Below are positions 1 to 64,000 of a stretch of 64,000 nt of DNA, in pieces. Where the stretch lies: positions 62,001-126,000 of the forward strand of contig JAMOSB010000007.1 of the NCBI GenBank assembly GCA_027068485.1, read 5' to 3'. Source of the DNA: Sulfurovum sp. Lineage in GTDB: Bacteria > Campylobacterota > Campylobacteria > Campylobacterales > Sulfurovaceae. How positions within the stretch are numbered: the first letter of the stretch is position 1; every line of letters starts with the position of its first letter. Both the position numbers and the translations under genes were made by a program. The notes beneath the pieces are model-generated. The model saw only the letters and a list, made by a program, of their open reading frames with translations, did not search any database and had not been told where the DNA came from.

Positions 1-825
1 GATATCAAACTGTACCAAGACACCCATCGCCCCATCAATAGAAACATTGTCAAGGAGAGGGGATTCGATAGCGGTTTTAGCTGCTTCATACGCAGCACTG
101 TTTCCTGCACTGTATCCTGCACCCATCAATGCTAATCCTCTATGGCTCATAACTGTTTTAACATCCGCAAAGTCGACATTGATATCATTCTCTCCGTGAG
201 AGAGGATTACTTTGGAGATACCGTAGACAGCTTGAGAGAGGATATCATCAACAAGTCTAAAGCTCTCTTTGACTCCGAGGTTTTTCTCTACGATAGAGAG
301 TAGTTTCTCATTGGGAATTACGACGATTGAGTCACTCTCTCTCTTGAGCTCTTCAAGACCCTCTTTGGCGAGTTTGGTTCGCTTGCGTCCTTCAAACTTA
401 AAGGGACTTGTCACAACTGAGACAGTCAAGGCACCGACCTCTTTGGCTGCTTGAGCGATAATTGGTGCAGCACCTGTACCTGTACCCCCACCAAGACCAG
501 CAGAGATAAAGACAATATCCGCACCATCGAGTACTTTTTTGATATCATCAAAGTTCTCTAGGGCAGCTTCACGACCTTTCTCAGGGATCATCCCCGCACC
601 CAAACCACGCGTAGCACTAATCCCTAGTTGCATCTTAAATGGAGCGAGTGAGGAGTTGAGTGCTTGTGCATCGGTATTGGCAACGATAAGGTCAATATGG
701 TTGATCCCCTCGCTAATCATATGGTTGATCATGTTTCCACCACCACCACCAACCCCAATCGCTTTGATCTTTGCACCTGTTGTTTGACATTTTGTCTCAA
801 CAATATCTATTTCGAACTCTTCCAT
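1..825 (-). CDS. ftsZ: Cell division protein FtsZ (C-terminus off the left edge)
   Basis: Tubulin-like GTPase that polymerises into the Z ring at midcell. The first 275 codons are in the window and the rest lies to the left. The GTP-binding signature GGGTGTG is at about residues 112-118, and the T7-loop motif NVDFADV, which completes the GTPase site across the subunit interface, is near residue 215. The start ATG (823-825) follows an AGGAGG-type ribosome site. The gene lies 52 nt downstream of ftsA on the same strand and has its own TATAAT box in that gap, so FtsZ is probably made both from the ppiD-ftsA transcript and from a separate promoter. Identification is certain. Confidence 0.97.
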   Translation of the reverse strand, partial: MEEFEIDIVETKCQTTGAKIKAIGVGGGGGNMINHMISEGINHIDLIVANTDAQALNSSLAPFKMQLGISATRGLGAGMIPEKGREAALENFDDIKKVLDGADIVFISAGLGGGTGTGAAPIIAQAAKEVGALTVSVVTSPFKFEGRKRTKLAKEGLEELKRESDSIVVIPNEKLLSIVEKNLGVKESFRLVDDILSQAVYGISKVILSHGENDINVDFADVKTVMSHRGLALMGAGYSAGNSAAYEAAKTAIESPLLDNVSIDGAMGVLVQFDI

Positions 826-845
826 TTTTTCCTCCTATTTGTCGT

Positions 846-851
846 ATTATA
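846..851 (-). promoter_or_regulatory. Putative ftsZ promoter -10 box
   Basis: On the minus strand this is a perfect TATAAT, 21 nt ahead of the ftsZ start and inside the ftsA-ftsZ gap. No good -35 is visible, which is usual for sigma-70 promoters of this phylum. It would allow ftsZ to be expressed above the level of ftsA. Confidence 0.5.
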
Positions 852-877
852 CTATCTAAAGCTGTTTTTTTATTTGA

Positions 878-2260
878 TTAAAAAAGTTGGCGTGCCCAGT
901 TTGCTAATTTTTTGAATGGATTATTGACATCATTTCCAATATCGGGTAGGTCATCAAATGAGAATGCATTGGCATCTTCTGATTCACTTTTGGTTTTTCG
1001 CTCTGGTTTTGGCTCATGAAGTACCTCTGATCGTTGTGAACTATTGGCGATTTTGATATCACTAAGGTTCTCTCCATAGAGTGTCTTGGAGTGTAGAAGC
1101 TCCTGCTCAAAGTCGATCTCATACTGAGTATGTTTACCCGACTTATAGAGTAGTAGTCCAATGACCGTAGAGAAAGCAGGGTCTTTAAGCTCTGCAAAGA
1201 GTCCGCCGATATTATTGGGTTTACCAATACGCACAGGCATTGCGGGGAAGATGGATTGTGCGAGTTCACGAATCCCTTGAAGTTTGGTCATACCACCTGT
1301 GAGGATGATTCCTGTACCAATCTGTTTTTTGAAGCCAGACTTCTCTAAGGAACGCTCAAGAATACTGAGTGCCTCTTCAACCCGTGCGAAGATCACACTA
1401 TGTACCACTTCAAGTGAGACACCTTTACGGTTCTCCTCATCTCCAATGATAGGAAGATCTACAATATCATGACTGATCTCAACGAGGTGACCATGTTGGA
1501 TCTTAACCTGCTCAGCGATATTGAGTGGGGTATGGAGTGCCATAGAGAGGTCATTGGTGATGTGGTTTGAGCCTACTCCTAAGAAGTCATTGTATCGTAC
1601 CGCATTGCCTGTATGGATCACCAAGTTACTCGTCTGTCCCCCTAGGTCAATGACGGCTGCCCCTAGCTCTCTCTCATCAGGATCAATAGTAGCGATGGCA
1701 GAAGCGTAGCCATTGAGGACGATACTATCAATCTCAACACCTGCTGAACGGATCGTCTTTTTAAGGTTGAGAAGGTTAGATTTTTGTGCCAAGATAATAT
1801 TGACATCGACCTCCATCCGTGTAGCATTCATGCTAAATGGATCTTCAACAAAATCTTGATCATCTACCCTAAAGTTGTAAGGGAGTACATGGATCACTTC
1901 ATAGTCATTTGGGATATTGGCATTGTAGAGGGTGGTCTGCATGACACGATTGATCTCTTTGATAGAGATATCTTTATTGGGGATATTGACAACCCCTGTG
2001 GAGTTGAGTCCCTTGGCATGGACATTGGAGATAGAGACAACGGCACTACTGATATTGCTTCCAGCTATTCGCTTTGCATCACTGATCGCCTTCTTAACTG
2101 CTTTAGAGGCGAGTTCGATATTAGTAATCGCACCCTTTTTGACCCCTTGGGACTTGGCAACACCATGCCCTTGGATCTGAACTCTACCCTCTTCAATCTC
2201 GGCAATGACTGCACATACTTTGGTTGAGCCTATATCTATGGCTAAAATTGTATCACTCAA
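878..2260 (-). CDS. ftsA: Cell division protein FtsA
   Basis: Actin-like ATPase that tethers FtsZ filaments to the inner membrane and recruits later divisome proteins. It is 460 aa. The phosphate-1 motif (IDIGSTKV) is at residues 9-16, the conserved VIDLGGQTSN is in the second actin subdomain, and the phosphate-2/adenosine region LTGGMTKLQG follows. The last 14 residues (from NPFKKLANW) form the amphipathic membrane-targeting helix expected of FtsA. Between about residues 395 and 445 there is a charged, low-complexity linker. The ATG overlaps the ppiD stop by 4 nt, which implies translational coupling within ppiD-ftsA-ftsZ. Confidence 0.96.
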   Translation of the reverse strand: MSDTILAIDIGSTKVCAVIAEIEEGRVQIQGHGVAKSQGVKKGAITNIELASKAVKKAISDAKRIAGSNISSAVVSISNVHAKGLNSTGVVNIPNKDISIKEINRVMQTTLYNANIPNDYEVIHVLPYNFRVDDQDFVEDPFSMNATRMEVDVNIILAQKSNLLNLKKTIRSAGVEIDSIVLNGYASAIATIDPDERELGAAVIDLGGQTSNLVIHTGNAVRYNDFLGVGSNHITNDLSMALHTPLNIAEQVKIQHGHLVEISHDIVDLPIIGDEENRKGVSLEVVHSVIFARVEEALSILERSLEKSGFKKQIGTGIILTGGMTKLQGIRELAQSIFPAMPVRIGKPNNIGGLFAELKDPAFSTVIGLLLYKSGKHTQYEIDFEQELLHSKTLYGENLSDIKIANSSQRSEVLHEPKPERKTKSESEDANAFSFDDLPDIGNDVNNPFKKLANWARQLF

Positions 2261-3732
2261 TCTTTTAGTCCTCCCATATAAACTTCTGTAGGGTATCGTG
2301 TCTCTAATGCTTTGATAAGATTGCTCTCCAATATGCCTTGTTTCATCTTCTCACTACGTTCTCTCCTTAAGTCACTGCTATTACTATCCATAGGTAGAAG
2401 CTTCTGCTCTATGATATTATAAATAATAATATTATCTGATAAACTAATCATACCCTTTTCTCTCTTTGATGTAAAGAGTTTTTGGATAAATTCTGATCTC
2501 TCTTGTGGATTCAACACAGTTAGTGTACTTGCATCCTCTAAAGTGATAAATTCACTCTCTTTAGCATTCTTGGCGGAGAGTGTTTTGAGTCGCTCTTCTG
2601 CAAGGTTAAAGAGTAGGGTCTTTTTGGTTTGGGTGGTATATTGTTGTGTCACTTCTGCTTTTGCCTCTTCATAGCTTTTGATATGAGATGCTTCAATACC
2701 CTCAATCTTCACCGTAGCGTAGTGTTGGTTAACAACTTTAGGTTTGAGGATATCGCCTACCGCTTTTTGGGTGATACTATCCCACATCTCTGTGGAGAGG
2801 CGAGGATCTCCTACGGTAAGTGTGAGTATCTCCGAGTGTTCTAGCTTGCCTTTTTTGAAGGCAATATAGCGTTTCTGTGCAGATTTTTTACTCTTTTTGA
2901 GTTGAAGGTCTTGAGTGACTTGGGCTTTGGCTGCCTCAAAGGAGAGTTGTTTGCCTGTTGCGTCTGTGTAGTTGAAGCTGTTTTTCTCATAGAGTGCCTT
3001 GATCTCTTCATCGCTAACGGTTGTGGTGTTACTCTCTGTCCATACGATAGCAAGACGGTAAGCTTTTTGGGTGATAAACTGCTCTTTTTGCTCCTCCCAG
3101 TAGGCTTTGAGTTTGCTCTGGTCTAAGGTGAAGTTGATATCTTTGGGTGTGATGAGGCTATAGAGTAGTTTGTCTGCGATATGTGTTGCTGACCAGATAC
3201 TCTCTTGTTCGAGTGGAAGGCTCTTAGTCTGAAGCAGTGTCAAGAGTTTGTTGATTGTGATATCCTCACGAATACTCGCTTCAAATACTTTGGCTTTCAT
3301 GCGTTGACTCTGAAGATAGCGGTCGTAGATCGCTTTATTGAATTGACCCTTCTCTTGGAACCCCTTGATGGAGGCGAGCATCTGCGCAACCTCTTGGTCT
3401 GAGACCACAATCCCCATCTCTTGAGCAAAGTTCAAAATCTTTGCTTGGATTTCGATGCGTGCAAATGCTTGCTTGATAAGCCCCATCTCTTTGGCTTGTT
3501 TCTCATCAAGTTTACCTTGGAAGACCTCATTGTATTGATTGTAGATATTGCTATAAACCATATTGAGTTTACTCTGCTCTATCTCCAGACTTCCCACTTT
3601 GGCAACACTTCCTGCCTTGGAGCCTAGATTGTAGCTTCCCCAGCCTACAAATCCAGCACCGATAAATGCGATGGTCGCTACCCAAATGGTCCATACGAGA
3701 TATTTATTGTGTTTTTGCATCCAACTAATCAT
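2257..3732 (-). CDS. ppiD: PpiD/SurA-N family membrane-anchored periplasmic chaperone
   Basis: A 491-aa inner-membrane protein with one N-terminal transmembrane helix (about residues 13-32) and a long periplasmic part. Residues 33-190 match the SurA-N/PpiD chaperone domain, which assists proteins emerging from SecYEG. In the middle I cannot find a convincing parvulin catalytic core. Only a late fragment (VGDILKPKVV, about residue 325) resembles the end of such a domain, so isomerase activity is doubtful. It is first in an apparent operon with ftsA and ftsZ. The family call is firm. The gene symbol follows usage for this family. Confidence 0.85.
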   Translation of the reverse strand: MISWMQKHNKYLVWTIWVATIAFIGAGFVGWGSYNLGSKAGSVAKVGSLEIEQSKLNMVYSNIYNQYNEVFQGKLDEKQAKEMGLIKQAFARIEIQAKILNFAQEMGIVVSDQEVAQMLASIKGFQEKGQFNKAIYDRYLQSQRMKAKVFEASIREDITINKLLTLLQTKSLPLEQESIWSATHIADKLLYSLITPKDINFTLDQSKLKAYWEEQKEQFITQKAYRLAIVWTESNTTTVSDEEIKALYEKNSFNYTDATGKQLSFEAAKAQVTQDLQLKKSKKSAQKRYIAFKKGKLEHSEILTLTVGDPRLSTEMWDSITQKAVGDILKPKVVNQHYATVKIEGIEASHIKSYEEAKAEVTQQYTTQTKKTLLFNLAEERLKTLSAKNAKESEFITLEDASTLTVLNPQERSEFIQKLFTSKREKGMISLSDNIIIYNIIEQKLLPMDSNSSDLRRERSEKMKQGILESNLIKALETRYPTEVYMGGLKD

Positions 3733-3836
3733 GCTTTATCTACCTTCAATCAAAAAATTTGTACAATATTTTATCTAAAATAACCTTGAGGGTACCTAGG
3801 AGTAGGTCTGCTCTGCCAAATGGAGGCAATAGAAAG

Positions 3837-5150
3837 ATGATGCGTAAAAATAGTGAAATGATGCAGCGTGACCTTGCGGTGATATGGCACCCCTGTACCC
3901 AGATGAAAGACCATGAAACACTCCCTCTTATCCCTATCAAATCGGGAAAAGGGGTCTATCTCTATGATTTTGAAGGCAACAGTTATATCGATGCGGTAAG
4001 CTCATGGTGGGTCAATCTCTTTGGGCATGCCAATAGTCAAATTAATGCCAAAGTCAAGGCGCAACTCGATACCCTAGAGCATGTACTACTAGCAGGGTTT
4101 ACCCATGAACCAGCTGTGGAGTTGGCACACAAACTCGTGGCGATTACCCCCACCAGACTGAAGAAAGTCTTCTATGTAGATAACGGCTCTAGTGCGGTAG
4201 AGGCAGCCCTTAAGATGAGCTACCACTACCACCTTAACCGAGGCAAAAAAAAGCCCGTTTTTCTCTCACTGACCAACTCCTATCATGGTGAGACGATTGG
4301 GGCATTATCTGTAGGTGATGTGGCACTCTACAAAGAGACCTATGAGCCACTTTTGATTGCCAATAGACAAGTCCCCGTACCCAAAGATCAGAGTATCGCA
4401 TCCGCAGGCGAAGCACTAGAGATACTAGAGCGTCTCTTGTCGGAGGAGGGGGATCAGATCGCTGCCTTGATACTAGAACCTCTGATCCAAGGAGCAGGGG
4501 GGATGCATATGTATCATCCCGACTATCTTGTGGGGGCAAGAAGCCTCACCAAGCAGTATGATGTCCACTTGATAGCTGATGAAATTATGACGGGGTTTGG
4601 GCGTACAGGTAAGATGTTTGCGTGTGATCATGCCGATATCTCACCTGACTTTATGACCCTCTCCAAGGGGCTTACAGGGGGCTACCTCCCACTCTCTGTA
4701 GTGATGACCACCGAGCAGGTCTATGAGGCATTTTACTGTGACTACAATGAGCATAAAGCCTTCTTGCACTCCCATAGCTATACAGGCAACCCCTTGGCGT
4801 GTAGTGCGGCGTTGGCGACTTTGGAGATCTTTGAACAATCTGATATCTTGGGAGAAAACCAACAAAAATCAGACTATATATGGCAAGAGGTAGCAAAGTT
4901 TCAGCAACTTGAAAATGTTGGAGCCATACGCCAACAAGGAATGGTACTGGCGATCGAACTCCAAGGGTATGCCCCAGAAGAACGCATCGGACTTCGCCTC
5001 TATCAGTATGCCTTAGAGCAGGGGGTGCTACTGCGTCCATTGGGGCATATTATCTACTTTATGCCTCCCTATATTATCACCTATGAGGAGATTGATCGGA
5101 TGATCGCAGTTGCCTATGAAGGGATTGTCTCACTCAATACTTCAGCCTAG
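3837..5150 (+). CDS. bioA: Adenosylmethionine-8-amino-7-oxononanoate aminotransferase
   Basis: PLP enzyme of biotin synthesis that transfers the amino group of S-adenosylmethionine to KAPA, giving DAPA. Taken from the ATG at 3837 it is 438 aa, the normal BioA length. A GGAGG lies 10 nt upstream, and the first conserved block (IWHPCTQM) follows shortly. An in-frame ATG at 3759 would add 26 non-conserved residues and is rejected. SSWWVNLFGH near the N-terminus is BioA-specific, and the PLP lysine sits in LSKGLTGGYLPLS at about residue 277. No other bio genes are in the window. The gene runs tail-to-tail into the methyltransferase with a 4-nt overlap. Codons around 4244-4252 contain an A8 run. 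Confidence 0.95.
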   Translation: MMRKNSEMMQRDLAVIWHPCTQMKDHETLPLIPIKSGKGVYLYDFEGNSYIDAVSSWWVNLFGHANSQINAKVKAQLDTLEHVLLAGFTHEPAVELAHKLVAITPTRLKKVFYVDNGSSAVEAALKMSYHYHLNRGKKKPVFLSLTNSYHGETIGALSVGDVALYKETYEPLLIANRQVPVPKDQSIASAGEALEILERLLSEEGDQIAALILEPLIQGAGGMHMYHPDYLVGARSLTKQYDVHLIADEIMTGFGRTGKMFACDHADISPDFMTLSKGLTGGYLPLSVVMTTEQVYEAFYCDYNEHKAFLHSHSYTGNPLACSAALATLEIFEQSDILGENQQKSDYIWQEVAKFQQLENVGAIRQQGMVLAIELQGYAPEERIGLRLYQYALEQGVLLRPLGHIIYFMPPYIITYEEIDRMIAVAYEGIVSLNTSA

Positions 5151-5704
5151 GGTTTGCGTGCGACAAGTGAGGCTTTGCGACTCTTCTCCCCTCGCATAAG
5201 CCTCCCCCAATACTCTTGGCTATGGAGTATCTCAAGGTATTGGGAGAAGTACCCCTCCAGCTCCCCCGCCTCAAGAAGAAACGAGCTATCCGTAGGGCTA
5301 AAGGTGTTGTCTGGATCAGCGACAAAAGTCTCATAGATGAGAACGCCTCCCTCTTGAAGTGCTTCAATGATTTGAGGAAAAAGAGTCCTTTTGAGAAAAA
5401 AGGTACAGACGATGAGGCTATAGCGGTTACGCGGTAGCCTATTGGTATCAAAATCGACCATTTTGGCATGGATATGAGGGAGATTGGCAAGGGAGTCAAT
5501 CGCTACACTACTGATATCCAAGGCATCGACCTCAAACCCTTGGGATACAAGATACTTACTGTGCCGTCCCATCCCACACGCAATATCCAGAGCTATCCCC
5601 TTAGAGGCAAGAGGTGTATGCTCCACAACCAGTCCAATAGGATCATTGGGGATGGGGTTGTGTTGGTATTTTTGATTCCATTTTTCTCTATCATACTGTG
5701 CCAT
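5147..5704 (-). CDS. Class I SAM-dependent methyltransferase (TehB-like)
   Basis: A 185-aa Rossmann-fold methyltransferase. Motif I (LDIACGMGRHS, about residues 38-48) binds SAM, the acidic motif II region is EVDALDIS (about residues 58-65), and motif IV is near YSLIVCTFFL. The whole sequence resembles the small TehB/UbiE-like proteins of unknown substrate common in this phylum. The C-terminus is basic. It converges on bioA, with overlapping stop codons. The substrate cannot be inferred, and a role in tellurite resistance should not be assumed from the family name. Confidence 0.8.
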   Translation of the reverse strand: MAQYDREKWNQKYQHNPIPNDPIGLVVEHTPLASKGIALDIACGMGRHSKYLVSQGFEVDALDISSVAIDSLANLPHIHAKMVDFDTNRLPRNRYSLIVCTFFLKRTLFPQIIEALQEGGVLIYETFVADPDNTFSPTDSSFLLEAGELEGYFSQYLEILHSQEYWGRLMRGEKSRKASLVARKP

Positions 5705-5745
5705 GTGAGACTCCTTGGGATTTATTGATAGTCCGTAGCATTAGC

Positions 5746-6018
5746 TTATCCTTTGGTTAGATGTACACCAAAGCCATGGGGGCAGGGGTAGGTGGTGAGT
5801 GAGAGGGTGGTGTGGTGTTGGAGGTGTGCTATCTGCTCTTGAGCCTCTTGGTAGGAGAGGTAGAGGGTTTTGATCTCTCCGTGGCTATCTCTACAGCTAC
5901 AGAGTGCCTCTTGGGTATACTCTGTGCTATCGGTTACTAGGGGGCTACTGGTAGGAGTTGGGGTAGAGAGGGCTTTTTTGATCACCTTGAGTGGTCTGAT
6001 AATCTCCTCTCGTCTCAT
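5746..6018 (-). CDS. Small conserved-looking hypothetical protein
   Basis: A 90-aa protein not recognised as a named family. The C-terminal third has the pattern Y-x-C-P-x(4)-G-x-HLTK, which recalls small proteins that read YxCPxCxxxHLT. The second Cys of that pattern is missing here. A CSC pair occurs around residue 41, and the N-terminus is basic. It starts 2 nt after the stop of the DUF1456 gene, so it is probably the last gene of the amidase/ychF-DUF302-yceI-DUF1456 transcription unit. It is probably real, because the unit is otherwise contiguous. A small metal-binding or nucleic-acid-binding role is possible but unsupported. Confidence 0.55.
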   Translation of the reverse strand: MRREEIIRPLKVIKKALSTPTPTSSPLVTDSTEYTQEALCSCRDSHGEIKTLYLSYQEAQEQIAHLQHHTTLSLTTYPCPHGFGVHLTKG

Positions 6019-6020
6019 CG

Positions 6021-6503
6021 CTATGACTCGATTTCACCCACGAAGTAGAACTCATCGAGTCCATCCAAAAACATCATCAGTAGCGTATCGGGGCAGTATT
6101 TGAAGTTTTTGTGACGCTCCTTGCGAAAGAGTGAGGCGAGCTGTTGTTTGGTGAGTTCTGCCTCTCCTAAAGCGAAGATAATCTCTGTCTCTGGCTCTTT
6201 GAGTTCGAGTGCGATACGGAGTTTTTTGAGGATGAGGTTATTGGTGAGTTCTATCGCCTCTTGAGGGGCTTTGGTATGGGTAGAGACTCCTCGCTTGAGC
6301 AAGATAAGCCCATCGAGAAAGACCCCTAACTCTTCGTAAGAGCAGGGGAGAAACCCCTTATCTTGTCGTCGTCTGAGGAGTGCATCAAGGTGAGAGGATT
6401 CCATGCTATACTCCATGAGGTTATAGGCTTGAAGTATCTCTTCGTGTGTGAGTCCTAGGGCTTTTTGAATCTTAAAAAGTATATCGTTTGTCTGCATAGG
6501 CAT
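6021..6503 (-). CDS. DUF1456 (YehS-like) family protein
   Basis: A 160-aa protein with two copies of the DUF1456 repeat, each shaped like NDILFKIQKALGL followed by a second half with FLDGL. It is a soluble protein of unknown function found in many proteobacteria. The ATG at 6503 overlaps the upstream yceI stop in a TGATG arrangement. A GTG one codon earlier is also possible. The coupling suggests co-expression with the periplasmic YceI protein, although DUF1456 itself has no signal sequence. Confidence 0.8.
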   Translation of the reverse strand: MPMQTNDILFKIQKALGLTHEEILQAYNLMEYSMESSHLDALLRRRQDKGFLPCSYEELGVFLDGLILLKRGVSTHTKAPQEAIELTNNLILKKLRIALELKEPETEIIFALGEAELTKQQLASLFRKERHKNFKYCPDTLLMMFLDGLDEFYFVGEIES

Positions 6504-7108
6504 CACGATTTACTATCGCAAAGTGTTGCGGTGATTTTGGTATGGAACTTGATGGTGACATCATCCCAAATCTTCCCTTTGTAGAGGGCGTGACAACGAT
6601 TTTCTATCGAAGCCAACGCATCCAATGCTCCAAAGTCTGTAAGCTTGATACTCCCCGTCGCAGAGAAGTCCTCTTGGAAGTAGTTGTACTGCATTGGGAC
6701 AGCTTTGGTTTTGCCGTTGAGGGTGATCTCTACGGTTAGGATTCCTGTGCGTGCTTTGCTATTGAGCATCTTGTCTGCATTGATGGCGGTGATGACTCCC
6801 TCGATGGTAGGGGTAGAGAGCTTCTTGAAGAAGAAGGCACTCACCGTCTCATCTCTACTGGTGATGGAGGTATCGATCTTGGTACTATTGATGGTGACTT
6901 TAGAGCCTACCAACAAGGCTCTGAAGTTCTTTCCCTCTCGCTGATGTGGGGTGTAGGCTACCTCAGTAAACTTCCCATGGACTGTGATACGGCTATCGGT
7001 CTTGAAGGCATCCCATGCGACATGGATGGTGTTGTCTTGTGTGAGTAGACACCCACCACTGTTGGCAAAGGTGAATAGGGCTAGAAGGCTTAGAAGTGTT
7101 TTTTTCAT
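6503..7108 (-). CDS. YceI-family secreted protein
   Basis: A 201-aa protein with an N-terminal signal peptide (hydrophobic residues 4-16) and a YceI-like beta-barrel domain. YceI proteins form lipocalin-like barrels that bind isoprenoid or other long-chain lipids in the periplasm. The pattern DAFKTDSRITVHGKF near the start and repeated beta strands ending in DDVTIKF support the family. A Cys follows SGG at residue 20, but the -3 position is Ser, so a lipobox is not convincing and cleavage by signal peptidase I is more likely. The gene overlaps its neighbours on both sides by 1-4 nt, indicating an operon with the DUF302 lipoprotein. Confidence 0.8.
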   Translation of the reverse strand: MKKTLLSLLALFTFANSGGCLLTQDNTIHVAWDAFKTDSRITVHGKFTEVAYTPHQREGKNFRALLVGSKVTINSTKIDTSITSRDETVSAFFFKKLSTPTIEGVITAINADKMLNSKARTGILTVEITLNGKTKAVPMQYNYFQEDFSATGSIKLTDFGALDALASIENRCHALYKGKIWDDVTIKFHTKITATLCDSKS

Positions 7109-7578
7109 TTTCTCTCCTTTGGTTTTGTCATCTCTTCTTGGATGCTATGGAGTGCAAGGGTCATATTTTTGATGATGGTTAAGCACTGTTTATCTTTGAT
7201 ATTGTGTTTGAGTGACCAGTATTCGGGGTTAGTATAGGTCATGGAGGTCTCCCCCTCATAGGTGGTACTCAATAGGATACGGATGGGTAGATCAAGCCCC
7301 ATAGAGGGGTTACACTCCATGAGTTTGCTCCCCATGTGTGGATTACCAAAGATGACAACTGTCTCAGGCTTGAGACGGATGCCCACCTCTTTTGCTATCT
7401 GAGCGTGATCAATTGTCTCAAAGTGGGTCAGCCCCTGCTCTTTGATGATACGAATGAGTTTATCACGCTCTGTAGGGAGATCCCCTGTTAGTGTCGTCTG
7501 CTCCAAAAATGCCCCTCTTTTGTTTTCACACCCAAGGAGAAGGAGTCCCATCAGGGTGATAAGTAGTAGCCTCTTCAT
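7105..7578 (-). CDS. DUF302-family lipoprotein
   Basis: A 157-aa protein beginning at the ATG at 7578, immediately after the ychF stop. An ATG three codons earlier is also possible, but longer frames run into ychF. The N-terminus is a classical lipoprotein signal ending in LLLLGC (Cys about residue 17), so the mature protein is lipid-anchored in the envelope. The rest matches DUF302: a QTTL..G...E-type start, then VVIFGNPHMGSKLM and LDLPIRILL, a compact alpha/beta domain of unknown function that probably binds a small ligand. It sits between ychF and yceI. Confidence 0.82.
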   Translation of the reverse strand: MKRLLLITLMGLLLLGCENKRGAFLEQTTLTGDLPTERDKLIRIIKEQGLTHFETIDHAQIAKEVGIRLKPETVVIFGNPHMGSKLMECNPSMGLDLPIRILLSTTYEGETSMTYTNPEYWSLKHNIKDKQCLTIIKNMTLALHSIQEEMTKPKERK

Positions 7579-7579
7579 C

Positions 7580-8683
7580 TTAGACATTGAACCTAAAGTG
7601 CATAATATCACCATCTTGGACAATGTACTCTTTGCCCTCAAGACGGTTTTTGCCTGCCTCTTTGGCTCCCTGCTCACCATTAAAGGTGATGAAGTCCTCA
7701 TAGCTAATCACCTCTGCACGGATAAAGCCTTTCTCAAAGTCATTGTGTATCGCGGCAGCGGCTTTGGGTGCGGTGGTGTTTTTGCGGATTGTCCATGCGC
7801 GTACCTCTTTGACCCCTGCGGTAAAGTAGCTCATGAGTCCTAAGGTATCAAATCCTTTATGGATAATCTGCTCTAGCCCCGACTCAGTGACCCCCAAATC
7901 GGTGAGCATCTCTTCTCGCTCCTCCTCATCGAAGTCGACCATATCCTCTTCGACCTTAGCACAGAGTTTGATCACCTCTGCGTTTCGCTCACTGGCGTAG
8001 GCTTTGAGTCTCTGGACAAAGGCATTATCCTCTGCGAGTCCATCCTCATCGACATTGGCACCATAGATAATAGGCTTAGAGGTTAAGAGGCGTAGGTCTT
8101 TGTTGATCGCCAAAAACCCATCACTCTCAATCCCCTCAAAGGTAGAGACAGGATGCCCCTCTTCGATATGGGCAAGAAGCTCCTCGGCTACACCGAGTTG
8201 CTCTTTGGCATCTTTGTCATTGCCTCGGGCTTTTTTCTTGAGCATCTCGACCCGTTTGATGACCGCGTCAATATCTGCAAAGAGTAGCTCCTGCTCGATG
8301 ATCTCTACATCACGGATGGGGTCGATAGAGCCTTCTGTATGGACGATATTCTCATCTGCAAAACAGCGTACGATATGTAAGATCACTTCCGTCTCTCGGA
8401 TATTTCCCAAGAACTTATTACCCAGTCCCTCACCCTTGCTTGCTCCTGCGACCAATCCTGCGATATCGACAAAGTCGAGTGTAGAGTATTGTATCTTCTC
8501 AGGATTGACGATTTTTGCGAGTGCGTCGAGTCGTTTGTCTGGTACAGGTACGACCGCTTTGTTTGGTTCAATCGTACAGAAAGGGTAGTTGGCACTCTCT
8601 GCGTTTTGTGCTTTGGTGAGTGCGTTAAAAGTGGTGGATTTTCCTACATTGGGTAGTCCTACAAGTCCGATACCTAGTCCCAT
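7580..8683 (-). CDS. ychF: Redox-regulated ATPase YchF
   Basis: Obg-family P-loop NTPase of 367 aa that prefers ATP to GTP and associates with ribosomes. In other bacteria it acts in the oxidative stress response. The G1 loop GLPNVGKST is at residues 8-16, the G3 motif DIAGLV follows, and the usual NKxD is replaced by NVDE (about residue 208), the change that gives YchF its ATP specificity. The C-terminal TGS-like domain ends in DGDIMHFRFNV. A TAAAAT box lies in the 59-nt gap upstream. Confidence 0.95.
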   Translation of the reverse strand: MGLGIGLVGLPNVGKSTTFNALTKAQNAESANYPFCTIEPNKAVVPVPDKRLDALAKIVNPEKIQYSTLDFVDIAGLVAGASKGEGLGNKFLGNIRETEVILHIVRCFADENIVHTEGSIDPIRDVEIIEQELLFADIDAVIKRVEMLKKKARGNDKDAKEQLGVAEELLAHIEEGHPVSTFEGIESDGFLAINKDLRLLTSKPIIYGANVDEDGLAEDNAFVQRLKAYASERNAEVIKLCAKVEEDMVDFDEEEREEMLTDLGVTESGLEQIIHKGFDTLGLMSYFTAGVKEVRAWTIRKNTTAPKAAAAIHNDFEKGFIRAEVISYEDFITFNGEQGAKEAGKNRLEGKEYIVQDGDIMHFRFNV

Positions 8684-8742
8684 GGTGATTCCTTATGCGT
8701 TATAAATTGTGTGATTTTATCCAAAAGTTCGTGAAGCGGGGG

Positions 8743-9360
8743 TTAGCGTAGGGGTTTTTGGACGACTTCACCTAGCTCCGTGGCGATTGTGTAGGCGATG
8801 AGGTGGGCGATTTGGGTGAGGCGGGGTTTGAGCCATGCCCGCTGTTTGCGACAGCTAATCTCTCCTAGCTCTAGCACCAAAAACTTCTCTGCGTCTATCT
8901 TCTTGTAGGCGTAGTACTCTGCGAGATTGGGGGTGAAGTTGTCAGGGTGCCAACGGTAGGGGAAGTAGGAGGTGTAGAGGCTCTTCCAGCGTTGGGCAAA
9001 CCCATACGAACGCCTATCGGGGTAGCCGATACTCGCCCCTGATTGACACGCTTGTCTCGCTCCATCAAAGTGGATAGCGATAGCGATTTTAGCTTGCTCG
9101 TGGGTGAGGGTCGCAGGGATCCGTTTGACAGAGATACCCCATGCGTGGAGTTGTGTAGCGACTTCATCGGCGACATAGGTGTTCCACTGCTGTTCATTGT
9201 AGTATTTGGCAGAGGCACCTGTATTGCCCGTGGTACGCCCCTCATGCCCTGCTTGGATGATGACGCTTACGGGTTGCTGTAGACCGATGAAGAGGATCGT
9301 CCCCATCAGTAGTATGATGAGTAGCCCAAAGAGGGTCGCGACGATATCTTTGGTATACAT
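8743..9360 (-). CDS. N-acetylmuramoyl-L-alanine amidase (Amidase_3 family), membrane-anchored
   Basis: A 205-aa protein with one N-terminal transmembrane segment (residues 8-28) and a periplasmic zinc amidase domain. Visible ligands fit Amidase_3: His in IIQAGHEGR, Glu in the YYNEQQWN segment, His in IAIHFDG, and the catalytic Glu in VLELGEISC. The enzyme cuts the bond between N-acetylmuramic acid and the stem peptide during septum splitting or turnover. It is short, without AMIN or SPOR domains, so targeting must rely on the anchor. pepA ends 14 nt upstream and ychF starts 59 nt downstream on the same strand. Confidence 0.82.
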   Translation of the reverse strand: MYTKDIVATLFGLLIILLMGTILFIGLQQPVSVIIQAGHEGRTTGNTGASAKYYNEQQWNTYVADEVATQLHAWGISVKRIPATLTHEQAKIAIAIHFDGARQACQSGASIGYPDRRSYGFAQRWKSLYTSYFPYRWHPDNFTPNLAEYYAYKKIDAEKFLVLELGEISCRKQRAWLKPRLTQIAHLIAYTIATELGEVVQKPLR

Positions 9361-9374
9361 CAGCTACGGGGAGT

Positions 9375-10844
9375 CTACGCGTGGGCTTGGATGATCTGCT
9401 CAAGGGTATGGAGCATGAGTCGCACTCCCGCCCCTGAGGCACCGTGTGGGTTCTCTCCCCAAGGATGCTCTACAAACGCAGGTCCAGCGATGTCGATATG
9501 GGCCCACTTGGCTTGGTGTGTGGTATCGACAAACTCAGAGAGGAACTGCCCCGCGGTAATCGCTCCACCGTAGCGGGTATTGGAGATGTTGCAGATATCT
9601 GCTATCTCACTCTTAAGTGTCTTGGCAAGGTAGGGGTTGAAGTCTAGTGCCGTGGCTAGCTCACCTGAGGCTTTGGCTCCTTGGATGACGAGAGATTTGA
9701 TCTCCTCACTCTTACCCATCACCGCAGAGGTGTAGTGTCCCACCCCTACCACCGCAGCCCCTGTAAGGGTTGCAAAGTCAAAGAGGTAGTCGGCTTTGAC
9801 CTCTTGTTGGGCGTAGCAGAGTAGATCGGCTAGTACCAGTCGCCCCTCAGCATCGGTGTTGCGTACTTCGATGGTTTTCCCATTTTTGGCGATAAGTACA
9901 TCATCGGGTTTGTAGGCATCGCCCCCGATCATATTCTCCACCGCTCCCACAAAGCCATGAACTTCGATAGGGAGATTGAGTTCGGCTACGGCTTTCATGA
10001 TACCAAGGACAGCAGAGCCACCACTCTTGTCTGACTTCATCGTCACCATAAAGTCTGCGGGTTTGAGGCTGAGTCCACCACTATCGTAGGTGAGTCCCTT
10101 CCCGACTAGAGAGATGACCGCTTTGGGGTTTTTGGGTGTGTGGGAGAGGTGGATGACGCGTGGTGTGTGTCGGCTTGCCCGTGCGACAGCAAGGAGGCTC
10201 TCCATCTTCTCGGCTCTGAGGGCTTTGGGTTTGAGGATCTGACAGTTGAGAGTAGCGTGTTTGGCTAGCTTCTTGGCGATGGTTGCCATCACTTGGGGGT
10301 AGCAGTCATCAGGGGTGGTGTTGACGATATCACGGGTGAAGTTGGTCGCATCGGCGATGATCTCTCCTCTGTGTAGTGCTGCTACTGCCTCTTCAAGTGA
10401 GAGGGTATGGGGCTGATACCCCTCAAGAGAGAGGGTTACTTTCTTGATAGCAGAGGTGATCTTCTTGCTCTTGTAGGTGGTGAAGCTGTAGCTCCCCAAG
10501 CGTATCCCCTCGACCATTGCTTGGAGTGAGGTCGTAGAGGTAGATTCGGTGAGGTAGGTAGCAACTTTGATATGCTTATAGGCTTTTTTGCCTAGGAGTG
10601 AACGCACCGCAGAGGCGATGGCAGGGCGGAGTGCTTCGGGCTGTAGGCTACTCGCCCCCACATAGAGTCTGGACCTCTCGACAAGCAAGCAGACCTCATC
10701 TTGTGAAGCACCAAATCCCACCTTTTTGAGTAGTTTTTTGTCGTGGACAAAGGGGTGTTTCCACTGCTGGTCGATGACCACAATGATCTCAAGATCACTC
10801 TTAATATCGGCTAGACACTCACGGCTTATGGTTAAGTTTATCAT
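9375..10844 (-). CDS. pepA: Leucyl aminopeptidase (M17 family)
   Basis: A 489-aa cytosolic di-metal aminopeptidase that removes N-terminal residues from peptides. The family signature NTDAEGRL is intact (about residues 325-332), and the upstream metal and active-site region GKGLTYDSGGLSLK contains the conserved Lys and Asp. The N-terminal regulatory domain is divergent, as is common. It lies 17 nt after trpB on the same strand and precedes the amidase, suggesting one long minus-strand unit starting at the trpB promoter. PepA homologues also bind DNA in some bacteria. Nothing here tests that. Confidence 0.95.
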   Translation of the reverse strand: MINLTISRECLADIKSDLEIIVVIDQQWKHPFVHDKKLLKKVGFGASQDEVCLLVERSRLYVGASSLQPEALRPAIASAVRSLLGKKAYKHIKVATYLTESTSTTSLQAMVEGIRLGSYSFTTYKSKKITSAIKKVTLSLEGYQPHTLSLEEAVAALHRGEIIADATNFTRDIVNTTPDDCYPQVMATIAKKLAKHATLNCQILKPKALRAEKMESLLAVARASRHTPRVIHLSHTPKNPKAVISLVGKGLTYDSGGLSLKPADFMVTMKSDKSGGSAVLGIMKAVAELNLPIEVHGFVGAVENMIGGDAYKPDDVLIAKNGKTIEVRNTDAEGRLVLADLLCYAQQEVKADYLFDFATLTGAAVVGVGHYTSAVMGKSEEIKSLVIQGAKASGELATALDFNPYLAKTLKSEIADICNISNTRYGGAITAGQFLSEFVDTTHQAKWAHIDIAGPAFVEHPWGENPHGASGAGVRLMLHTLEQIIQAHA

Positions 10845-10861
10845 TCTCTCTCCTTGGTTGG

Positions 10862-12088
10862 TTATAGAAACTCTTGAGCCAATATATCTTTGGCTTGCAT
10901 CATATCTTTGTCCCCGCGTCCAGAGAGGTTGACTAGGATCGTCTTGCCCTCTCGCTCTTGGGGTGTCATCTTCTTGAGGTAGGCGATAGCGTGAGAACTC
11001 TCAAACGCAGGGATAATCCCCTCTTTTTGAGAGAGCCAGACGAATGCATCCATCGCCTCATCATCGGTGATATGGTTATAGGTGACTTGCCCTGCCTCTT
11101 TGAGGTAGGCGTGTTCGGGTCCTATCCCTGGGTAGTCGAGTCCCGCAGAGATGGAGTGTGCCTCTTGTATCTGTCCATCTTCATCTTGGAGGAGGTAGCT
11201 AAGCTGTCCATGGAGTACCCCTGGGCTTCCTTTCTCTAGGGAGCAGCCATGCTTGCCCTCTAGCCCCTCTCCGCCCGCTTCGATACCGATACACTCGACA
11301 CCCTCATCACCCAAGAAGTGGTTGAAGATACCCAAGGCATTGCTCCCTCCACCGATACAGGCGATGACTGTATCAGGGAGGCATTGCGCTACTTTTTGGA
11401 GTTGGGCTTTTGCCTCCCATCCAATAATCGACTGAATATCACGCACCATCATCGGATAGGGGTGAGGGCCTGCGACTGTTCCGATGAGGTAGTAGGTGTC
11501 ACGGGCGTGGGTGACCCAGTGACGGATCGCATCATTCATCGCATCTTTGAGTGTCTTGCTCCCCGACTCTACGGCGTGTACTTTGGCTCCTAGGAGCTTC
11601 ATCCGAAAGACATTGAGCTCTTGGCGTGCGACATCCTTGGCACCCATAAAGACCTCACACTCTAGCCCGAAGAGTGCCGCGACTGTTGCCGTAGCCACCC
11701 CGTGCTGTCCTGCACCTGTCTCCGCGATGATCTTCTTCTTGCCTAGACGCTTGGCGAGTACCGCTTGGGCGATACAGTGGTTGATCTTGTGGGCTCCTGT
11801 GTGGTTGAGGTCTTCTCGTTTGAGATAGATCTTGGCTCCTAGCTCTTGGGAGAGGTTTTGGGCGAAGTAGAGTGAGGAGGGGCGACCTACATAGTGCTTG
11901 TAGTAGCCATCGACCTCCTCCCAAAACGCACGGTCGAAGCGTACCGCCTCATAGTCTAAGCGAAGTTGCTCAAGGGCAGGCATTAGTGTCTCAGGCACAA
12001 AACGCCCACCAAATTTGCCAAAATGCCCATTGCTATCGGGGTCATGTGGACTTGGAGTAGGGATATAGATCTCTTGATGTAGGTTCAT
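10862..12088 (-). CDS. trpB: Tryptophan synthase beta chain
   Basis: PLP enzyme of 408 aa that condenses indole with serine to give tryptophan. The PLP lysine is in HTGAHKINH (about residue 101), the phosphate-binding loop GGGSNALG is present, and the COMM-domain residues look normal. No trpA lies next to it, and trpD is about 31 kb away, so the pathway is dispersed, as in several members of this phylum. A TATAAT box (12121-12126) lies 33 nt ahead of the start. Confidence 0.96.
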
Positions 12089-12120
12089 TGGGTTTCTCTT
12101 CTCTAGGTAAATTGGCGTAG

Positions 12121-12126
12121 ATTATA
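12121..12126 (-). promoter_or_regulatory. Putative trpB promoter -10 box
   Basis: Perfect TATAAT on the minus strand, 33 nt upstream of the trpB ATG and just downstream of the apt hairpin. This separates apt from trpB and suggests that a trpB-pepA-amidase transcript starts here. Confidence 0.5.
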
Positions 12127-12132
12127 GCGTAT

Positions 12133-12158
12133 GAGAGGTTTAGGTTTGCCTACCTCTC
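12133..12158 (-). terminator. Hairpin after apt, possible terminator
   Basis: Inverted repeat GAGAGGT...ACCTCTC (7 bp) with an inner AGG/CCT extension around a TTTG loop. It directly follows the apt stop. No T-run follows on the minus strand, so it could also act as a 3' stabilising hairpin. Confidence 0.45.
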
Positions 12159-12159
12159 T

Positions 12160-12720
12160 TTAGTCTATCTCCAAGACACTATAGATGGGGGTGTTGATGC
12201 CCTCTTTGCCGTGGAGGAAGCTTAGCTCCATAATGAAGCACGCCTCTACGCATGTCGCACCGACACGGTCGATGAGGTTGGCGGCGGCTTTGGCGGTGCC
12301 TCCTGTGGCGATGAGGTCATCGATGAGGAGGACTCTAGCAGGGGTGCCACTGCTACAGCATCCCCCCTCACCAAAGGCATCGATATGTACCTCAACCTCA
12401 TCGAAGCCATACTCTAGGCTATACTTCTCTGCGACGGTGGTGTAGGGGAGTTTGCCTTTTTTGCGTACGGGGACAAACCCCACCCCCAAGCGATCAGCAA
12501 GGATAGCACCAAAGATAAAGCCTCGTGCATCGATCCCTGCGATATAGTCTAGGTTGTAGTTCTCATAGCGGGCTTGGAGGTGGCTCATGAGGGTGTTGAG
12601 TGCGTTGGGGTCGCTTAGAAGGGTGGTGATATCTTTGAAGATAATCCCTGCTTTGGGGAAGTCGGGTATCTCACGGATACTCTTTAGGATGGTCTGTTTC
12701 TCTTGAGGTGAGAGGGTCAT
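12160..12720 (-). CDS. apt: Adenine phosphoribosyltransferase
   Basis: Purine salvage enzyme making AMP from adenine and PRPP, 186 aa. The PRPP-binding motif [14 protein letters not shown] is near residue 130, and [13 protein letters not shown] near residue 60 is typical of Apt. Just before the PRPP motif there is an insertion of about ten residues containing a CC pair ([10 protein letters not shown]), not present in the Escherichia coli enzyme as I know it. The gene is 75 nt downstream of rpiB on the same strand. Confidence 0.95.
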
Positions 12721-12795
12721 AATCGCTCCTTATCTAAAATGTAGTAGAAGCAATCATAACACGAAAAGGTGCAATATCCTCTTAGGGGAGGGGGA

Positions 12796-13254
12796 TTAGC
12801 TTAGATCGGCTCCCATACTACACCCCTCTATCTTGGCGACGCGTCCTGCGTGTCGCCCCCCCTCAAACTCTGTGGTACAAAATGCCTCAAGCATATCTTC
12901 GATGACCCCTCTCCCTACGATGCGTTCGCCAAAGCAGAGGATATTGGCATCGTTGTGTTGGCGGGTGAGTTTGGCGGTGTAGTGGTCGTGGCAGAGTGCG
13001 GCACGGATTCCTGCGACTTTATTCGCAGCGATAGAGATACCGATCCCCGTCCCACAGATGAGGATACCAAAGCTTCCTTGCTCACTTGCCACTTGGGTGG
13101 CACACTTCTTGGCGAAGTCTGGGTAGTCGACACGATCAGCGGAGTCGGGTCCTAGATCGATGATCTCATGTCCGAGTGCTTTGATACACTCCTTGACATA
13201 CTCTTTGACAGCATAACCTGCGTGGTCGGTTGCAATATAAAATTTTTTTGACAT
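12796..13254 (-). CDS. rpiB: Ribose-5-phosphate isomerase B
   Basis: Interconverts ribose 5-phosphate and ribulose 5-phosphate in the pentose phosphate pathway, 152 aa. The N-terminal ATDHAGY (residues 8-14) provides the conserved Asp-His, ILICGTGIGISI carries the catalytic Cys, and CHDHYTAKLTRQHND completes the site. It lies 16 nt after lepB on the same strand. A run of seven C occurs in the codons for the EGGR segment near the C-terminus. Confidence 0.95.
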   Translation of the reverse strand: MSKKFYIATDHAGYAVKEYVKECIKALGHEIIDLGPDSADRVDYPDFAKKCATQVASEQGSFGILICGTGIGISIAANKVAGIRAALCHDHYTAKLTRQHNDANILCFGERIVGRGVIEDMLEAFCTTEFEGGRHAGRVAKIEGCSMGADLS

Positions 13255-13270
13255 AGGTTTCCTTTGGTTT

Positions 13271-14242
13271 TTACTCTATTGGTTCTTCAAACTGAATCGA
13301 CTCGATGCGTCGTCCTACACGCCCCCAACGGACAGTGAAGCGTTGGGCGTTCCAGAGGGATTCACACGCTTTGGAGTCTATTGGCTCTGTGCCACAGATA
13401 CGCTTGAGACTCGCATGGTCGCGTCCCCCACCGTGCTTGTCACCCTTGAGGAGGAGGTCATAGGAGCGATGCTCTAGGCTCATATAGATCAGCCACGGTT
13501 TACCCACGATGAGTTTATAGGGTACCGCCCCCCAAAAACGGCTATCGTTGGAGTTGTCACGGTTGTCCCCTATCATATAGAAGTGATCAGCTTCCACCTT
13601 GGCATAGAGTGCGTTGATCGCTCGACCCTCTAGCTCAAAGACAGGGGTTTTAAGTCCCTCGACCATCACAGGGGTCATATCGACTTCACGGTTGTAGGCG
13701 TAGTAGCGAAGGAGTACCTCGAAGATATCGATCCCCTCTGGAGCGTACTGAATCCCAGGGTATTTATCCATATAGGGGTTCTCTACCCAGAGTTTGCCTC
13801 TGAGGGTGTGGAGCTTGGATTTGGGATAGTGCTTCTGCATATACTCCGCCCCCTCATGGAAGTGGATAAGGAGTTTGCCATTGGCGTAGAGTAGCTCATC
13901 TCCCCCGACAGCTACACAGCGTTTGACATAGTGTATCTTGTGGTTTTTGGGGTAGCGGAAGATGACGATATCTTCTCTTTGGGGGCGGGGACCGTCGATG
14001 AGGTGTCCGTTGTCATGGAAGTCGGGGAGGAGGGGTACCTCTAGCCATGGTAGACGCGGGATAGGGATACCGTAGCTAAACTTCTTAGCAAAGAGAAAAT
14101 CTCCGATGAGTTGGGTGCGTTTCATCGACCCACTCGGGATGACAAACGACTGTGCCACAAAGAAAATAAGGAAAAGAACGATAATAATCGTCCCCGTCCA
14201 TGAGCTAGAGAATCGATAGAGTGCGGGAAGGAATCGTTTCAC
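13271..14242 (-). CDS. lepB: Signal peptidase I
   Basis: Membrane-bound serine protease that removes signal peptides from exported proteins, 323 aa. There is one predicted transmembrane helix (residues 14-34). Box B IPSGSM carries the nucleophile Ser39, box D HYVKRCV the general base Lys107, and box E GDNRDNSNDSR is at about residue 231. About 110 residues of extra sequence separate boxes D and E, making it longer than minimal SPase I. The start abuts the folD stop with no gap, so the two are probably cotranscribed. Confidence 0.95.
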   Translation of the reverse strand: MKRFLPALYRFSSSWTGTIIIVLFLIFFVAQSFVIPSGSMKRTQLIGDFLFAKKFSYGIPIPRLPWLEVPLLPDFHDNGHLIDGPRPQREDIVIFRYPKNHKIHYVKRCVAVGGDELLYANGKLLIHFHEGAEYMQKHYPKSKLHTLRGKLWVENPYMDKYPGIQYAPEGIDIFEVLLRYYAYNREVDMTPVMVEGLKTPVFELEGRAINALYAKVEADHFYMIGDNRDNSNDSRFWGAVPYKLIVGKPWLIYMSLEHRSYDLLLKGDKHGGGRDHASLKRICGTEPIDSKACESLWNAQRFTVRWGRVGRRIESIQFEEPIE

Positions 14243-15088
14243 TTAGACCCTTTGTTTGGCTGAGGTGAGGGTGTTGGAGAGGAGCATCGCAATGGTCATC
14301 GGTCCTACTCCACCAGGTACAGGGGTGATATAGGAGCATTTGGGAGCGACGGCTTTGAAGTCTACATCACCGACAAGTGAACCATCTGCGATACGGTTGA
14401 TCCCGATATCGATGACGATCGCCCCCTCTTTGACCATATCCGCTTTGATAAGAGCAGGAACCCCCACACCTACGATGATGATATCGGCTCGGGAGGTGTG
14501 TGCTTTGAGGTCTTTGGTGTGGATATGGGTGATGGTGACGGTGGCATTGGCATTGAGTAGGAGTGATGCCATCGGTTTGCCCACGATATTACTCGCCCCT
14601 ACGACACAGACATCTTTGCCCTCTAGGTCGATATCATATGCCTCAAACATCTTCATGACTCCTAGTGGTGTACACGCGACAAAGCTCTCAAGTCCTGTCA
14701 TCAGACGACCCGCATTGTAGGGGTGGAAGCCATCGACATCTTTTTTGGGGTCGATCACCTCAAGGATAGTATCGGTATCGATGTGCTTAGGGAGGGGGAG
14801 CTGTACCAAGATCCCATCGATATGGGTGTTGTTGTTCATCATCTCGATGATCTCGATGATCTCAGACTGAGAGATCGTCTCAGGCATCTTGTGTACCATC
14901 GAGTAGAAGCCTACATTTTTGCACGCTTTCTCTTTCATTCCGACATAGGCGTGACTAGCAGGATCATCTCCTACGATAATGACGGCAAGTCCAGGGACGA
15001 TATTTTTCTCTTGTTTGAGCTGTGCGACATCGGCGGCGACGGAGTGTTGTACGGTTTTGGCTAGGGTTTTACCATCAATTAGTTGCAT
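14243..15088 (-). CDS. folD: Bifunctional methylenetetrahydrofolate dehydrogenase/cyclohydrolase
   Basis: Converts 5,10-methylene-THF to 10-formyl-THF in two steps, 281 aa. Signatures: SHAYVGMKEKAC (catalytic Lys in the first conserved block), GILVQLPLPKH in the middle, VVGASNIVGKP for the NADP-binding loop, and the C-terminal PVPGGVGPMTIAML. It heads the folD-lepB-rpiB-apt run, with a TATAAT box 25 nt upstream. It is divergent from the cytochrome c gene. Confidence 0.97.
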   Translation of the reverse strand: MQLIDGKTLAKTVQHSVAADVAQLKQEKNIVPGLAVIIVGDDPASHAYVGMKEKACKNVGFYSMVHKMPETISQSEIIEIIEMMNNNTHIDGILVQLPLPKHIDTDTILEVIDPKKDVDGFHPYNAGRLMTGLESFVACTPLGVMKMFEAYDIDLEGKDVCVVGASNIVGKPMASLLLNANATVTITHIHTKDLKAHTSRADIIIVGVGVPALIKADMVKEGAIVIDIGINRIADGSLVGDVDFKAVAPKCSYITPVPGGVGPMTIAMLLSNTLTSAKQRV

Positions 15089-15113
15089 AATACTCTCTTT
15101 AAATTTTTAGGGT

Positions 15114-15119
15114 ATTATA
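15114..15119 (-). promoter_or_regulatory. Putative folD promoter -10 box
   Basis: TATAAT on the minus strand, 25 nt ahead of the folD start, in the 65-nt intergenic region shared with the divergent cytochrome gene. No clear -35. Confidence 0.5.
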
Positions 15120-15153
15120 TCGAAAATAGTTTAGGGCAGATGAGGGAGTGTTG

Positions 15154-15498
15154 ATGGTGAAAAAAATAGTATATCTCCTACCATTACTGGTGGGGGCGGG
15201 TGAGGACTTTATCTCTCACTATGAGTATGGTCAAATGCTCTACAACAACCCTAGAGGGGTGAGCTGTGTTTCATGTCATGGAGAGCGTGGTGAGGGGGCT
15301 ACGATTGTGGAGTATCGGGATATCCACGGCAATCAAACGATCCAAGGTCCTGATATACGCAACAAAACAAAAGCCCAGATGCTCCAGAGTGTCAACCGCT
15401 ACCACCGTATCATGCCTAAGTACTATCTTACTACCAAAGAGGTTGAGACGATCTATGACTATATTCAGAAGCGAAAAGCGTATGAGTCTGGAGAGTAG
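15154..15498 (+). CDS. Small monohaem c-type cytochrome
   Basis: A 114-aa exported haem protein. A short signal-like hydrophobic N-terminus (residues 4-14) is followed by the haem attachment site CVSCH (about residues 39-43) and a candidate axial Met in RIMPKYYLT, a spacing typical of class I cytochromes c. The ATG at 15154 is preferred over the GTG at 15148 because GAGGGAG lies 5 nt before it. It probably carries electrons in the periplasm. The partner is not evident, since both neighbours (folD, csp) are unrelated and on the other strand. Confidence 0.82.
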   Translation: MVKKIVYLLPLLVGAGEDFISHYEYGQMLYNNPRGVSCVSCHGERGEGATIVEYRDIHGNQTIQGPDIRNKTKAQMLQSVNRYHRIMPKYYLTTKEVETIYDYIQKRKAYESGE

Positions 15499-15564
15499 TC
15501 TGATTTGATAGGGGTGATAAAAGGATAAAAAAGAGGTAGAAGTAAAAGAGGGGAGTTGGAGGAG

Positions 15565-15584
15565 GGGGCGAACAGGTTCGCCCC
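15565..15584 (-). terminator. Hairpin between the cytochrome gene and csp
   Basis: Perfect 8-bp stem GGGGCGAA/TTCGCCCC with a 4-nt loop, in the convergent gap 7 nt from the csp stop. On the minus strand it is followed by pyrimidine-rich sequence including CTTTT. It probably ends csp transcription and may also stop the cytochrome transcript. Confidence 0.65.
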
Positions 15585-15591
15585 AGTCACT

Positions 15592-15810
15592 CTAGAGTGG
15601 TGTTACATTTTCAGCTTGTGGACCTTTTTGACCTTCACCTACTTCAAAAGTAACTGCTTGACCTTCAGCGAGAGTCACACGACCACCACCTTCATTGTTC
15701 ACTTGACGAAAATGTACGAATACATCGCTTCCACCATTCTCTTGTTGGATGAATCCGTAACCTTTTTCATCATTAAACCATTTTACTGTTCCGTTAACTA
15801 GTTCTGCCAT
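15592..15810 (-). CDS. Cold-shock domain protein (CspA family)
   Basis: A 72-aa single-stranded nucleic-acid-binding OB-fold protein. RNP1 (KGYGFIQQ, about residues 16-23) and RNP2 (VFVHF, about residues 30-34) are intact. Such proteins act as RNA chaperones that melt secondary structure at low temperature or after stress. Upstream, the likely -10 box (15946-15951) would give a leader of about 129 nt with several inverted repeats, as in cspA-type genes. A strong hairpin follows the gene. Confidence 0.95.
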
Positions 15811-15835
15811 TGTAATACCTTTGGGTAAAAATTTA

Positions 15836-15849
15836 CACTTATATAAGTG
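15836..15849 (-). promoter_or_regulatory. Perfect palindrome in the csp leader
   Basis: CACTTATATAAGTG is its own reverse complement. It lies 26 nt ahead of the csp start, next to a second small inverted repeat (GTAAATTTTTAC) that abuts the ribosome site. It could form part of a temperature-sensitive leader or be a protein-binding site. Its function is not known. Confidence 0.4.
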
Positions 15850-15945
15850 GAATCTAAAATCGGAGAGAGTCTTTCGGGGCTAGCAGGGTTTTTCACACAG
15901 TCAACACACGATAGATGAACTCGAACCTCATCTGTCATCGGATAT

Positions 15946-15951
15946 ATTGTA
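15946..15951 (-). promoter_or_regulatory. Putative csp promoter -10 box
   Basis: TACAAT on the minus strand. Transcription from here would give csp a 5' leader of about 129 nt, which also contains the inverted repeat AGATGA...TCATCT (15913-15933). No consensus -35 is visible, so the call is tentative. Confidence 0.35.
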
Positions 15952-15993
15952 TCTTCTTTCTTAGACATTAAGCTTAAAAGATCTAAAAACTTT

Positions 15994-16039
15994 TATAATA
16001 TTTTCAGGAAAAACTATTTTCAGAACATTTGGATAAAAT
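15994..16039 (+). promoter_or_regulatory. Putative promoter region of the ABC-F gene
   Basis: Two -10-like boxes precede the TTG start at 16073: TATAAT at 15994-15999 and TAAAAT at 16034-16039. The second has the better distance (33 nt) to the start codon. The rest of the 262-nt gap between csp and this gene holds the csp leader. Confidence 0.4.
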
Positions 16040-16072
16040 TCGACTACTATTTAAGTTAGAGAAGGAATCAAT

Positions 16073-17668
16073 TTGCTAAGTACAGTAAACTTAACACAAC
16101 GCTATGGAAAAAGGGTTTTATTTGACAAGATAAACCTTACTTTAGATATAGGGAAACGCTATGGACTTATCGGAGCCAATGGAGCAGGGAAGTCAACACT
16201 CATTAAGATACTCTCAGGTGAGATAGAGCCAACTGATGGTGAGGTACAGCTTCAGCCTGGACTCAAGATGGGGGTTCTAGGACAAAACCAGTATGCGTTT
16301 GAGGAGTATACACTCAAAGATGCGGTACTCTATGGCAACCGTCCGCTCTTTGATGCCCAAAAAGAGAAAGAGAAGCTCTATATGGAGGGGGATTTTGAGA
16401 GTGACGCGGTCAACAATCGTCTTGCGGAGCTTGAGATGATCTGTGCTGATGAAGACCCTACCTATGAGAGTGAGGTGAAGATTGAGAAGCTCCTTGAGGC
16501 TCTTGGCTTTCCTGCGAGTCAGCATGATGAGTTGATGTCTTCATTGACAGGGGGCGATAAGTTTAAGATTTTACTCGCACAGGTACTCTTCTTGAAGCCT
16601 GATGTTTTGCTCCTCGATGAGCCGACCAACAACCTCGATATCGAGACGATCGGATGGCTAGAGAGTGAGCTAAAGCGTCATGAGGGGACGATGATCGTCA
16701 TCTCTCACGATAGACACTTCCTCAATGGTGTTGTCACCCATATCCTCGACCTTGACTTCCAAAATGTCCGTGAGTTTACAGGTAACTACGATGAGTGGTA
16801 TATCGCTGCCAATCTCATCGCCAAACAAGCTGAGACCGATAGAGGAAAAGCCCTCAAAGAGAAAGAGGAGCTAGAGAAGTTTATCGCACGCTTCTCCGCC
16901 AATGCCTCCAAAGCCAAACAAGCAACCAGTCGCCAAAAGCAGTTGGATAAGCTCGATGTCCAAGCGATCAAGCTCTCTAGCCGACGCGATCCCTCTATTA
17001 TGTTTAAGCCTCATCGAGATATTGGTAATGAGGTCTTGGAGGTGGTAGAGCTTAGCAAATTCTATGATGGCAAAGCGGTCTTTGAGAACCTCAGCTTCAA
17101 GATCAACAAAGGGGACAAAGTCGCCTTGATCGGATCAAATGGGGTTGGAAAGAGTACGCTTCTTGAGATACTCATGGGTAAACGAGAGCCAGATAGTGGT
17201 TCATTTAGCTGGGGGCAGACCGTGGCGACGACCTACTTCCCACAAGAGACCACCGACTTGGTCGTAGGGGATGAGGAGCTACCACAATGGCTCCAAGGGC
17301 ATGACCCCAAGTGGCATATCGATGATCTTCGTAAGTGTCTTGGGCGTATGCTCTTCTCAGGTGAGGAGCAGAAGAAAAAGGTAGATAGCTGTTCGGGTGG
17401 AGAGAAACACCGCGTCATGCTCTCCAAGATGATGATGGATAGTGCCAACTTCCTTGTGATGGATGAGCCAGACAACCACCTCGACCTTGAAGCGATTGTC
17501 GCCCTTGGTGAAGCACTACACAACTACCAGAGTGGTGTTATCTGTGTCACACACGATAGAGAACTCATCGATGCCTTCGCCAACCGCATCATTAAACTCA
17601 ATAGCGATGGCAGTGTAATCGATTTTGAGGGAGATTATGAAGCGTTTGTAGAGCAGTACGGACACTAA
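16073..17668 (+). CDS. ABC-F family ATP-binding protein (YbiT-like)
   Basis: A 531-aa soluble protein with two ABC domains and no membrane segments. Members act on the ribosome rather than in transport. The first domain has Walker A GANGAGKST and LLLDEPTNNLD. The second has GSNGVGKST, signature SGGEKHRV and LVMDEPDNHLD, where the usual Thr of EPTN is Asp. The charged linker between them (about residues 255-300) matches the P-site tRNA-interaction motif region. It starts with TTG after GAAGGA. The overall pattern is nearest to YbiT rather than Uup or EttA. Confidence 0.88.
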   Translation: MLSTVNLTQRYGKRVLFDKINLTLDIGKRYGLIGANGAGKSTLIKILSGEIEPTDGEVQLQPGLKMGVLGQNQYAFEEYTLKDAVLYGNRPLFDAQKEKEKLYMEGDFESDAVNNRLAELEMICADEDPTYESEVKIEKLLEALGFPASQHDELMSSLTGGDKFKILLAQVLFLKPDVLLLDEPTNNLDIETIGWLESELKRHEGTMIVISHDRHFLNGVVTHILDLDFQNVREFTGNYDEWYIAANLIAKQAETDRGKALKEKEELEKFIARFSANASKAKQATSRQKQLDKLDVQAIKLSSRRDPSIMFKPHRDIGNEVLEVVELSKFYDGKAVFENLSFKINKGDKVALIGSNGVGKSTLLEILMGKREPDSGSFSWGQTVATTYFPQETTDLVVGDEELPQWLQGHDPKWHIDDLRKCLGRMLFSGEEQKKKVDSCSGGEKHRVMLSKMMMDSANFLVMDEPDNHLDLEAIVALGEALHNYQSGVICVTHDRELIDAFANRIIKLNSDGSVIDFEGDYEAFVEQYGH

Positions 17669-17684
17669 TCCTTCGCTTTTTTAT

Positions 17685-17710
17685 GTGAGAGGCTCGTTGG
17701 GGTCTCTTAC
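17685..17710 (+). terminator. Possible terminator after the ABC-F gene
   Basis: Imperfect 7-bp inverted repeat GTGAGAG...CTCTTAC (one G-U pair) with an 11-12 nt loop, followed by CTTTTCGTTT. It begins 16 nt after the stop codon. Confidence 0.5.
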
Positions 17711-17765
17711 CTTTTCGTTTAGCAATATTGGAATATGGAAATGATAATTTTATGACAGGGCGGGG

Positions 17766-17791
17766 AGGGTGTTACCTAGAGGCAACACCCT
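17766..17791 (-). terminator. Hairpin after yebC
   Basis: 8-bp perfect stem AGGGTGTT/AACACCCT with a 10-nt loop, 20 nt past the yebC stop. It lacks a T-run on the minus strand, so it may work together with the facing hairpin at 17685-17710. Confidence 0.45.
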
Positions 17792-17811
17792 ATAGGATAG
17801 GTATAATGGGG

Positions 17812-18549
17812 TTAGTTGATATTGGTGAAGACGGTTTGGACATCTTCGTCCTCTTCGAGTTTGTCGATGAGGCTATCGATCTCTTCTAGGTAGGCTTCAT
17901 CGAGGTCGATAGGGGTATTGGCGATATACTCAAGGGTCGCTTTCTTGACGGCGATGCCCATCTCTTCGAGGGCTTTGGATAGCTCTCCAAATGAGGTAAA
18001 CTCTCCATAGACTCTGACGATATTGATATCTTCACCACTCTCTTGAGGCTCTACATCCTCCTCGATCTCTTCAAGTCCAAAGTCGATAAGCTCTAGCTCT
18101 AACTCCTCCATATCCATCTCCTCAGTCTTATCAAAGAGGAAGACACATTTGCGTGTAAACATAAAGTTGAGTGAGCCTGAGGTGAGCATCTCCCCACCAT
18201 TGCGGGTGAGGATCGCTTTGACATTGGCGACGGTACGGGTGTTGTTGTCTGTGGCACACTCAACAATCATCTGTACCCCGTGACCCGCTTTGACATCGTA
18301 GCTGATCTCTTTGATATCCGCAGCATCTTTGGCAGTAGCGCGTTTGATCGCTGCGTCGATGTTGTCTTTTGGCATATTTTGTGCTTTGGCATTGAGGATA
18401 GCGGTACGAAGCTTGGGGTTCATATCGGGATCTTGTCCCCCCTCTTTGGCTGCCATGGTGATGATCTTGCCGAGTTTTGGAAAGACCCGTGACATCGTTC
18501 CCCATCGTTTCATTTTTGCTGCTTTTCGGTACTCAAATGCTCTACCCAT
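17812..18549 (-). CDS. yebC: YebC/PmpR family protein
   Basis: A 245-aa protein of the YebC family, known as a DNA-binding transcriptional regulator in some bacteria and, in recent work, as a translation factor that relieves ribosome stalling. The start is the ATG at 18549, preceded by AAGGAGAG and beginning with the family hallmark MGRAFEYRK. Longer readings upstream are not conserved. [23 protein letters not shown] and the acidic C-terminal domain are all typical. Confidence 0.95.
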
Positions 18550-18579
18550 TTTGCTCTCCTTGTCTAAATATTTGGTGTG

Positions 18580-18585
18580 ATTATA
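18580..18585 (-). promoter_or_regulatory. Putative yebC promoter -10 box
   Basis: TATAAT on the minus strand, 30 nt ahead of the yebC start, in the gap shared with the divergent thioredoxin-like gene. Confidence 0.5.
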
Positions 18586-18629
18586 CTCCGATTTGGATAA
18601 GGTGTGCTTTATACTTAAAAGGGTTATGT

Positions 18630-18635
18630 TAAAAT
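18630..18635 (+). promoter_or_regulatory. Putative promoter -10 box of the thioredoxin-like gene
   Basis: TAAAAT 29 nt before the ATG at 18665, in the same divergent gap as the yebC promoter. Confidence 0.4.
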
Positions 18636-18664
18636 AGTCGCAATCCACCACAAAGAGAAAATCG

Positions 18665-18982
18665 ATGCAATTAGAAGAACTACAAGCGACCATACAGCAA
18701 GAAGTTGGGGTACTGCTCTACTTTTCGGGGGAGCAGTGCAGTGTCTGTCACGCTCTTAGACCCAAGTTTCACGCACTCTTTGAGCGTGAATTCCCACAGA
18801 TAGAGCAACGCTATCTTGATGCCCATGCCAACCCTGAGATCTCAGCATATTTTCAAGTCTTCTCTGTCCCTACGATGATCGTCTTCTTGGATGGTCGAGA
18901 GTTTGTGCGAGAGGGGCGGAGTGTGAGTCTCCATCAGATGAGAGAGCAGTTGATGCGACCCTATACGATGATGACATCGTAG
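18665..18982 (+). CDS. Thioredoxin-like protein (CxxC motif CSVC)
   Basis: A 105-aa cytosolic thioredoxin fold. [19 protein letters not shown] carries the redox pair CSVC at about residues 25-28, and [10 protein letters not shown] holds the cis-Pro of the fold. There is no signal peptide. The active site differs from the WCGPC of true thioredoxin, so it is a thioredoxin-like protein of unknown partner. It stands alone between yebC and gyrA. Confidence 0.85.
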
Positions 18983-19053
18983 TCCCAAAAGAGAAAAATC
19001 CATTTAAAGGTGTCTAGCACGCAAAATAAGCCTTTTTACAAGAGTAATTAAGC

Positions 19054-19059
19054 TATAAT
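19054..19059 (+). promoter_or_regulatory. Putative gyrA promoter -10 box
   Basis: Perfect TATAAT 45 nt upstream of the gyrA ATG, after a T-rich stretch. It probably drives gyrA-asd-yqhA-hemE and the radical SAM gene. Confidence 0.55.
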
Positions 19060-19103
19060 GGAAAGTTTAACTTTAGAACTAAATGAGAATAAAAAGGAGC
19101 ACT

Positions 19104-21614
19104 ATGAGTGACCTATTCGAACAAAATGAAGCCGTAGATGAGGTACTGATAGAGGAGAGTATGAGACGCTCATACCTCGACTACTCCATGTCAGTCATTA
19201 TCGGTCGGGCGTTGCCTGATGCACGGGATGGACTCAAGCCTGTCCACCGACGGATCCTCTACGCGATGAATGATCTCCACCTTAGCTACCGAAGCCCCTA
19301 CAAAAAATCCGCCCGTGTAGTCGGAGATGTTATCGGTAAGTACCACCCACATGGAGACAACTCTGTCTATGATGCACTAGTGCGTATGGCACAGGACTTC
19401 TCTATGAAAGAGCCACTTGTTGATGGACAAGGGAACTTTGGTTCTGTCGATGGGGACAACGCGGCTGCGATGCGATACACCGAAGCACGCATGACCAAGC
19501 TCTCTGAGGATCTACTCTTTGATCTGGAGAAAGATACGGTTGATTTCGTACCAAACTACGACGACTCCATGAGTGAGCCCGATGTCCTCCCTGCACGCGT
19601 ACCAAACCTCCTACTTAATGGCTCCTCAGGGATCGCTGTAGGGATGGCGACCAATATCCCGCCACACCGTATGGATGAACTCATCGAGGCACTGGTACTG
19701 CGTATCGATGAGCCTGCATGTAGTATCGAAGCGTTGATGGAGAAGGTCAAGGGGCCTGACTTCCCTACGGGGGGGATTATCTTTGGGCGTAAGGGGATTA
19801 CTGATGCCTACACCACAGGACGAGGGCGTATCAAGGTGCGTGCCAAGACCCATATCGAAGAGAAGCGGAGCAAAGATGTCATCGTCATCGATGAGCTTCC
19901 CTATCAGGTCAATAAAGCCCGCCTCATCGAAAACATCGCCCAACTCGTACGCGATAAGCACCTAGAGGGTATCTCTGAGGTACGCGATGAGTCCGACCGT
20001 GAGGGGATGCGTGTCGTCATCGAACTCAAACGAGATGCGATGAGTGAGATTATCCTCAACAACCTCTTCAAGAGTACACAGATGCAGGTGACCTTTGGGA
20101 TCATTATGCTAGCGATTGCCGATAAAGAACCCAAAGTCTTTACTCTTACTGAGATGCTCGATATCTTCCTCAAGCACCGTAAAACGGTCGTGATCCGTCG
20201 TACGATCTTTGACCTAGAGCGTGCGAGGGCTAGAGCCCATATCTTGGAGGGACTCAAGATCGCCGTAGACCATATTGATGAGGTGATCAAGATCATCCGT
20301 GCGAGTGGAGATGATGTCGATGCAAGAGAGAACCTCATGAGCCGTTTCAAACTCTCAGAGATCCAAGCCAAAGCGATCTTGGAGATGCGTCTGAGACGGC
20401 TCACAGGGCTTGAGATCGAGAAGATCGAAAATGAGTTAGCAGAGCTACTCAAGACCATCGCCTATCTTGAGAGTATCCTTAAGAGTGAAGCGAAGATCAA
20501 TGAGATCATCCGTGAGGAGCTACTAGAGATCGGGACGAAGTACAGTGTCGCTCGTAAGACAGAGATTGTCGATGATTATGATGATATTGATGTCGAAGAT
20601 CTTATCCCAAATGAGCCAATGGTCGTGACCATCACCCACCGTGGGTATATCAAACGCGTTCCTGTCAAGCAGTATGAAAAACAGCACCGTGGGGGCAAAG
20701 GGAAGACAGCCGTCACCACACATGATGATGACTTTATCGAGAAGTTCTTCATCTCCAATACCCACGATACGCTGATGTTTGTCACCGATAGGGGACAGCT
20801 CTACTGGCTCAAGGTCTACCGTATCCCAGAGGGGTCACGCACTGCAAAAGGTAAAGCGGTGGTCAATCTCATCAACCTTCAAGCCGATGAGCATATCCGT
20901 GCGATTATCCCGACGACAGATTTTGACAAAGCCAAAAGCTTGGTCTTCTTCACCAAAAATGGTATCGTCAAGCGAACTAACCTCTCGGAGTATGCCAATG
21001 TCCGAAGCAATGGTGTACGGGCGATCAACCTCGATGAGGAGGATTCTCTTGTCGAGTCCAAGATCGTCATGCCTAACACCCAGTGGCTCTTTGTCGCGAC
21101 CAAAAAAGGTCTCTGTATCCGCTTCAAGGTAGCTGATGCACGAGAGATTGGACGCGTAGCACGGGGTGTGACAGCGATCAAGTTTAAGATTGAGGGTGAC
21201 TTTGTCTGTGGTGCGACGACCATTGAGAGTGAAACGGATGAGCTGTTGATGATCTCTGAGAAGGGACTAGGCAAACGCACCACCGCCTCAGAGTACCGTG
21301 AACAGAACCGTGCAGGAAAAGGGGTCATCTCGATGAAGTTGACACCCAAAACGGGCGATGTGGTGGGGGTGGTCTTTGTCGAAGAGGACAAAGACTTGAT
21401 GTGTTTGACTAGTATTGGTAAGATGATACGCGTCGATATGGAGACAATCCGCAAAGCAGGACGCAACACCTCAGGGGTCAAAGTCGTCGATGTAGAGAAG
21501 AAAGATATGGTTGTGAGTATCGCTAAGTGTCCCAAAGGGGATACCCCAGAGAACTTAGATATCGAGACAGATAATAGCCAAGAGATAGAAAATAGATTAG
21601 GATTAGATGCGTGA
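19104..21614 (+). CDS. gyrA: DNA gyrase subunit A
   Basis: Subunit of type II topoisomerase that introduces negative supercoils, 836 aa. The ATG at 19104 follows AAGGAG, and an in-frame ATG at 19083 lacks one. The catalytic tyrosine is Tyr125 in [10 protein letters not shown]. The C-terminal wheel carries the GyrA box as QHRGGKG. At the position equivalent to E. coli Ser83 there is Asn86 (GDNSVYDA), as I recall for wild-type Helicobacter, while the Asp87 equivalent (Asp90) is kept. A G7 tract occurs in codons for PTGGII. The stop overlaps asd. Confidence 0.97.
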
Positions 21615-22648
21615 AAAAGTATAATATAGCAGTAGTAGGTGCTTCAGGTGCCGTAGGTGAGGAGCTCTTCAGAGTTTTAGAAGAGGTGAAGTTCCCAATC
21701 GGAAAGCTTCTCCCCCTTGCGAGTGCAAGATCTGTGGGTGAAGAAGTGGAGTGTCAAGGAAAGAGCTACAAGATAGAGGAGCTTACCGAGAGTGTATTTG
21801 AGGGGCGTGAGATTGATATTGCATTCTTCTCTGCGGGTGGGAGTATCTCTGCAAAGTTTGCTCAGTTTGCGGTGGAGTCTGGAGCGGTAGTCATCGACAA
21901 CACTTCACACTTTAGGATGGATCCCAAAGTCCCTCTTGTCGTCCCCGAGGTCAACCCTGAGGATATTGAGCTATGGGAAGATACGGGAATCATCGCCAAC
22001 CCCAACTGCTCTACCATCCAGATGGTACAGCTACTCAAACCTCTCCATGATCTCTATGAGATTAAGCGGGTCGATGTGAGTACCTACCAAGCAGTCTCGG
22101 GTGCAGGAAAGCAGGGGATGGAGGAGCTGGTACGGCAGATGCAGGAGTTTTTTGCCTTTAAGCTCAGTGAGACAGAGTGCAAAGCTTTTGCCCACCAGAT
22201 CGCACTCAATGTTATCCCCCATATCGATGTACCCCAACCCAATGGCTACACCAAAGAGGAGATGAAGATGGTCAATGAGACCAGTAAGATTATGCATACT
22301 GAGTTTGCCCTCTCGGCGACTTGTGTGCGTGTCCCTGTACTTCGTAGCCACTCAGAGTCGATCACCATTACCTTTGCTGAGGGGGTTGATGTGAGTGTTG
22401 AGCAGGCACGCGAAGTGTTGGGAGCTTTTGAAAATGTCACCGTTATCGATGATATGAGTAAAAATGAGTATCCAATGCCTATCATCTCCACCGATACAGA
22501 TGAGACCTATGTAGGACGCATCCGTAAAGATCTCTTTGCGAACAATATCCTCCATATCTGGGGAGTTGCTGACCAAGTGAGAGTAGGGGCTGCGACCAAT
22601 GCCGTACGCATCGCTCAGAAGTGGATTAAGCTAGAGGAGAACTGCTAA
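21611..22648 (+). CDS. asd: Aspartate-semialdehyde dehydrogenase
   Basis: Reduces aspartyl phosphate to aspartate semialdehyde for lysine/diaminopimelate, threonine and methionine synthesis, 345 aa. The NADP loop [12 protein letters not shown] is at residues 8-19, and the catalytic Cys is in NPNCSTIQM near residue 133. The His/Arg residues further on are in their usual places. It starts with GTG inside the gyrA stop (GTGA), implying coupled translation. Confidence 0.96.
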
Positions 22649-23154
22649 TGCTAGAGCGTGCATTTGAAGGCTTGATCTGGAATAGCCGATTTATCGTGAT
22701 CTTGGCAGTGATATTTGGACTGATTGGGGCGATTATCCTCTTTGTGGTCGCCTCTATGGATATCTGGGGTGTGGCGGTCTATACCTTTGAGACGATTGTC
22801 ACCCATGCTCACCCTGAGAAGTTTCATGAGGATATTGTCGCGAGGATTATTGGTGCGGTGGATCTCTATCTGATTGCCGTGGTGATGTTTATCTTCTCGT
22901 TTGGTCTTTATGAGCTTTTTATCTCTGATATTGACCAAGCTGAGGGCAAAAATGGCTCCAAGTTGTTGGCTATCCACAACCTCGATCAGCTCAAAGACAA
23001 GATTGCCAAAGTCATTGTGATGGTATTGGTGGTGAGCTTCTTCCAGAAGGTGCTTCATACAGACTTTACGACACCATTAGAGATGCTCTATTTTGCAGGG
23101 TCGATTACTGCCTTAGCAGTGGGATTATATTTTTTAGGAAAAGTAGGTAAATAG
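22648..23154 (+). CDS. YqhA (UPF0114) family inner-membrane protein
   Basis: A 168-aa protein with about four transmembrane segments (residues 13-35, 65-85 approximately, 120-140, 145-165). [14 protein letters not shown] is a hallmark of the UPF0114/YqhA family, whose function is unknown. Its ATG overlaps the asd stop (TAATG) and hemE follows after 2 nt, so it is an obligate passenger of the gyrA-hemE operon. Confidence 0.85.
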
Positions 23155-23156
23155 TA

Positions 23157-24206
23157 ATGAGTAAGATATTTGTAGATGCCTGTTTAGGTAGAGAGACACC
23201 CTATACACCCGTATGGATGATGAGACAAGCGGGGCGTTATCTCCCTGAGTATATGGCAGTCAGAGCAGAGGCGGGCAACTTCCTCAACCTCTGTCATGAT
23301 CCCAAAAAAGCCGCAGAGGTGACGATCCAACCACTCGATATTGTTGGGGTGGATGCAGCAATTTTGTTCTCTGATATCCTAGTGATCCCTGATGAGATGG
23401 GGATGGATTTGAGTTTTGTCAAAGGGGAAGGTCCTAAGTTCGCAGATCCTATCGAGAGTCAAGCAGACCTCGATAGACTCATCGGAGGGCAAGAGGCAGC
23501 CGATAAGCTCACCTATGTCTATGAGACGATTGCCCTCTTGCGTCAAGAGCTAGATGCTCGGGGTGATGAGATTGCATTGATTGGATTTACAGGTGCTCCA
23601 TGGACACTGGCGACCTATATGATCGAAGGGCAGGGGACGAAGACCTACAATATCTGTAAAAAGATGATGTACTCCAACCCTGAACTCCTCCACGATATCC
23701 TCGCCAAGGTCACTTCGGTGGTCAAGCTCTATATGGAGCGACAGATTGAATCAGGGATCGATGTAGTACAGATCTTCGATAGCTGGGCTGCTGCGATTGA
23801 GCCAAGTAAGTATGATGAGTTTAGCTGGAAGTATATGGTTGAGATCGCGGATTACTTGAAATCCAAGTATCCCGATACCCCTATCATTATGTTTCCTAAG
23901 GGGGTCTCTGCATTTATTGAGCAGGGGCTTGTCTATGGTAACTTTGATGTCTTTGGTGTGGACTGGGGGACACCGATGACGATGGCAAAAGAGAAGCTAG
24001 GAGATCGTTATGTTCTTCAAGGCAATATGGAGCCGTGCCGTCTCTATAGCAAGGAGGCGACCACCGAGTGTGTCGAAGCGATACAAGAGATTATGGGGGG
24101 AAAACGCCATATCTTCAATCTTGGACACGGTATCCTCCCTGATGTCCCTGTCGAACACGCCAAGCACTTTGTGCGTGAGTGTCAACGCGTGAGTGGTAAA
24201 GCATAG
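23157..24206 (+). CDS. hemE: Uroporphyrinogen decarboxylase
   Basis: Decarboxylates the four acetate side chains of uroporphyrinogen III to give coproporphyrinogen III in haem synthesis, 349 aa. [15 protein letters not shown] (residues 18-32) is the first signature and [13 protein letters not shown] the second. The active-site Asp lies in LFSDILVIP. The next gene begins at the base after the stop. hemH of the same pathway is at 60941. Confidence 0.97.
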
Positions 24207-25121
24207 ATGTCCTCTATCATCTTTGGACCCATCCTCTCGCGTCGTTTTGGGAAATCCCTCGGCGTGGATCTGAGTCCATCTCAGAAGCAGTGTAACTTTG
24301 ACTGTCTCTACTGTGAGCTACCCCATGTCAAGAAGATGGCAGACTATCAGGATGTCGTAGCGGTAGAGGAGATTGTCATCGCGTTACAAGAGGCACTCAA
24401 GCGGGAGCCTGATATCGACTTTATCACCATTACTGCCAATGGTGAGCCGACCCTCTATCCTCACCTAGGCGAACTTATCACCCAGATTACTCACTTCAAA
24501 GGGCGTGCCAAGACGCTGATTTTGAGTAATGGTTCGACAATCGATCAACCCCGTGTCCAAGAGGCACTCTTGGCATTTGATGAGGTGAAGCTCTCTTTGG
24601 ATTGTGCGTCACAACGCTGTCTTAAGCGACTCGATCGCTCCTGTGAGGGGATTGAGATAGAGCAGATCAAGGCGGGGATGTTAGCTTTTCAGTCACGCAC
24701 GACCCATCCACTCATTATCGAGGTATTGATAGTCAAAGGGATCAATGATACTCAAGAGGAGATTGCCAAGCTCAATGGCTTCTTGGGGCAACTCAAGCCT
24801 ATGCGTATCGATCTAGGTACGATCGATCGCCCTCCTGCCTTTGATGTAGAAGCGGTATCTTATGAGGAGTTGTTGGCAATTGCTCAGCAGTTTAATGCCA
24901 CCCTCCCACTCTATATCGCTTCACGCAAAAAAACAGAGGCTCACCCCGCATCCTATAGTGTAGAGGAGATACTTCAGACACTCTATAAGCGTCCGTTGAC
25001 CCAAGAGGATATCGAAGCACTCTTTGATAGTGAGAGCCAAACACGCCTCACAAGACTTCTTGAATCGGGTAAAATAGCGATTGTTGAGGCAAATGGGATA
25101 AAATTTTATAAAAAATCCTAA
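24207..25121 (+). CDS. Radical SAM protein (COG0731-type)
   Basis: A 304-aa protein with the [4Fe-4S] cluster motif CNFDCLYC (residues 28-35) preceded by GPILSRRFGKSLGVDL, a combination typical of the COG0731 group of small radical SAM proteins related to wyosine-synthesis enzymes. TANGEPTLYP is the GEP-like SAM contact. There is no SPASM or other cofactor domain at the C-terminus. The substrate is unknown. Because it abuts hemE it will be cotranscribed, but that does not prove a role in haem synthesis. Confidence 0.85.
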   Translation: MSSIIFGPILSRRFGKSLGVDLSPSQKQCNFDCLYCELPHVKKMADYQDVVAVEEIVIALQEALKREPDIDFITITANGEPTLYPHLGELITQITHFKGRAKTLILSNGSTIDQPRVQEALLAFDEVKLSLDCASQRCLKRLDRSCEGIEIEQIKAGMLAFQSRTTHPLIIEVLIVKGINDTQEEIAKLNGFLGQLKPMRIDLGTIDRPPAFDVEAVSYEELLAIAQQFNATLPLYIASRKKTEAHPASYSVEEILQTLYKRPLTQEDIEALFDSESQTRLTRLLESGKIAIVEANGIKFYKKS

Positions 25122-25127
25122 AAACCC

Positions 25128-25156
25128 TTGACAATCAAGAAAAAATTCTCTATAAT
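25128..25156 (+). promoter_or_regulatory. Consensus sigma-70 promoter of the tRNA-Asn pair
   Basis: TTGACA at 25128-25133, a 17-nt spacer, and TATAAT at 25151-25156. This is a full match to the bacterial consensus and the strongest promoter I see in the window. It begins just after the radical SAM stop, and the first tRNA starts 27 nt after the -10 box. Confidence 0.9.
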
Positions 25157-25182
25157 CGCACTCCAACAAATTAGTTGAATGT

Positions 25183-25257
25183 TCCGGATTAGCTCAGCGG
25201 TAGAGTAGATGACTGTTAATCATTTGGTCGCTGGTTCGAATCCAGCATCCGGAGCCA
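25183..25257 (+). tRNA. tRNA-Asn (GTT), copy 1
   Basis: Folds as a 75-nt cloverleaf with encoded CCA. The acceptor TCCGGAT pairs with ATCCGGA, followed by discriminator G. The anticodon stem GATGA/TCATT closes the loop CTGTTAA, giving anticodon GTT, and the T-arm is CTGGTTCGAATCCAG. It is first of two identical copies behind a consensus promoter. Confidence 0.97.
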
Positions 25258-25288
25258 CTTTAATCTTTTGTTTTATGCTTTTAAATGT

Positions 25289-25363
25289 TCCGGATTAGCT
25301 CAGCGGTAGAGTAGATGACTGTTAATCATTTGGTCGCTGGTTCGAATCCAGCATCCGGAGCCA
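25289..25363 (+). tRNA. tRNA-Asn (GTT), copy 2
   Basis: Identical in all 75 positions to the copy at 25183-25257, including the encoded CCA. It is separated from that copy by 31 nt and is presumably processed from the same transcript. Confidence 0.97.
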
Positions 25364-25407
25364 CTTCACTTATACTAAAATAACCCCTTTTAACTTTCAA
25401 TCCTTAT

Positions 25408-26553
25408 TTATAACCGTTCTTTAAAATCGTTGTATCCAAACTCTTTTACTATATCTATGCTTCCATCGAGTCGTTGGATGGCAATAGCGGGGAGGTTGAT
25501 GCCATTGAAGGTGGTGGCTTTGACCATGGTGTAGTGCATCTGATCTTCAAAGATAACACTATCCCCTCTCTCAAGGGGCTTCTCAAAACTGTAGTCCCCC
25601 ATGATATCCCCTGCCAAGCAAGTATTGCCTGCGAGGCGGTAGGTGTAGGGGAGGAGTTGGGGGGCTTTGGCTCCTCTCACCTCTGCACGGTAAGGCATCA
25701 AGATCGTATCGGGCATATGTGCTTCAGCAGAGCTGTCAAGGATGGCGATATCGATACCGTTGTGGACGATGTCGAGTACGGTGGTACGCAGGGTACCTGT
25801 CTCCCACCCTATCGCCTCTCCAGGTTCGAGATAGACCTCGACTCCATAGCGTGCTTTGAACTCTTTGATCAGTCTGATGAGCTTCTTGATATCATACCCC
25901 TCTTTGGTGAGGTGGTGTCCGCCACCAAAATTGATCCACTTCATCTTCCCTATATAGGCTCCAAATTTCGCTTCAAAGGCTTGGAGTACCTGCTCTAAGG
26001 CACTACTATCCTCTTCACAGAGTGCATGGAAGTGTAACCCATCACACAAAGAGAGGAGGGTAGGGTCGAGATTGGCAAGGGTGGTGCCGAGTCGGGAGTA
26101 GACTCCACATGGGTTGTAGATCTCTTTGGGGGCTTGGGAGTACTCTGGATTGATACGAAGTCCTATCGAGAGTGTTGGGTTGATTGCTTTGGCTTGTGTG
26201 GCAAACTTCTTGAGCTGATAGGGGGAGTTAAAGACCAGATGGTGAGAGATACGGGCAATCTGCTCTAGCTCCTCCGCTTTAAAGGCAGGGGCGTAGGTGT
26301 GTAGCTCTTTGGAGAAGGTCTCATCAGCAAGGAGTGCCTCATGTAGACCACTCGCACAACACCCATCAAGATAGGGTTTGAGGAGTGGGAAACTCTGCCA
26401 CAAGGCGTAGCCTTTGAGTGCGAGGAGTACTTTGGCACCACTTTCATGCTTGATTGTGGCGATGATCTCAAGGTTTTGTTGGAGTTTTTGCTCTTCTAGC
26501 AACCAGCAAGGGGAGGGGAGGGAGGGGTTAGATAGGTTATTTGTCGTCTTCAT
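25408..26553 (-). CDS. nspC: Carboxynorspermidine decarboxylase
   Basis: PLP enzyme of alanine-racemase fold that decarboxylates carboxy(nor)spermidine, the last step of the alternative polyamine route known from Vibrio and Campylobacter. It is 381 aa. The PLP lysine is in LLALKGYALW (about residue 47). WINFGGGHHLT and LEPGEAIGW are conserved in NspC. The partner carboxy(nor)spermidine dehydrogenase gene is not in the window. The gene stands alone, opposite in direction to its neighbours, and its upstream region is shared with rpmH. Confidence 0.93.
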   Translation of the reverse strand: MKTTNNLSNPSLPSPCWLLEEQKLQQNLEIIATIKHESGAKVLLALKGYALWQSFPLLKPYLDGCCASGLHEALLADETFSKELHTYAPAFKAEELEQIARISHHLVFNSPYQLKKFATQAKAINPTLSIGLRINPEYSQAPKEIYNPCGVYSRLGTTLANLDPTLLSLCDGLHFHALCEEDSSALEQVLQAFEAKFGAYIGKMKWINFGGGHHLTKEGYDIKKLIRLIKEFKARYGVEVYLEPGEAIGWETGTLRTTVLDIVHNGIDIAILDSSAEAHMPDTILMPYRAEVRGAKAPQLLPYTYRLAGNTCLAGDIMGDYSFEKPLERGDSVIFEDQMHYTMVKATTFNGINLPAIAIQRLDGSIDIVKEFGYNDFKERL

Positions 26554-26597
26554 AGAGAATTATATCCTAAATTAGTCTACTCTAAGATACTTTAAGG

Positions 26598-26603
26598 TAA
26601 AAT
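26598..26603 (+). promoter_or_regulatory. Putative rpmH promoter -10 box
   Basis: TAAAAT at about 60 nt before the rpmH start. A transcript starting near 26610 would have the hairpin at 26620-26638 almost at its 5' end. Confidence 0.45.
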
Positions 26604-26619
26604 CGCGTCCAAACAATAC

Positions 26620-26638
26620 CCTACATAATCTATGTAGG
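26620..26638 (+). promoter_or_regulatory. Perfect hairpin in the rpmH leader
   Basis: CCTACATA and TATGTAGG form a perfect 8-bp stem with the 3-nt loop ATC, about 12 nt ahead of the rpmH ribosome site (GAAGGAAG). It could protect the 5' end of the mRNA or be the target of a regulator. No T-run follows, so it is not a terminator. Confidence 0.5.
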
Positions 26639-26662
26639 AAAAACAGATGAAGGAAGATTGGC

Positions 26663-26797
26663 ATGAAAAGAACATTTCAACCCCATAACACACCAAGAAA
26701 AAGAACACACGGTTTTAGAACAAGAATGAAGACAAAAAATGGTAGAAAAGTGATCTCTGCAAGAAGAGCCAAAGGTCGTAAAAGATTGGCTGTATAG
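26663..26797 (+). CDS. rpmH: Ribosomal protein bL34
   Basis: A 44-aa, very basic protein of the large ribosomal subunit. It begins [19 protein letters not shown] and ends GRKRLAV, with the usual bL34 length and composition. GAAGGAAG provides the ribosome site. It heads the rpmH-rnpA-yidC-jag-mnmE block found across bacteria. It is too short for many automatic length cut-offs. Confidence 0.97.
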
Positions 26798-26814
26798 CAT
26801 ACTAGGCTCAGATT

Positions 26815-27156
26815 ATTAGTCGTATAAAACATTTTACACGGATAAGAACGAGTCAGGAGTTTAACGGAGTGTACCATCGCTCCTCTAAAAGGTGGCACTC
26901 TCCCTACTTTGTACTCTTTTATCAAAAGGGTACGAGTAATAGAGTAGGGTTTGTCGCCAGTAAAAAAGTAGGAAATGCAGTTCATCGAAATAGAGCAAAG
27001 CGTTTGCTTAGAGCACATTTCATCGAAAATATAGATCTTTTATCACAAGGGTCTTATGTATTGGTTGCAAAACCAGCTCTCTTAAACGAAAGTTTTTTAG
27101 AGACTCGAAAATCATATCTTCATGCACTAAAAAAGTGTGCTGCATTATCCACATAA
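26815..27156 (+). CDS. rnpA: Ribonuclease P protein component, probable ATT start
   Basis: Protein subunit of RNase P, which matures tRNA 5' ends. The first ATG, GTG or TTG in this frame is GTG at 26869 (95 aa). However, the sequence before it still reads like RnpA: RIRTSQEFNGVY, matching the family pattern of basic residues, EF and VY at the N-terminus. From the ATT at 26815 the protein would be about 113 aa, close to normal. AGG lies 8 nt before that ATT. RNRAKRLLR is the RNR signature. The gene is certain. The start codon is inferred, and 26869 is the conservative alternative. Confidence 0.85.
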   Translation: MSRIKHFTRIRTSQEFNGVYHRSSKRWHSPYFVLFYQKGTSNRVGFVASKKVGNAVHRNRAKRLLRAHFIENIDLLSQGSYVLVAKPALLNESFLETRKSYLHALKKCAALST

Positions 27157-27194
27157 CATAACTATTACTTCACTACTATTTTAAAGGTATTATT

Positions 27195-28820
27195 TTGGAA
27201 CAACAAGATCTGAACAAACGGCTCCTTATCGCACTTGTACTCTCTTTTTTTGTATTTGTCGGGTATGGATATCTCTTCCCCGTACAGCCACTAGAACAAG
27301 TGACGCAACACCCAAATCCCACTCAAACCACCCCCAACCAAACCGCTACTAGCACACCACAAACCCCTATGAGCAATGCTACACCAAACGCCTCAACACG
27401 GACGGCACAGGCTCCTGTGACGACTCTAGAGGGTGAGAGACTCATGGTCGTACAATCGGATAAATTTAAGATGACGATTGATAAACTTGGGCGTATTGCA
27501 CAGTTTGAACTCCTAGAGGAGAAGTATCAAGATGCGGAGGGAAGAAACCTTCAGATCTTGGGAGAAGAGCAGGTCAAGCCACTAGAGGTACGATTCTCTG
27601 ATGTCACACTCAACACCGAAGCCTTTAAGCAACCCTATACCTATAGTGGTAGTGCGGTTGTAGATGTCTCAACCAAAGCAGAGACAATTATCTTAACACA
27701 AACACTCTCTACACTCACGCTTACCAAAACCATCACAGTTGAGCCAAATGGTGCCTACCATATCGAGATTGCAACCTCTAAGCCTGTACCTTACTTTGTC
27801 ACACCAGGGCATAGACCAATGGCAGATGACTCCATGTATATGTTGGTGCGTGGTGGATTGATTAAGAGTAGTGAGGGGATCATCACGACGATTGAGGATG
27901 GTGATGCTGAAGGCAATGAGAATATCAAAGGGGCGATTATCGTTTCAGCGTTTGATCGCTATGTTGCTTCGATGTTTTATGCTTTTGAGAGTGGGATGAA
28001 TGTCTCTGTACTCAAAGAGGGTGAGGGCGATCCACTTCTCTTTGTTGAGGGGAGACAATCTCTCAAGCTTGGGGGGTATATCGGACCTAAAGAGTATGAG
28101 ATACTCCATAGTATCAACCCTGAGCTAACCGATGCGATTGAGTTTGGATGGTTTACTTTCCTCTCTAAGCCCTTCTTCAAAGTCCTGCTATGGATTCAGA
28201 GTATCGTTGCCAACTGGGGATGGACGATTATCCTCTTTACCCTACTGGTTAAACTGGTACTCTTCCCACTCTCCTATAAGGGGATGATGTCGATGCAGAA
28301 GCTCAAAGAGCTTGCACCGAAGATGAAAGAGCTTAAAGAGAAGTATAAAGGTGACCCTGCTAAGATGAATGCACAGATGATGGAGATGTACCGTAAAAAT
28401 GGTGCCAACCCTATGGGGGGATGTCTTCCGATGTTGCTTCAGATTCCTGTCTTTTTTGCACTCTACCGTGTCCTGCTCAATGCAGATGAGCTTCAAGGGG
28501 CATCATGGCTCTCATTTTGGATTAGTGACCTCTCCGCAGCAGATCCCTACTATATTCTCCCAATCTTGATGGGTGCCTCGATGTGGTTCCAACAAAAGAT
28601 TACGCCCAATAACTTCACCGATCCACTCCAAGAGAAGATTTTTCAGTGGTTCCCTATCATTATGGCGGGGATGTTTATCATTATGCCTTTCCCATCAGGA
28701 TTGGTTCTCTACTGGGTTGTCAACAACATCTTTACAATTGGTCAGCAGTATATCATCAACAAAGCCTATACCAAACAGAAAAACCTTGCGATTGAAGCAC
28801 ACAAAAAGGGAAAGGAGTAG
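27195..28820 (+). CDS. yidC: Membrane protein insertase YidC
   Basis: Inserts and folds inner-membrane proteins, alone or with SecYEG, 541 aa. It has an N-terminal membrane anchor (residues 9-27), a Pro/Thr/Asn-rich linker (about 33-75), a large periplasmic beta domain, then the conserved five-helix core beginning near WGWTIILFTLLVKLVLFPLSYK. That core contains the positively charged residue of the groove and the amphipathic EH1 region. The start is TTG after AAAGG. The usual yidD between rnpA and yidC is missing, with only 38 nt present. Confidence 0.96.
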   Translation: MEQQDLNKRLLIALVLSFFVFVGYGYLFPVQPLEQVTQHPNPTQTTPNQTATSTPQTPMSNATPNASTRTAQAPVTTLEGERLMVVQSDKFKMTIDKLGRIAQFELLEEKYQDAEGRNLQILGEEQVKPLEVRFSDVTLNTEAFKQPYTYSGSAVVDVSTKAETIILTQTLSTLTLTKTITVEPNGAYHIEIATSKPVPYFVTPGHRPMADDSMYMLVRGGLIKSSEGIITTIEDGDAEGNENIKGAIIVSAFDRYVASMFYAFESGMNVSVLKEGEGDPLLFVEGRQSLKLGGYIGPKEYEILHSINPELTDAIEFGWFTFLSKPFFKVLLWIQSIVANWGWTIILFTLLVKLVLFPLSYKGMMSMQKLKELAPKMKELKEKYKGDPAKMNAQMMEMYRKNGANPMGGCLPMLLQIPVFFALYRVLLNADELQGASWLSFWISDLSAADPYYILPILMGASMWFQQKITPNNFTDPLQEKIFQWFPIIMAGMFIIMPFPSGLVLYWVVNNIFTIGQQYIINKAYTKQKNLAIEAHKKGKE

Positions 28821-28823
28821 CCA

Positions 28824-29696
28824 ATGAAAAAGGTTGAAGCCCCTACACTGGAAGAGGCGTATCAAAAAGCTGCCGAACAACTCTCCTGTTCGATTACCGA
28901 GCTAAAGTGTGAGGTGATCCAGTATCCTACCAAAGGGATTTTAGGATTTATGAAGCGTGGTGCGATTATTGTCGCAGCCTACAATGAAGCACTCCGAGCA
29001 GAGGTAGCCCCCCACGCTACCCCTCAAGAGACTGCTCCAACCCCACCACGCCCAGTGCGTACTACCCCGACACCCAAGTCCACTCCTAGCCCTCAAGAGA
29101 GTACCCCCACACCACGCCCTACCGTATCTCAAATACCTCAAGAGTCTGTAGTGCAGAAGGTCAAAGATAGTAGTGTCTTGGAGGGCTTTTTTGATGCTGA
29201 CGCTGCTGAAGAGGAGGCAAAAGAGGAGAAGATCGTCTATGATGAGTTGGCACTACTTATTGAGCAACAACTCAAAGAGCTTCTCTCTCACTCTTGTTTC
29301 GATATCGATGTGGTAGAGGTGGATGTGGTAGACAATACCGCACTAATCTTCATCGATGGTGAGGATGCTGCCTTGCTTATCGGTAAAGAGGGGTATCGCT
29401 ATAACGCCCTCTCCTATATGCTCTTTAACTGGCTCCATGCCAAATATGAGATCTTTATCAAGCTTGAGATTGCAGAGTTTTTGACCTCTCAGCAGGAGAT
29501 GATACGCAACTATATCAAGCCTGTTATTGAAAATGTCCAGAAGTATGGCAAAGGAAAGACCCGTCCCCTTGATGGGATTTTGGTACAGATTGCCCTTGAG
29601 CAGTTACGCGAAGAGTTCCCCGATAAGTATGTGGCAGTCAAGACCAGTCGTGATGGAAACCGTTTTGTTATCATCAATGAATTTAATCGTAGATAA
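28824..29696 (+). CDS. jag: Jag/KhpB family RNA-binding protein
   Basis: A 290-aa protein with three recognisable parts. A Jag-N domain (residues 1-50, VEAPTLEEAYQKAA...GILGFMKRGA) comes first, then a Pro/Thr-rich linker (about 60-105). A KH-like domain with ALLIGKEGYRYNALSYM follows, and a C-terminal R3H-like segment ends in TSRDGNRFVII. Jag/KhpB binds RNA and in other bacteria influences cell division and elongation. It lies 3 nt after yidC, its usual place. Confidence 0.9.
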   Translation: MKKVEAPTLEEAYQKAAEQLSCSITELKCEVIQYPTKGILGFMKRGAIIVAAYNEALRAEVAPHATPQETAPTPPRPVRTTPTPKSTPSPQESTPTPRPTVSQIPQESVVQKVKDSSVLEGFFDADAAEEEAKEEKIVYDELALLIEQQLKELLSHSCFDIDVVEVDVVDNTALIFIDGEDAALLIGKEGYRYNALSYMLFNWLHAKYEIFIKLEIAEFLTSQQEMIRNYIKPVIENVQKYGKGKTRPLDGILVQIALEQLREEFPDKYVAVKTSRDGNRFVIINEFNRR

Positions 29697-29698
29697 CG

Positions 29699-31039
29699 AT
29701 GTGTGACTCTATCGCTGCGATTGCAACAGCCAGTGGTGTCTCCTCTATCTCTATCATTCGGGTGAGTGGGACACGATCCTTGGAGATTGCCAAGCGTCTC
29801 TCTCATCGTGAGGAGATTATCCCTCGTTATGCACACCTCACCTCCCTCTATACTTCCCAAGACCATCTTATTGACCAAGCCATCCTTCTCTTCTTTGCTG
29901 CACCCTATAGCTTCACAGGTGAAGCAGTGGTGGAGTTTCAGTGTCATGGGGGGATGATTGTCGCCCAAGAGATACTTGATACGATTGTGAGCTATGGCGT
30001 GCGTCTTGCAGAGCCTGGAGAGTTCTCAAAGCGGGCATTTCTCAATGGCAAGATAGACCTCACCAAGGCAGAGGCGATCGCCAAGCTAATCGAAGCGAAG
30101 AGTCTTGATGCCGCCAAGATTTTGGCAAAGCAGATGAAAGGGGAGCTCAAAGCGTTTGTTGATGAGAATCGTGAAGCCCTACTTAAGTCACTTGCCTACT
30201 CTGAGGTGATGATTGATTATGCGGAGGAGGATATCCCTGAGGATATGATGCAGACAATTGCTCAACAGCTTATAGGCTTGGAGCAGAAGATCGATCAGAT
30301 TGTAGAGGTGAGTCATAGACGAAGAGGGTTGATTGAGGGATTTAAAGTCGCCATTATCGGAAAACCCAATGTCGGTAAAAGCTCTCTACTCAATGCTCTC
30401 TTGAGTTATGAACGGGCGATTGTGAGTGAGATCGCAGGGACGACACGCGATACCATTGAGGAGCAGGTGCGTATCGGCTCTCATATCATTAGACTTGTCG
30501 ATACCGCAGGGATTCGTGAATCAGATGACACCATTGAGAAGATCGGGATAGAGCGATCGATGAGTTCGGTGGAGGATGCGGATATCATTATCGCACTCTT
30601 TGATGCCTCACGCGAATTTGATGCTGAAGATGAGGCGATTGTCTCGATTCTTCAGACACTTGGGGATAAGCATCTGATTGTTGCCCTCAATAAGTGTGAT
30701 CTCTCACAGAGGCTTGACCCAAGCCCCTTAGCTAGCTATGAGCCACTAGAGGTGAGTGCCAAACGAGGCTTTGAGACCCTGACCACGCGTCTAGCAGAGC
30801 TACTCGATAGTATCGGTGAGGGGGAAGAGCTGATGCTTATCTCGTCGCGTCAGATCGAAGCGGTCAAACAGACTAAAAGAGCGATAGGCGATGCGAAACT
30901 CCCTTTAGCGGGAGGAGAGTTGGAGTTCTTCTCTTACCATCTCCAAGAGGCGATTCAGGCGATCTCCTCTATCTCCAAGCCCTATGATAGTGAAGAGATA
31001 CTCGATAAAATGTTTGGTGAATTCTGTTTGGGAAAATAG
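29699..31039 (+). CDS. mnmE: tRNA modification GTPase MnmE (TrmE)
   Basis: With MnmG it installs the (carboxymethyl)aminomethyl group on wobble uridine of tRNAs, 446 aa. The N-terminal folate-binding domain (DSIAAIATASGVSSISIIR) is followed by helical and G domains: G1 GKPNVGKSS, G3 DTAGI, G4 NKCD. The C-terminal tetrapeptide is CLGK, the CxGK motif with the catalytic Cys. It closes the rpmH-mnmE block and starts 2 nt after jag. Confidence 0.97.
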   Translation: MCDSIAAIATASGVSSISIIRVSGTRSLEIAKRLSHREEIIPRYAHLTSLYTSQDHLIDQAILLFFAAPYSFTGEAVVEFQCHGGMIVAQEILDTIVSYGVRLAEPGEFSKRAFLNGKIDLTKAEAIAKLIEAKSLDAAKILAKQMKGELKAFVDENREALLKSLAYSEVMIDYAEEDIPEDMMQTIAQQLIGLEQKIDQIVEVSHRRRGLIEGFKVAIIGKPNVGKSSLLNALLSYERAIVSEIAGTTRDTIEEQVRIGSHIIRLVDTAGIRESDDTIEKIGIERSMSSVEDADIIIALFDASREFDAEDEAIVSILQTLGDKHLIVALNKCDLSQRLDPSPLASYEPLEVSAKRGFETLTTRLAELLDSIGEGEELMLISSRQIEAVKQTKRAIGDAKLPLAGGELEFFSYHLQEAIQAISSISKPYDSEEILDKMFGEFCLGK

Positions 31040-31068
31040 TCCCATACAGATCTCTAAAGTTAATCATG

Positions 31069-31074
31069 TATAAT
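31069..31074 (+). promoter_or_regulatory. Putative promoter -10 box of the lipoprotein gene
   Basis: TATAAT 31 nt before the ATG at 31106, in the gap after mnmE. Confidence 0.5.
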
Positions 31075-31105
31075 TACAAATCATTACCTATAAGGAAAAG
31101 TTTCA

Positions 31106-31747
31106 ATGACTAAAAAAACTCCCCTAATTTTGGCTATCTTTCTACTGCTATTTCTCTCTACGGGATGTGTAGAGCGGGAGCTTGTACTCCATGACCCCGA
31201 TAGTGCTGGAGCGAGTTGGGCAGAACAGAGCAATGTCAATGATATCAATATCTCTGATCTCGATGAGAATCTTACCGAGAGTGAGACGATGATTACGGAG
31301 AGTTCAGAGAGTGAAAAGGGTAAACGGATGCCCTTTCCTGCCTCCGAATATGCCAAGCTTCCACGCACAGGACGCGGAACTGTCAAGGGGAGTATCTTTG
31401 TTAAAAACCTCTATGGCGAGAAGGTGATGGGGGGTGGAACACGACTCTATCTCAATCCTGCGACAAGCTACTCTGAACAGTGGTACAATCAGAGCTATCT
31501 TGAGGGTAAGAAGATGGAGCGGGCAGATGCACGACTCTTTAACTATCTGAAGTTTACTGCGGCCAATAGTAGCGGGAAGTTTGCCTTCTATGGGGTGCCT
31601 TCTGGTAGCTACTATCTGATTGGTACGGTCAAGTGTGGGCGTGCATGTGGCTATGATGGTATCCGCAATATACGCATCGCTACGAAAGTGAGTGTCTATG
31701 GTAGTCAAGTCGTAGAGCAAGACCTCACACGATCCATGGCTCAGTAG
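31106..31747 (+). CDS. Putative lipoprotein of unknown function
   Basis: A 213-aa exported protein. The signal peptide ends in a lipobox (LSTGC, Cys about residue 21), so the mature protein is lipid-anchored. An acidic Ser/Glu/Asp-rich stretch (residues 40-72) is followed by a C-terminal domain with GTVKGSIFVKNLYGEK and SGKFAFYGVPSGSYYLIG. That pattern is reminiscent of carboxypeptidase-regulatory-like (CarboxypepD_reg) beta-sandwiches. A Cys pair (KCGRACGYDG) could form a disulfide. It has its own promoter-like box. I do not recognise a named family. Confidence 0.7.
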   Translation: MTKKTPLILAIFLLLFLSTGCVERELVLHDPDSAGASWAEQSNVNDINISDLDENLTESETMITESSESEKGKRMPFPASEYAKLPRTGRGTVKGSIFVKNLYGEKVMGGGTRLYLNPATSYSEQWYNQSYLEGKKMERADARLFNYLKFTAANSSGKFAFYGVPSGSYYLIGTVKCGRACGYDGIRNIRIATKVSVYGSQVVEQDLTRSMAQ

Positions 31748-31767
31748 AGCCACTGCCCCCCTTGGTA

Positions 31768-32448
31768 TTACCCTTGGGGATAGGCATCGCTGAGTGCTTG
31801 ATAGAGTGCTTGGGGGCTTATCTCAGGGGTTGTGCGTAGGATCTCTTGCATCACAACATTATCCTCTCTCCCCCGCCATACTTTGATATAGCGTCCCACT
31901 TTATAGCCATGGTCTTGTCTAAATTGATTTAAGATATTTTTTCCGATATAGAGGGTGTAGAGGCTATCGAGATTGAGTGAAGATTGTATCGCCACATCGA
32001 TAAAGGCTTGCATCAACGCCTCAGTGGAGTCTTGGCAGAAGAGGGCTTTGAGTAGTACCTCTACGACCTCAATCTGTGCATAGCTCTCTGTGGTGATAGG
32101 TTGAATGGGTGCGGTAAAGGCATCAAAGTTGGGTAGGGCAGAGATAGTAGAGGCGAGGCTTTCGATACTCCCTAATCTCCCTTTTTTGTAGTCCTCAAGC
32201 CCCTGAGACATAATAAAGTGCCAGATATCAACCGCTTCGAGTTTGATATTCTCATAGTCAGGTTGGGCATCGATGTTTTTCCAGTGCTTCCACGGATAGG
32301 ACTCTATCAGCTCCGCACACTCTAGATAGATACAGCGTCGCCAGTTAATAATCTTACCATTTTTGGTGACACCCCCCTCCCAACCCTCGCCATTGGTGGC
32401 ATTATTGAGTTGTTGTTGTAGTGTTAGCATCTGTATGATTTTATTCAT
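31768..32448 (-). CDS. dut: Dimeric (all-alpha) dUTP diphosphatase
   Basis: Hydrolyses dUTP to dUMP and pyrophosphate, keeping uracil out of DNA and supplying dTMP synthesis, 226 aa. It is of the all-alpha NTP-pyrophosphohydrolase type found in Campylobacter, not the trimeric type. Metal-binding ECAELIES (about residues 43-50) and EAVDIWHF (about 71-78) are the two ExxE/ExxD helices, and WKHWK between them is characteristic. It is transcribed away from the gene at 32533 and converges on the lipoprotein gene. Confidence 0.88.
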   Translation of the reverse strand: MNKIIQMLTLQQQLNNATNGEGWEGGVTKNGKIINWRRCIYLECAELIESYPWKHWKNIDAQPDYENIKLEAVDIWHFIMSQGLEDYKKGRLGSIESLASTISALPNFDAFTAPIQPITTESYAQIEVVEVLLKALFCQDSTEALMQAFIDVAIQSSLNLDSLYTLYIGKNILNQFRQDHGYKVGRYIKVWRGREDNVVMQEILRTTPEISPQALYQALSDAYPQG

Positions 32449-32496
32449 TTTCTATCCCTTTTTAGGCTTTTTTGTGTGATTGTATCGAAATTTCGT

Positions 32497-32502
32497 TATA
32501 AT
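32497..32502 (+). promoter_or_regulatory. Putative promoter -10 box for the gene at 32533
   Basis: TATAAT 30 nt before the ATG at 32533, preceded by an AT-rich stretch and lying in the divergent gap with dut. Confidence 0.5.
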
Positions 32503-32532
32503 GATTGTAAATTTATTACCAAGGGGTTCATG

Positions 32533-33735
32533 ATGTTAAAAAAAGTTTTAGTCGCCTCAGCTGTGAGTGTATTGGCAGTTGCTCAAGCACCCGCACCTGT
32601 GGAAAAACTGGATATCAAAAAGAGTGTACAGTCGTTTATCGATACTATCGTAGCCAAACAAGATACGCGTGGTGGTTGGTTGGTTGTTGATCGTAAGAAA
32701 TCAGCAGATGGTGAGCGTTTTGGTCTGCTCTTCAAAGAGGCAAAAGCGGAGGATAACCTCTCAATGGACTATGCAGAGTTGGCAGGTACCCGCATTGACA
32801 ATACCCTAAAGTATGCTAGTGATAGTTTCCATGCGACTTCACTCTTGACAGCACTCCCAAAAGCAGATGCAGGGGATAAAGGGGCACAACTTGTTATTGA
32901 TCAGATCATTACCAAAAAGTTGGTTGAGATTACGACAGACTACTCTTTGAAAGATTATCACTATAGTATGACATTCAAAGATATCAAAGAGCGTTTGGGC
33001 AAAAAAGAGGTAGATGTAGAGATGCGTGGAGCAGGGATTACAGGTATCTATGATATCACTGATACCCTCAACCAAAAAGCAAAAATAGGAATCGAACGCC
33101 TCTACCTTGCACCACAAGATAAGCAGTATAAAGGTGAGTATATTGATGTCAAAGAGAGTCGTATCAATGTAGAGACCGTTGTCGCAGGGAAGAGCTTAGA
33201 CTTTAAGTACAGTATGGGACTAGGATCACTTGAGTCAAACTTCTCTAAAGAGTATACGGAGGTCAAAGCCTTTAATCTTGATTTGACTATTGGTGGTCTC
33301 AATGTTGCAGCGTATCGTGCATTGGAGCAGTTTGCCAAAGCCAATCCAGATCTCTCTGAAAATGATCCAAAACTACAGAAGTTAAGTATGGATCTCTTCA
33401 CAGGGAAAGGACTCTTTATTGAGATTGAGGATTTGAGTATTGCCAATCTCCTCGTAGCAGGTCAGAAGTTTGGGAGTGCTAAAGTGACTGCCAAAGTATC
33501 ACTCGCAGGGGACAACGATATCCAAAAGATGTTGGCAGTCAACCCGTTGATGGTACTCTCTGCACTCAATGTAGTCGCACGCGTAGAACTCTCAGAGAGT
33601 ATGCTTACGACCCTTATGAGTACACAAGAGGGTGCGATGCTTGCGATGTTGCCTAAGAAAAAAGTCAAAGGGAATTATCTTTATGATATCACTTTTGCCA
33701 AAGGTAAATTGGCGATCAATGGACAGAAGTTTTAA
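32533..33735 (+). CDS. Secreted DUF945/YdgA-like protein
   Basis: A 400-aa protein with a clear signal peptide (residues 1-19, MLKKVLVASAVSVLAVAQA) and no other membrane segment. The start at 32533 has AAGGGG 6 nt upstream. The ATG just before it is a poorer fit. The body is mostly predicted beta strands, with repeated patterns such as GLFIEIEDLSIANLLVAGQ and a Tyr/Gly-containing C-terminus, resembling the DUF945 (YdgA) group of envelope proteins of unknown function. The similarity is judged by eye and is moderate. Confidence 0.65.
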   Translation: MLKKVLVASAVSVLAVAQAPAPVEKLDIKKSVQSFIDTIVAKQDTRGGWLVVDRKKSADGERFGLLFKEAKAEDNLSMDYAELAGTRIDNTLKYASDSFHATSLLTALPKADAGDKGAQLVIDQIITKKLVEITTDYSLKDYHYSMTFKDIKERLGKKEVDVEMRGAGITGIYDITDTLNQKAKIGIERLYLAPQDKQYKGEYIDVKESRINVETVVAGKSLDFKYSMGLGSLESNFSKEYTEVKAFNLDLTIGGLNVAAYRALEQFAKANPDLSENDPKLQKLSMDLFTGKGLFIEIEDLSIANLLVAGQKFGSAKVTAKVSLAGDNDIQKMLAVNPLMVLSALNVVARVELSESMLTTLMSTQEGAMLAMLPKKKVKGNYLYDITFAKGKLAINGQKF

Positions 33736-33753
33736 CCACTTCTCCCTCCTCCT

Positions 33754-33778
33754 ACCATCTAAGCTCCTCTTAGATGGT
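33754..33778 (+). terminator. Intergenic hairpin before purL
   Basis: Perfect 10-bp stem ACCATCTAAG/CTTAGATGGT with a 5-nt loop, 18 nt after the stop of the DUF945-like gene. It is followed by ACCCCCCTTTC rather than a long T-run. It is probably that gene's terminator. Confidence 0.65.
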
Positions 33779-33813
33779 ACCCCCCTTTCAACCCATATTT
33801 AGTAGTTTTGAAG

Positions 33814-33819
33814 TAAAAT
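33814..33819 (+). promoter_or_regulatory. Putative purL promoter -10 box
   Basis: TAAAAT 36 nt before the purL ATG, downstream of the hairpin at 33754-33778. It would drive purL-purH. No purine riboswitch is visible in the short leader. Confidence 0.45.
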
Positions 33820-33855
33820 ACGCTACTTAATTTACCCCCCTAAAGGACTCACGCT

Positions 33856-36078
<2,223 letters not shown>

Positions 36079-36099
36079 ACCAAGAAGAAAGAGAGAATA

Positions 36100-37632
36100 A
36101 TGAGAGCATTACTAAGTGTAAGTGATAAGGCGGGTATTGTAGCGTTTGCCCAAGGGTTGGAGCGTCAGGGTTGGGAGATCATCTCAACAGGGGGTACCTA
36201 TAAGAAGCTCAGTGAAGCGGGTGTTAAGGTCATTGAGATTGATGAAGTGACGAAGTTTCCAGAGTGTTTTGAGGGGCGTGTGAAGACACTCAACCCCTAT
36301 GTCCATGGGGGTATCCTCCATAAGCGTGGAGATGAAGCCCATGTCGCACAGGCTAAAGAGCTTGGTGTAGAGGGGATTGATCTCGTTTGTGTCAACCTCT
36401 ACCCGTTCAAAGAGACGATAGAGCGTACAGAGGATTTTGATGAGATTATCGAAAATATCGATATTGGTGGACCTACTATGGTGCGTTCAGCTGCGAAAAA
36501 CTTCAATGATGTACTCATCGTGACAGATGTAGCAGACTATGACGCGGTCTTGGGTGCAGTGGAGAAGGGTGAGGATAGTATCGAGTTTAGACGCGGATTG
36601 ATGATCAAGGCGTTTGAGCATACTGCATCGTATGATGGGATGATCGCCAACTATATGAATAAGCGTTTTAACAAAGGGTTTGGAGCGTATCAGTTTATCA
36701 CTGGTAAGAAGGTATTCCAGACGCGTTATGGAGAGAATCCACACCAAGATGGGGCACTCTATGAGTTTGATACCCACTTCTCTGAGAACTTTCAGCAGGT
36801 CAAAGGGGAAGCCTCTTTCAATAATATCAATGATGTCAATGGTGCGTTGAAGATCGCTTCGAGTTTTGGTGAACAACCTGCCGTCTGTATCGTCAAGCAT
36901 GGGAACCCTTGTGGATTTGCGCTCAAAGCAACCCTTCTTGAGAGTTATGTAGAAGCACTTAAGTGTGATCCAGTCTCTGCCTTTGGTGGGGTGGTCGCGG
37001 TCAATGGTATCGTCGATGCTCCCCTTGCTGAGAAGATGAATGAGATCTTCTTAGAGGTGGTAATGGCAGCAGATTTTACCCCTGAAGCCCTTGAAGTCTT
37101 TGAGAAGAAAAAACGCCTCAAACTCTTTGCCCAAGGTGGCAGTAAGCTAGTGATGAGCAAAGATAGCCATGACTTTAAGCATGTTGATGGTGGATTTGTC
37201 TATCAAAACTCAGACTGTATCTGTGATAATGAAGTCCACAATGCCCATAAAAAATCAGAGCTTACCGCCTCAACACAAGAGATGAAAGATCTTGAGATCG
37301 CATGGAAAGTTGCAGGACTCACCAAGTCTAACTGTGTCGTCTATGTCAAAGACTCTGCAATGGTAGCAGTGGGTATGGGAATGACTAGTCGTGTGGACGC
37401 GGCACAGTGTGCCCTCAAAAAAGCCAAAGAGATGGGACTAGATGTGAGTGGTGCGGCAATGGCATCTGAAGCGTTCTTCCCTTTCCGTGATAGCATTGAT
37501 GCCGCAGCGGCTGCAGGAGTCAAGGCGATCATCGAACCAGGAGGCTCTATCCGTGATGATGAGGTGATCGAAGCTGCCAATGAACATAGAATTGCACTCT
37601 ACTTTACAACCGTAAGACACTTCTTACACTAA
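36100..37632 (+). CDS. purH: Bifunctional AICAR transformylase/IMP cyclohydrolase
   Basis: Last two steps of IMP synthesis, 510 aa. The N-terminal cyclohydrolase (MGS-like) domain starts [15 protein letters not shown] and contains STGGTYKKL. The C-terminal transformylase has the catalytic Lys-His in [10 protein letters not shown] (about residues 265-274) and ends in the conserved [10 protein letters not shown]. It is preceded by AGAAAGAGAG and a good ATG. A 9-bp hairpin follows 10 nt after the stop. Confidence 0.97.
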
Positions 37633-37642
37633 TCTACTCTCT

Positions 37643-37669
37643 TGAGATGCCTACGGTGTGGGCATCTTA
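37643..37669 (+). terminator. Terminator-like hairpin after purH
   Basis: 9-bp stem TGAGATGCC/GGCATCTTA (one G-U pair) with a 9-nt loop, followed at a short distance by T- and C-rich sequence. It is placed correctly to end the purL-purH transcript. Confidence 0.6.
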
Positions 37670-37753
37670 GTAGTAAATCCTCTCTTTCTCTCCCTCTTTT
37701 TCTCAACCTTTTGATTTGACGCAAAACTTTTATTTAGTTTTTGTTATGCTATA

Positions 37754-37774
37754 GCTATAGGCTTCGTCTATAGC
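37754..37774 (+). repeat. Inverted repeat ahead of the membrane protein gene
   Basis: GCTATAGG/TCTATAGC (8 bp with one G-U) around a CTTCG loop. The 5' arm is itself part of a GCTATAG direct reiteration beginning at 37748. It lies 31 nt before the ATG at 37806, between a possible promoter and the AGGAGG ribosome site, so it would be in the leader or act as an operator. Confidence 0.5.
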
Positions 37775-37805
37775 GGGGTTTATGACTTCATCTAGGAGGA
37801 AAACG

Positions 37806-38498
37806 ATGCTCATTACACTTGATCCAAAAGGTATTTTTCTTAAATTGCTTGGGATAATTTTTCTCCTTTTACTGCTTAATGGTATGGGGATTGTGACACA
37901 GCACTATGGATATCATATCTACGGCTTAGTCAAGCTCTTCAATTTTGACTTGGAGACCAATATCCCTACACTCTACTCAGTCGTAGCACTACTCTTTGCG
38001 AGTCTGCTTCTTTTGATGATTACACGCGAACATAAACAGGCACACCAGCCTTATGCTGCATGGCTTGGGTTGATGCTACTGTTTCTTTTTTTGGCGATTG
38101 ATGAGTTTGCATCGATTCATGAACACTTCTCCTACACTCTCCATGACTCCCTTGAGACTTCAGGACTCTTCTTCTATGTGTGGGTAGTGCCGTATGGGGT
38201 GGCGTTTATCCTCTTCTCCTTGCTCTATCTGAAGTTTTTGATGCGTCTTCCTTCACGAAGTCGCCTACTCTTTATCCTCTCTGGAGGGATTTTTGTAGCG
38301 GGGGCGATCGGAATGGAGATGGTAGGGGGGTGGTATCATGAACTCTATGGTGATCAGACCCTTGTCTATGCCCTCCTCTATAGTTGTGAAGAGTTTTTGG
38401 AGATGTTTGGAATTGCACTCTTTATCTATGCACTCCTAGAGTATATGCTTAAGCAGTTTGGTGTGTTGCGTGTTGAAGTAACAAAAGGGAGTCATTAA
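37806..38498 (+). CDS. Uncharacterised multi-spanning membrane protein with acidic/His motifs
   Basis: A 230-aa protein with about six transmembrane helices (approximately residues 12-31, 55-72, 84-102, 122-145, 153-172 and 186-215). The ATG at 37806 has AGGAGG 7 nt upstream, and an in-frame ATG at 37782 does not. Polar residues cluster at helix ends: [10 protein letters not shown] (Asp99, Glu100, His105, Glu106, His107), Glu171, HEL (His178, Glu179) and CEEFLEM (Glu195, Glu196, Glu199). The set looks like a possible metal or active site. It starts the run wecB-wecC-ugd-epimerase with a 1-nt gap to wecB. I do not recognise a named family. Confidence 0.8.
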
Positions 38499-38499
38499 G

Positions 38500-39672
38500 A
38501 TGCAAAAGATACTCCTCGTCTTTGGAACACGACCCGAAGCGATCAAGATGGCACCGTTGGTACTGAAGCTACAAGCAGAGCATGAGACGATAGAGACGCG
38601 TGTCTGTATCACTGCACAGCATCGAGAGATGCTCGATCAGGTACTCGATATCTTTGGGATTGTCCCCGCGTATGATCTTGATATTATGCATGCGGGGCAA
38701 GATCTCTATGATATTACAAGTCGTGTACTCTTAGGGATGCGAGAGGTCTTAAGTGACTATCAGCCTGACCTTGTCTTGGTACATGGGGATACTACGACGA
38801 CCATCGCTGCGGCACTAGGGGCGTTTTATCAGAAGATCTCCGTAGGGCATGTAGAGGCGGGATTGCGGACAGGAGATATCTATAGTCCATGGCCCGAAGA
38901 GGTCAACCGTAAGCTCACCTCTCAAATCACACGCTACCACTTCACGCCTACGATGATGAGTCGGGAAAATCTCCTCCAAGAGGGGGTAGCCGATGAGCAG
39001 ATTATCGTGACGGGCAATACGGTGATTGATGCACTCTTTTGGGTACTAGAGAAGATCGACGCTACGCCTCATCTCAAGGAGCAACTTACCCATACTATCC
39101 AAGCGGAGTTTCCTGCGTTTGGAGATGGTGCGTCGATGGTGTTGATTACGGGGCATCGTAGAGAGAACTTTGGAGAGGGATTTTTGCAGATCTGTCGGGC
39201 GATCGCTCTCTTGGCAGAACAACACCCCCAAGTTCACTTTGTCTACCCTGTCCACCTCAATCCCAATGTCCAAAAACCTGTACTCGAACTCCTCTCAGAG
39301 AAGGCAAATATCTATCTCATCTCCCCTTTGGAGTATGAGTCATTTGTCTATCTGATGCGTCATGCATCGATTATCCTCACCGATAGTGGAGGGATACAGG
39401 AGGAGGCACCTAGCCTTGGGAAGCCTGTCCTTGTGATGCGTGATACCACCGAACGCCCCGAAGCCCTAGAGGCGGGGACAGTGAAGCTTGTCGGAACAAA
39501 GGTAGAGAGGATTGTCGATGAGGTGACAAAGCTACTCATAGAGAGTGCGTGTTATAATGAGATGAGCCAAGCCTCCAACCCCTATGGGGATGGAGAGGCG
39601 TGTGAAAAAATCATAGCGTTTTTAAATCATCGTGGTAGATCAACTATAATAAAGGAAGAGAATGCAAAGTAA
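38500..39672 (+). CDS. wecB: UDP-N-acetylglucosamine 2-epimerase (non-hydrolysing)
   Basis: Interconverts UDP-GlcNAc and UDP-ManNAc, 390 aa, GT-B fold. [14 protein letters not shown] at the N-terminus, [31 protein letters not shown] and [16 protein letters not shown] are all hallmarks of this enzyme. It overlaps wecC by 11 nt, so the product is likely passed directly to UDP-ManNAc oxidation. Precursor role: cell-surface polysaccharide. Confidence 0.95.
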
Positions 39673-40873
39673 AACAGTATGTGTAATGGGATTAGGCTAT
39701 ATCGGGCTACCAACCGCTGCACTTTTGGCAAACCGTAAGTACCATGTGCATGGAGTGGATGTCGTAGAGAGTACCGTAGAGACGATCAACCAAGGGAAGA
39801 TTCATATCGTAGAGCCTGACTTGGATACCTTTGTCCGCTCTGCGGTCAACTCAGGAAACTTAATCGCCTCGACAACACCTAAAAAGTCTGATATCTTTAT
39901 CATCGCGGTACCGACCCCTTTTCATGAGGGGTATGTCCCTGATATCGACTATGTGATTAGTGCGACAGAGTCTATCGTCCCTTATGTCGAGGTGGGCAAT
40001 ACCGTCATACTCGAGTCCACTTCTCCTATCGGTACGACAGAGAAGGTCGCAGAGATTCTAGAGGCAGGGGGGGTAGATATCTCTAAAATCTATATCGCTC
40101 ACTGTCCTGAGCGGGTACTCCCTGGACATATTATGCAGGAGTTGGTTCAAAATGACCGTATTGTAGGGGGGATCAATGAAGCCTCTACCAAGGAAGCTAC
40201 CGCCTTCTACAAAACATTTGTCAAAGGTAAGATTCTCCAGACCGACTCCAAGACAGCAGAGATGGCAAAGCTCACAGAGAATAGTTTCCGTGATGTCAAT
40301 ATCGCATTTGCCAATGAACTCTCTATCCTCTCTGATAAGTTTGGGATTGATGTCTGGGAGCTTATCTCTTTGGCAAATCGTCACCCCCGTGTCAATATCC
40401 TTCAGCCAGGGGTAGGGGTAGGGGGACACTGTATCGCAGTCGATCCATGGTTTATTGTCCACTCTGGTGGGAGTGATGCCAAGATCATCAAGAGTGCCAG
40501 AGAGGTCAACAACTATAAAGCCCAGTGGTCTATCCAGAAGGTCAAAGATGCGGTTGAGGCATTTGAGAAGTCACATGACACCAAAGCCAAGGTAGCGTGT
40601 ATGGGACTCGCCTTTAAGCCCAATATTGATGACCTTAGAGAGTCTCCTGCACTGCTTGTGACCAAGCAGCTTATCGCAGAGGGTATCACCGTACTTCCTG
40701 TCGAACCCAATCTCAAATCTTACAGTGAGTTTACACTCGTAGAGGATGAGGAGGCGATTAATGAGGCCGATATTATCCTCTTTTTGGTAGCCCATGATGA
40801 GTTTAAGGGGATTCGTATCTTTGGTAAGACGGTCTTTGACTTCTGTGGTGTTACACACCATAAAGAGAGCTAA
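39662..40873 (+). CDS. wecC: UDP-N-acetyl-D-mannosamine dehydrogenase
   Basis: NAD-dependent double oxidation of UDP-ManNAc to UDP-ManNAcA, 403 aa. The N-terminal Rossmann motif [14 protein letters not shown] is at residues 10-23, the catalytic Cys is in [13 protein letters not shown] (about residue 259), and the C-terminal UDP-binding domain starts near [14 protein letters not shown]. Assignment to UDP-ManNAc rather than UDP-Glc rests on the match in motif wording and on pairing with wecB. A G7 tract occurs in codons for EAGGVD. Confidence 0.9.
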
Positions 40874-40876
40874 GCT

Positions 40877-42043
40877 ATGAAGATAGCAATCGCAGGGACA
40901 GGGTATGTTGGACTCTCCAATGGTATACTACTTGCACAACATCATGAGGTGGTGGCACTCGATGTGGTTGAGGAGAAGATAGCATTACTCAACCAAGGGG
41001 TCTCTCCGATTGAAGATAAAGAGATTGAGGAGTATCTGGCGACCAAACAGCTCAACTTTACAGCGACACTCGATAAGGAGTTGGCGTATCGTGGAGCGGA
41101 GTTTGTGATTATCGCGACCCCTACGGACTATGACGCAGTACACAACTACTTCAATACCGACTCTGTGGAGTCTGTCATCAATGATGTGATGCGACTCAAT
41201 CCTGAGGCGGTGATGGTGATCAAATCAACTGTACCTGTAGGCTTTACCCAAGAGATTAGGGAGCGGTTGGGGTGTGACAATATTCTCTTCTCTCCAGAGT
41301 TTTTACGGGAAGGAAAGGCACTCTATGACAACCTCTACCCCTCTCGTATCATTGTAGGGGAGCGATCTAAGCGGGCAGAGGTCTTTGCTAATCTGCTCAA
41401 AGAGGGGGCGATCAAAGAGGAGATTACGACACTCTTTACAGACGCTACGGAGGCAGAGGCGATTAAACTCTTCTCCAATACCTACCTTGCGATGCGTGTG
41501 GCGTACTTCAATGAACTAGACTCCTATGCCCTTGTCAAGGGGCTAGATAGTCGGCAGATTATCGAAGGGGTAGGGCTTGATCCTCGGATAGGCACGCACT
41601 ACAACAACCCCTCTTTTGGGTATGGTGGCTACTGTCTTCCCAAGGATACCAAGCAACTGCGTGCCAACTACCAAGATGTTCCCAATAGCCTCATTGGGGC
41701 GATTGTCGATGCCAATAGCACCCGCAAAGACTTTATCGCCGATAGTATCATCGCTAAGAACCCCAAAGTGGTAGGGGTCTACCGCTTGGTGATGAAGAGT
41801 GGTTCGGATAACTTTAGAGCCTCTTCGATTCAGGGGATTATGAAGCGGATTAAAGCCAAAGGGATTGAGGTGGTGATCTATGAGCCTTCACTCAAAGAAG
41901 AGGAGTTTTTCCGCTCAGAGGTGATTGAAGATTTTGAACACTTCAAGCGTATGGCTGATGTCATTATCGCCAACCGCTACACCGATGAGCTAGCTGATGT
42001 CTCTGAGAAGGTCTATACACGCGACCTCTTTGGAAATAACTAA
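40877..42043 (+). CDS. ugd: UDP-glucose 6-dehydrogenase
   Basis: Oxidises UDP-glucose to UDP-glucuronate, 388 aa, the length of the E. coli Ugd. Motifs agree closely with that protein: [10 protein letters not shown] at the start, [15 protein letters not shown], the catalytic Cys in [13 protein letters not shown] (about residue 254), [17 protein letters not shown] and the terminal VYTRDLFGN. It belongs to the shorter class, unlike wecC next to it. The epimerase that uses its product begins 1 nt after the stop. Confidence 0.95.
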
Positions 42044-42044
42044 G

Positions 42045-43094
42045 ATGAAGATTTTAGTGACAGGTTCGGCAGGGTTTATCGGTTTTCACCTCACCCATGC
42101 CCTGTTAGAGCGGGGTGATGAGGTGGTGGGGATTGACAATATCAATAACTACTACGATGTCAACTTGAAGTATGGACGACTCCATGAGCTAGGGGTTGAT
42201 GCCAAAGGGGTGGAGGCATCTCACTTCACCTCGACACGCTACCCACTCCACCGTTTTATCAAGATGGATCTTGCCGATAGGGAGGCGATGGAACGCCTCT
42301 TTGTCACAGAGCAGTTTGACGCGGTGTGTCACCTTGGGGCTCAGGCGGGTGTACGCTACTCGCTAGAGAACCCCCACGCCTATATCGATAGTAATATTGT
42401 AGGGTTTATGAATATCTTGGAGGGGTGTCGTCATGGAGGGGTCAAGAATCTCGCCTACGCCTCTAGCTCCTCTGTCTATGGACTCAACCGCTCCCAACCC
42501 TTTAAGACCTCTGATAGCACAGAGCATCCCGTCAGCCTCTATGCCGCAACCAAAAAATCCAATGAGATGATGGCACACACCTACAGCCATCTCTATGGGA
42601 TTGCCACGACGGGGCTTCGCTTCTTTACTGTCTATGGAGAGTGGGGGCGACCCGATATGGCACCGATGCTCTTTAGTGATGCGATACTCCACCAACGGGC
42701 GATTAAGGTCTTCAATTTTGGTAAGATGAGTCGGGACTTTACCTATGTGGGCGATATCGTCAAGGGGGTGATCAAAGTCATCGATAATCCTGCCAAACCC
42801 AACCCTCAGTGGGATCCTCAAACACCTCAGATCCAAAGCTCCTCTGCCCCCTATCGACTCTACAATATCGGCAACAACGCACCTGTAAGTCTGATGGCAT
42901 TTATCGAGACGATAGAGGAGGCACTCGGGGAGAGCGCAACCAAAGAGATGCTCCCGATGCAAGCAGGTGATGTCGTCTCTACCTATGCCGATACGACAGA
43001 GTTGATACGCGATTTTGACTACCAACCCTCCACCCCACTCAAAGAGGGGGTAGAGGCATTTGTAGCGTGGTATCGAGCATTCTATCGCGATTGA
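42045..43094 (+). CDS. UDP-glucuronate 4-epimerase-like protein (extended SDR)
   Basis: A 349-aa NAD-dependent sugar-nucleotide epimerase. The start at 42045 (MKILVTGSAGFIGFHL) gives the GxxGFIG dinucleotide loop at residues 7-13, and a longer frame overlapping ugd is rejected. The catalytic pair is YAATKKSNE (Tyr-x3-Lys, about residues 165-169), with ASSSSVYG before it. Overall it reads like UDP-GlcA 4-epimerases, making UDP-GalA from the Ugd product. This substrate is inferred from family resemblance and adjacency. Confidence 0.88.
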   Translation: MKILVTGSAGFIGFHLTHALLERGDEVVGIDNINNYYDVNLKYGRLHELGVDAKGVEASHFTSTRYPLHRFIKMDLADREAMERLFVTEQFDAVCHLGAQAGVRYSLENPHAYIDSNIVGFMNILEGCRHGGVKNLAYASSSSVYGLNRSQPFKTSDSTEHPVSLYAATKKSNEMMAHTYSHLYGIATTGLRFFTVYGEWGRPDMAPMLFSDAILHQRAIKVFNFGKMSRDFTYVGDIVKGVIKVIDNPAKPNPQWDPQTPQIQSSSAPYRLYNIGNNAPVSLMAFIETIEEALGESATKEMLPMQAGDVVSTYADTTELIRDFDYQPSTPLKEGVEAFVAWYRAFYRD

Positions 43095-43165
43095 GTGGTG
43101 TAGGTGGGGTGAATCAATCTGCTTTATGTTAGAATAACAGCTATTTTTCTATAAAGAGAGAGACT

Positions 43166-44140
43166 ATGTCTATACAAGTAGCATTTGAACGACTATTTAA
43201 CAATCAGATGAGCCAAGAGGAGGCACGGGAGTTTTTGATTGGACTCTATGAGCAAGGAGAGTCTGCCCAAGAGATCGCGATCGCTGCTTCGGTGATGCGA
43301 GATCACTCGGTGAAGTTGCCCCTCTCATCGGAGCTTCAAGCAAAAGCGATTGATATTGTAGGGACAGGGGGAGATAAGAGCGGGAGTTTCAATATCTCTA
43401 GCACGGTCTCTTTGCTTCTCGCTTCGCTTGGGTGTGTGGTAGCCAAGCATGGCAACCGTAGTATTACAAGTAACTCAGGCTCTGCTGATCTCTTTGAGGC
43501 ATTGGGGATCAATCTCAACCTCTCTGTAGCAGATCAGATCACGATGCTTGAAGAGACGGGGTTTTGTTTTATCTTTGCGATGAACCATCACCCTGCAATG
43601 CGACACATTATGCCTATACGCAAATCGATCCCCCACCGTACCATCTTCAATATTCTAGGACCCCTCACCAATCCCGCAGGAGCCAAGAAGTATCTCTTGG
43701 GGGTTTTTGATCCTGCGTTTATTGGGCGTATGGCAGAGGCACTCGTCACACTCGATACCCAGAGGGCATTTGTGGTGAGTAGCCATGATGGGATGGATGA
43801 GATCTCTCTGGCTGCTCCAACCTCTTTTGCCTATATTGAGTCTGGGCGTATCTTGGAGGGGGAGATTAACCCCCAAGCACTCGGCTTCAAACACGCTCCC
43901 AAAGAGGCGATTTTGGGAGGGGATGCGATTGCCAATGCCAAGATCACCCAAGCGATTTTTGCAGGGGAGGAGCTGGGAGCCAAACGCGATATTGTCCTAC
44001 TCAATAGTGCCTTTGCACTCTTTGTGGAGGGGCGTGTGCGTGATCTCCAAGAGGGAATTGCTATGGCAACCTCGGCACTAGAGAGTGGGAGAGCGACCAC
44101 ACACCTTCAGCGTATGAGAGAAGTCTCAAACCGTTTTTAA
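43166..44140 (+). CDS. trpD: Anthranilate phosphoribosyltransferase
   Basis: Transfers phosphoribose from PRPP to anthranilate in tryptophan synthesis, 324 aa. DIVGTGGDKSGSFNIS (about residues 65-80) is the PRPP site, KHGNRSITSNSGSADLFEALG the anthranilate/metal region, and GMDEISL the Mg site. No other trp gene adjoins. It starts the run trpD-tsaE-lptB. A TAGAAT-like -10 box lies upstream around 43132. Confidence 0.95.
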   Translation: MSIQVAFERLFNNQMSQEEAREFLIGLYEQGESAQEIAIAASVMRDHSVKLPLSSELQAKAIDIVGTGGDKSGSFNISSTVSLLLASLGCVVAKHGNRSITSNSGSADLFEALGINLNLSVADQITMLEETGFCFIFAMNHHPAMRHIMPIRKSIPHRTIFNILGPLTNPAGAKKYLLGVFDPAFIGRMAEALVTLDTQRAFVVSSHDGMDEISLAAPTSFAYIESGRILEGEINPQALGFKHAPKEAILGGDAIANAKITQAIFAGEELGAKRDIVLLNSAFALFVEGRVRDLQEGIAMATSALESGRATTHLQRMREVSNRF

Positions 44141-44158
44141 CCCCTAGAAAGGATTGAC

Positions 44159-44572
44159 TTGATAGAAGAGATAGATGCCTCACTCGATGAGATTAGCAAG
44201 GTTGTAGCGTACCTAGAGCAGACCCTTCCACCCCATACGATTCTCTTTTTGCGTGGTGACCTTGCCGCGGGAAAGACAACTTTGACACAAGCCATCGCCA
44301 AAGCACGCGGTGTGGAGGGAGAGGTGACCTCTCCTACCTTCGCCCTCCAACACTGCTATGGTGAGGCACTCTACCACTATGACCTCTACCGTTTATCCCA
44401 TGAGGCGTTTATGGAGATGGGACTCTTTGAGGAGTTTGATAAGGTCGGGTGGCATCTGATTGAGTGGGGTTCGGATGAGCTTAAAGCGTTCTTGTTAGCG
44501 GTGGGCTACCGCGTTGCGGTGGTCTCGATAGAGCCACAGGGGGCGGGGCGACGCTACGAGGTGGAGGTCTAG
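44159..44572 (+). CDS. tsaE: tRNA threonylcarbamoyladenosine biosynthesis protein TsaE
   Basis: ATPase that cooperates with TsaB and TsaD to make t6A37 in tRNAs reading ANN codons, 137 aa. Walker A is FLRGDLAAGKTTLTQ (about residues 31-45), and SPTFALQHCYG and HYDLYRL follow. The start is TTG, with AAAGGA 5 nt before it. lptB starts immediately at the base after its stop. Confidence 0.93.
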   Translation: MIEEIDASLDEISKVVAYLEQTLPPHTILFLRGDLAAGKTTLTQAIAKARGVEGEVTSPTFALQHCYGEALYHYDLYRLSHEAFMEMGLFEEFDKVGWHLIEWGSDELKAFLLAVGYRVAVVSIEPQGAGRRYEVEV

Positions 44573-45295
44573 ATGCATACACTTGAAGCCAAAAATCTCT
44601 CCAAGACGATTAAGAAGACGAAGATTGTCCATGATATCTCGTTGCGTGTCAAAAGCAAGGAGATTGTAGGACTGCTTGGTCCCAATGGAGCAGGGAAGAC
44701 CACCTCTTTTTATATGGTGTGTGGATTGACAGGGACGACGAGTGGTGAGGTCTTTTTGGATGAGGTCAATGTCACCCATCTCCCCCTAAGCAAGCGGGCA
44801 CAGATGGGGATAGGCTATCTCCCTCAGGAGTCGAGTATCTTCAAGGACCTTACCGTTGAGGAGAATCTTCTCATTGCAGCAGAAGCACTCAAACTGGATA
44901 AAAAAGTCATCTGGCCACGGATCGAAAAGCTCCTAGAGATCTTTAATATCGAACCGATTCGTAACCGTCAAGGGATTCGGCTGAGTGGGGGAGAGCGACG
45001 ACGCGTAGAGATCGCACGGGCATTGGTAGGGGAGCCGAAGTTTCTCCTGCTTGATGAGCCATTTGCAGGGGTTGACCCGATTGCGGTGATCGATATTCAG
45101 ATGATTATCAAACAGCTTGTTGACTTGGATATGGGGATTTTGATCACCGATCACAATGTACGAGAGACTCTAGGGATTTGTGATAGAGCCTATGTGATGC
45201 GTTCGGGTGAGATGCTCGCGATGGGGACGAGTGAGGAGATTACGAGTGATGAGAATGTACGAAAGCACTACCTCGGAGAGCATTTCAAGTTTTAG
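44573..45295 (+). CDS. lptB: LPS export ABC transporter ATPase LptB
   Basis: Cytoplasmic ATPase of the LptBFG complex that extracts lipopolysaccharide from the inner membrane, 240 aa. Walker A GPNGAGKTT (about residues 36-44), signature LSGGERRRVEIARAL, Walker B LLLDEPFAGVDPIA and the switch His in ITDHNV are intact, and the exact wording matches LptB rather than amino-acid ABC proteins. lptA/lptC are not next to it. Confidence 0.94.
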   Translation: MHTLEAKNLSKTIKKTKIVHDISLRVKSKEIVGLLGPNGAGKTTSFYMVCGLTGTTSGEVFLDEVNVTHLPLSKRAQMGIGYLPQESSIFKDLTVEENLLIAAEALKLDKKVIWPRIEKLLEIFNIEPIRNRQGIRLSGGERRRVEIARALVGEPKFLLLDEPFAGVDPIAVIDIQMIIKQLVDLDMGILITDHNVRETLGICDRAYVMRSGEMLAMGTSEEITSDENVRKHYLGEHFKF

Positions 45296-45341
45296 GCTCT
45301 CAACTCCTTAGTGTTTAACCGACTATTTAACATCTTTTGAC

Positions 45342-45347
45342 TATAAT
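45342..45347 (+). promoter_or_regulatory. Putative atpB promoter -10 box
   Basis: Perfect TATAAT 31 nt before the atpB start, with TG two bases further up (TTTTGAC before it). No clear -35. It separates atpB from lptB. Confidence 0.55.
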
Positions 45348-45377
45348 ACAAGCAAATTTATAACAAGAGGATGTTTT

Positions 45378-46055
45378 ATGGAAGGTGTATTTACTTACCT
45401 TGGTGCAATTTTTGGTCATGGACAGATGATGTTTGTGGCTCACTTGGTTTTGGTCGCAGGTGTGATTCTATTTATCGCAAAAACTGCAACAAAAAGTTTT
45501 AGAGCCGTACCGAATGGTACACAGAATGTAATGGAGGCATACCTTGGCGGTACAATCGCTATGGGTAGAGATGTAATTGGTGAAGAGCTTGCTAGAAAGT
45601 ATCTCCCTTTGGTAGCTGCGGTAGGTATGTTTGTATTTGTCTCCAATGTCATCGGTATTATCCCTGGATTTGAATCTCCTACTTCAAATATCAATGTAAC
45701 ACTACCGTTAGCACTCTTGGTCTTCTTCTACTATAACTATGAGGGGATCAAAAAGAATGGTGTTGCCAAATACTTTGCACACTTTGCAGGTCCTGTAAAG
45801 ATTCTTGCTCCGTTGATGTTCCCTATTGAGATCGTCTCTCACATCTCACGCATCATCTCACTCTCATTCAGACTTTTTGGTAACATCAAAGGGGATGACC
45901 TCTTCTTATGGGTTCTCTTGATGCTTGTACCATTTATTGCACCACTTCCAGCCTACCTATTGCTCTCATTCTCAGCGATTCTACAGACATTTGTATTTAT
46001 GATACTTATCTATGTCTACCTTGCAGGTGCTGTTGCAATGGATGAAGATCACTAA
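45378..46055 (+). CDS. atpB: ATP synthase F0 subunit a
   Basis: Membrane subunit forming the proton half-channels against the c-ring, 225 aa, about five to six helices. The essential Arg is in [14 protein letters not shown] (about residue 168), and [15 protein letters not shown] is the preceding signature. As in other members of this phylum the gene stands apart from the other ATP synthase genes. It has its own promoter-like box. Confidence 0.96.
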
Positions 46056-46070
46056 GCCCTCGCGTTTAGT

Positions 46071-46355
46071 ATGGATCAGACTATGAGACTCCAAGCGAAG
46101 CCACTGGGCTTCATAGTCAACTTTATGTTAGGTATCGCATGGGCATCCATGCTCATCGGTGCCGTTACCTCCTTTCTCTCTTTTTATTCTGATAGTTTAG
46201 CCTTTGCGATTGTCTCTGCGGGTATTGCTTCACTTCCGGGTATGGTTGTGGTACTCCTACTCGAACACTTTATCACTAGCAAAGAGAAGTTAGCGGAGCT
46301 TCAAAAACAGACCAAACTACTCGAAGCGTTGCAGGCTCAAGGTAGTAGACCTTGA
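46071..46355 (+). CDS. Small two-helix membrane protein of unknown function
   Basis: A 94-aa protein with two transmembrane segments (about residues 13-38 and 44-66) and a charged, coiled-coil-like tail (KEKLAELQKQTKLLEALQ). It lies 15 nt after atpB. No ribosome site is obvious for the ATG at 46071, and the ATG at 46083 is an alternative start. Its position suggests cotranscription with atpB, but it does not resemble AtpI or subunit c. Family not recognised. Confidence 0.65.
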   Translation: MDQTMRLQAKPLGFIVNFMLGIAWASMLIGAVTSFLSFYSDSLAFAIVSAGIASLPGMVVVLLLEHFITSKEKLAELQKQTKLLEALQAQGSRP

Positions 46356-46891
46356 TTGCCTATGCTATCACTAGCCCCCAAACCCTACACTTTACCACAC
46401 TCAAAGAGGATATTGAGCGGTTTGCCAAACACGCAGATATGATACTCTATCGAGACAAAGAGAATGAGGCCTACGCTTATGATGCCAAGTACTTTTTGGA
46501 TGAGACTGATAGCTATCTGTTTGAGCGGGTGCTACTCCATCAAGATATCGATCTGTGTTGTCGTGTCGGTGCCAAAGGGGTACACTTGAGTAGTCGACAG
46601 ATCAAAGAGATTACACGAGCCAAGTCGGTGGGACTTTGTGTGGTGGTGAGTACCCATACGATAGAGGAGGCATTGGAGGCGGAGCGTCTTGGAGCCGATA
46701 TGGTGACCTTGAGTCCCATCTTCCAAAGCCCCAACAAAGGCAGACCCATTGGACTACCACTTCTGAGCAAAGCCGTTGAGGCATTAGCGATTCCGATTAT
46801 TGCACTTGGGGGGATTGTCACCCCGCAAGAGATAGAGGCGTGTGAGATGGTTGGTGCCAAAGGGTTTGCGTCGATTCGCTACTTTGCGTAG
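46352..46891 (+). CDS. TenI/ThiE-like TIM-barrel protein
   Basis: A 179-aa protein starting with TTG that overlaps the previous stop (TTGA). KGVHLSSRQI, VVVSTHTIEEALEAERLGADMVTLSPIF, SPNKGRPIGLPLL and IIALGGI are thiamine-phosphate-synthase superfamily motifs. The phrase SPNKGRP and the missing HLGQxD point to the TenI (thiazole tautomerase-like) branch rather than to ThiE itself. It is about 30 residues shorter than typical ThiE. It is probably a thiamine-related enzyme. The exact reaction is uncertain. Confidence 0.75.
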   Translation: MIAYAITSPQTLHFTTLKEDIERFAKHADMILYRDKENEAYAYDAKYFLDETDSYLFERVLLHQDIDLCCRVGAKGVHLSSRQIKEITRAKSVGLCVVVSTHTIEEALEAERLGADMVTLSPIFQSPNKGRPIGLPLLSKAVEALAIPIIALGGIVTPQEIEACEMVGAKGFASIRYFA

Positions 46892-47038
46892 GGTTGTCTC
46901 ATCTGGGTAGGCGGTGAGGTACTCCGCATTGACCGCAAGATCAAACACCTCTATCTGATCGAGATCATTTGTAAGAGCGATATATAGCACAGAGGAGGTA
47001 AACTCTCTTAAATCACCAACACGATATAATACCTCCAC
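46784..47038 (-). CDS. Doubtful small ORF antisense to the TenI-like gene end
   Basis: An 84-codon frame starting with GTG. Its first 49 codons lie in the intergenic region and read plausibly like protein (LYIALTNDLDQIEVFDL, then AEYLTAYPDE). The rest overlaps the TenI-like gene antiparallel and looks like a shadow frame. No ribosome site is visible, and the gatB promoter box lies inside it. It could be a degraded gene end or a chance frame. Confidence 0.2.
   Translation of the reverse strand: MEVLYRVGDLREFTSSVLYIALTNDLDQIEVFDLAVNAEYLTAYPDETTLRKVANRRKPFGTNHLTRLYLLRGDNPPKCNNRNR
47025..47030 (+). promoter_or_regulatory. Putative gatB promoter -10 box
   Basis: Perfect TATAAT 40 nt before the gatB ATG. 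The gap from 46892 to 47070 holds this box and the doubtful minus-strand frame, and nothing else I can support. Confidence 0.5.
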
Positions 47039-47070
47039 TATAAGTCTATACTATCCAAAGGAAATCTGCT

Positions 47071-48501
47071 ATGTTTGAAACCGTCATTGGTCTTGAAGTC
47101 CATGTGCAACTCAACACAAAAACAAAACTTTTCTGCTCCTGTCCTACCTCATTTGGGGCACCCCAAAATAGCAATACCTGCCCCACTTGTCTCGCCCTTC
47201 CAGGGGCGTTGCCTGTGGTCAATAAAGAAGCAGCAATCAAGGCGATGCGACTAGGATATGCGATCAATGCAGTCGTCAATCACAGCTCAAACTTTGATAG
47301 AAAATCCTACTTCTACCCCGATAGTCCTATGGCGTATCAGATCACCCAGCTACACAAAGCGATTGTCCAGAAAGGGGAGCTCTTTATCGATCTGCCTGAT
47401 GGGACACAAAAACGCATCGGGATGACCCAAGCACACCTTGAGGCAGATGCAGGGAAAAATATGCATGAGGGCAATCACTCCAAAGTCGATCTCAACCGTG
47501 CGGGTACGCCACTACTAGAGATCGTCTCTGAGCCTGATATGCGTAGTGCTGAGGAGGCGGTCGCCTACCTCAAAAAGCTTCATGCGACGGTGCGTTATCT
47601 TGGTATCTCTGATGCCAATATGCAAGAGGGGTCGTTTCGTTGTGATGTCAATGTCTCGATCCGTCCGAAGGGGCAAGAGGCGTTTGGGACACGCGTCGAG
47701 ATCAAAAATATCAACTCCTTTAAGTTTGTCTCTGCTGCGATAGCCTATGAGGTACAGCGTCAGAGTGAGGCGTATGAGGATGGTATCTATACACAAGAGG
47801 TACACCAAGAGACGCGTCTATGGAGTGTAGAGGAGGGGGTGACCAAGTCGATGAGAGGCAAAGAGGAGGCAGCCGACTACCGCTACTTCCCAGACCCCGA
47901 TCTGCGTCCATTGGTGGTGACGCCTGAGATGATTGAGGAGGCACAGCAGATGCCTGAGCTACCCGATGCCAAAGTCAAACGGTATGTCGAGGAGCTAGGG
48001 ATCAAAAAAGTCGATGCCCTGATCATCACCTCAGATAAGGAGATGGCAAGTTACTTTGAGGAGATGATCGCCCAAGGAGCTGTCGCTAAGACCGCAGTGA
48101 CTTGGCTCATCTCCGAGCTTCTTGGTCGCCTCAACAAAGCAAGCCTCACCATAGAGACAACGCCTATCGATGCGAAAACACTCGGTAGACTTGTCTCAAA
48201 AATCTCTGATGATAGCATCTCAGGTAAGGGTGCCAAAGAGATACTTGACCATATGATGGAGCATGAGAGTCGTGATATCGATGCCCTGATCGATGAACTT
48301 GGCTTGGCTCAAGTGAGTGATGATGGGGCAATTTTGGCGATTATCGATGGGATACTAGAGGCAAACCCTCAGAAAGTTGCGGAGTACCAAGCGGGCAAAG
48401 AGAAGCTCTTTGGGTTCTTTGTGGGGCAGACGATGAAGGCCTCCAAAGGTACAGCAAACCCCGCTAAGGTCAACACCCTGCTCAAGCAGAGACTCAGCTA
48501 G
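47071..48501 (+). CDS. gatB: Asp-tRNA(Asn)/Glu-tRNA(Gln) amidotransferase subunit B
   Basis: Binds the misacylated tRNA and, with GatA and GatC, converts Glu-tRNA(Gln) or Asp-tRNA(Asn) to the amidated form, 476 aa. Signatures: [18 protein letters not shown] at the N-terminus, zinc-type Cys residues (FCSCPTSF and TCPTC), [14 protein letters not shown], and [17 protein letters not shown]. The C-terminal YqeY-like tail domain is present. gatA and gatC are elsewhere. Confidence 0.97.
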
Positions 48502-48519
48502 TCTCTTTTTGGGAGCGAT

Positions 48520-50055
48520 ATGAATCAGCTACTCCTCTCTATCGCTCTTTGGCTCCACCACTCTAAGCGGTACAAGGAGACCAAACACTTTATCTATGAT
48601 CTCCTCAAAGGGGAGGGGAACCCCTATAAGAAGTATGTCGATCTCTCGATTATCTTTCTGATTGTCACCTCGGTCTTTATCTTGATCTATGAGGTGAAGC
48701 ACCCTGTACCTCACTGGCTAGATACCTACGATATCTACTTTGTCTCCTTTGTCTTTAGTGTAGAGTATCTGCTTCGCCTCTGGGTACACAACAACCTCTC
48801 TGAACGCATTGTCAAAGAGTATAAGGAGGCGGAGTTTTTGGGGCGTGAGTTTGTTCCTGTGGTGATCCTCAAAGCGGGGTTGATAGAGAAGCTTAAGTAT
48901 ATGCTCACCCCCTCCGCACTCATCGACCTCCTTGCGATATTTCCCGCCTATCGTCCGCTAAGGGTATTGCGTATCTTTGTACTCTTTCGGGTACTTAAGC
49001 TCCTTCGCTACACCAAGAGTATCAATCAGTTTATTGAAGTCCTCTCCAATAAGAAGTTTGAGCTTTTAACACTACTCTTTTTACTCTTTTTTATCGTTAT
49101 GACAGCAGGGATTGCCATCTATGTCTTAGAGGAGCAGACCAATGAGCAGATCAATAACCTCTTTGATGCACTCTACTGGGCACTGGTGACGATCTCCACG
49201 GTGGGGTATGGGGATATCTCACCTGTGACCCCTGAGGGGCGTAGTATCTCAGTACTCGTGATTATCTCAGGGATTGCGATGATCTCCTTTGCAACCTCGG
49301 TGATCGTCTCTGCCTTCTCAGAGAAGCTGAGTGAACTCAAAGAGAACCGTATCATCGAGCAGGTCAATAAGAGCAAGTCGTTTCTGTTGGTGTGTGGATA
49401 TGGTCAGATGACCAAGATGTTTTTTCGGCAGTATGCTCAGTCGTATGACAACTATATTATCCTCGAAAACTCCCTAGAGCGGATGGAGCAGGCACGCAAA
49501 GATGGCTACGATGCGATCTATGAGGATGCGAGTCGCTATGAGACACTCAGTAAGTTCAATGCCAAACACTGTGATATCACCATCTTGTGTCTCACCGCAA
49601 GTGATGTGGAGAATGTCTATATCACCCTCAATGCCAAGAGTATCAGTAGTCGTATCACCGTGATTGCTAGAGCCAACGATAGCAGTATGGTGAGTAAGTT
49701 TAAGCATGCAGGAGCGGATCATATTCTCATGCCCAATAAGGTCGCCAACTCGATGATCTATACTGCTATTACACAGCCAACGATGTATAAGGCGATCCAT
49801 GCGATCTTGACAGGTAAAAACATCGCCCGTATGGATGAGATTCATGCCTATGAGTGTGAGTCGATTGTGGGGAGGACGATTGCGGAGTTGGAGTTCAAAA
49901 GAGCCAAGCTCCTCTTTATCGGGATTGATCGTGGGGGGAACTTCCTCTTCAATCCCCCTAGTAGTGCGGTGATAGAGCGACGCGATACGCTCTTGGTGAT
50001 GGGGCGTAAGATCTCACTAGAGTACTTCAAAACACGCTATCAGAAGGGGTGCTAA
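48520..50055 (+). CDS. Voltage-sensor-type potassium channel with RCK (TrkA-N) domain
   Basis: A 511-aa inner-membrane protein with six transmembrane helices. An Arg-rich S4 segment (RPLRVLRIFVLFRVLK, about residues 145-160) suggests a voltage sensor, and the K+ filter TVGYGD is at residues 227-232. A cytosolic RCK/TrkA-N domain starts near residue 287 (LLVCGYGQM), followed by a TrkA-C-like tail. This is the Kch/Kv-RCK architecture of prokaryotic K+ channels. It probably regulates K+ flux or membrane potential in response to a nucleotide or ion bound by RCK. It overlaps the next gene. Confidence 0.9.
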   Translation: MNQLLLSIALWLHHSKRYKETKHFIYDLLKGEGNPYKKYVDLSIIFLIVTSVFILIYEVKHPVPHWLDTYDIYFVSFVFSVEYLLRLWVHNNLSERIVKEYKEAEFLGREFVPVVILKAGLIEKLKYMLTPSALIDLLAIFPAYRPLRVLRIFVLFRVLKLLRYTKSINQFIEVLSNKKFELLTLLFLLFFIVMTAGIAIYVLEEQTNEQINNLFDALYWALVTISTVGYGDISPVTPEGRSISVLVIISGIAMISFATSVIVSAFSEKLSELKENRIIEQVNKSKSFLLVCGYGQMTKMFFRQYAQSYDNYIILENSLERMEQARKDGYDAIYEDASRYETLSKFNAKHCDITILCLTASDVENVYITLNAKSISSRITVIARANDSSMVSKFKHAGADHILMPNKVANSMIYTAITQPTMYKAIHAILTGKNIARMDEIHAYECESIVGRTIAELEFKRAKLLFIGIDRGGNFLFNPPSSAVIERRDTLLVMGRKISLEYFKTRYQKGC

Positions 50056-50762
50056 TGGGTAAAAAGATACTACTTTTTGGGTATGGAAATCATGGGAAAT
50101 ATATCGCCAAGGGGTTGGTGGAGGATGGGTTTGTGGTACAGGTGGTCGAGAATAACCCGCTCCATCATACCCAAGCGGTAGAGGATGGCTTTGAGTCTGC
50201 GGTGGAGATCGATATCACCAAAGATGAAGCACTCATTGGTCTTAACCCCTCTGGGTATCAACAGCTTGTCTGTGTGATGGATGATGAACACCTCAATGTC
50301 TTCTTGACCCTCTCCTTGCGGTCACTCTTTGAGAAGAGCTATATCCTCTCAATCTCAGACTCTATCCATGTGACCAAGAAGCTCCAGATGGCAGGAGCCA
50401 ATCGGGTAATCGATCTCTATGAGGTGAGTGCCAACAAGATACACAATATCCTCAACCGCCCCGTTGCCACCCGCCTCCTTGATGAGTTTGTGATGTACAA
50501 AAATGGGATAGGGTTCAAGGAACTGGTGATACCTGAGGGGTCGTTTCTGCATGGATTGATGACCGATGAGGTGGATCTCTCAGCGTACGGGGTGTTACTT
50601 GTAGGGTTGATTGATGAGATGCGTGGGCATCACTTTGAGTTTATCACCGCAGGGTTTAACCACCGTCTCGATAGTGGAGATACCCTTGTCTGTATCGGTG
50701 AGGAGGCAAAGTTAGCGTATTTTAAGCAACTCATCGCATCGCCTCACTACCCTAAGGGGTGA
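50055..50762 (+). CDS. Stand-alone TrkA-N/TrkA-C (RCK) protein
   Basis: A 235-aa cytosolic protein with a Rossmann-type RCK domain (ILLFGYGNHGKYIAKGL, about residues 4-20) and a C-terminal TrkA-C-like domain (FKELVIPEGSFLHG...VGLIDEM). It has no membrane segment. The GYGNHG loop departs from the usual GxGxxG. The ATG at 50055 overlaps the channel stop (TAATG), so it is very likely an auxiliary regulatory subunit assembling with the RCK domain of the channel. A TrkH/KtrB partner is not nearby. Confidence 0.82.
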   Translation: MGKKILLFGYGNHGKYIAKGLVEDGFVVQVVENNPLHHTQAVEDGFESAVEIDITKDEALIGLNPSGYQQLVCVMDDEHLNVFLTLSLRSLFEKSYILSISDSIHVTKKLQMAGANRVIDLYEVSANKIHNILNRPVATRLLDEFVMYKNGIGFKELVIPEGSFLHGLMTDEVDLSAYGVLLVGLIDEMRGHHFEFITAGFNHRLDSGDTLVCIGEEAKLAYFKQLIASPHYPKG

Positions 50763-52160
50763 TTAGTCGTTAGGCTCTTGGGTTACAAGCCACGCTTGGA
50801 GTTGTGCAATCTGCTCTAGGGTACGGATAGTCGCTGTTCCTCCTTGGGACTCTCTAGCATTCATCGAGGCACGGTTATCAAGTAGGGCTACGACCCCTTC
50901 ACCGATACGCTCATCGATACGCTGAAGGTCGCTGAGGGTCAGCTCTGAGATATCGACCCCTTTGGTCTCTGCGAGGTTGACTACATTGCCCGTGATATGG
51001 TAAGCATCACGGAAGGGAAGCCCCGCCTCTTTGACAAGATAGTCCGCCAAGTCGGTGGCACTGAGGTGACCTACCATACAGGCACGCTCCATCGCTTCGG
51101 TGTTGACACGCATATCTGCGATCATCTCATTGAGAACTTGGAGGCTAAGTAGAGCCGTACGCACGGAGTCGAAGACCCCCTCTTTGTCCTCTTGCATATC
51201 TTTATTGTAGGCGAGTGGTAGTCCCTTCATCACCGTGAGTAGGGCGATGAGATTTCCATTGACTCGACCTGTCTTACCACGAAGAAGCTCTGGGATATCG
51301 GGGTTTTTCTTTTGGGGCATGATGGAGCTACCTGTGGCGTGACGGTCACTGAGTGTCACCCACTTAAACTCACTAGCACTCCATAAGATCAGCTCCTCAC
51401 TCAAGCGACTCATATGCATCATCATTGTAGAGATATTGAAGAGGATATCAAGAGCAAAGTCACGATCACTCACAGTATCGAGACAGTTGAGTGTAGGAGC
51501 ATCAAATCCTAGCTTTTGAGCGGTGATGTTGCGGTCGATAGGATGTGGTGTCCCTGCGAGAGCAGCACATCCGATAGGGGCGTAGTTGTTGCGAGCATAG
51601 GCATTAACAAACCGCTCATAGTCACGCTTAAACATACTCGCATACGCCATCATATGGTACCCAAAGTTGATAGGTTGTGCATGCTGAAGGTGTGTCATAC
51701 CTGGAAGCATCGTCTCACTATGGGCTTTGGCAACCTCAAGAAGGGTCTGGATATTGGTCAGGAGAAGTTGTGCGATCGCTTGGGTGTTGCGTTGGACATA
51801 GAGTCTAAAGTCAAGGGCGACTTGGTCGTTACGACTCCGAGCGGTGTGGAGTCGCTTGCCTGCATCCCCGATCTTCTCTGTGAGTCGCCCCTCGATCGCC
51901 ATATGGATATCCTCATCATCCCCCTCTAGGGTAAATACCCCCTCCTCTATCTCCGTGCGTATCTCACGAAGCCCTGCGTCTATCTTCTGATAATCCTCCG
52001 TAGAGATAATGCCCTGTTGTGCGAGCATATAGGCGTGTGCCTGAGAGCCTTCAATATCCTCACGGTAGAGAACCTTATCAAAGGGAAGTGAGTTGTTGAG
52101 ATCTTGTAGTAGCTGAGAACTTTGAGTAGAGATACGAGCCGAAGCGATTTTTTTAGCCAT
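50763..52160 (-). CDS. argH: Argininosuccinate lyase
   Basis: Splits argininosuccinate into arginine and fumarate, 465 aa. The superfamily signature [15 protein letters not shown] (catalytic Ser loop, about residues 280-294) is intact, as are [10 protein letters not shown] and [13 protein letters not shown]. It converges on the RCK gene, with adjacent stop codons. It is separated from msrB upstream by an 86-nt gap with a terminator-like hairpin. Confidence 0.97.
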
Positions 52161-52232
52161 GAATACTCCTAGATAATTAAGTAGTGCTATTTTATCGTAA
52201 AGTTGGTTTGGTTTGGTGGTAGAGTGGGCAAA

Positions 52233-52248
52233 AGCCCCATAGAGGGCT
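52233..52248 (-). terminator. Terminator-like hairpin overlapping the msrB stop
   Basis: On the minus strand AGCCC pairs with GGGCT around a 6-nt loop and is followed by TTTT. The 5' arm includes part of the msrB stop codon. It is placed to end the cobS-cobC-msrB transcript before argH. Confidence 0.5.
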
Positions 52249-52606
52249 AGGCTTTAAAGTCTAGGGAGAGGGAGTTGACACAGTGGCGGGTGTTTTTGGG
52301 AGTCATCTGCTCCCCCCTAAAGAGGTGTCCTAGGTGTCCCCCACAGGTGGCACAGACGATCTCTATGCGTTGTCCATCCGCATCAGGGAGTTCGCGTACG
52401 GCTCCCTCGATGCTATCATCAAAGCTTGGCCACCCCGTCCCTGAGTCAAACTTGCTCTGAGAGTCAAAGAGTGGTGCGTTGCACTTGCGACAGCAGTAGA
52501 GACCTGCTTCATGATGATCCCAAAATCTCCCCGTAAAGGCACGCTCTGTCCCTTTGGCTTCTATGACATACTTCTCTTCTTGGGTGAGTGGGTTGTAGGT
52601 TGGCAT
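52247..52606 (-). CDS. msrB: Peptide-methionine (R)-S-oxide reductase
   Basis: Repairs methionine-R-sulfoxide in proteins, 119 aa, cytosolic (no signal peptide). Zinc-binding Cys pairs are CCRKC (Cys39/Cys42) and CATC (Cys85/Cys88). The nucleophile is Cys109 in [16 protein letters not shown] is the substrate-pocket signature. It is a normal cysteine form, with no selenocysteine codon. It lies 3 nt after the Cys-rich gene at the end of a cobamide-gene run. Confidence 0.95.
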
Positions 52607-52609
52607 GGG

Positions 52610-53065
52610 TTACTCCTTGGTGGTTTTGGTCGGTAGTATAGCAGAGAGACTCTTGACCTCTGCCATCATCTCAAACCAATCGCGTGAGAAGTGCTGAAGG
52701 ATAAACGCCTCATGGTGGGGGATAGTACACCCCGAGCAGTTTTGGTGTATCTTGCTCTTGCCCTCAAACCTCGCTCCATCAGGTGAGTTCACACTACAGT
52801 AGCTCATCAGCTCTTTTGTCCCGATAGTCTCAACCCCCGCATCATCAAAGCGGAAGTTGGGGCAGGCACAGAGGTAGCAGTTGAGGTTCTCCATCGCATG
52901 ACACTTTTTGTTTTGGGCATAGAGTGGGCAGAAGTCGGGGTGGGCTGTTTGCATATGCTCAAACCGAAAGTAGGTAATGATCTCTTGGGGGGTGAGGTGG
53001 GTGAGGGTGGCGAGGATTGCACGGTGTTTTGCTCCGTGGGTCTGAAACCAGCTACTATAACTCAT
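52610..53065 (-). CDS. Cysteine-rich small domain protein (cobamide-locus associated)
   Basis: A 151-aa protein with a C-rich module: FCPLYAQNKKCH, then LNCYLCACPNF (about residues 61-71), and later NCSGCTIPH. This spacing resembles the Cys-rich small domain (PF04071 type) that is often found beside or fused to cobalamin synthesis genes, and it probably binds a metal or Fe-S cluster. An N-terminal helical extension of about 45 residues precedes it. It overlaps cobC by 11 nt. Function unknown. Confidence 0.75.
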   Translation of the reverse strand: MSYSSWFQTHGAKHRAILATLTHLTPQEIITYFRFEHMQTAHPDFCPLYAQNKKCHAMENLNCYLCACPNFRFDDAGVETIGTKELMSYCSVNSPDGARFEGKSKIHQNCSGCTIPHHEAFILQHFSRDWFEMMAEVKSLSAILPTKTTKE

Positions 53066-53570
53066 AGGTACGATACTCCAGATAGTCTAACCGCTCCACT
53101 ACTACGCCTAGAAGCTCCATCATCCGTGCTAGTGTGCCTGCATGGGAGCAGATGAGTAGGTCTTGGTTGGTGGGTAGTCTATCCAAAAACGCCTCTATGC
53201 GTGCTGTAAACGCCTTAGGGGACTCTTGGCAGATATAGGTGTGCCACGCCTCAGCAGAGTCGAGGTAGTGCGGGCGAAAGCTAGGAAGAGCAGCAACCTC
53301 CTCAAACGATAGCCCCTCAATCTCAGGTTTAAACTGCACTTCGCGTAGACGCGAGTCAGTTGTGTAGGGTTTGCCTAGATATCGGAGGGTCGCTTGGGTG
53401 CGTTGGAGGTCGGAGCTGTAGCAGTGGTCAAAGCAGATCTGACGCAACGCTATCACACTACTAGGCTCAATCGCCTCTCTATCGATAGGGAGATCACGCC
53501 AACCGTTGTAGCGGTGGTGGTGAGCAGGGGCGAGTGGGGCGTGGCGTAGGAGGGTTAGGGTACGAGACAT
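53055..53570 (-). CDS. cobC: Histidine phosphatase, probable alpha-ribazole phosphatase
   Basis: A 171-aa phosphoglycerate-mutase-fold phosphatase. TLLRHAP (Arg9, His10) holds the phospho-histidine, with YSSDLQRTQATL, REVQFKPEIEGLS and the second His in ICSHAGTLARMM all in order. Placed directly behind cobS with a 16-nt overlap, it most likely removes the phosphate in nucleotide-loop synthesis. Assignment as CobC rests mainly on that context. Confidence 0.85.
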   Translation of the reverse strand: MSRTLTLLRHAPLAPAHHHRYNGWRDLPIDREAIEPSSVIALRQICFDHCYSSDLQRTQATLRYLGKPYTTDSRLREVQFKPEIEGLSFEEVAALPSFRPHYLDSAEAWHTYICQESPKAFTARIEAFLDRLPTNQDLLICSHAGTLARMMELLGVVVERLDYLEYRTYEL

Positions 53571-54301
53571 GCCACCCCCACCAAGAGCAGTGTCTCCACC
53601 CCCTCAAGCGTCGCACCGAGTAGATCCCCATTGACAAAGCCTAGTCGCCGTTTGAGGTAGCCTAGGAGGAGTATGCCCAGTCCAAGTCCTGTGAGTAGTA
53701 GCACCACAAAGTGCCAAGAGAGCAGTACGATCCCGATACTCCCACTTAGGAGAAACGCCCCAAGTAAGTAGGGAAGTGTCAGGGCAGATTTGAGTTGGGT
53801 CGCAAAGGAGGAGCGAAAGACCTCACGCCAAAAGAGTAGCACTAGAAGCAGACGACTCACCATCGCTATGGCGACAAAGTACCACCCCAGCTGATGGAGA
53901 AGCACAAAGACAATCCCCGAGAGCTTCATCGTCATGACCCCTATCACCCACAAGACCCCCATCGCTCCGACTGTCGGCTCTTTGATGATCGTGTAGGGGT
54001 CTTTGTGGGCGTGTGAGGCGTAGAGTGCATCGGCGACATCCATCACCGCTTCGGTATGCAAAAACCCATAGAGCATCATATACCCCACCGCAGAGAGTAG
54101 TATCCCATACCATGAGAGAGGAGCAAGAAGTGTGGAGAGAGTGAGGGTGAGTAGTGCTAACAGTAGCCCCACAATCGGAAAAAACAACAGCATCGCCCCC
54201 AAGACCTCAGAGCTAGAGAGGTCATCATCAGAGCGAAAGCGAACAGGTAGCACACTAAAGTAACTCACTGCAAACTTCAACCCAAGCCAAAGTGATCGCA
54301 T
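53555..54301 (-). CDS. cobS: Adenosylcobinamide-GDP ribazoletransferase (cobalamin synthase)
   Basis: Integral membrane enzyme joining activated cobinamide to the alpha-ribazole nucleotide, 248 aa with about six helices. The signature region is present but variant: HTEAVMDVADAL (residues 82-93), where most homologues read HLDGLADTADG. The first Asp is replaced by Glu and a Gly is lost. EPTVGAMGVL follows, as expected. Its promoter box lies 30 nt upstream, making cobS the first gene of cobS-cobC-Cys-rich-msrB. Confidence 0.9.
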   Translation of the reverse strand: MRSLWLGLKFAVSYFSVLPVRFRSDDDLSSSEVLGAMLLFFPIVGLLLALLTLTLSTLLAPLSWYGILLSAVGYMMLYGFLHTEAVMDVADALYASHAHKDPYTIIKEPTVGAMGVLWVIGVMTMKLSGIVFVLLHQLGWYFVAIAMVSRLLLVLLFWREVFRSSFATQLKSALTLPYLLGAFLLSGSIGIVLLSWHFVVLLLTGLGLGILLLGYLKRRLGFVNGDLLGATLEGVETLLLVGVACLVP

Positions 54302-54330
54302 AGGGGACTCCTCTGTGGTAGTATGGGGGT

Positions 54331-54336
54331 ATTATA
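54331..54336 (-). promoter_or_regulatory. Putative cobS promoter -10 box
   Basis: TATAAT on the minus strand, 30 nt upstream of the cobS start, in the 61-nt gap after cbiB. It splits the cobamide genes into two transcription units. Confidence 0.5.
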
Positions 54337-54362
54337 CCGCGTCATAGCACAATTATAAGTGT

Positions 54363-55241
54363 TTAGATTAAGCCTAACAGAAGAGAGAGTATCACCATCC
54401 CATCCAGACGCAGTTGGAGTTGTAGGGCTTGGGTGATATCGTGGGGGGTGAGGGTGGTGCGTCCTCTCCCGAAGTGGGGTTTGGGTTTGAGTTTGCCAAA
54501 GTAGACGGTATCGCCACCTAGCCGAATCCCTAGAGCGAGTGCCATGGCGGTGATGGGGTGTCCTGCGTTGGGGCTTTCGTGTTGGGAGCCTTGGGGGTAG
54601 AAGCCTAGTGCTTTGGCAGAACCAAAGAGCAGTGCGATGAGTAGGGCAGTGAGGCGAGAGGGGAGGAGGTTGGCGAGGTCGTCGAGTTTTGCGGGTATGC
54701 GTCCAAAGCGGTAGTAGTGCGGGGTCTTGTAGCCGACCATTGAGTCGAGGGTGTTGATCGCTTTGTAGAGAAAAAGCCCTGTGAGTCCAAAGAGTAGGAG
54801 GTAGAGGAGTGGGGCGATGACCCCATCGCTGAGGTTTTCTGCGTAGGTCTCTATCCCTGCTTTGTTGATGTCACTAGGGCTTAGCTCTTGGGTGTCACGG
54901 CTCACAAGATAGCGTATCTTGTGAGGGTGGGTGATCAGCTCTCGGACGGCATCATGGAGCATCTTGGAGGCAAGACCCATCGAGGCTAGTATCCCCACAA
55001 CAACTGTCTCAAGGAGAGGTGGGAGTAGGCTAGCGAGGGTGAGGAGTATCTCTGTCGTGAGTGCGGTGAGGGTGAGGAGGGTGAGGGTGAGGAGTCCGCC
55101 ACGCAGGATGGAGTCTTGGTAGTAGGCTCTCTCAAACCACCCGATCACCCCGCCCATCAAGACCACAGGGTGGTAGCGTGAAGTAAACTCCCCAAAGAGG
55201 CGGTCGATGAGGTAGGCGATAAGGGTGATCTCAGGATACAT
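54363..55241 (-). CDS. cbiB: Adenosylcobinamide-phosphate synthase
   Basis: Membrane enzyme attaching (R)-1-amino-2-propanol O-phosphate (or the ethanolamine analogue) to adenosylcobyric acid, 292 aa with about five helices. AYLIDRLFGE...HPVVLMGGVIGWFE at the N-terminus, ETYAENLSDGVIAPLLY and NTLDSMVGYKT in the centre, and GSQHESPNAGHPITAMA are characteristic. The ATG at 55241 lies within the end of cbiP (11-nt overlap). Confidence 0.94.
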   Translation of the reverse strand: MYPEITLIAYLIDRLFGEFTSRYHPVVLMGGVIGWFERAYYQDSILRGGLLTLTLLTLTALTTEILLTLASLLPPLLETVVVGILASMGLASKMLHDAVRELITHPHKIRYLVSRDTQELSPSDINKAGIETYAENLSDGVIAPLLYLLLFGLTGLFLYKAINTLDSMVGYKTPHYYRFGRIPAKLDDLANLLPSRLTALLIALLFGSAKALGFYPQGSQHESPNAGHPITAMALALGIRLGGDTVYFGKLKPKPHFGRGRTTLTPHDITQALQLQLRLDGMVILSLLLGLI

Positions 55242-56559
55242 CCGCAATCACCCGCTCGATATCAAAGTAGGCTTCCATCTCCTCCACAAAGGTGGTGATG
55301 GTCTGCTCTTTGTAGTCTCTAAACCACGCATCTACAAAGAGTCCATGCTCAAAGGTACCGTAGAGCTGAGGGGCTTCATAGGAGAGGGGGTACTTCTGGC
55401 TGATACCGTGATGGATCTCAAAGGTATCCCCGTTGCGTTTGAGTATCTTCTCTCGTTGGAAGTAGATGGTATCATCGATGAAGCCTAGCCCCGTAGCGTG
55501 TGTGGGATGCTCCACCTCGATACACGCCTCATCGACAATCGCCTCAAACATCATCTGATACCCCCCACAGATTCCGATGATACGGCACTGCTTGGTTGCG
55601 TAGAGGGATTGGATCTGCTCGAAGAGTCCAGAGGCTTTGAGCCATGCAAGGTCTTGGAGTATAAGTTTGCTCCCAGGGAGTATCACCCAGTCAAACCGTG
55701 TCAGATCGATAGCAGAGGTGACAAACTCCACACAGCTCTTGGGGTCGGCTAGGAGTGGTTCAAAGTCGTTGTAGTTGCTCATGGTGGGGTAGTGTATCAC
55801 CGCGATACGCCGTGAGGCGTGTTGGCAGTCTTGGGTGAAGTTTTTGAGGCTTTGGGAGTCCTCAAAGCCTAAGTTGAAGGGGCGGTAGGGGAGTACCCCT
55901 AGCACAGGGATACCAAACTCCTCCTCGATGATACGCACCCCCGCATCAAAGAGGCTACGATCTCCTCTAAATTTATTGATCACCACGCCGATGACATTGG
56001 CTCTTAGGGCGTGGGGGAGGAGGTGGTAGACACCGTAGATGGAGGCAAACACCCCACCCTTCTCGATATCAGCTACAAGGATAATCTTGGTCTTAAACTG
56101 CGTAGCGATAAAGAGATTGGAGAGGTCTTTGTCCATAAGATTGAGCTCTACGGGGCTTCCTGCCCCCTCTGCGATGATACAGTCGTAGCGGTCGTTGAGC
56201 CACTCATAGGCTTGGGTGACGATGGGCTTGAGGGTATCGAGGTCACGGTAGTAGCTTCGGACATCTTGGGTCTCTACAGCTCGTCCTCCAACGATGAGTG
56301 AGGCACTGCTCCCGCGTCCCGACTTGAGCAAGATAGGGTTGTTGTGCCATGAGGTCGCTACGCCTAGCACTTCGGCTTGAAATCCCTGTGCTACGGCGAT
56401 CTCTGATCCATCATGGGCGACGATGGCGTTGTTGGAGACATTTTGGGCTTTGAAGGGGGCGACACGGTAGCCTCGTGCTTGAAGGAGGCGTGCGACGAGG
56501 AAGGTCACGGTCGATTTGCCTGCGTCACTGGAGGTACCAAAGATAGAGATGTTATTCAT
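55231..56559 (-). CDS. cbiP: Cobyric acid synthase
   Basis: Glutamine-dependent amidation of adenosylcobyrinate a,c-diamide on four side chains, 442 aa, about 60 residues shorter than the enteric CbiP I know (about 506 aa). The start ATG at 56559 begins MNNISIFGTSSDAGKST, with the dethiobiotin-synthetase-like P-loop at residues 8-17. The glutaminase domain keeps Cys331 (GICGGYQM) and His405 (TFEHGLF). A longer frame into cobD is non-conserved. It overlaps both neighbours by 8-11 nt. Confidence 0.93.
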   Translation of the reverse strand: MNNISIFGTSSDAGKSTVTFLVARLLQARGYRVAPFKAQNVSNNAIVAHDGSEIAVAQGFQAEVLGVATSWHNNPILLKSGRGSSASLIVGGRAVETQDVRSYYRDLDTLKPIVTQAYEWLNDRYDCIIAEGAGSPVELNLMDKDLSNLFIATQFKTKIILVADIEKGGVFASIYGVYHLLPHALRANVIGVVINKFRGDRSLFDAGVRIIEEEFGIPVLGVLPYRPFNLGFEDSQSLKNFTQDCQHASRRIAVIHYPTMSNYNDFEPLLADPKSCVEFVTSAIDLTRFDWVILPGSKLILQDLAWLKASGLFEQIQSLYATKQCRIIGICGGYQMMFEAIVDEACIEVEHPTHATGLGFIDDTIYFQREKILKRNGDTFEIHHGISQKYPLSYEAPQLYGTFEHGLFVDAWFRDYKEQTITTFVEEMEAYFDIERVIADVS

Positions 56560-57562
56560 GAGGGAGTGCCTTGATGAGGTGTTGGAGGTCGTGGAGGCTC
56601 TTGATGGCGATACGCACATGGTAGGGGGTGAGTCCATCAAAGTTGGAGCAGTCACGCACCATAATACGGTAGGGGAGTAGATGGGCTTGTAGCTCCTCAG
56701 CTCGCATCGAGGCAAGCTCGATGAGCAGGAAGTTGGCATCTGAGGGGTAGATGCGTCGGATGAGAGGAGAAGACTCAAGCTTGGGGAGCAGATAGGCGAG
56801 GCTCTTGGCATGGGCATCTGCGGAGCGTGACCCAAAGGTGCTATCGGCTAGGGCAGATTGGATATAGGCACTATCAAACGCAGAGAGTTTCCAGAGTGGT
56901 TCGGTGGCTTGGAGTGAGGCGATATTGGTGGGGGAGGAGAGTATCGCTCCCATACGGATCCCCGCAGAGCCAAAAAACTTGGTCATCGACTTGAGGATAT
57001 AGAGTCGCTCATAGCGATCGAGATAGTGTGAGAGTGAACGGTGTGAGCTAAACTCCAAAAAGGACTCATCAATGAGTATCGTACACCCCTTGGCGTGCCA
57101 CTCCTCTAGCATCGACTCGATAGGGTAGTAGTAGCCATCGGGGGTCGAAGGGTTGACGAAGACCACCAATGACCCCTCTGCTACCTTGCTATCGAGTGCC
57201 TCAAAGCGGTCAATCATCGTAAGATGGTACCCAAAGGCTTTTGAGGCTTTTTTGTACTCTAGGTAGGCGGGAGTGTAGAGGGTAGAGTGGGAGAGTGCAA
57301 GGGTACGAAAGAGGGTGAAGATCCCTACACTCGCTCCATTAAAAAGCTCCAAAGAGTCTATAGAGACACCGTAGTGTGTAGCGATGGTGTGGGTGAGGCT
57401 CTCGTAGTTGGGGTAGGCAGAGATGGGGAGGGTATTGAAGTCCACGCTGATATGGGGTTTGATAAAGTTGATATTGGATGAGAGGTCGATCACCTCACAG
57501 GGGTGGCAGTCGGCACGCTGGGCGAAGGTGGTGATGTCACCACCGTGTTGGTAGGGGGTCAT
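56552..57562 (-). CDS. cobD: Threonine-phosphate decarboxylase (CobD-like) aminotransferase-fold enzyme
   Basis: PLP enzyme of class I/II aminotransferase fold, 336 aa, that decarboxylates L-threonine O-phosphate to the aminopropanol arm of cobamides. HGGDITTFAQ and IDLSSNIN at the N-terminus are CobD/HisC-like, FVNPSTPDGYYYP is the substrate loop, and the PLP Lys is in SMTKFFGSAGIRMG (about residue 197). In some relatives it may accept serine phosphate, giving norcobamides. Position between cobU and cbiP supports a cobamide role over HisC. Confidence 0.87.
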   Translation of the reverse strand: MTPYQHGGDITTFAQRADCHPCEVIDLSSNINFIKPHISVDFNTLPISAYPNYESLTHTIATHYGVSIDSLELFNGASVGIFTLFRTLALSHSTLYTPAYLEYKKASKAFGYHLTMIDRFEALDSKVAEGSLVVFVNPSTPDGYYYPIESMLEEWHAKGCTILIDESFLEFSSHRSLSHYLDRYERLYILKSMTKFFGSAGIRMGAILSSPTNIASLQATEPLWKLSAFDSAYIQSALADSTFGSRSADAHAKSLAYLLPKLESSPLIRRIYPSDANFLLIELASMRAEELQAHLLPYRIMVRDCSNFDGLTPYHVRIAIKSLHDLQHLIKALPHE

Positions 57563-58053
57563 TTGAGCTGACTTGAGATGCCTAGCGTAACATGGTAGAC
57601 GCTGTCACACTGCTGAGCTAGGTGTTGTCCGATGATCCCTGAGTAGTCGACAAAGCGACGTGTACTAGCCTCCATCGGGATGATACCCCCACTCACATCA
57701 TTGAGGACAAAGACGATATCACTCTGACTCTGTGTGAGGTGTGTGATCTCTTGGAGTAGCGACTCGATAGGCTCATCGAGGCGGTTGAGGATGAGCATCG
57801 AGATACAGTCGATGAGGTAGCAGGCGTTGGGTTTGAGTAGTGGGCTAAGGGTGTGTGGCTCCTCTAGGGTATGGAATTGCTGCTTGCGTTGGTGTTGGTG
57901 TTGGGTGATGCGTTGTGCCATCTCCTCATCTCCATAGTGGTTGTCATAGGTGGCGATGTAGTAGGGGGTACGCCCTTGGGCGAGTGTGATGGCGTGTTGT
58001 TCGGCAAGGTGGCTCTTGCCAGACTTCTGCCCTCCATAGTAGAGGATCTTCAT
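57559..58053 (-). CDS. cobU: Adenosylcobinamide kinase/guanylyltransferase
   Basis: Phosphorylates adenosylcobinamide and transfers GMP to it, 164 aa. The P-loop YYGGQKSGKSHLAE is at about residues 5-18, HxxxR-type QHQHQRKQQFHTLEEP follows, and LIDCISMLILN and FVLNDVSGGIIP are the conserved later blocks (usual wording VxNEVGxGIVP). The start and stop overlap cobT and cobD by 4 nt each. Confidence 0.92.
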   Translation of the reverse strand: MKILYYGGQKSGKSHLAEQHAITLAQGRTPYYIATYDNHYGDEEMAQRITQHQHQRKQQFHTLEEPHTLSPLLKPNACYLIDCISMLILNRLDEPIESLLQEITHLTQSQSDIVFVLNDVSGGIIPMEASTRRFVDYSGIIGQHLAQQCDSVYHVTLGISSQLK

Positions 58054-59114
58054 GGGCGTAAAAACTGCTCGACTTGTCGGGTGATCGCCTCTTTGGAGAG
58101 ACCATTGAGCAGACCATACATCAACGCTCCGCCTGCTCCGACACCCTCTTTGGCTTCACCCTCATCATAGAGCTTGAGAGCGGGGTGGTCACTCAGAGCA
58201 AAGTCAAAGTCACTGTAGTAGGCGTTGATAGGGAAGTCAAGGAGTCTAAGGAGTCCTTGGATATCACTCTGGCTATCCTCCGCGACCCACTTGGTGGTAC
58301 ACAGAGCGAGATTGTGGCTCTCTAGCTTGCCCCCCATATAGCGGACGATACTATTGACAAGGAGGAGTAGCCCCGCCATCTGTGTCCCTCCTGCGAGTAC
58401 GATCTTGGTCGACTTGCCACTACTCCCCAAGATAAATCCTGCATTGAAGAGGAGCATATTGTCTGCGACGGCTCCCACACGCTCAAAGAGATCCTCTACC
58501 CCCTCAATACCCTTGAGGGCTTGGGCGATGGTCTGCTCTTTGATAGCGTTGGGGGCTTCACGAAAGGAGCTACTAAACATCGCTTGGGCATCGTAGCCGA
58601 GTGCCTCCACCATCGCAGAGGCGGTAGTGGTACCCGCAGGGACAGACTCCCCCAAGATGATGTACGCATCGGGTGCCTCATACGCCTTACCAAACGCCAC
58701 CCCTTGCTCAAAGAGTCCCAACGCATCGATCTGGGCTCCTCGGTCGATACGCTCACTAGGTGTGATAGCAAAGTCGTGGCAGGTGAAGTAGTCGAGTTTG
58801 GGGGGGGTCGCCATCCCGAGATTGAGTAGCTCAATCGTCCCAAAGGGGCGAAGCAGATGTACCGCACGGGTGAGGAGTGCGGGAGTCGGGACACCCTTGG
58901 GGGTCGTAGCGATATTGTCGATACTGCGTACCTCTCCCGTACAGAGAAACTCACTATCGAGTGTCGGTGTAAGGTGGATAAGCTCTGGGATACCCGCTTG
59001 GGTGATCCCCTCTATCTCAACGGTTTTGGTGGTGCTAAGTGCAAGTAAAAAAGTCGCTCTTTTTCCACGAAGCGACTCCGCAAAATCGATACTACCCTGT
59101 AGTGTTTTGATCAT
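58050..59114 (-). CDS. cobT: Nicotinate-nucleotide-dependent phosphoribosyltransferase CobT (archaeal/cyanobacterial-type)
   Basis: Makes alpha-ribazole phosphate by transferring phosphoribose from NaMN to the lower-ligand base, 354 aa. The ATG at 59114 has GGAGAG close upstream, and a longer frame from 59165 adds non-conserved residues. It matches the longer CobT subgroup (TIGR00303-like) rather than enteric CobT: ILGESVPAGTTTASAMVEALGY and LAGGTQMAGLL. Codons for TPP contain an uninterrupted C8 tract (58800-58807). First gene of the cobT-cobU-cobD-cbiP-cbiB unit. Confidence 0.9.
   Translation of the reverse strand: MIKTLQGSIDFAESLRGKRATFLLALSTTKTVEIEGITQAGIPELIHLTPTLDSEFLCTGEVRSIDNIATTPKGVPTPALLTRAVHLLRPFGTIELLNLGMATPPKLDYFTCHDFAITPSERIDRGAQIDALGLFEQGVAFGKAYEAPDAYIILGESVPAGTTTASAMVEALGYDAQAMFSSSFREAPNAIKEQTIAQALKGIEGVEDLFERVGAVADNMLLFNAGFILGSSGKSTKIVLAGGTQMAGLLLLVNSIVRYMGGKLESHNLALCTTKWVAEDSQSDIQGLLRLLDFPINAYYSDFDFALSDHPALKLYDEGEAKEGVGAGGALMYGLLNGLSKEAITRQVEQFLRP
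58800..58807. repeat. Homopolymeric tract (G8 on plus, C8 in the cobT sense)
   Basis: Eight consecutive G on the plus strand, inside cobT at codons for Thr-Pro-Pro. I saw no longer G/C tract in the window. Slippage here would shift the frame of cobT. Confidence 0.9.
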
Positions 59115-59324
59115 TATCTCTCCCCTTTGTATCATACAGATTTTGTTGAGCAAGAGCATACCCAATCTACCCTTTAGATTCTTTTGTGGGGTGGGTAGCG
59201 TCTGTGCGTTTTGTGTTGTCGGTGTGTGAAATCTACAACTGTTATGATAAGTTTTTTCTCTCAGCTAGATTAGGATGCAACTTGAAACTTTCTAATAGCT
59301 ACTGCCGTACCATTTTTGATTAGC
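59115..59324. other. Non-coding gap between thrB-like gene and cobT
   Basis: This 210-nt region should hold the cobT promoter and leader. I searched by eye for a cobalamin riboswitch (B12 box) on the minus strand and did not find one. No start codon with a convincing frame or tRNA-like fold is visible. TATGAT at about 59129-59134 on the minus strand could be a weak -10 box. Confidence 0.5.
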
Positions 59325-60134
59325 TCATTGGATTTGTTCAGTAACGCTATCCGCTACCCCTCTTAACCGCTCAAGAAGCTCCCCATAGTTTTGTTTGGCT
59401 AGGTAGCGGGTGGTGGTGTAGTAGAGTAGAGCGTAGTGGAGGTAGGGGGTGAAGTGGATGGGGGATAGGGGGGTGCCGTAGCTCTGGAGGAGGGTGTGGA
59501 GTTTGGGGCGGTGCAGTCTGCTTCCCTCAAAGCACCATGAGGAGGCGACAACGGCGAGGTCAAAGAGGAAATCCCCCTCACACGCCCCACTGAAGTCATA
59601 GACCCCACTGAGTCTACCCTCTTGAAACTTGGCATTGTCTACAAAGAGATCACCGTGGATGATCCCGTCGTTGTGGAGGGTGATGTCGAGATGCTCCCAT
59701 GCGTGGAGGAGTGGGGGGTAGTGGCTCTGCTTGATGAGTCTGTGGAGTCGATCTCTCCCAAAGCGTGGAGGGGTGGTGGAGGAGATCCCTTGGGTCTTGG
59801 TGTGCATCTGTTGCAAAAACTGCCCGATCTGCCTGATCTGCCCAAGGGTCGGGTGGTAGGGACTCTCCCCTGCTATCTGCGTATAGATGCCACAGAGCTG
59901 TCCTGCTATCTCAAAACTACTCTCTAGCTGAGGGACAGGGAGCGGGTGGAGGTGTCGTAGGAGGGACTGCTCTTGGGCAAGTGCCTCAGGGGAGTTAGAC
60001 TCAAAGCACTTGAGTACCCATCGCTCACCAAGGAGATAGACCGTATCACTCACCCCATCGGTGGTGGGGATAAGGGGGTAGTGGCGGTAGGTGGGGGGGA
60101 GTTGTGTGGCGTGGAGTGGACGCTTGATACCCAT
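59325..60134 (-). CDS. APH-fold kinase, probable homoserine kinase (ThrB type II)
   Basis: A 269-aa aminoglycoside-phosphotransferase-fold small-molecule kinase. The catalytic loop IIHGDLFVDNAKF (about residues 158-170) and the metal-binding segment GVYDFSGACEGDFLFDLAV match the APH-type homoserine kinase pattern, where the second block usually reads GVIDF..A..G...DLA. The N-terminal lobe Lys is in RWVLKCF. If so, it phosphorylates homoserine for threonine synthesis. Another APH substrate is possible. A C7 tract lies in codons near LPPT. kdsB ends 7 nt upstream. Confidence 0.7.
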   Translation of the reverse strand: MGIKRPLHATQLPPTYRHYPLIPTTDGVSDTVYLLGERWVLKCFESNSPEALAQEQSLLRHLHPLPVPQLESSFEIAGQLCGIYTQIAGESPYHPTLGQIRQIGQFLQQMHTKTQGISSTTPPRFGRDRLHRLIKQSHYPPLLHAWEHLDITLHNDGIIHGDLFVDNAKFQEGRLSGVYDFSGACEGDFLFDLAVVASSWCFEGSRLHRPKLHTLLQSYGTPLSPIHFTPYLHYALLYYTTTRYLAKQNYGELLERLRGVADSVTEQIQ

Positions 60135-60141
60135 CGTGGGC

Positions 60142-60861
60142 TTAGAGTCGGTGGTGCTTCAAGGCACGCTCAAGATCCTCTTGGGTGTCGATCCCGAAGC
60201 TCTCGGTGGCAACCTCACACATCGCAACCCTATAGCCGTGGTAGAGGGCACGGAGCTGTTCGAGCTTCTCGATCGATTCGAGTGGGGCAGGGGGGAGGCT
60301 ACAGAAGAGGCGTAGGGAAGCGACGGTGAAACCATAGATCCCTAGATGTCCCTTGTAGTCATCGAAGTGGTGATCTCTGGGGTAGGGGAGTTTGGAGCGT
60401 GAGAAGTAGAGGGCGTGATCTTTACTATCGGTGACGACTTTGACGATATTGGGATCATCGGCGTAGGGGTTGGAGATGGCTTTGTAGCAGGAGTTCATCA
60501 TGATGGAGGGGTTGGTTTGATTGCGTTGGGTGAGGGTGTAGATCGCCTCGACCACCTCCACCTCGATAAAGGGTTCATCGCCTTGGACATTGATGATGAT
60601 CTCCTCATCGGCTAGTCCGAGTTGCTCGACTGCTTCATAGATACGATCGGTACCGCTCTGGTGTGTGGAGGCGGTCATGACAGCATCGATATTGTAGGTG
60701 TTGGCGATCTCTATGACCTCTTGGGAGTCGGTGGCGATGACGACACGGTCGATACTTGCGACTGCCATAGCGGTGCGTACCACCATAGGCACCCCGCCAA
60801 TATCAGCTAAGACTTTGTTGGGAAAACGGCTCGATCCGATGCGTGCAGGGATGATAATCAT
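60142..60861 (-). CDS. kdsB: 3-deoxy-manno-octulosonate cytidylyltransferase
   Basis: Activates Kdo as CMP-Kdo for the inner core of LPS, 239 aa. MIIIPARIGSSRFPNK at the N-terminus binds CTP, VIIATDSQEV and INVQGDEPFIE supply the metal-binding Asp, and HLGIYGFTVASL is typical of KdsB. It is first in a two-gene unit with the APH-fold kinase and is divergent from hemH. Confidence 0.96.
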   Translation of the reverse strand: MIIIPARIGSSRFPNKVLADIGGVPMVVRTAMAVASIDRVVIATDSQEVIEIANTYNIDAVMTASTHQSGTDRIYEAVEQLGLADEEIIINVQGDEPFIEVEVVEAIYTLTQRNQTNPSIMMNSCYKAISNPYADDPNIVKVVTDSKDHALYFSRSKLPYPRDHHFDDYKGHLGIYGFTVASLRLFCSLPPAPLESIEKLEQLRALYHGYRVAMCEVATESFGIDTQEDLERALKHHRL

Positions 60862-60891
60862 AGGGCAACCTTTTGGGTGTGATATAGAGGA

Positions 60892-60897
60892 ATTTTA
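60892..60897 (-). promoter_or_regulatory. Putative kdsB promoter -10 box
   Basis: TAAAAT on the minus strand, 30 nt before the kdsB start, in the 79-nt divergent gap with hemH. Confidence 0.45.
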
Positions 60898-60909
60898 CAC
60901 TCTCTATGC

Positions 60910-60915
60910 TAAAAT
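60910..60915 (+). promoter_or_regulatory. Putative hemH promoter -10 box
   Basis: TAAAAT 25 nt before the hemH ATG, only 12 nt from the opposing kdsB box. The two promoters would be back to back and could interfere with each other. Confidence 0.45.
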
Positions 60916-60940
60916 AGCAACCCTAAAGAAGGGGGTACCT

Positions 60941-61885
60941 ATGCAAAAGAGCAAAAAAGCACTACTACTACTCAATATGGGTGGACCAAACAATATCGCA
61001 GAGGTGGAGCTCTTCTTGCGTAATATGTTTGCAGATAGACATATCTTGACGATGCACCCCTATCTGCGTCGCTTTGTCGCTACTATCATCATCTCAAAAC
61101 GCCTCGAAGATGTCAAAGCCAACTACCAACTCCTCGGAGGCAAATCCCCCCTCCCTCAGCTCACTGAGGAGCTGATCGCCAAGCTTAAACCCCATCTGGA
61201 TATGCCTATCTACCCTGCGATGCGGTATGTGCCACCCTTTGCCAATGAGGCACTTGAGGCGTGTCGTAGAGAGGGGGTAGAGGAGCTGATACTCTTCCCG
61301 ATGTATCCACAGTACTCCACGACGACGACCCTCTCCTCTGTAGAGGATATAGAGCAGTGGTGTGAGCAGATGGACTACCACCCTAAGCGTACCCTTATTG
61401 ACCCCTACTATGATGCCTATGGCTATATCGAAGCCTCTTGTGAGCAGATTATCAAGGCGATGGAGGGGGAGGATACCCAGAGCTACGACCTACTCCTCTC
61501 TGCCCATGGACTCCCGATGAGTATCATCAAGGCGGGTGATCCCTACCAGAATCAAGTCGAAGCCAACGCCTCCGCGATCAAGATCTATCTCCATGAGCGT
61601 GGGGTGAAGTTTCACGATATCAAGTTGGTCTATCAGTCCAAGGTCGGCTCCTCTGCGTGGCTAGAACCCAACCTTGTCGATGTCCTACGCAACCCTACCC
61701 ACCGCAAGGTACTCCTCTATCCACTCGCCTTCACCCTTGACAACTCTGAGACGGTGTTTGAGCTAGAGATAGAGCATCGAGAGATCGCCCAGAAGATCAA
61801 GTATGAGAGCTACCGTGTCGCATCGTGTCTGAATGCCAGTGAGAAGTTTGTCGACTTTATCGTGGAGCGTGTGCGTGAAGCGTGA
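60941..61885 (+). CDS. hemH: Ferrochelatase
   Basis: Inserts Fe2+ into protoporphyrin IX to form haem, 314 aa. The ATG at 60941 has AAGGGGG upstream, and a longer frame reaching into kdsB is a shadow. LLLNMGGPNNIAEVELFLRNMF at the start, RYVPPF..EAL, LFPMYPQYS, the catalytic His in LLSAHGLPMSI and the Glu in LAFTLDNSETVFEL are as in HemH. It is probably membrane-associated. Confidence 0.96.
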   Translation: MQKSKKALLLLNMGGPNNIAEVELFLRNMFADRHILTMHPYLRRFVATIIISKRLEDVKANYQLLGGKSPLPQLTEELIAKLKPHLDMPIYPAMRYVPPFANEALEACRREGVEELILFPMYPQYSTTTTLSSVEDIEQWCEQMDYHPKRTLIDPYYDAYGYIEASCEQIIKAMEGEDTQSYDLLLSAHGLPMSIIKAGDPYQNQVEANASAIKIYLHERGVKFHDIKLVYQSKVGSSAWLEPNLVDVLRNPTHRKVLLYPLAFTLDNSETVFELEIEHREIAQKIKYESYRVASCLNASEKFVDFIVERVREA

Positions 61886-62231
61886 TCTCACTTCTCTCTG
61901 GAGGCTAGGGTTTTGGGTGGCACTTGTTGTGAGCTACACCCTCGCCCTTCTCCCCCAAGAGATGGCACCACAGATCGGGAGACTCTCGGACAAGACCATA
62001 CACTTCTACGCCTTTGGAGTCTTGACACTTCTACTCTGGTTTGCCTATCGTCTCCGCTATAGAGTGGTGGCGGTGTGGCTCTTGGGTTATGCGGTGCTGA
62101 TAGAACTCTCTCAGTACTTCACCGCCAACCGTAGTGCGGAGGTACTGGATGTGGTAGCCGATGTGATAGGGATAGGGATGGGTGTGGCGGTGCTTCGCAT
62201 TGTTGGGCAGATTGGGGGGCGTGATGGTTGA
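61875..62231 (+). CDS. VanZ-like family membrane protein
   Basis: A 118-aa protein with about three to four transmembrane helices. DKTIHFYAFGVLTLLLW, ELSQYF...R and EVLDVVADVIGIGMGV follow the VanZ-like pattern (DK..H, E..Q, D...N..G). The best start is the GTG at 61875, within the end of hemH (11-nt overlap). Upstream ATG readings overlap hemH much further. VanZ-like proteins are of uncertain function. The name comes from a teicoplanin-resistance gene and does not imply resistance here. Confidence 0.75.
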   Translation: MKRDLTSLWRLGFWVALVVSYTLALLPQEMAPQIGRLSDKTIHFYAFGVLTLLLWFAYRLRYRVVAVWLLGYAVLIELSQYFTANRSAEVLDVVADVIGIGMGVAVLRIVGQIGGRDG

Positions 62232-62790
62232 GATCGCTGAGGCGTGTGTCGCCACTACGGAGGTCAAACGATCGAAGTTTATCGCTCACCTTGTCCCTAT
62301 CGATGCCTACAAAGGACTCCAAGATCAGCTCAAAGCCCAACACCCCAAAGCCCGCCATGTCGTCTATGCGTTGCGGTATCTCAACACCTACGATCAGATC
62401 GTAGAGAATAGCTCCGATGATGCTGAACCCAAAGGGTGTGCAGGACTCCCCGCACTCAATGTCCTCAGAGGGGAGGAGCTGATCAACTGTGCGGTGCTAA
62501 TCGTACGGTACTTTGGAGGGATCAAGCTAGGGACAGGGGGGATGGTACGAGCCTACGCCAAATCCACCCAAGCCGTCATCGCCCAAGCCAAACTCCTCTC
62601 CTATGAGAAGCAAACCACCCACACCTTTGAGAGTAGCTACCGCGAGGTCAACAAAATCCTCCACCGCCTCAAACAACTCGACCTCACCCACTACGAACGA
62701 GAGTTTGGCACCCACGGTGTCACTTGGCACCTTAAAGGAAGCGAGCGTGCGATAGAGGCATTTGGTGAGGATTACCCTACCAAGGTATAA
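62224..62790 (+). CDS. IMPACT/YigZ family protein
   Basis: A 188-aa protein of the YigZ/IMPACT (UPF0029) family. KRSKFIAHLVPI near residue 15, HVVYALRY, SSDDAEPKGCAGLPAL and VIVRYFGGIKLGTGGMVRAY are the family's conserved blocks, and a C-terminal ferredoxin-like domain follows. Eukaryotic IMPACT regulates GCN2. The bacterial role, probably linked to translation or RNA, is unclear. It overlaps the VanZ-like gene by 8 nt. Confidence 0.88.
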   Translation: MVEIAEACVATTEVKRSKFIAHLVPIDAYKGLQDQLKAQHPKARHVVYALRYLNTYDQIVENSSDDAEPKGCAGLPALNVLRGEELINCAVLIVRYFGGIKLGTGGMVRAYAKSTQAVIAQAKLLSYEKQTTHTFESSYREVNKILHRLKQLDLTHYEREFGTHGVTWHLKGSERAIEAFGEDYPTKV

Positions 62791-62963
62791 CGGTTAAATG
62801 ACCGCTAGGATACTTATTCTACAAGAGCTTATGAGAATGTTTTGATTGGGGATAATCTGAGCTTTGCCAATGCACGGTTTGCTTAGATGGTTTTTTTAGG
62901 AGTTGAAAGTTCAGCTTAGCTCTGTTGTACTAGTGGGTTGAATTTAGGAGGATAGAATAGAAG
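62791..62963. other. Non-coding gap between yigZ and the CAT-anticodon tRNA
   Basis: This 173-nt convergent gap contains a small inverted repeat (CGGT...ACCG) right after the yigZ stop and an AT-rich middle. I see no open frame with a ribosome site, and no strong terminator with a T-run. Confidence 0.5.
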
Positions 62964-63040
62964 TGGTGGGTCCTCGGGGACTCGAACCCCGGACCACTCG
63001 GTTATGAGCCGAGTGCTCTAACCAGCTGAGCTAAAGACCC
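62964..63040 (-). tRNA. tRNA with CAT anticodon (Ile2 or elongator Met)
   Basis: A 77-nt cloverleaf with encoded CCA on the minus strand. The acceptor GGGTCTT pairs with AGGACCC (one G-U), the anticodon stem CTCGG/CCGAG closes loop CTCATAA (anticodon CAT), and the T-arm is CGGGGTTCGAGTCCCCG. It is not the initiator, because the first base pair is G-C. The D-arm and TTTAGCTCAG resemble the lysidine-modified tRNA-Ile2 of other bacteria as much as elongator Met, so the amino acid is left open. It lies 17 nt downstream of rodA. Confidence 0.93.
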
Positions 63041-63057
63041 ATCTTTAAGAGTGCTGA

Positions 63058-64000
63058 TTACTCTTTCGAAATCATGGTTAGTTTCGAGTCAGAATTATAT
63101 CGACCATAATCTTTGAAAGCGATTAAATTTTGTAAAATACCGAAGATGACAGCAAAGATAATAAATGATGTCCCCCCATGACTAAACATCGGTAGTGGAA
63201 GCCCCACCACGGGAGCAAGACCGATGATCATATAGATATTGACTCCCATATAGACAAAGAGTAAAAACGCCAAGCCAGAGGAGAAGGCTTTGATGAGATA
63301 GTCTGTGGCGTACTTGGCGGAGATATAGAGGAGGTTGAAGATGAGGAGGATATAGAGGGTGATGACCCCCACCATCCCCTTAAATCCAAATCGCTCTCCA
63401 AGATAGGCGAAGATGAAGTCTGTGGAGGCGACGGGTAGGAAGTTGAGTTGGGTCTGGGTGGCATCGTGTTTGCTTTTGCCCTCTAGCCCACCAGAACCAA
63501 TGGCGATAAGGGCTTGTTGGACTTGGTAACTGGGTTTGTTGAGGGCATCTTGGATACGGACTTTTTGGTAGGGTTTGAGTCCATACTCATAGAGTAGAGG
63601 GGCTCCTGCTCCTGCGAGAAGGGAGAGGGTGAGCCAGATCTTCCAGTTGATCCCTACGATAAACAGTACACCATATCCCGCGATGAGTAGCACCAGTGCG
63701 GTACCTAGGTCAGGCTCTTTGGCGATGATGATAAAGGGGATGATAATCACCACCGAGAGCTTGATAAAGCTCCAGAGATTGTAGCCTTTGGGTGGGGGTG
63801 GGTTTTGGTGGATGAGATGTCCTAGCATCATAATGACGGCGACCTTGATAAACTCTGAGGGCTGTATGGTGATACCGATCCCTGGTATCTCTATCCAGCG
63901 TTGAGCTCCTAAGATCGTCTTGCCGACAAACTCTACTGCGATGAGTAGGGTGAGATTGGCGAGGTAGAAGATCGGGACAAACCACCAGATGATAATCCGC
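63058..64000 (-). CDS. rodA: Rod-shape-determining protein RodA (N-terminus off the right edge)
   Basis: SEDS-family peptidoglycan glycosyltransferase that elongates the lateral wall together with PBP2. The frame runs open to position 64000, so the start lies to the right. About 313 C-terminal codons are present, with at least seven membrane helices. GAQRWIEIPGIGITIQPSEF is split just before an internal ATG at 63831 and must belong to this gene. KEPDLGTALVLL and the C-terminal VVGLPLPMFSHGGTSF are RodA/FtsW signatures, here closer to RodA. The catalytic Asp is in EPDLGTA. Confidence 0.95.
   Translation of the reverse strand, partial: RIIIWWFVPIFYLANLTLLIAVEFVGKTILGAQRWIEIPGIGITIQPSEFIKVAVIMMLGHLIHQNPPPPKGYNLWSFIKLSVVIIIPFIIIAKEPDLGTALVLLIAGYGVLFIVGINWKIWLTLSLLAGAGAPLLYEYGLKPYQKVRIQDALNKPSYQVQQALIAIGSGGLEGKSKHDATQTQLNFLPVASTDFIFAYLGERFGFKGMVGVITLYILLIFNLLYISAKYATDYLIKAFSSGLAFLLFVYMGVNIYMIIGLAPVVGLPLPMFSHGGTSFIIFAVIFGILQNLIAFKDYGRYNSDSKLTMISKE

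Follow-up and report, generated by a model that had tools for sequence, protein, structure and literature searches.

Two published accounts (PMC3146951; PMC9436119) describe CREST proteins as having seven core segments, with three His, one Asp, and one Ser residue arranged in SxxxH, D, and HxxxH motifs. An initial annotation of the window studied here, a stretch of 64,000 nucleotides from a Sulfurovum sp. genome, suggested that an unnamed membrane protein encoded in it might be a metal hydrolase of this type. The protein resembles these enzymes in crossing the membrane several times and in having conserved polar residues toward one face, and Asp, His, and Ser residues are indeed conserved in it. 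Yet its family has one invariant His column rather than three, a site dominated by carboxylates, and six long predicted helices rather than seven segments; the ordered SxxxH...HxxxH pair occurs in just 2 of 84 aligned sequences and is no family trait. Nor did we find a profile match: CREST families are absent from the 17 Pfam families listed for 20 members at an E value of ≤1 and from the 10 listed for 84 members at ≤0.01. No CREST or CPBP entry appeared among the 50 best structural matches listed, which excludes nothing. CREST membership fails on motif and helix count, and we consider it highly improbable.

Microbial rhodopsins, which bind retinal through a Lys in their last helix, are of similar size, and about 190 of the 230 residues of our protein align with them at 5 Å. 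However, the family has no conserved retinal Lys (no Lys or Arg column reaches 60% in 84 sequences) and no match among PDB sequences, and to our knowledge its invariant set of Glu, Asp, and His residues is absent from microbial rhodopsins. Glutamic intramembrane proteases of the CPBP/Rce1 group have the motif EExxxR. Our protein resembles them in having an EE pair and a His, but its family carries EExxE instead (82 of 84 sequences), together with one invariant His and no listed match to a Pfam family; EExxxR is found in only 2 of 84, and we rejected this assignment.

Gene structure and adjoining genes

The gene is real; it encodes 230 amino acids and lies at positions 37806 to 38498 of the forward strand, starting with ATG at 37806 and ending with TAA at 38496 to 38498. 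An AGGAGG ribosome-binding site (37794 to 37799, forward strand) lies 6 nt before this ATG and favors the annotated start over an upstream ATG at 37782. No minus-strand reading frame of at least 80 amino acids overlaps the gene, and the reading frame first annotated is borne out. Between purH and the gene, just past the former, is an inverted repeat with 10-nt arms, a 3-nt loop, and 90% complementarity (37645 to 37667); it is a terminator-like separator and is absent from the list returned by a terminator scan.

On the same strand, the gene is followed by wecB (38500 to 39672), wecC (39662 to 40873), a ugd-like dehydrogenase gene (40877 to 42043), an epimerase-like gene (42045 to 43094), and trpD. 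The ATG of wecB at 38500 leaves the single-nucleotide gap after the TAA that had been noted before. Cut-offs are exceeded for the UDP-GlcNAc 2-epimerase WecB (TIGR00236, 501 bits) and the UDP-ManNAc dehydrogenase WecC (NF008286, 534 bits). The ugd-like product passes the cut-off of the subfamily model TIGR03026 for nucleotide-sugar dehydrogenases and scores 684.9 bits with NF011631, below that model's cut-off of 757, while the nucleotide-sugar epimerase-like product reaches no equivalog cut-off. Elsewhere in the window, two adjacent tRNA genes (25183 to 25254 and 25289 to 25360) have equal Rfam scores and possibly arose by duplication.

A new and widespread protein family

The window protein comes nowhere near a cut-off in Pfam or NCBIfam, has no PHROGs match below an E value of 0.9, and matches no PDB sequence up to an E value of 10; 20 family members gave no PADLOC match at ≤0.01. 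The initial view that no named family fits is upheld by these searches. A defense gene was rejected on the PADLOC result, and a phage gene because a search of 50,697 phage records found nothing that matched the window protein. Two pattern searches of viral contigs returned no match and 15 matches, respectively, none of the latter being a relative. Weak matches of individual members were judged to be noise from membrane composition, since none concerned more than 3 of 84 members and the Pfam search with these 84 listed none of them for the window protein. They include, among the 84 members, the Pfam families Acyl_transf_3 (three members; best E value, 8.7e-5), SUR7 (one; 8.2e-5), and, at 0.0016 to 0.0085, Anthrone_oxy, FtsX, and DUF202 (two each) and five more (one each). 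In searches with 20 members, they include TMEM107 (1/20; 0.0045), DUF4131 (4/20; best, 0.069), and ThiW, TIGR02359 (1/20; 0.00088).

The genome has one place that matches the protein at an E value of ≤0.001, and when 298 genomes of the class were searched with the single sequence, only the protein itself was recovered. In contrast to this narrow set, tblastn found relatives in seven plasmid records from Deinococcus and Rhodobacterales. These "hypothetical protein" genes on plasmids of Deinococcus, Rhodobacter, Parasedimentitalea, Paracoccus, and Sulfitobacter are true relatives that share the invariant residues; they are likewise unnamed, but their gene neighborhoods differ from that in the window. 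A pattern search of genome contigs added 19 relatives from Pseudomonadota, Kiritimatiellota, Planctomycetota, Cyanobacteriota, Bacteroidota, Actinomycetota, Hydrogenedentota, and Rhodothermota, and the known relatives are spread over at least nine named phyla.

We then surveyed genomes with a profile built from 20 sequences (E value, ≤0.001), each count including the genome at the center of the survey. The profile matched 14 of 175 genomes in the protein's own bacterial family (phylum Campylobacterota), 12 of 321 and 13 of 240 genomes in the classes of two other members (L009 and L012), 28 of 214 cyanobacteria (phylum of L014), 5 of 218 Bacteroidota (L016), 16 of 178 Actinomycetota (L018), and 18 of 179 Planctomycetota (L015). 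This amounts to 106 of 1,525 genomes, 7 of the 106 being centers already known to match. A few weak matches are doubtful, and the counts are slight overestimates since two matches appear by eye to be nonmembers: the one at L060 reads as a Doc-like toxin-antitoxin protein, and that at L294 looks like a different membrane protein. The L060 protein (L060:1501-1602) shows similar DExxxxHE letters, a likeness that by eye resembles chance; the short motif alone is thus not diagnostic. The patchy distribution of the family suggests horizontal transfer. The closest relative of the window protein, encoded at locus L111, is 47% identical to it, and their joint branch (95/70) is not among the starred forks of our tree. 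A literature search, with most subscription journals outside its coverage, found no description of the family. Overall, this is a real, well-conserved, and widespread family that is new and unnamed.

Conserved residues

To the window protein we aligned profile matches from loci L002 to L027 and L111 to L170 that covered at least 170 of 235 positions, giving 84 rows. Left out were L008, L130, L170, and the second matches in L018 and L127; also outside the alignment are L162 (the same place as L018), the later loci L286 to L305, and copies that were not retrieved at full length. We regard the long open frames of L121, L126, and L286 as N-terminal artifacts in G+C-rich DNA.

Eight of the 11 acidic and His residues that the initial annotation had singled out are conserved over very distant relatives. 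Four of them, D99-E100-x4-H105-E106 (codons at 38100 to 38123), lie where helix 3 ends on the outer side and the next short helix begins: D99 in 83 of 84 sequences, E100 in 72 (Asp in 11), H105 in all, and E106 in 82. Glu171 (38316 to 38318) is Glu in 72 and Asp in 10, and E195-E196-x2-E199 in helix 6 (38388 to 38402) are kept in 83, 84, and 83. The other three are poorly conserved, namely H107 (4/84), H178 (3/84), and E179 (12/84). Two residues had been missed, Glu50 (37953 to 37955), which is Glu in 83 sequences and Asp in one, and Trp126 (38181 to 38183), present in 83. Gly202 is kept in 79. The family signature is E50, D99-[ED]100-x4-H105-E106, W126, [ED]171, E195-E196-x2-E199; it is complete in the window protein, and each position holds in 82 to 84 of the 84 sequences when Glu/Asp exchange is counted at 100 (83) and 171 (82).

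At a threshold of at least 85% conservation, 9 of 26 Asp, Glu, or His positions pass, versus 5 of 204 others (Fisher P of 1e-6, uncorrected for relatedness). This conservation is partly due to the selection of sequences: the patterns behind L009 to L027 (19 sequences) contained EE-x-LE or WVVP, and the profile that gathered the later members was itself made from the pattern-found set. The tblastn set is free of pattern bias, and in the window protein and its seven tblastn matches D99, H105, E106, W126, E171, E195, E196, and E199 are invariant (8/8). In these alignments, most of the residues first listed are near-invariant, as those of a binding or catalytic site would be, which supports this part of the initial interpretation. 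As for covariation, 10 of the 11 rows with Asp at position 100 also have Asp at 171; on the tree, however, the two positions changed 3 and 2 times, and a single independent pair is supported, which proves nothing.

Predicted structure and topology

The AlphaFold2 model of the window protein is confident (pLDDT, 91.5; pTM, 0.89) and, in agreement with the helix count given previously, contains six long helices, at residues 7 to 33, 53 to 79, 83 to 102, 127 to 146 (with a break at 141), 150 to 181, and 186 to 218. A model from a second subfamily (pLDDT, 88.1; pTM, 0.84) has six long helices as well, followed by an additional C-terminal helix predicted with low confidence. Mean loop charges over the 84 sequences differ between alternate loops. 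The loops after helices 2 and 4 hold 1.94 and 2.70 Lys plus Arg against 0.73 and 0.40 Asp plus Glu, whereas those after helices 1, 3, and 5 hold 1.69, 1.81, and 1.01 Lys plus Arg against 3.74, 2.92, and 1.99 Asp plus Glu; the loops after helices 1 and 3 include E50 and E106, so that about one acidic residue in each is circular. Given the positive-inside rule, this asymmetry suggests that the N terminus is inside and that the conserved cluster lies at the outer face of the membrane. One longer relative, L129, has an N-terminal extension that matches PF23166, the Ig-like domain of alpha-glucan water dikinase (E value, 1.3e-6). We read this extension as secreted behind a signal peptide and followed by one more helix before the family domain, which agrees with an inside N terminus for that domain. 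Both L129 (7431-9260) and another long version, L163 (7944-9296), have a hydrophobic C-terminal extension.

From the helix limits of the model, the four-residue turn between helices 5 and 6 would place E171 and E195 to E199 at a similar depth. In a helix-face analysis, E100, H105, E195, and E199 point to within 7 to 23 degrees of the conserved face of their helix, as does S58 in direction, whereas D99, E106, E171, and E196 are 77 to 122 degrees off. The only significant helix moment is that of helix 3 (P = 0.003).

A Foldseek search had been proposed as a check on the initial annotation, and it matched no solved fold: neither model has a PDB match at an E value of ≤0.001, and none was found among viral models at the same threshold. 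In a structural second look, microbial rhodopsins came first for both models, with Z scores of 8.8 and 7.9 and rmsd values of 5.2 and 4.3 over 196 and 183 residues, Z scores possibly due to chance for helical bundles. Structures of BsYetJ were among the weak Foldseek matches.

Linkage to glycan genes

The position of the gene at the head of a sugar-nucleotide cassette, as first described, is correct for the window locus and only partly so for the family. A first control, in which 40 family loci were compared with 40 regions of the same genomes, found markers of glycan genes at 4 versus 5 loci (E value, 1e-10) and, with more seeds, at 7 versus 6 (1e-5) and 9 versus 7 (1e-3). The glycan-rich loci, having served as the source of the marker seeds, were absent from this control. 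In a wider control, we added 27 pairs, excluded each locus's own seeds, trimmed the two regions of each pair to equal length, and counted L002 and L005 as one seed source. Of the resulting 67 same-genome or same-record pairs, 17 family and 6 control loci have a marker at 1e-5 (discordant pairs, 16 versus 5; sign test P = 0.027, or 0.041 with two Deinococcus loci counted once), and 12 and 5 at 1e-10 (11 versus 4; P = 0.12). At least two markers are present at 10 versus 2 loci (1e-5) and 9 versus 1 (1e-10). The excess comes entirely from the later 27 pairs (10 versus 0 at 1e-5), which represent Deinococcus, Rhodobacterales, Actinomycetota, and L111, besides a few others. The 67 loci were drawn from 87 identifiers (86 distinct, as L018 and L162 overlap) and 20 later loci; the unpaired ones, which include the glycan-rich L006, had too little contig or no usable identifier. 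Two controls are weak, L324 being a short contig and L329 a small plasmid with annotated sugar genes that the seeds missed; with few markers, both sides are undercounted.

We have therefore given up an earlier reading of no linkage, based on the 40 pairs, in favor of a modest, lineage-limited excess. In a minority of lineages the gene resides in glycan clusters, but the majority of loci lie outside such clusters. Linkage to wecB itself is not borne out: a close wecB is present in 28 of 78 genomes of the genus, but only one of 30 wecB loci examined, that of the window, has the membrane protein gene within 1.5 kb. The closest relative, L111, sits in a capsule-like cluster with Ugd, Polysacc_synt, Wzy_C, and glycerophosphotransferase genes, and a wecB lies on the same strand of its contig at a distance of about 9.5 kb. 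At several unrelated loci, glycan contexts are annotated (L002, L004, L005, and L006) or were seen (L161, L163, and L170). Among direct neighbors (146 of 152 scanned against Pfam, six being omitted from the tallies), very many families occur. The commonest listed outside the cyanobacteria are SdrD_B, CarboxypepD_reg, and SpaA, with 4 of 95 each, no family exceeds 2 of 51 in cyanobacteria, and the glycan families among the 25 commonest listed occur in no more than 2 of the 95 and 2 of the 51.

Repeat-protein neighbors and adjacent copies

In the protein's own bacterial family, 6 of 10 loci with the upstream neighbor in view have, next to the family gene and divergent from it, a gene whose product is a secreted Lys/His-Gly-Ser repeat protein (L112:5559-7703, L113:3107-5539, L114:7020-7814, L115:2751-3317, L118:3381-5168, and L120:1461-3119). 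Several of these proteins carry SdrD_B domains, and one of the four SdrD_B matches among the 95 scanned neighbors is that of L120. A homologue of the repeat protein is present in 4 of 7 genus genomes with the family gene versus 6 of 71 without it (Fisher P = 0.004, uncorrected for relatedness), a comparison that takes the 78 genus genomes as a subset of the 175 surveyed.

Several unrelated genomes have a second copy of the family gene beside the first (L134:8004-9798, L286:2373-3925, L287:5684-7371, L018:6415-8612, L127:5206-6527, and L292:5379-6378); some second copies are partial, split between frames, or devoid of EExxE. Such adjacent copies make a paired or hetero-oligomeric form possible. 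Very weak extra profile matches in two distant relatives (L289:5260-6711 and L290:5580-6740) may reflect a second, degenerate copy of the domain.

Proposed function and alternatives

To judge from its conserved residues, the family probably binds a metal or another positive ion near the outer face of the membrane. Most economically, the protein can be read as a membrane enzyme whose metal site faces outward and is rich in carboxylates. This is our best guess, which we put forward tentatively and as falling somewhat short of an even chance. The protein would span the inner membrane with six helices and its N terminus inside, placing E50, D99, E100, H105, E106, E171, E195, E196, and E199, together with Trp126, toward the outer helix ends. 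These nine near-invariant residues may line a single pocket, open to the outside, in which one or more divalent cations are bound, and the metal site would be the catalytic center acting on a lipid-like or surface-exposed substrate. The absence of a conserved basic residue to bind phosphate speaks against lipid-pyrophosphate substrates and makes a metal-bridged or neutral substrate more natural. Since the gene lies one base before a sugar-nucleotide set, with which it may be cotranscribed, the substrate in this organism could be a surface glycan or glycolipid. Conservation across 84 sequences, the 8/8 agreement of the tblastn set, two confident models, and the loop charges all argue for such an enzyme. 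The helix faces are mixed in this regard, as D99, E106, E171, and E196 point away from the conserved ones, and a single His is unusual for Zn hydrolases, which also counts against it.

The same acid-rich outer mouth and the same lack of conserved basic residues would suit a cation sensor, channel, or transporter, in which binding of H+, Ca2+, or another cation at this mouth leads to gating or signaling, with no reaction carried out on a substrate. The first place of microbial rhodopsins, which are pumps or channels, in the structural second look and the appearance of BsYetJ among the weak Foldseek matches point the same way. Yet Z scores of 8.8 and 7.9 lie within what chance may give for helical bundles, no Foldseek match reaches an E value of ≤0.001, and there is no conserved retinal Lys; we regard this reading as fairly unlikely. 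Equally doubtful in our view, though made somewhat more likely by the wider control, is a protein of glycan assembly, whether modifying enzyme or accessory, that works with adjoining sugar-nucleotide or polysaccharide genes. It draws on wecB at 1 nt on the same strand, on L111 inside its Ugd/Polysacc_synt/Wzy_C cluster, on the marker counts over 67 pairs (17 versus 6 at 1e-5, 12 versus 5 at 1e-10), and on the seven other loci with glycan contexts. However, the excess comes from few lineages (10 versus 0 in the later 27 pairs against 7 versus 6 in the first 40), some three-quarters of the paired loci lack any marker, and both the wecB loci of the genus (1/30) and the commonest direct neighbors (at most 2/95 and 2/51) tell against a general link.

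An enzyme, such as a new intramembrane peptidase, that processes or anchors secreted surface proteins would account for the repeat-protein neighbors at 6 of 10 loci, the SdrD_B domains in 4 of 95 neighbors, and the co-occurrence of the repeat homologue in the genus (4/7 versus 6/71). But the window gene, L111, L116, and L117 lack such a neighbor, no C-terminal sorting signal was seen by eye in the repeat proteins whose ends were read, and EExxxR is confined to 2 of 84 sequences, leaving this proposal quite improbable. As for the metal-site enzyme, a bolder form of it, in which phylum-crossing small membrane enzymes carry a carboxylate-bridged multimetal center on the outer face and catalyze an undescribed reaction, strikes us as unlikely.

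The controls warn against calling the gene a polysaccharide gene from its neighbors in the window alone. The family itself is broad, with matches in 106 of 1,525 genomes and members in at least nine named phyla, and it is unnamed in all libraries searched. Nine near-invariant charged residues in a protein of 230 residues make for directly testable mutants. If the multimetal form is true, a center of up to eight Glu or Asp residues and one His would be unlike those of His-rich membrane hydrolases and desaturases.
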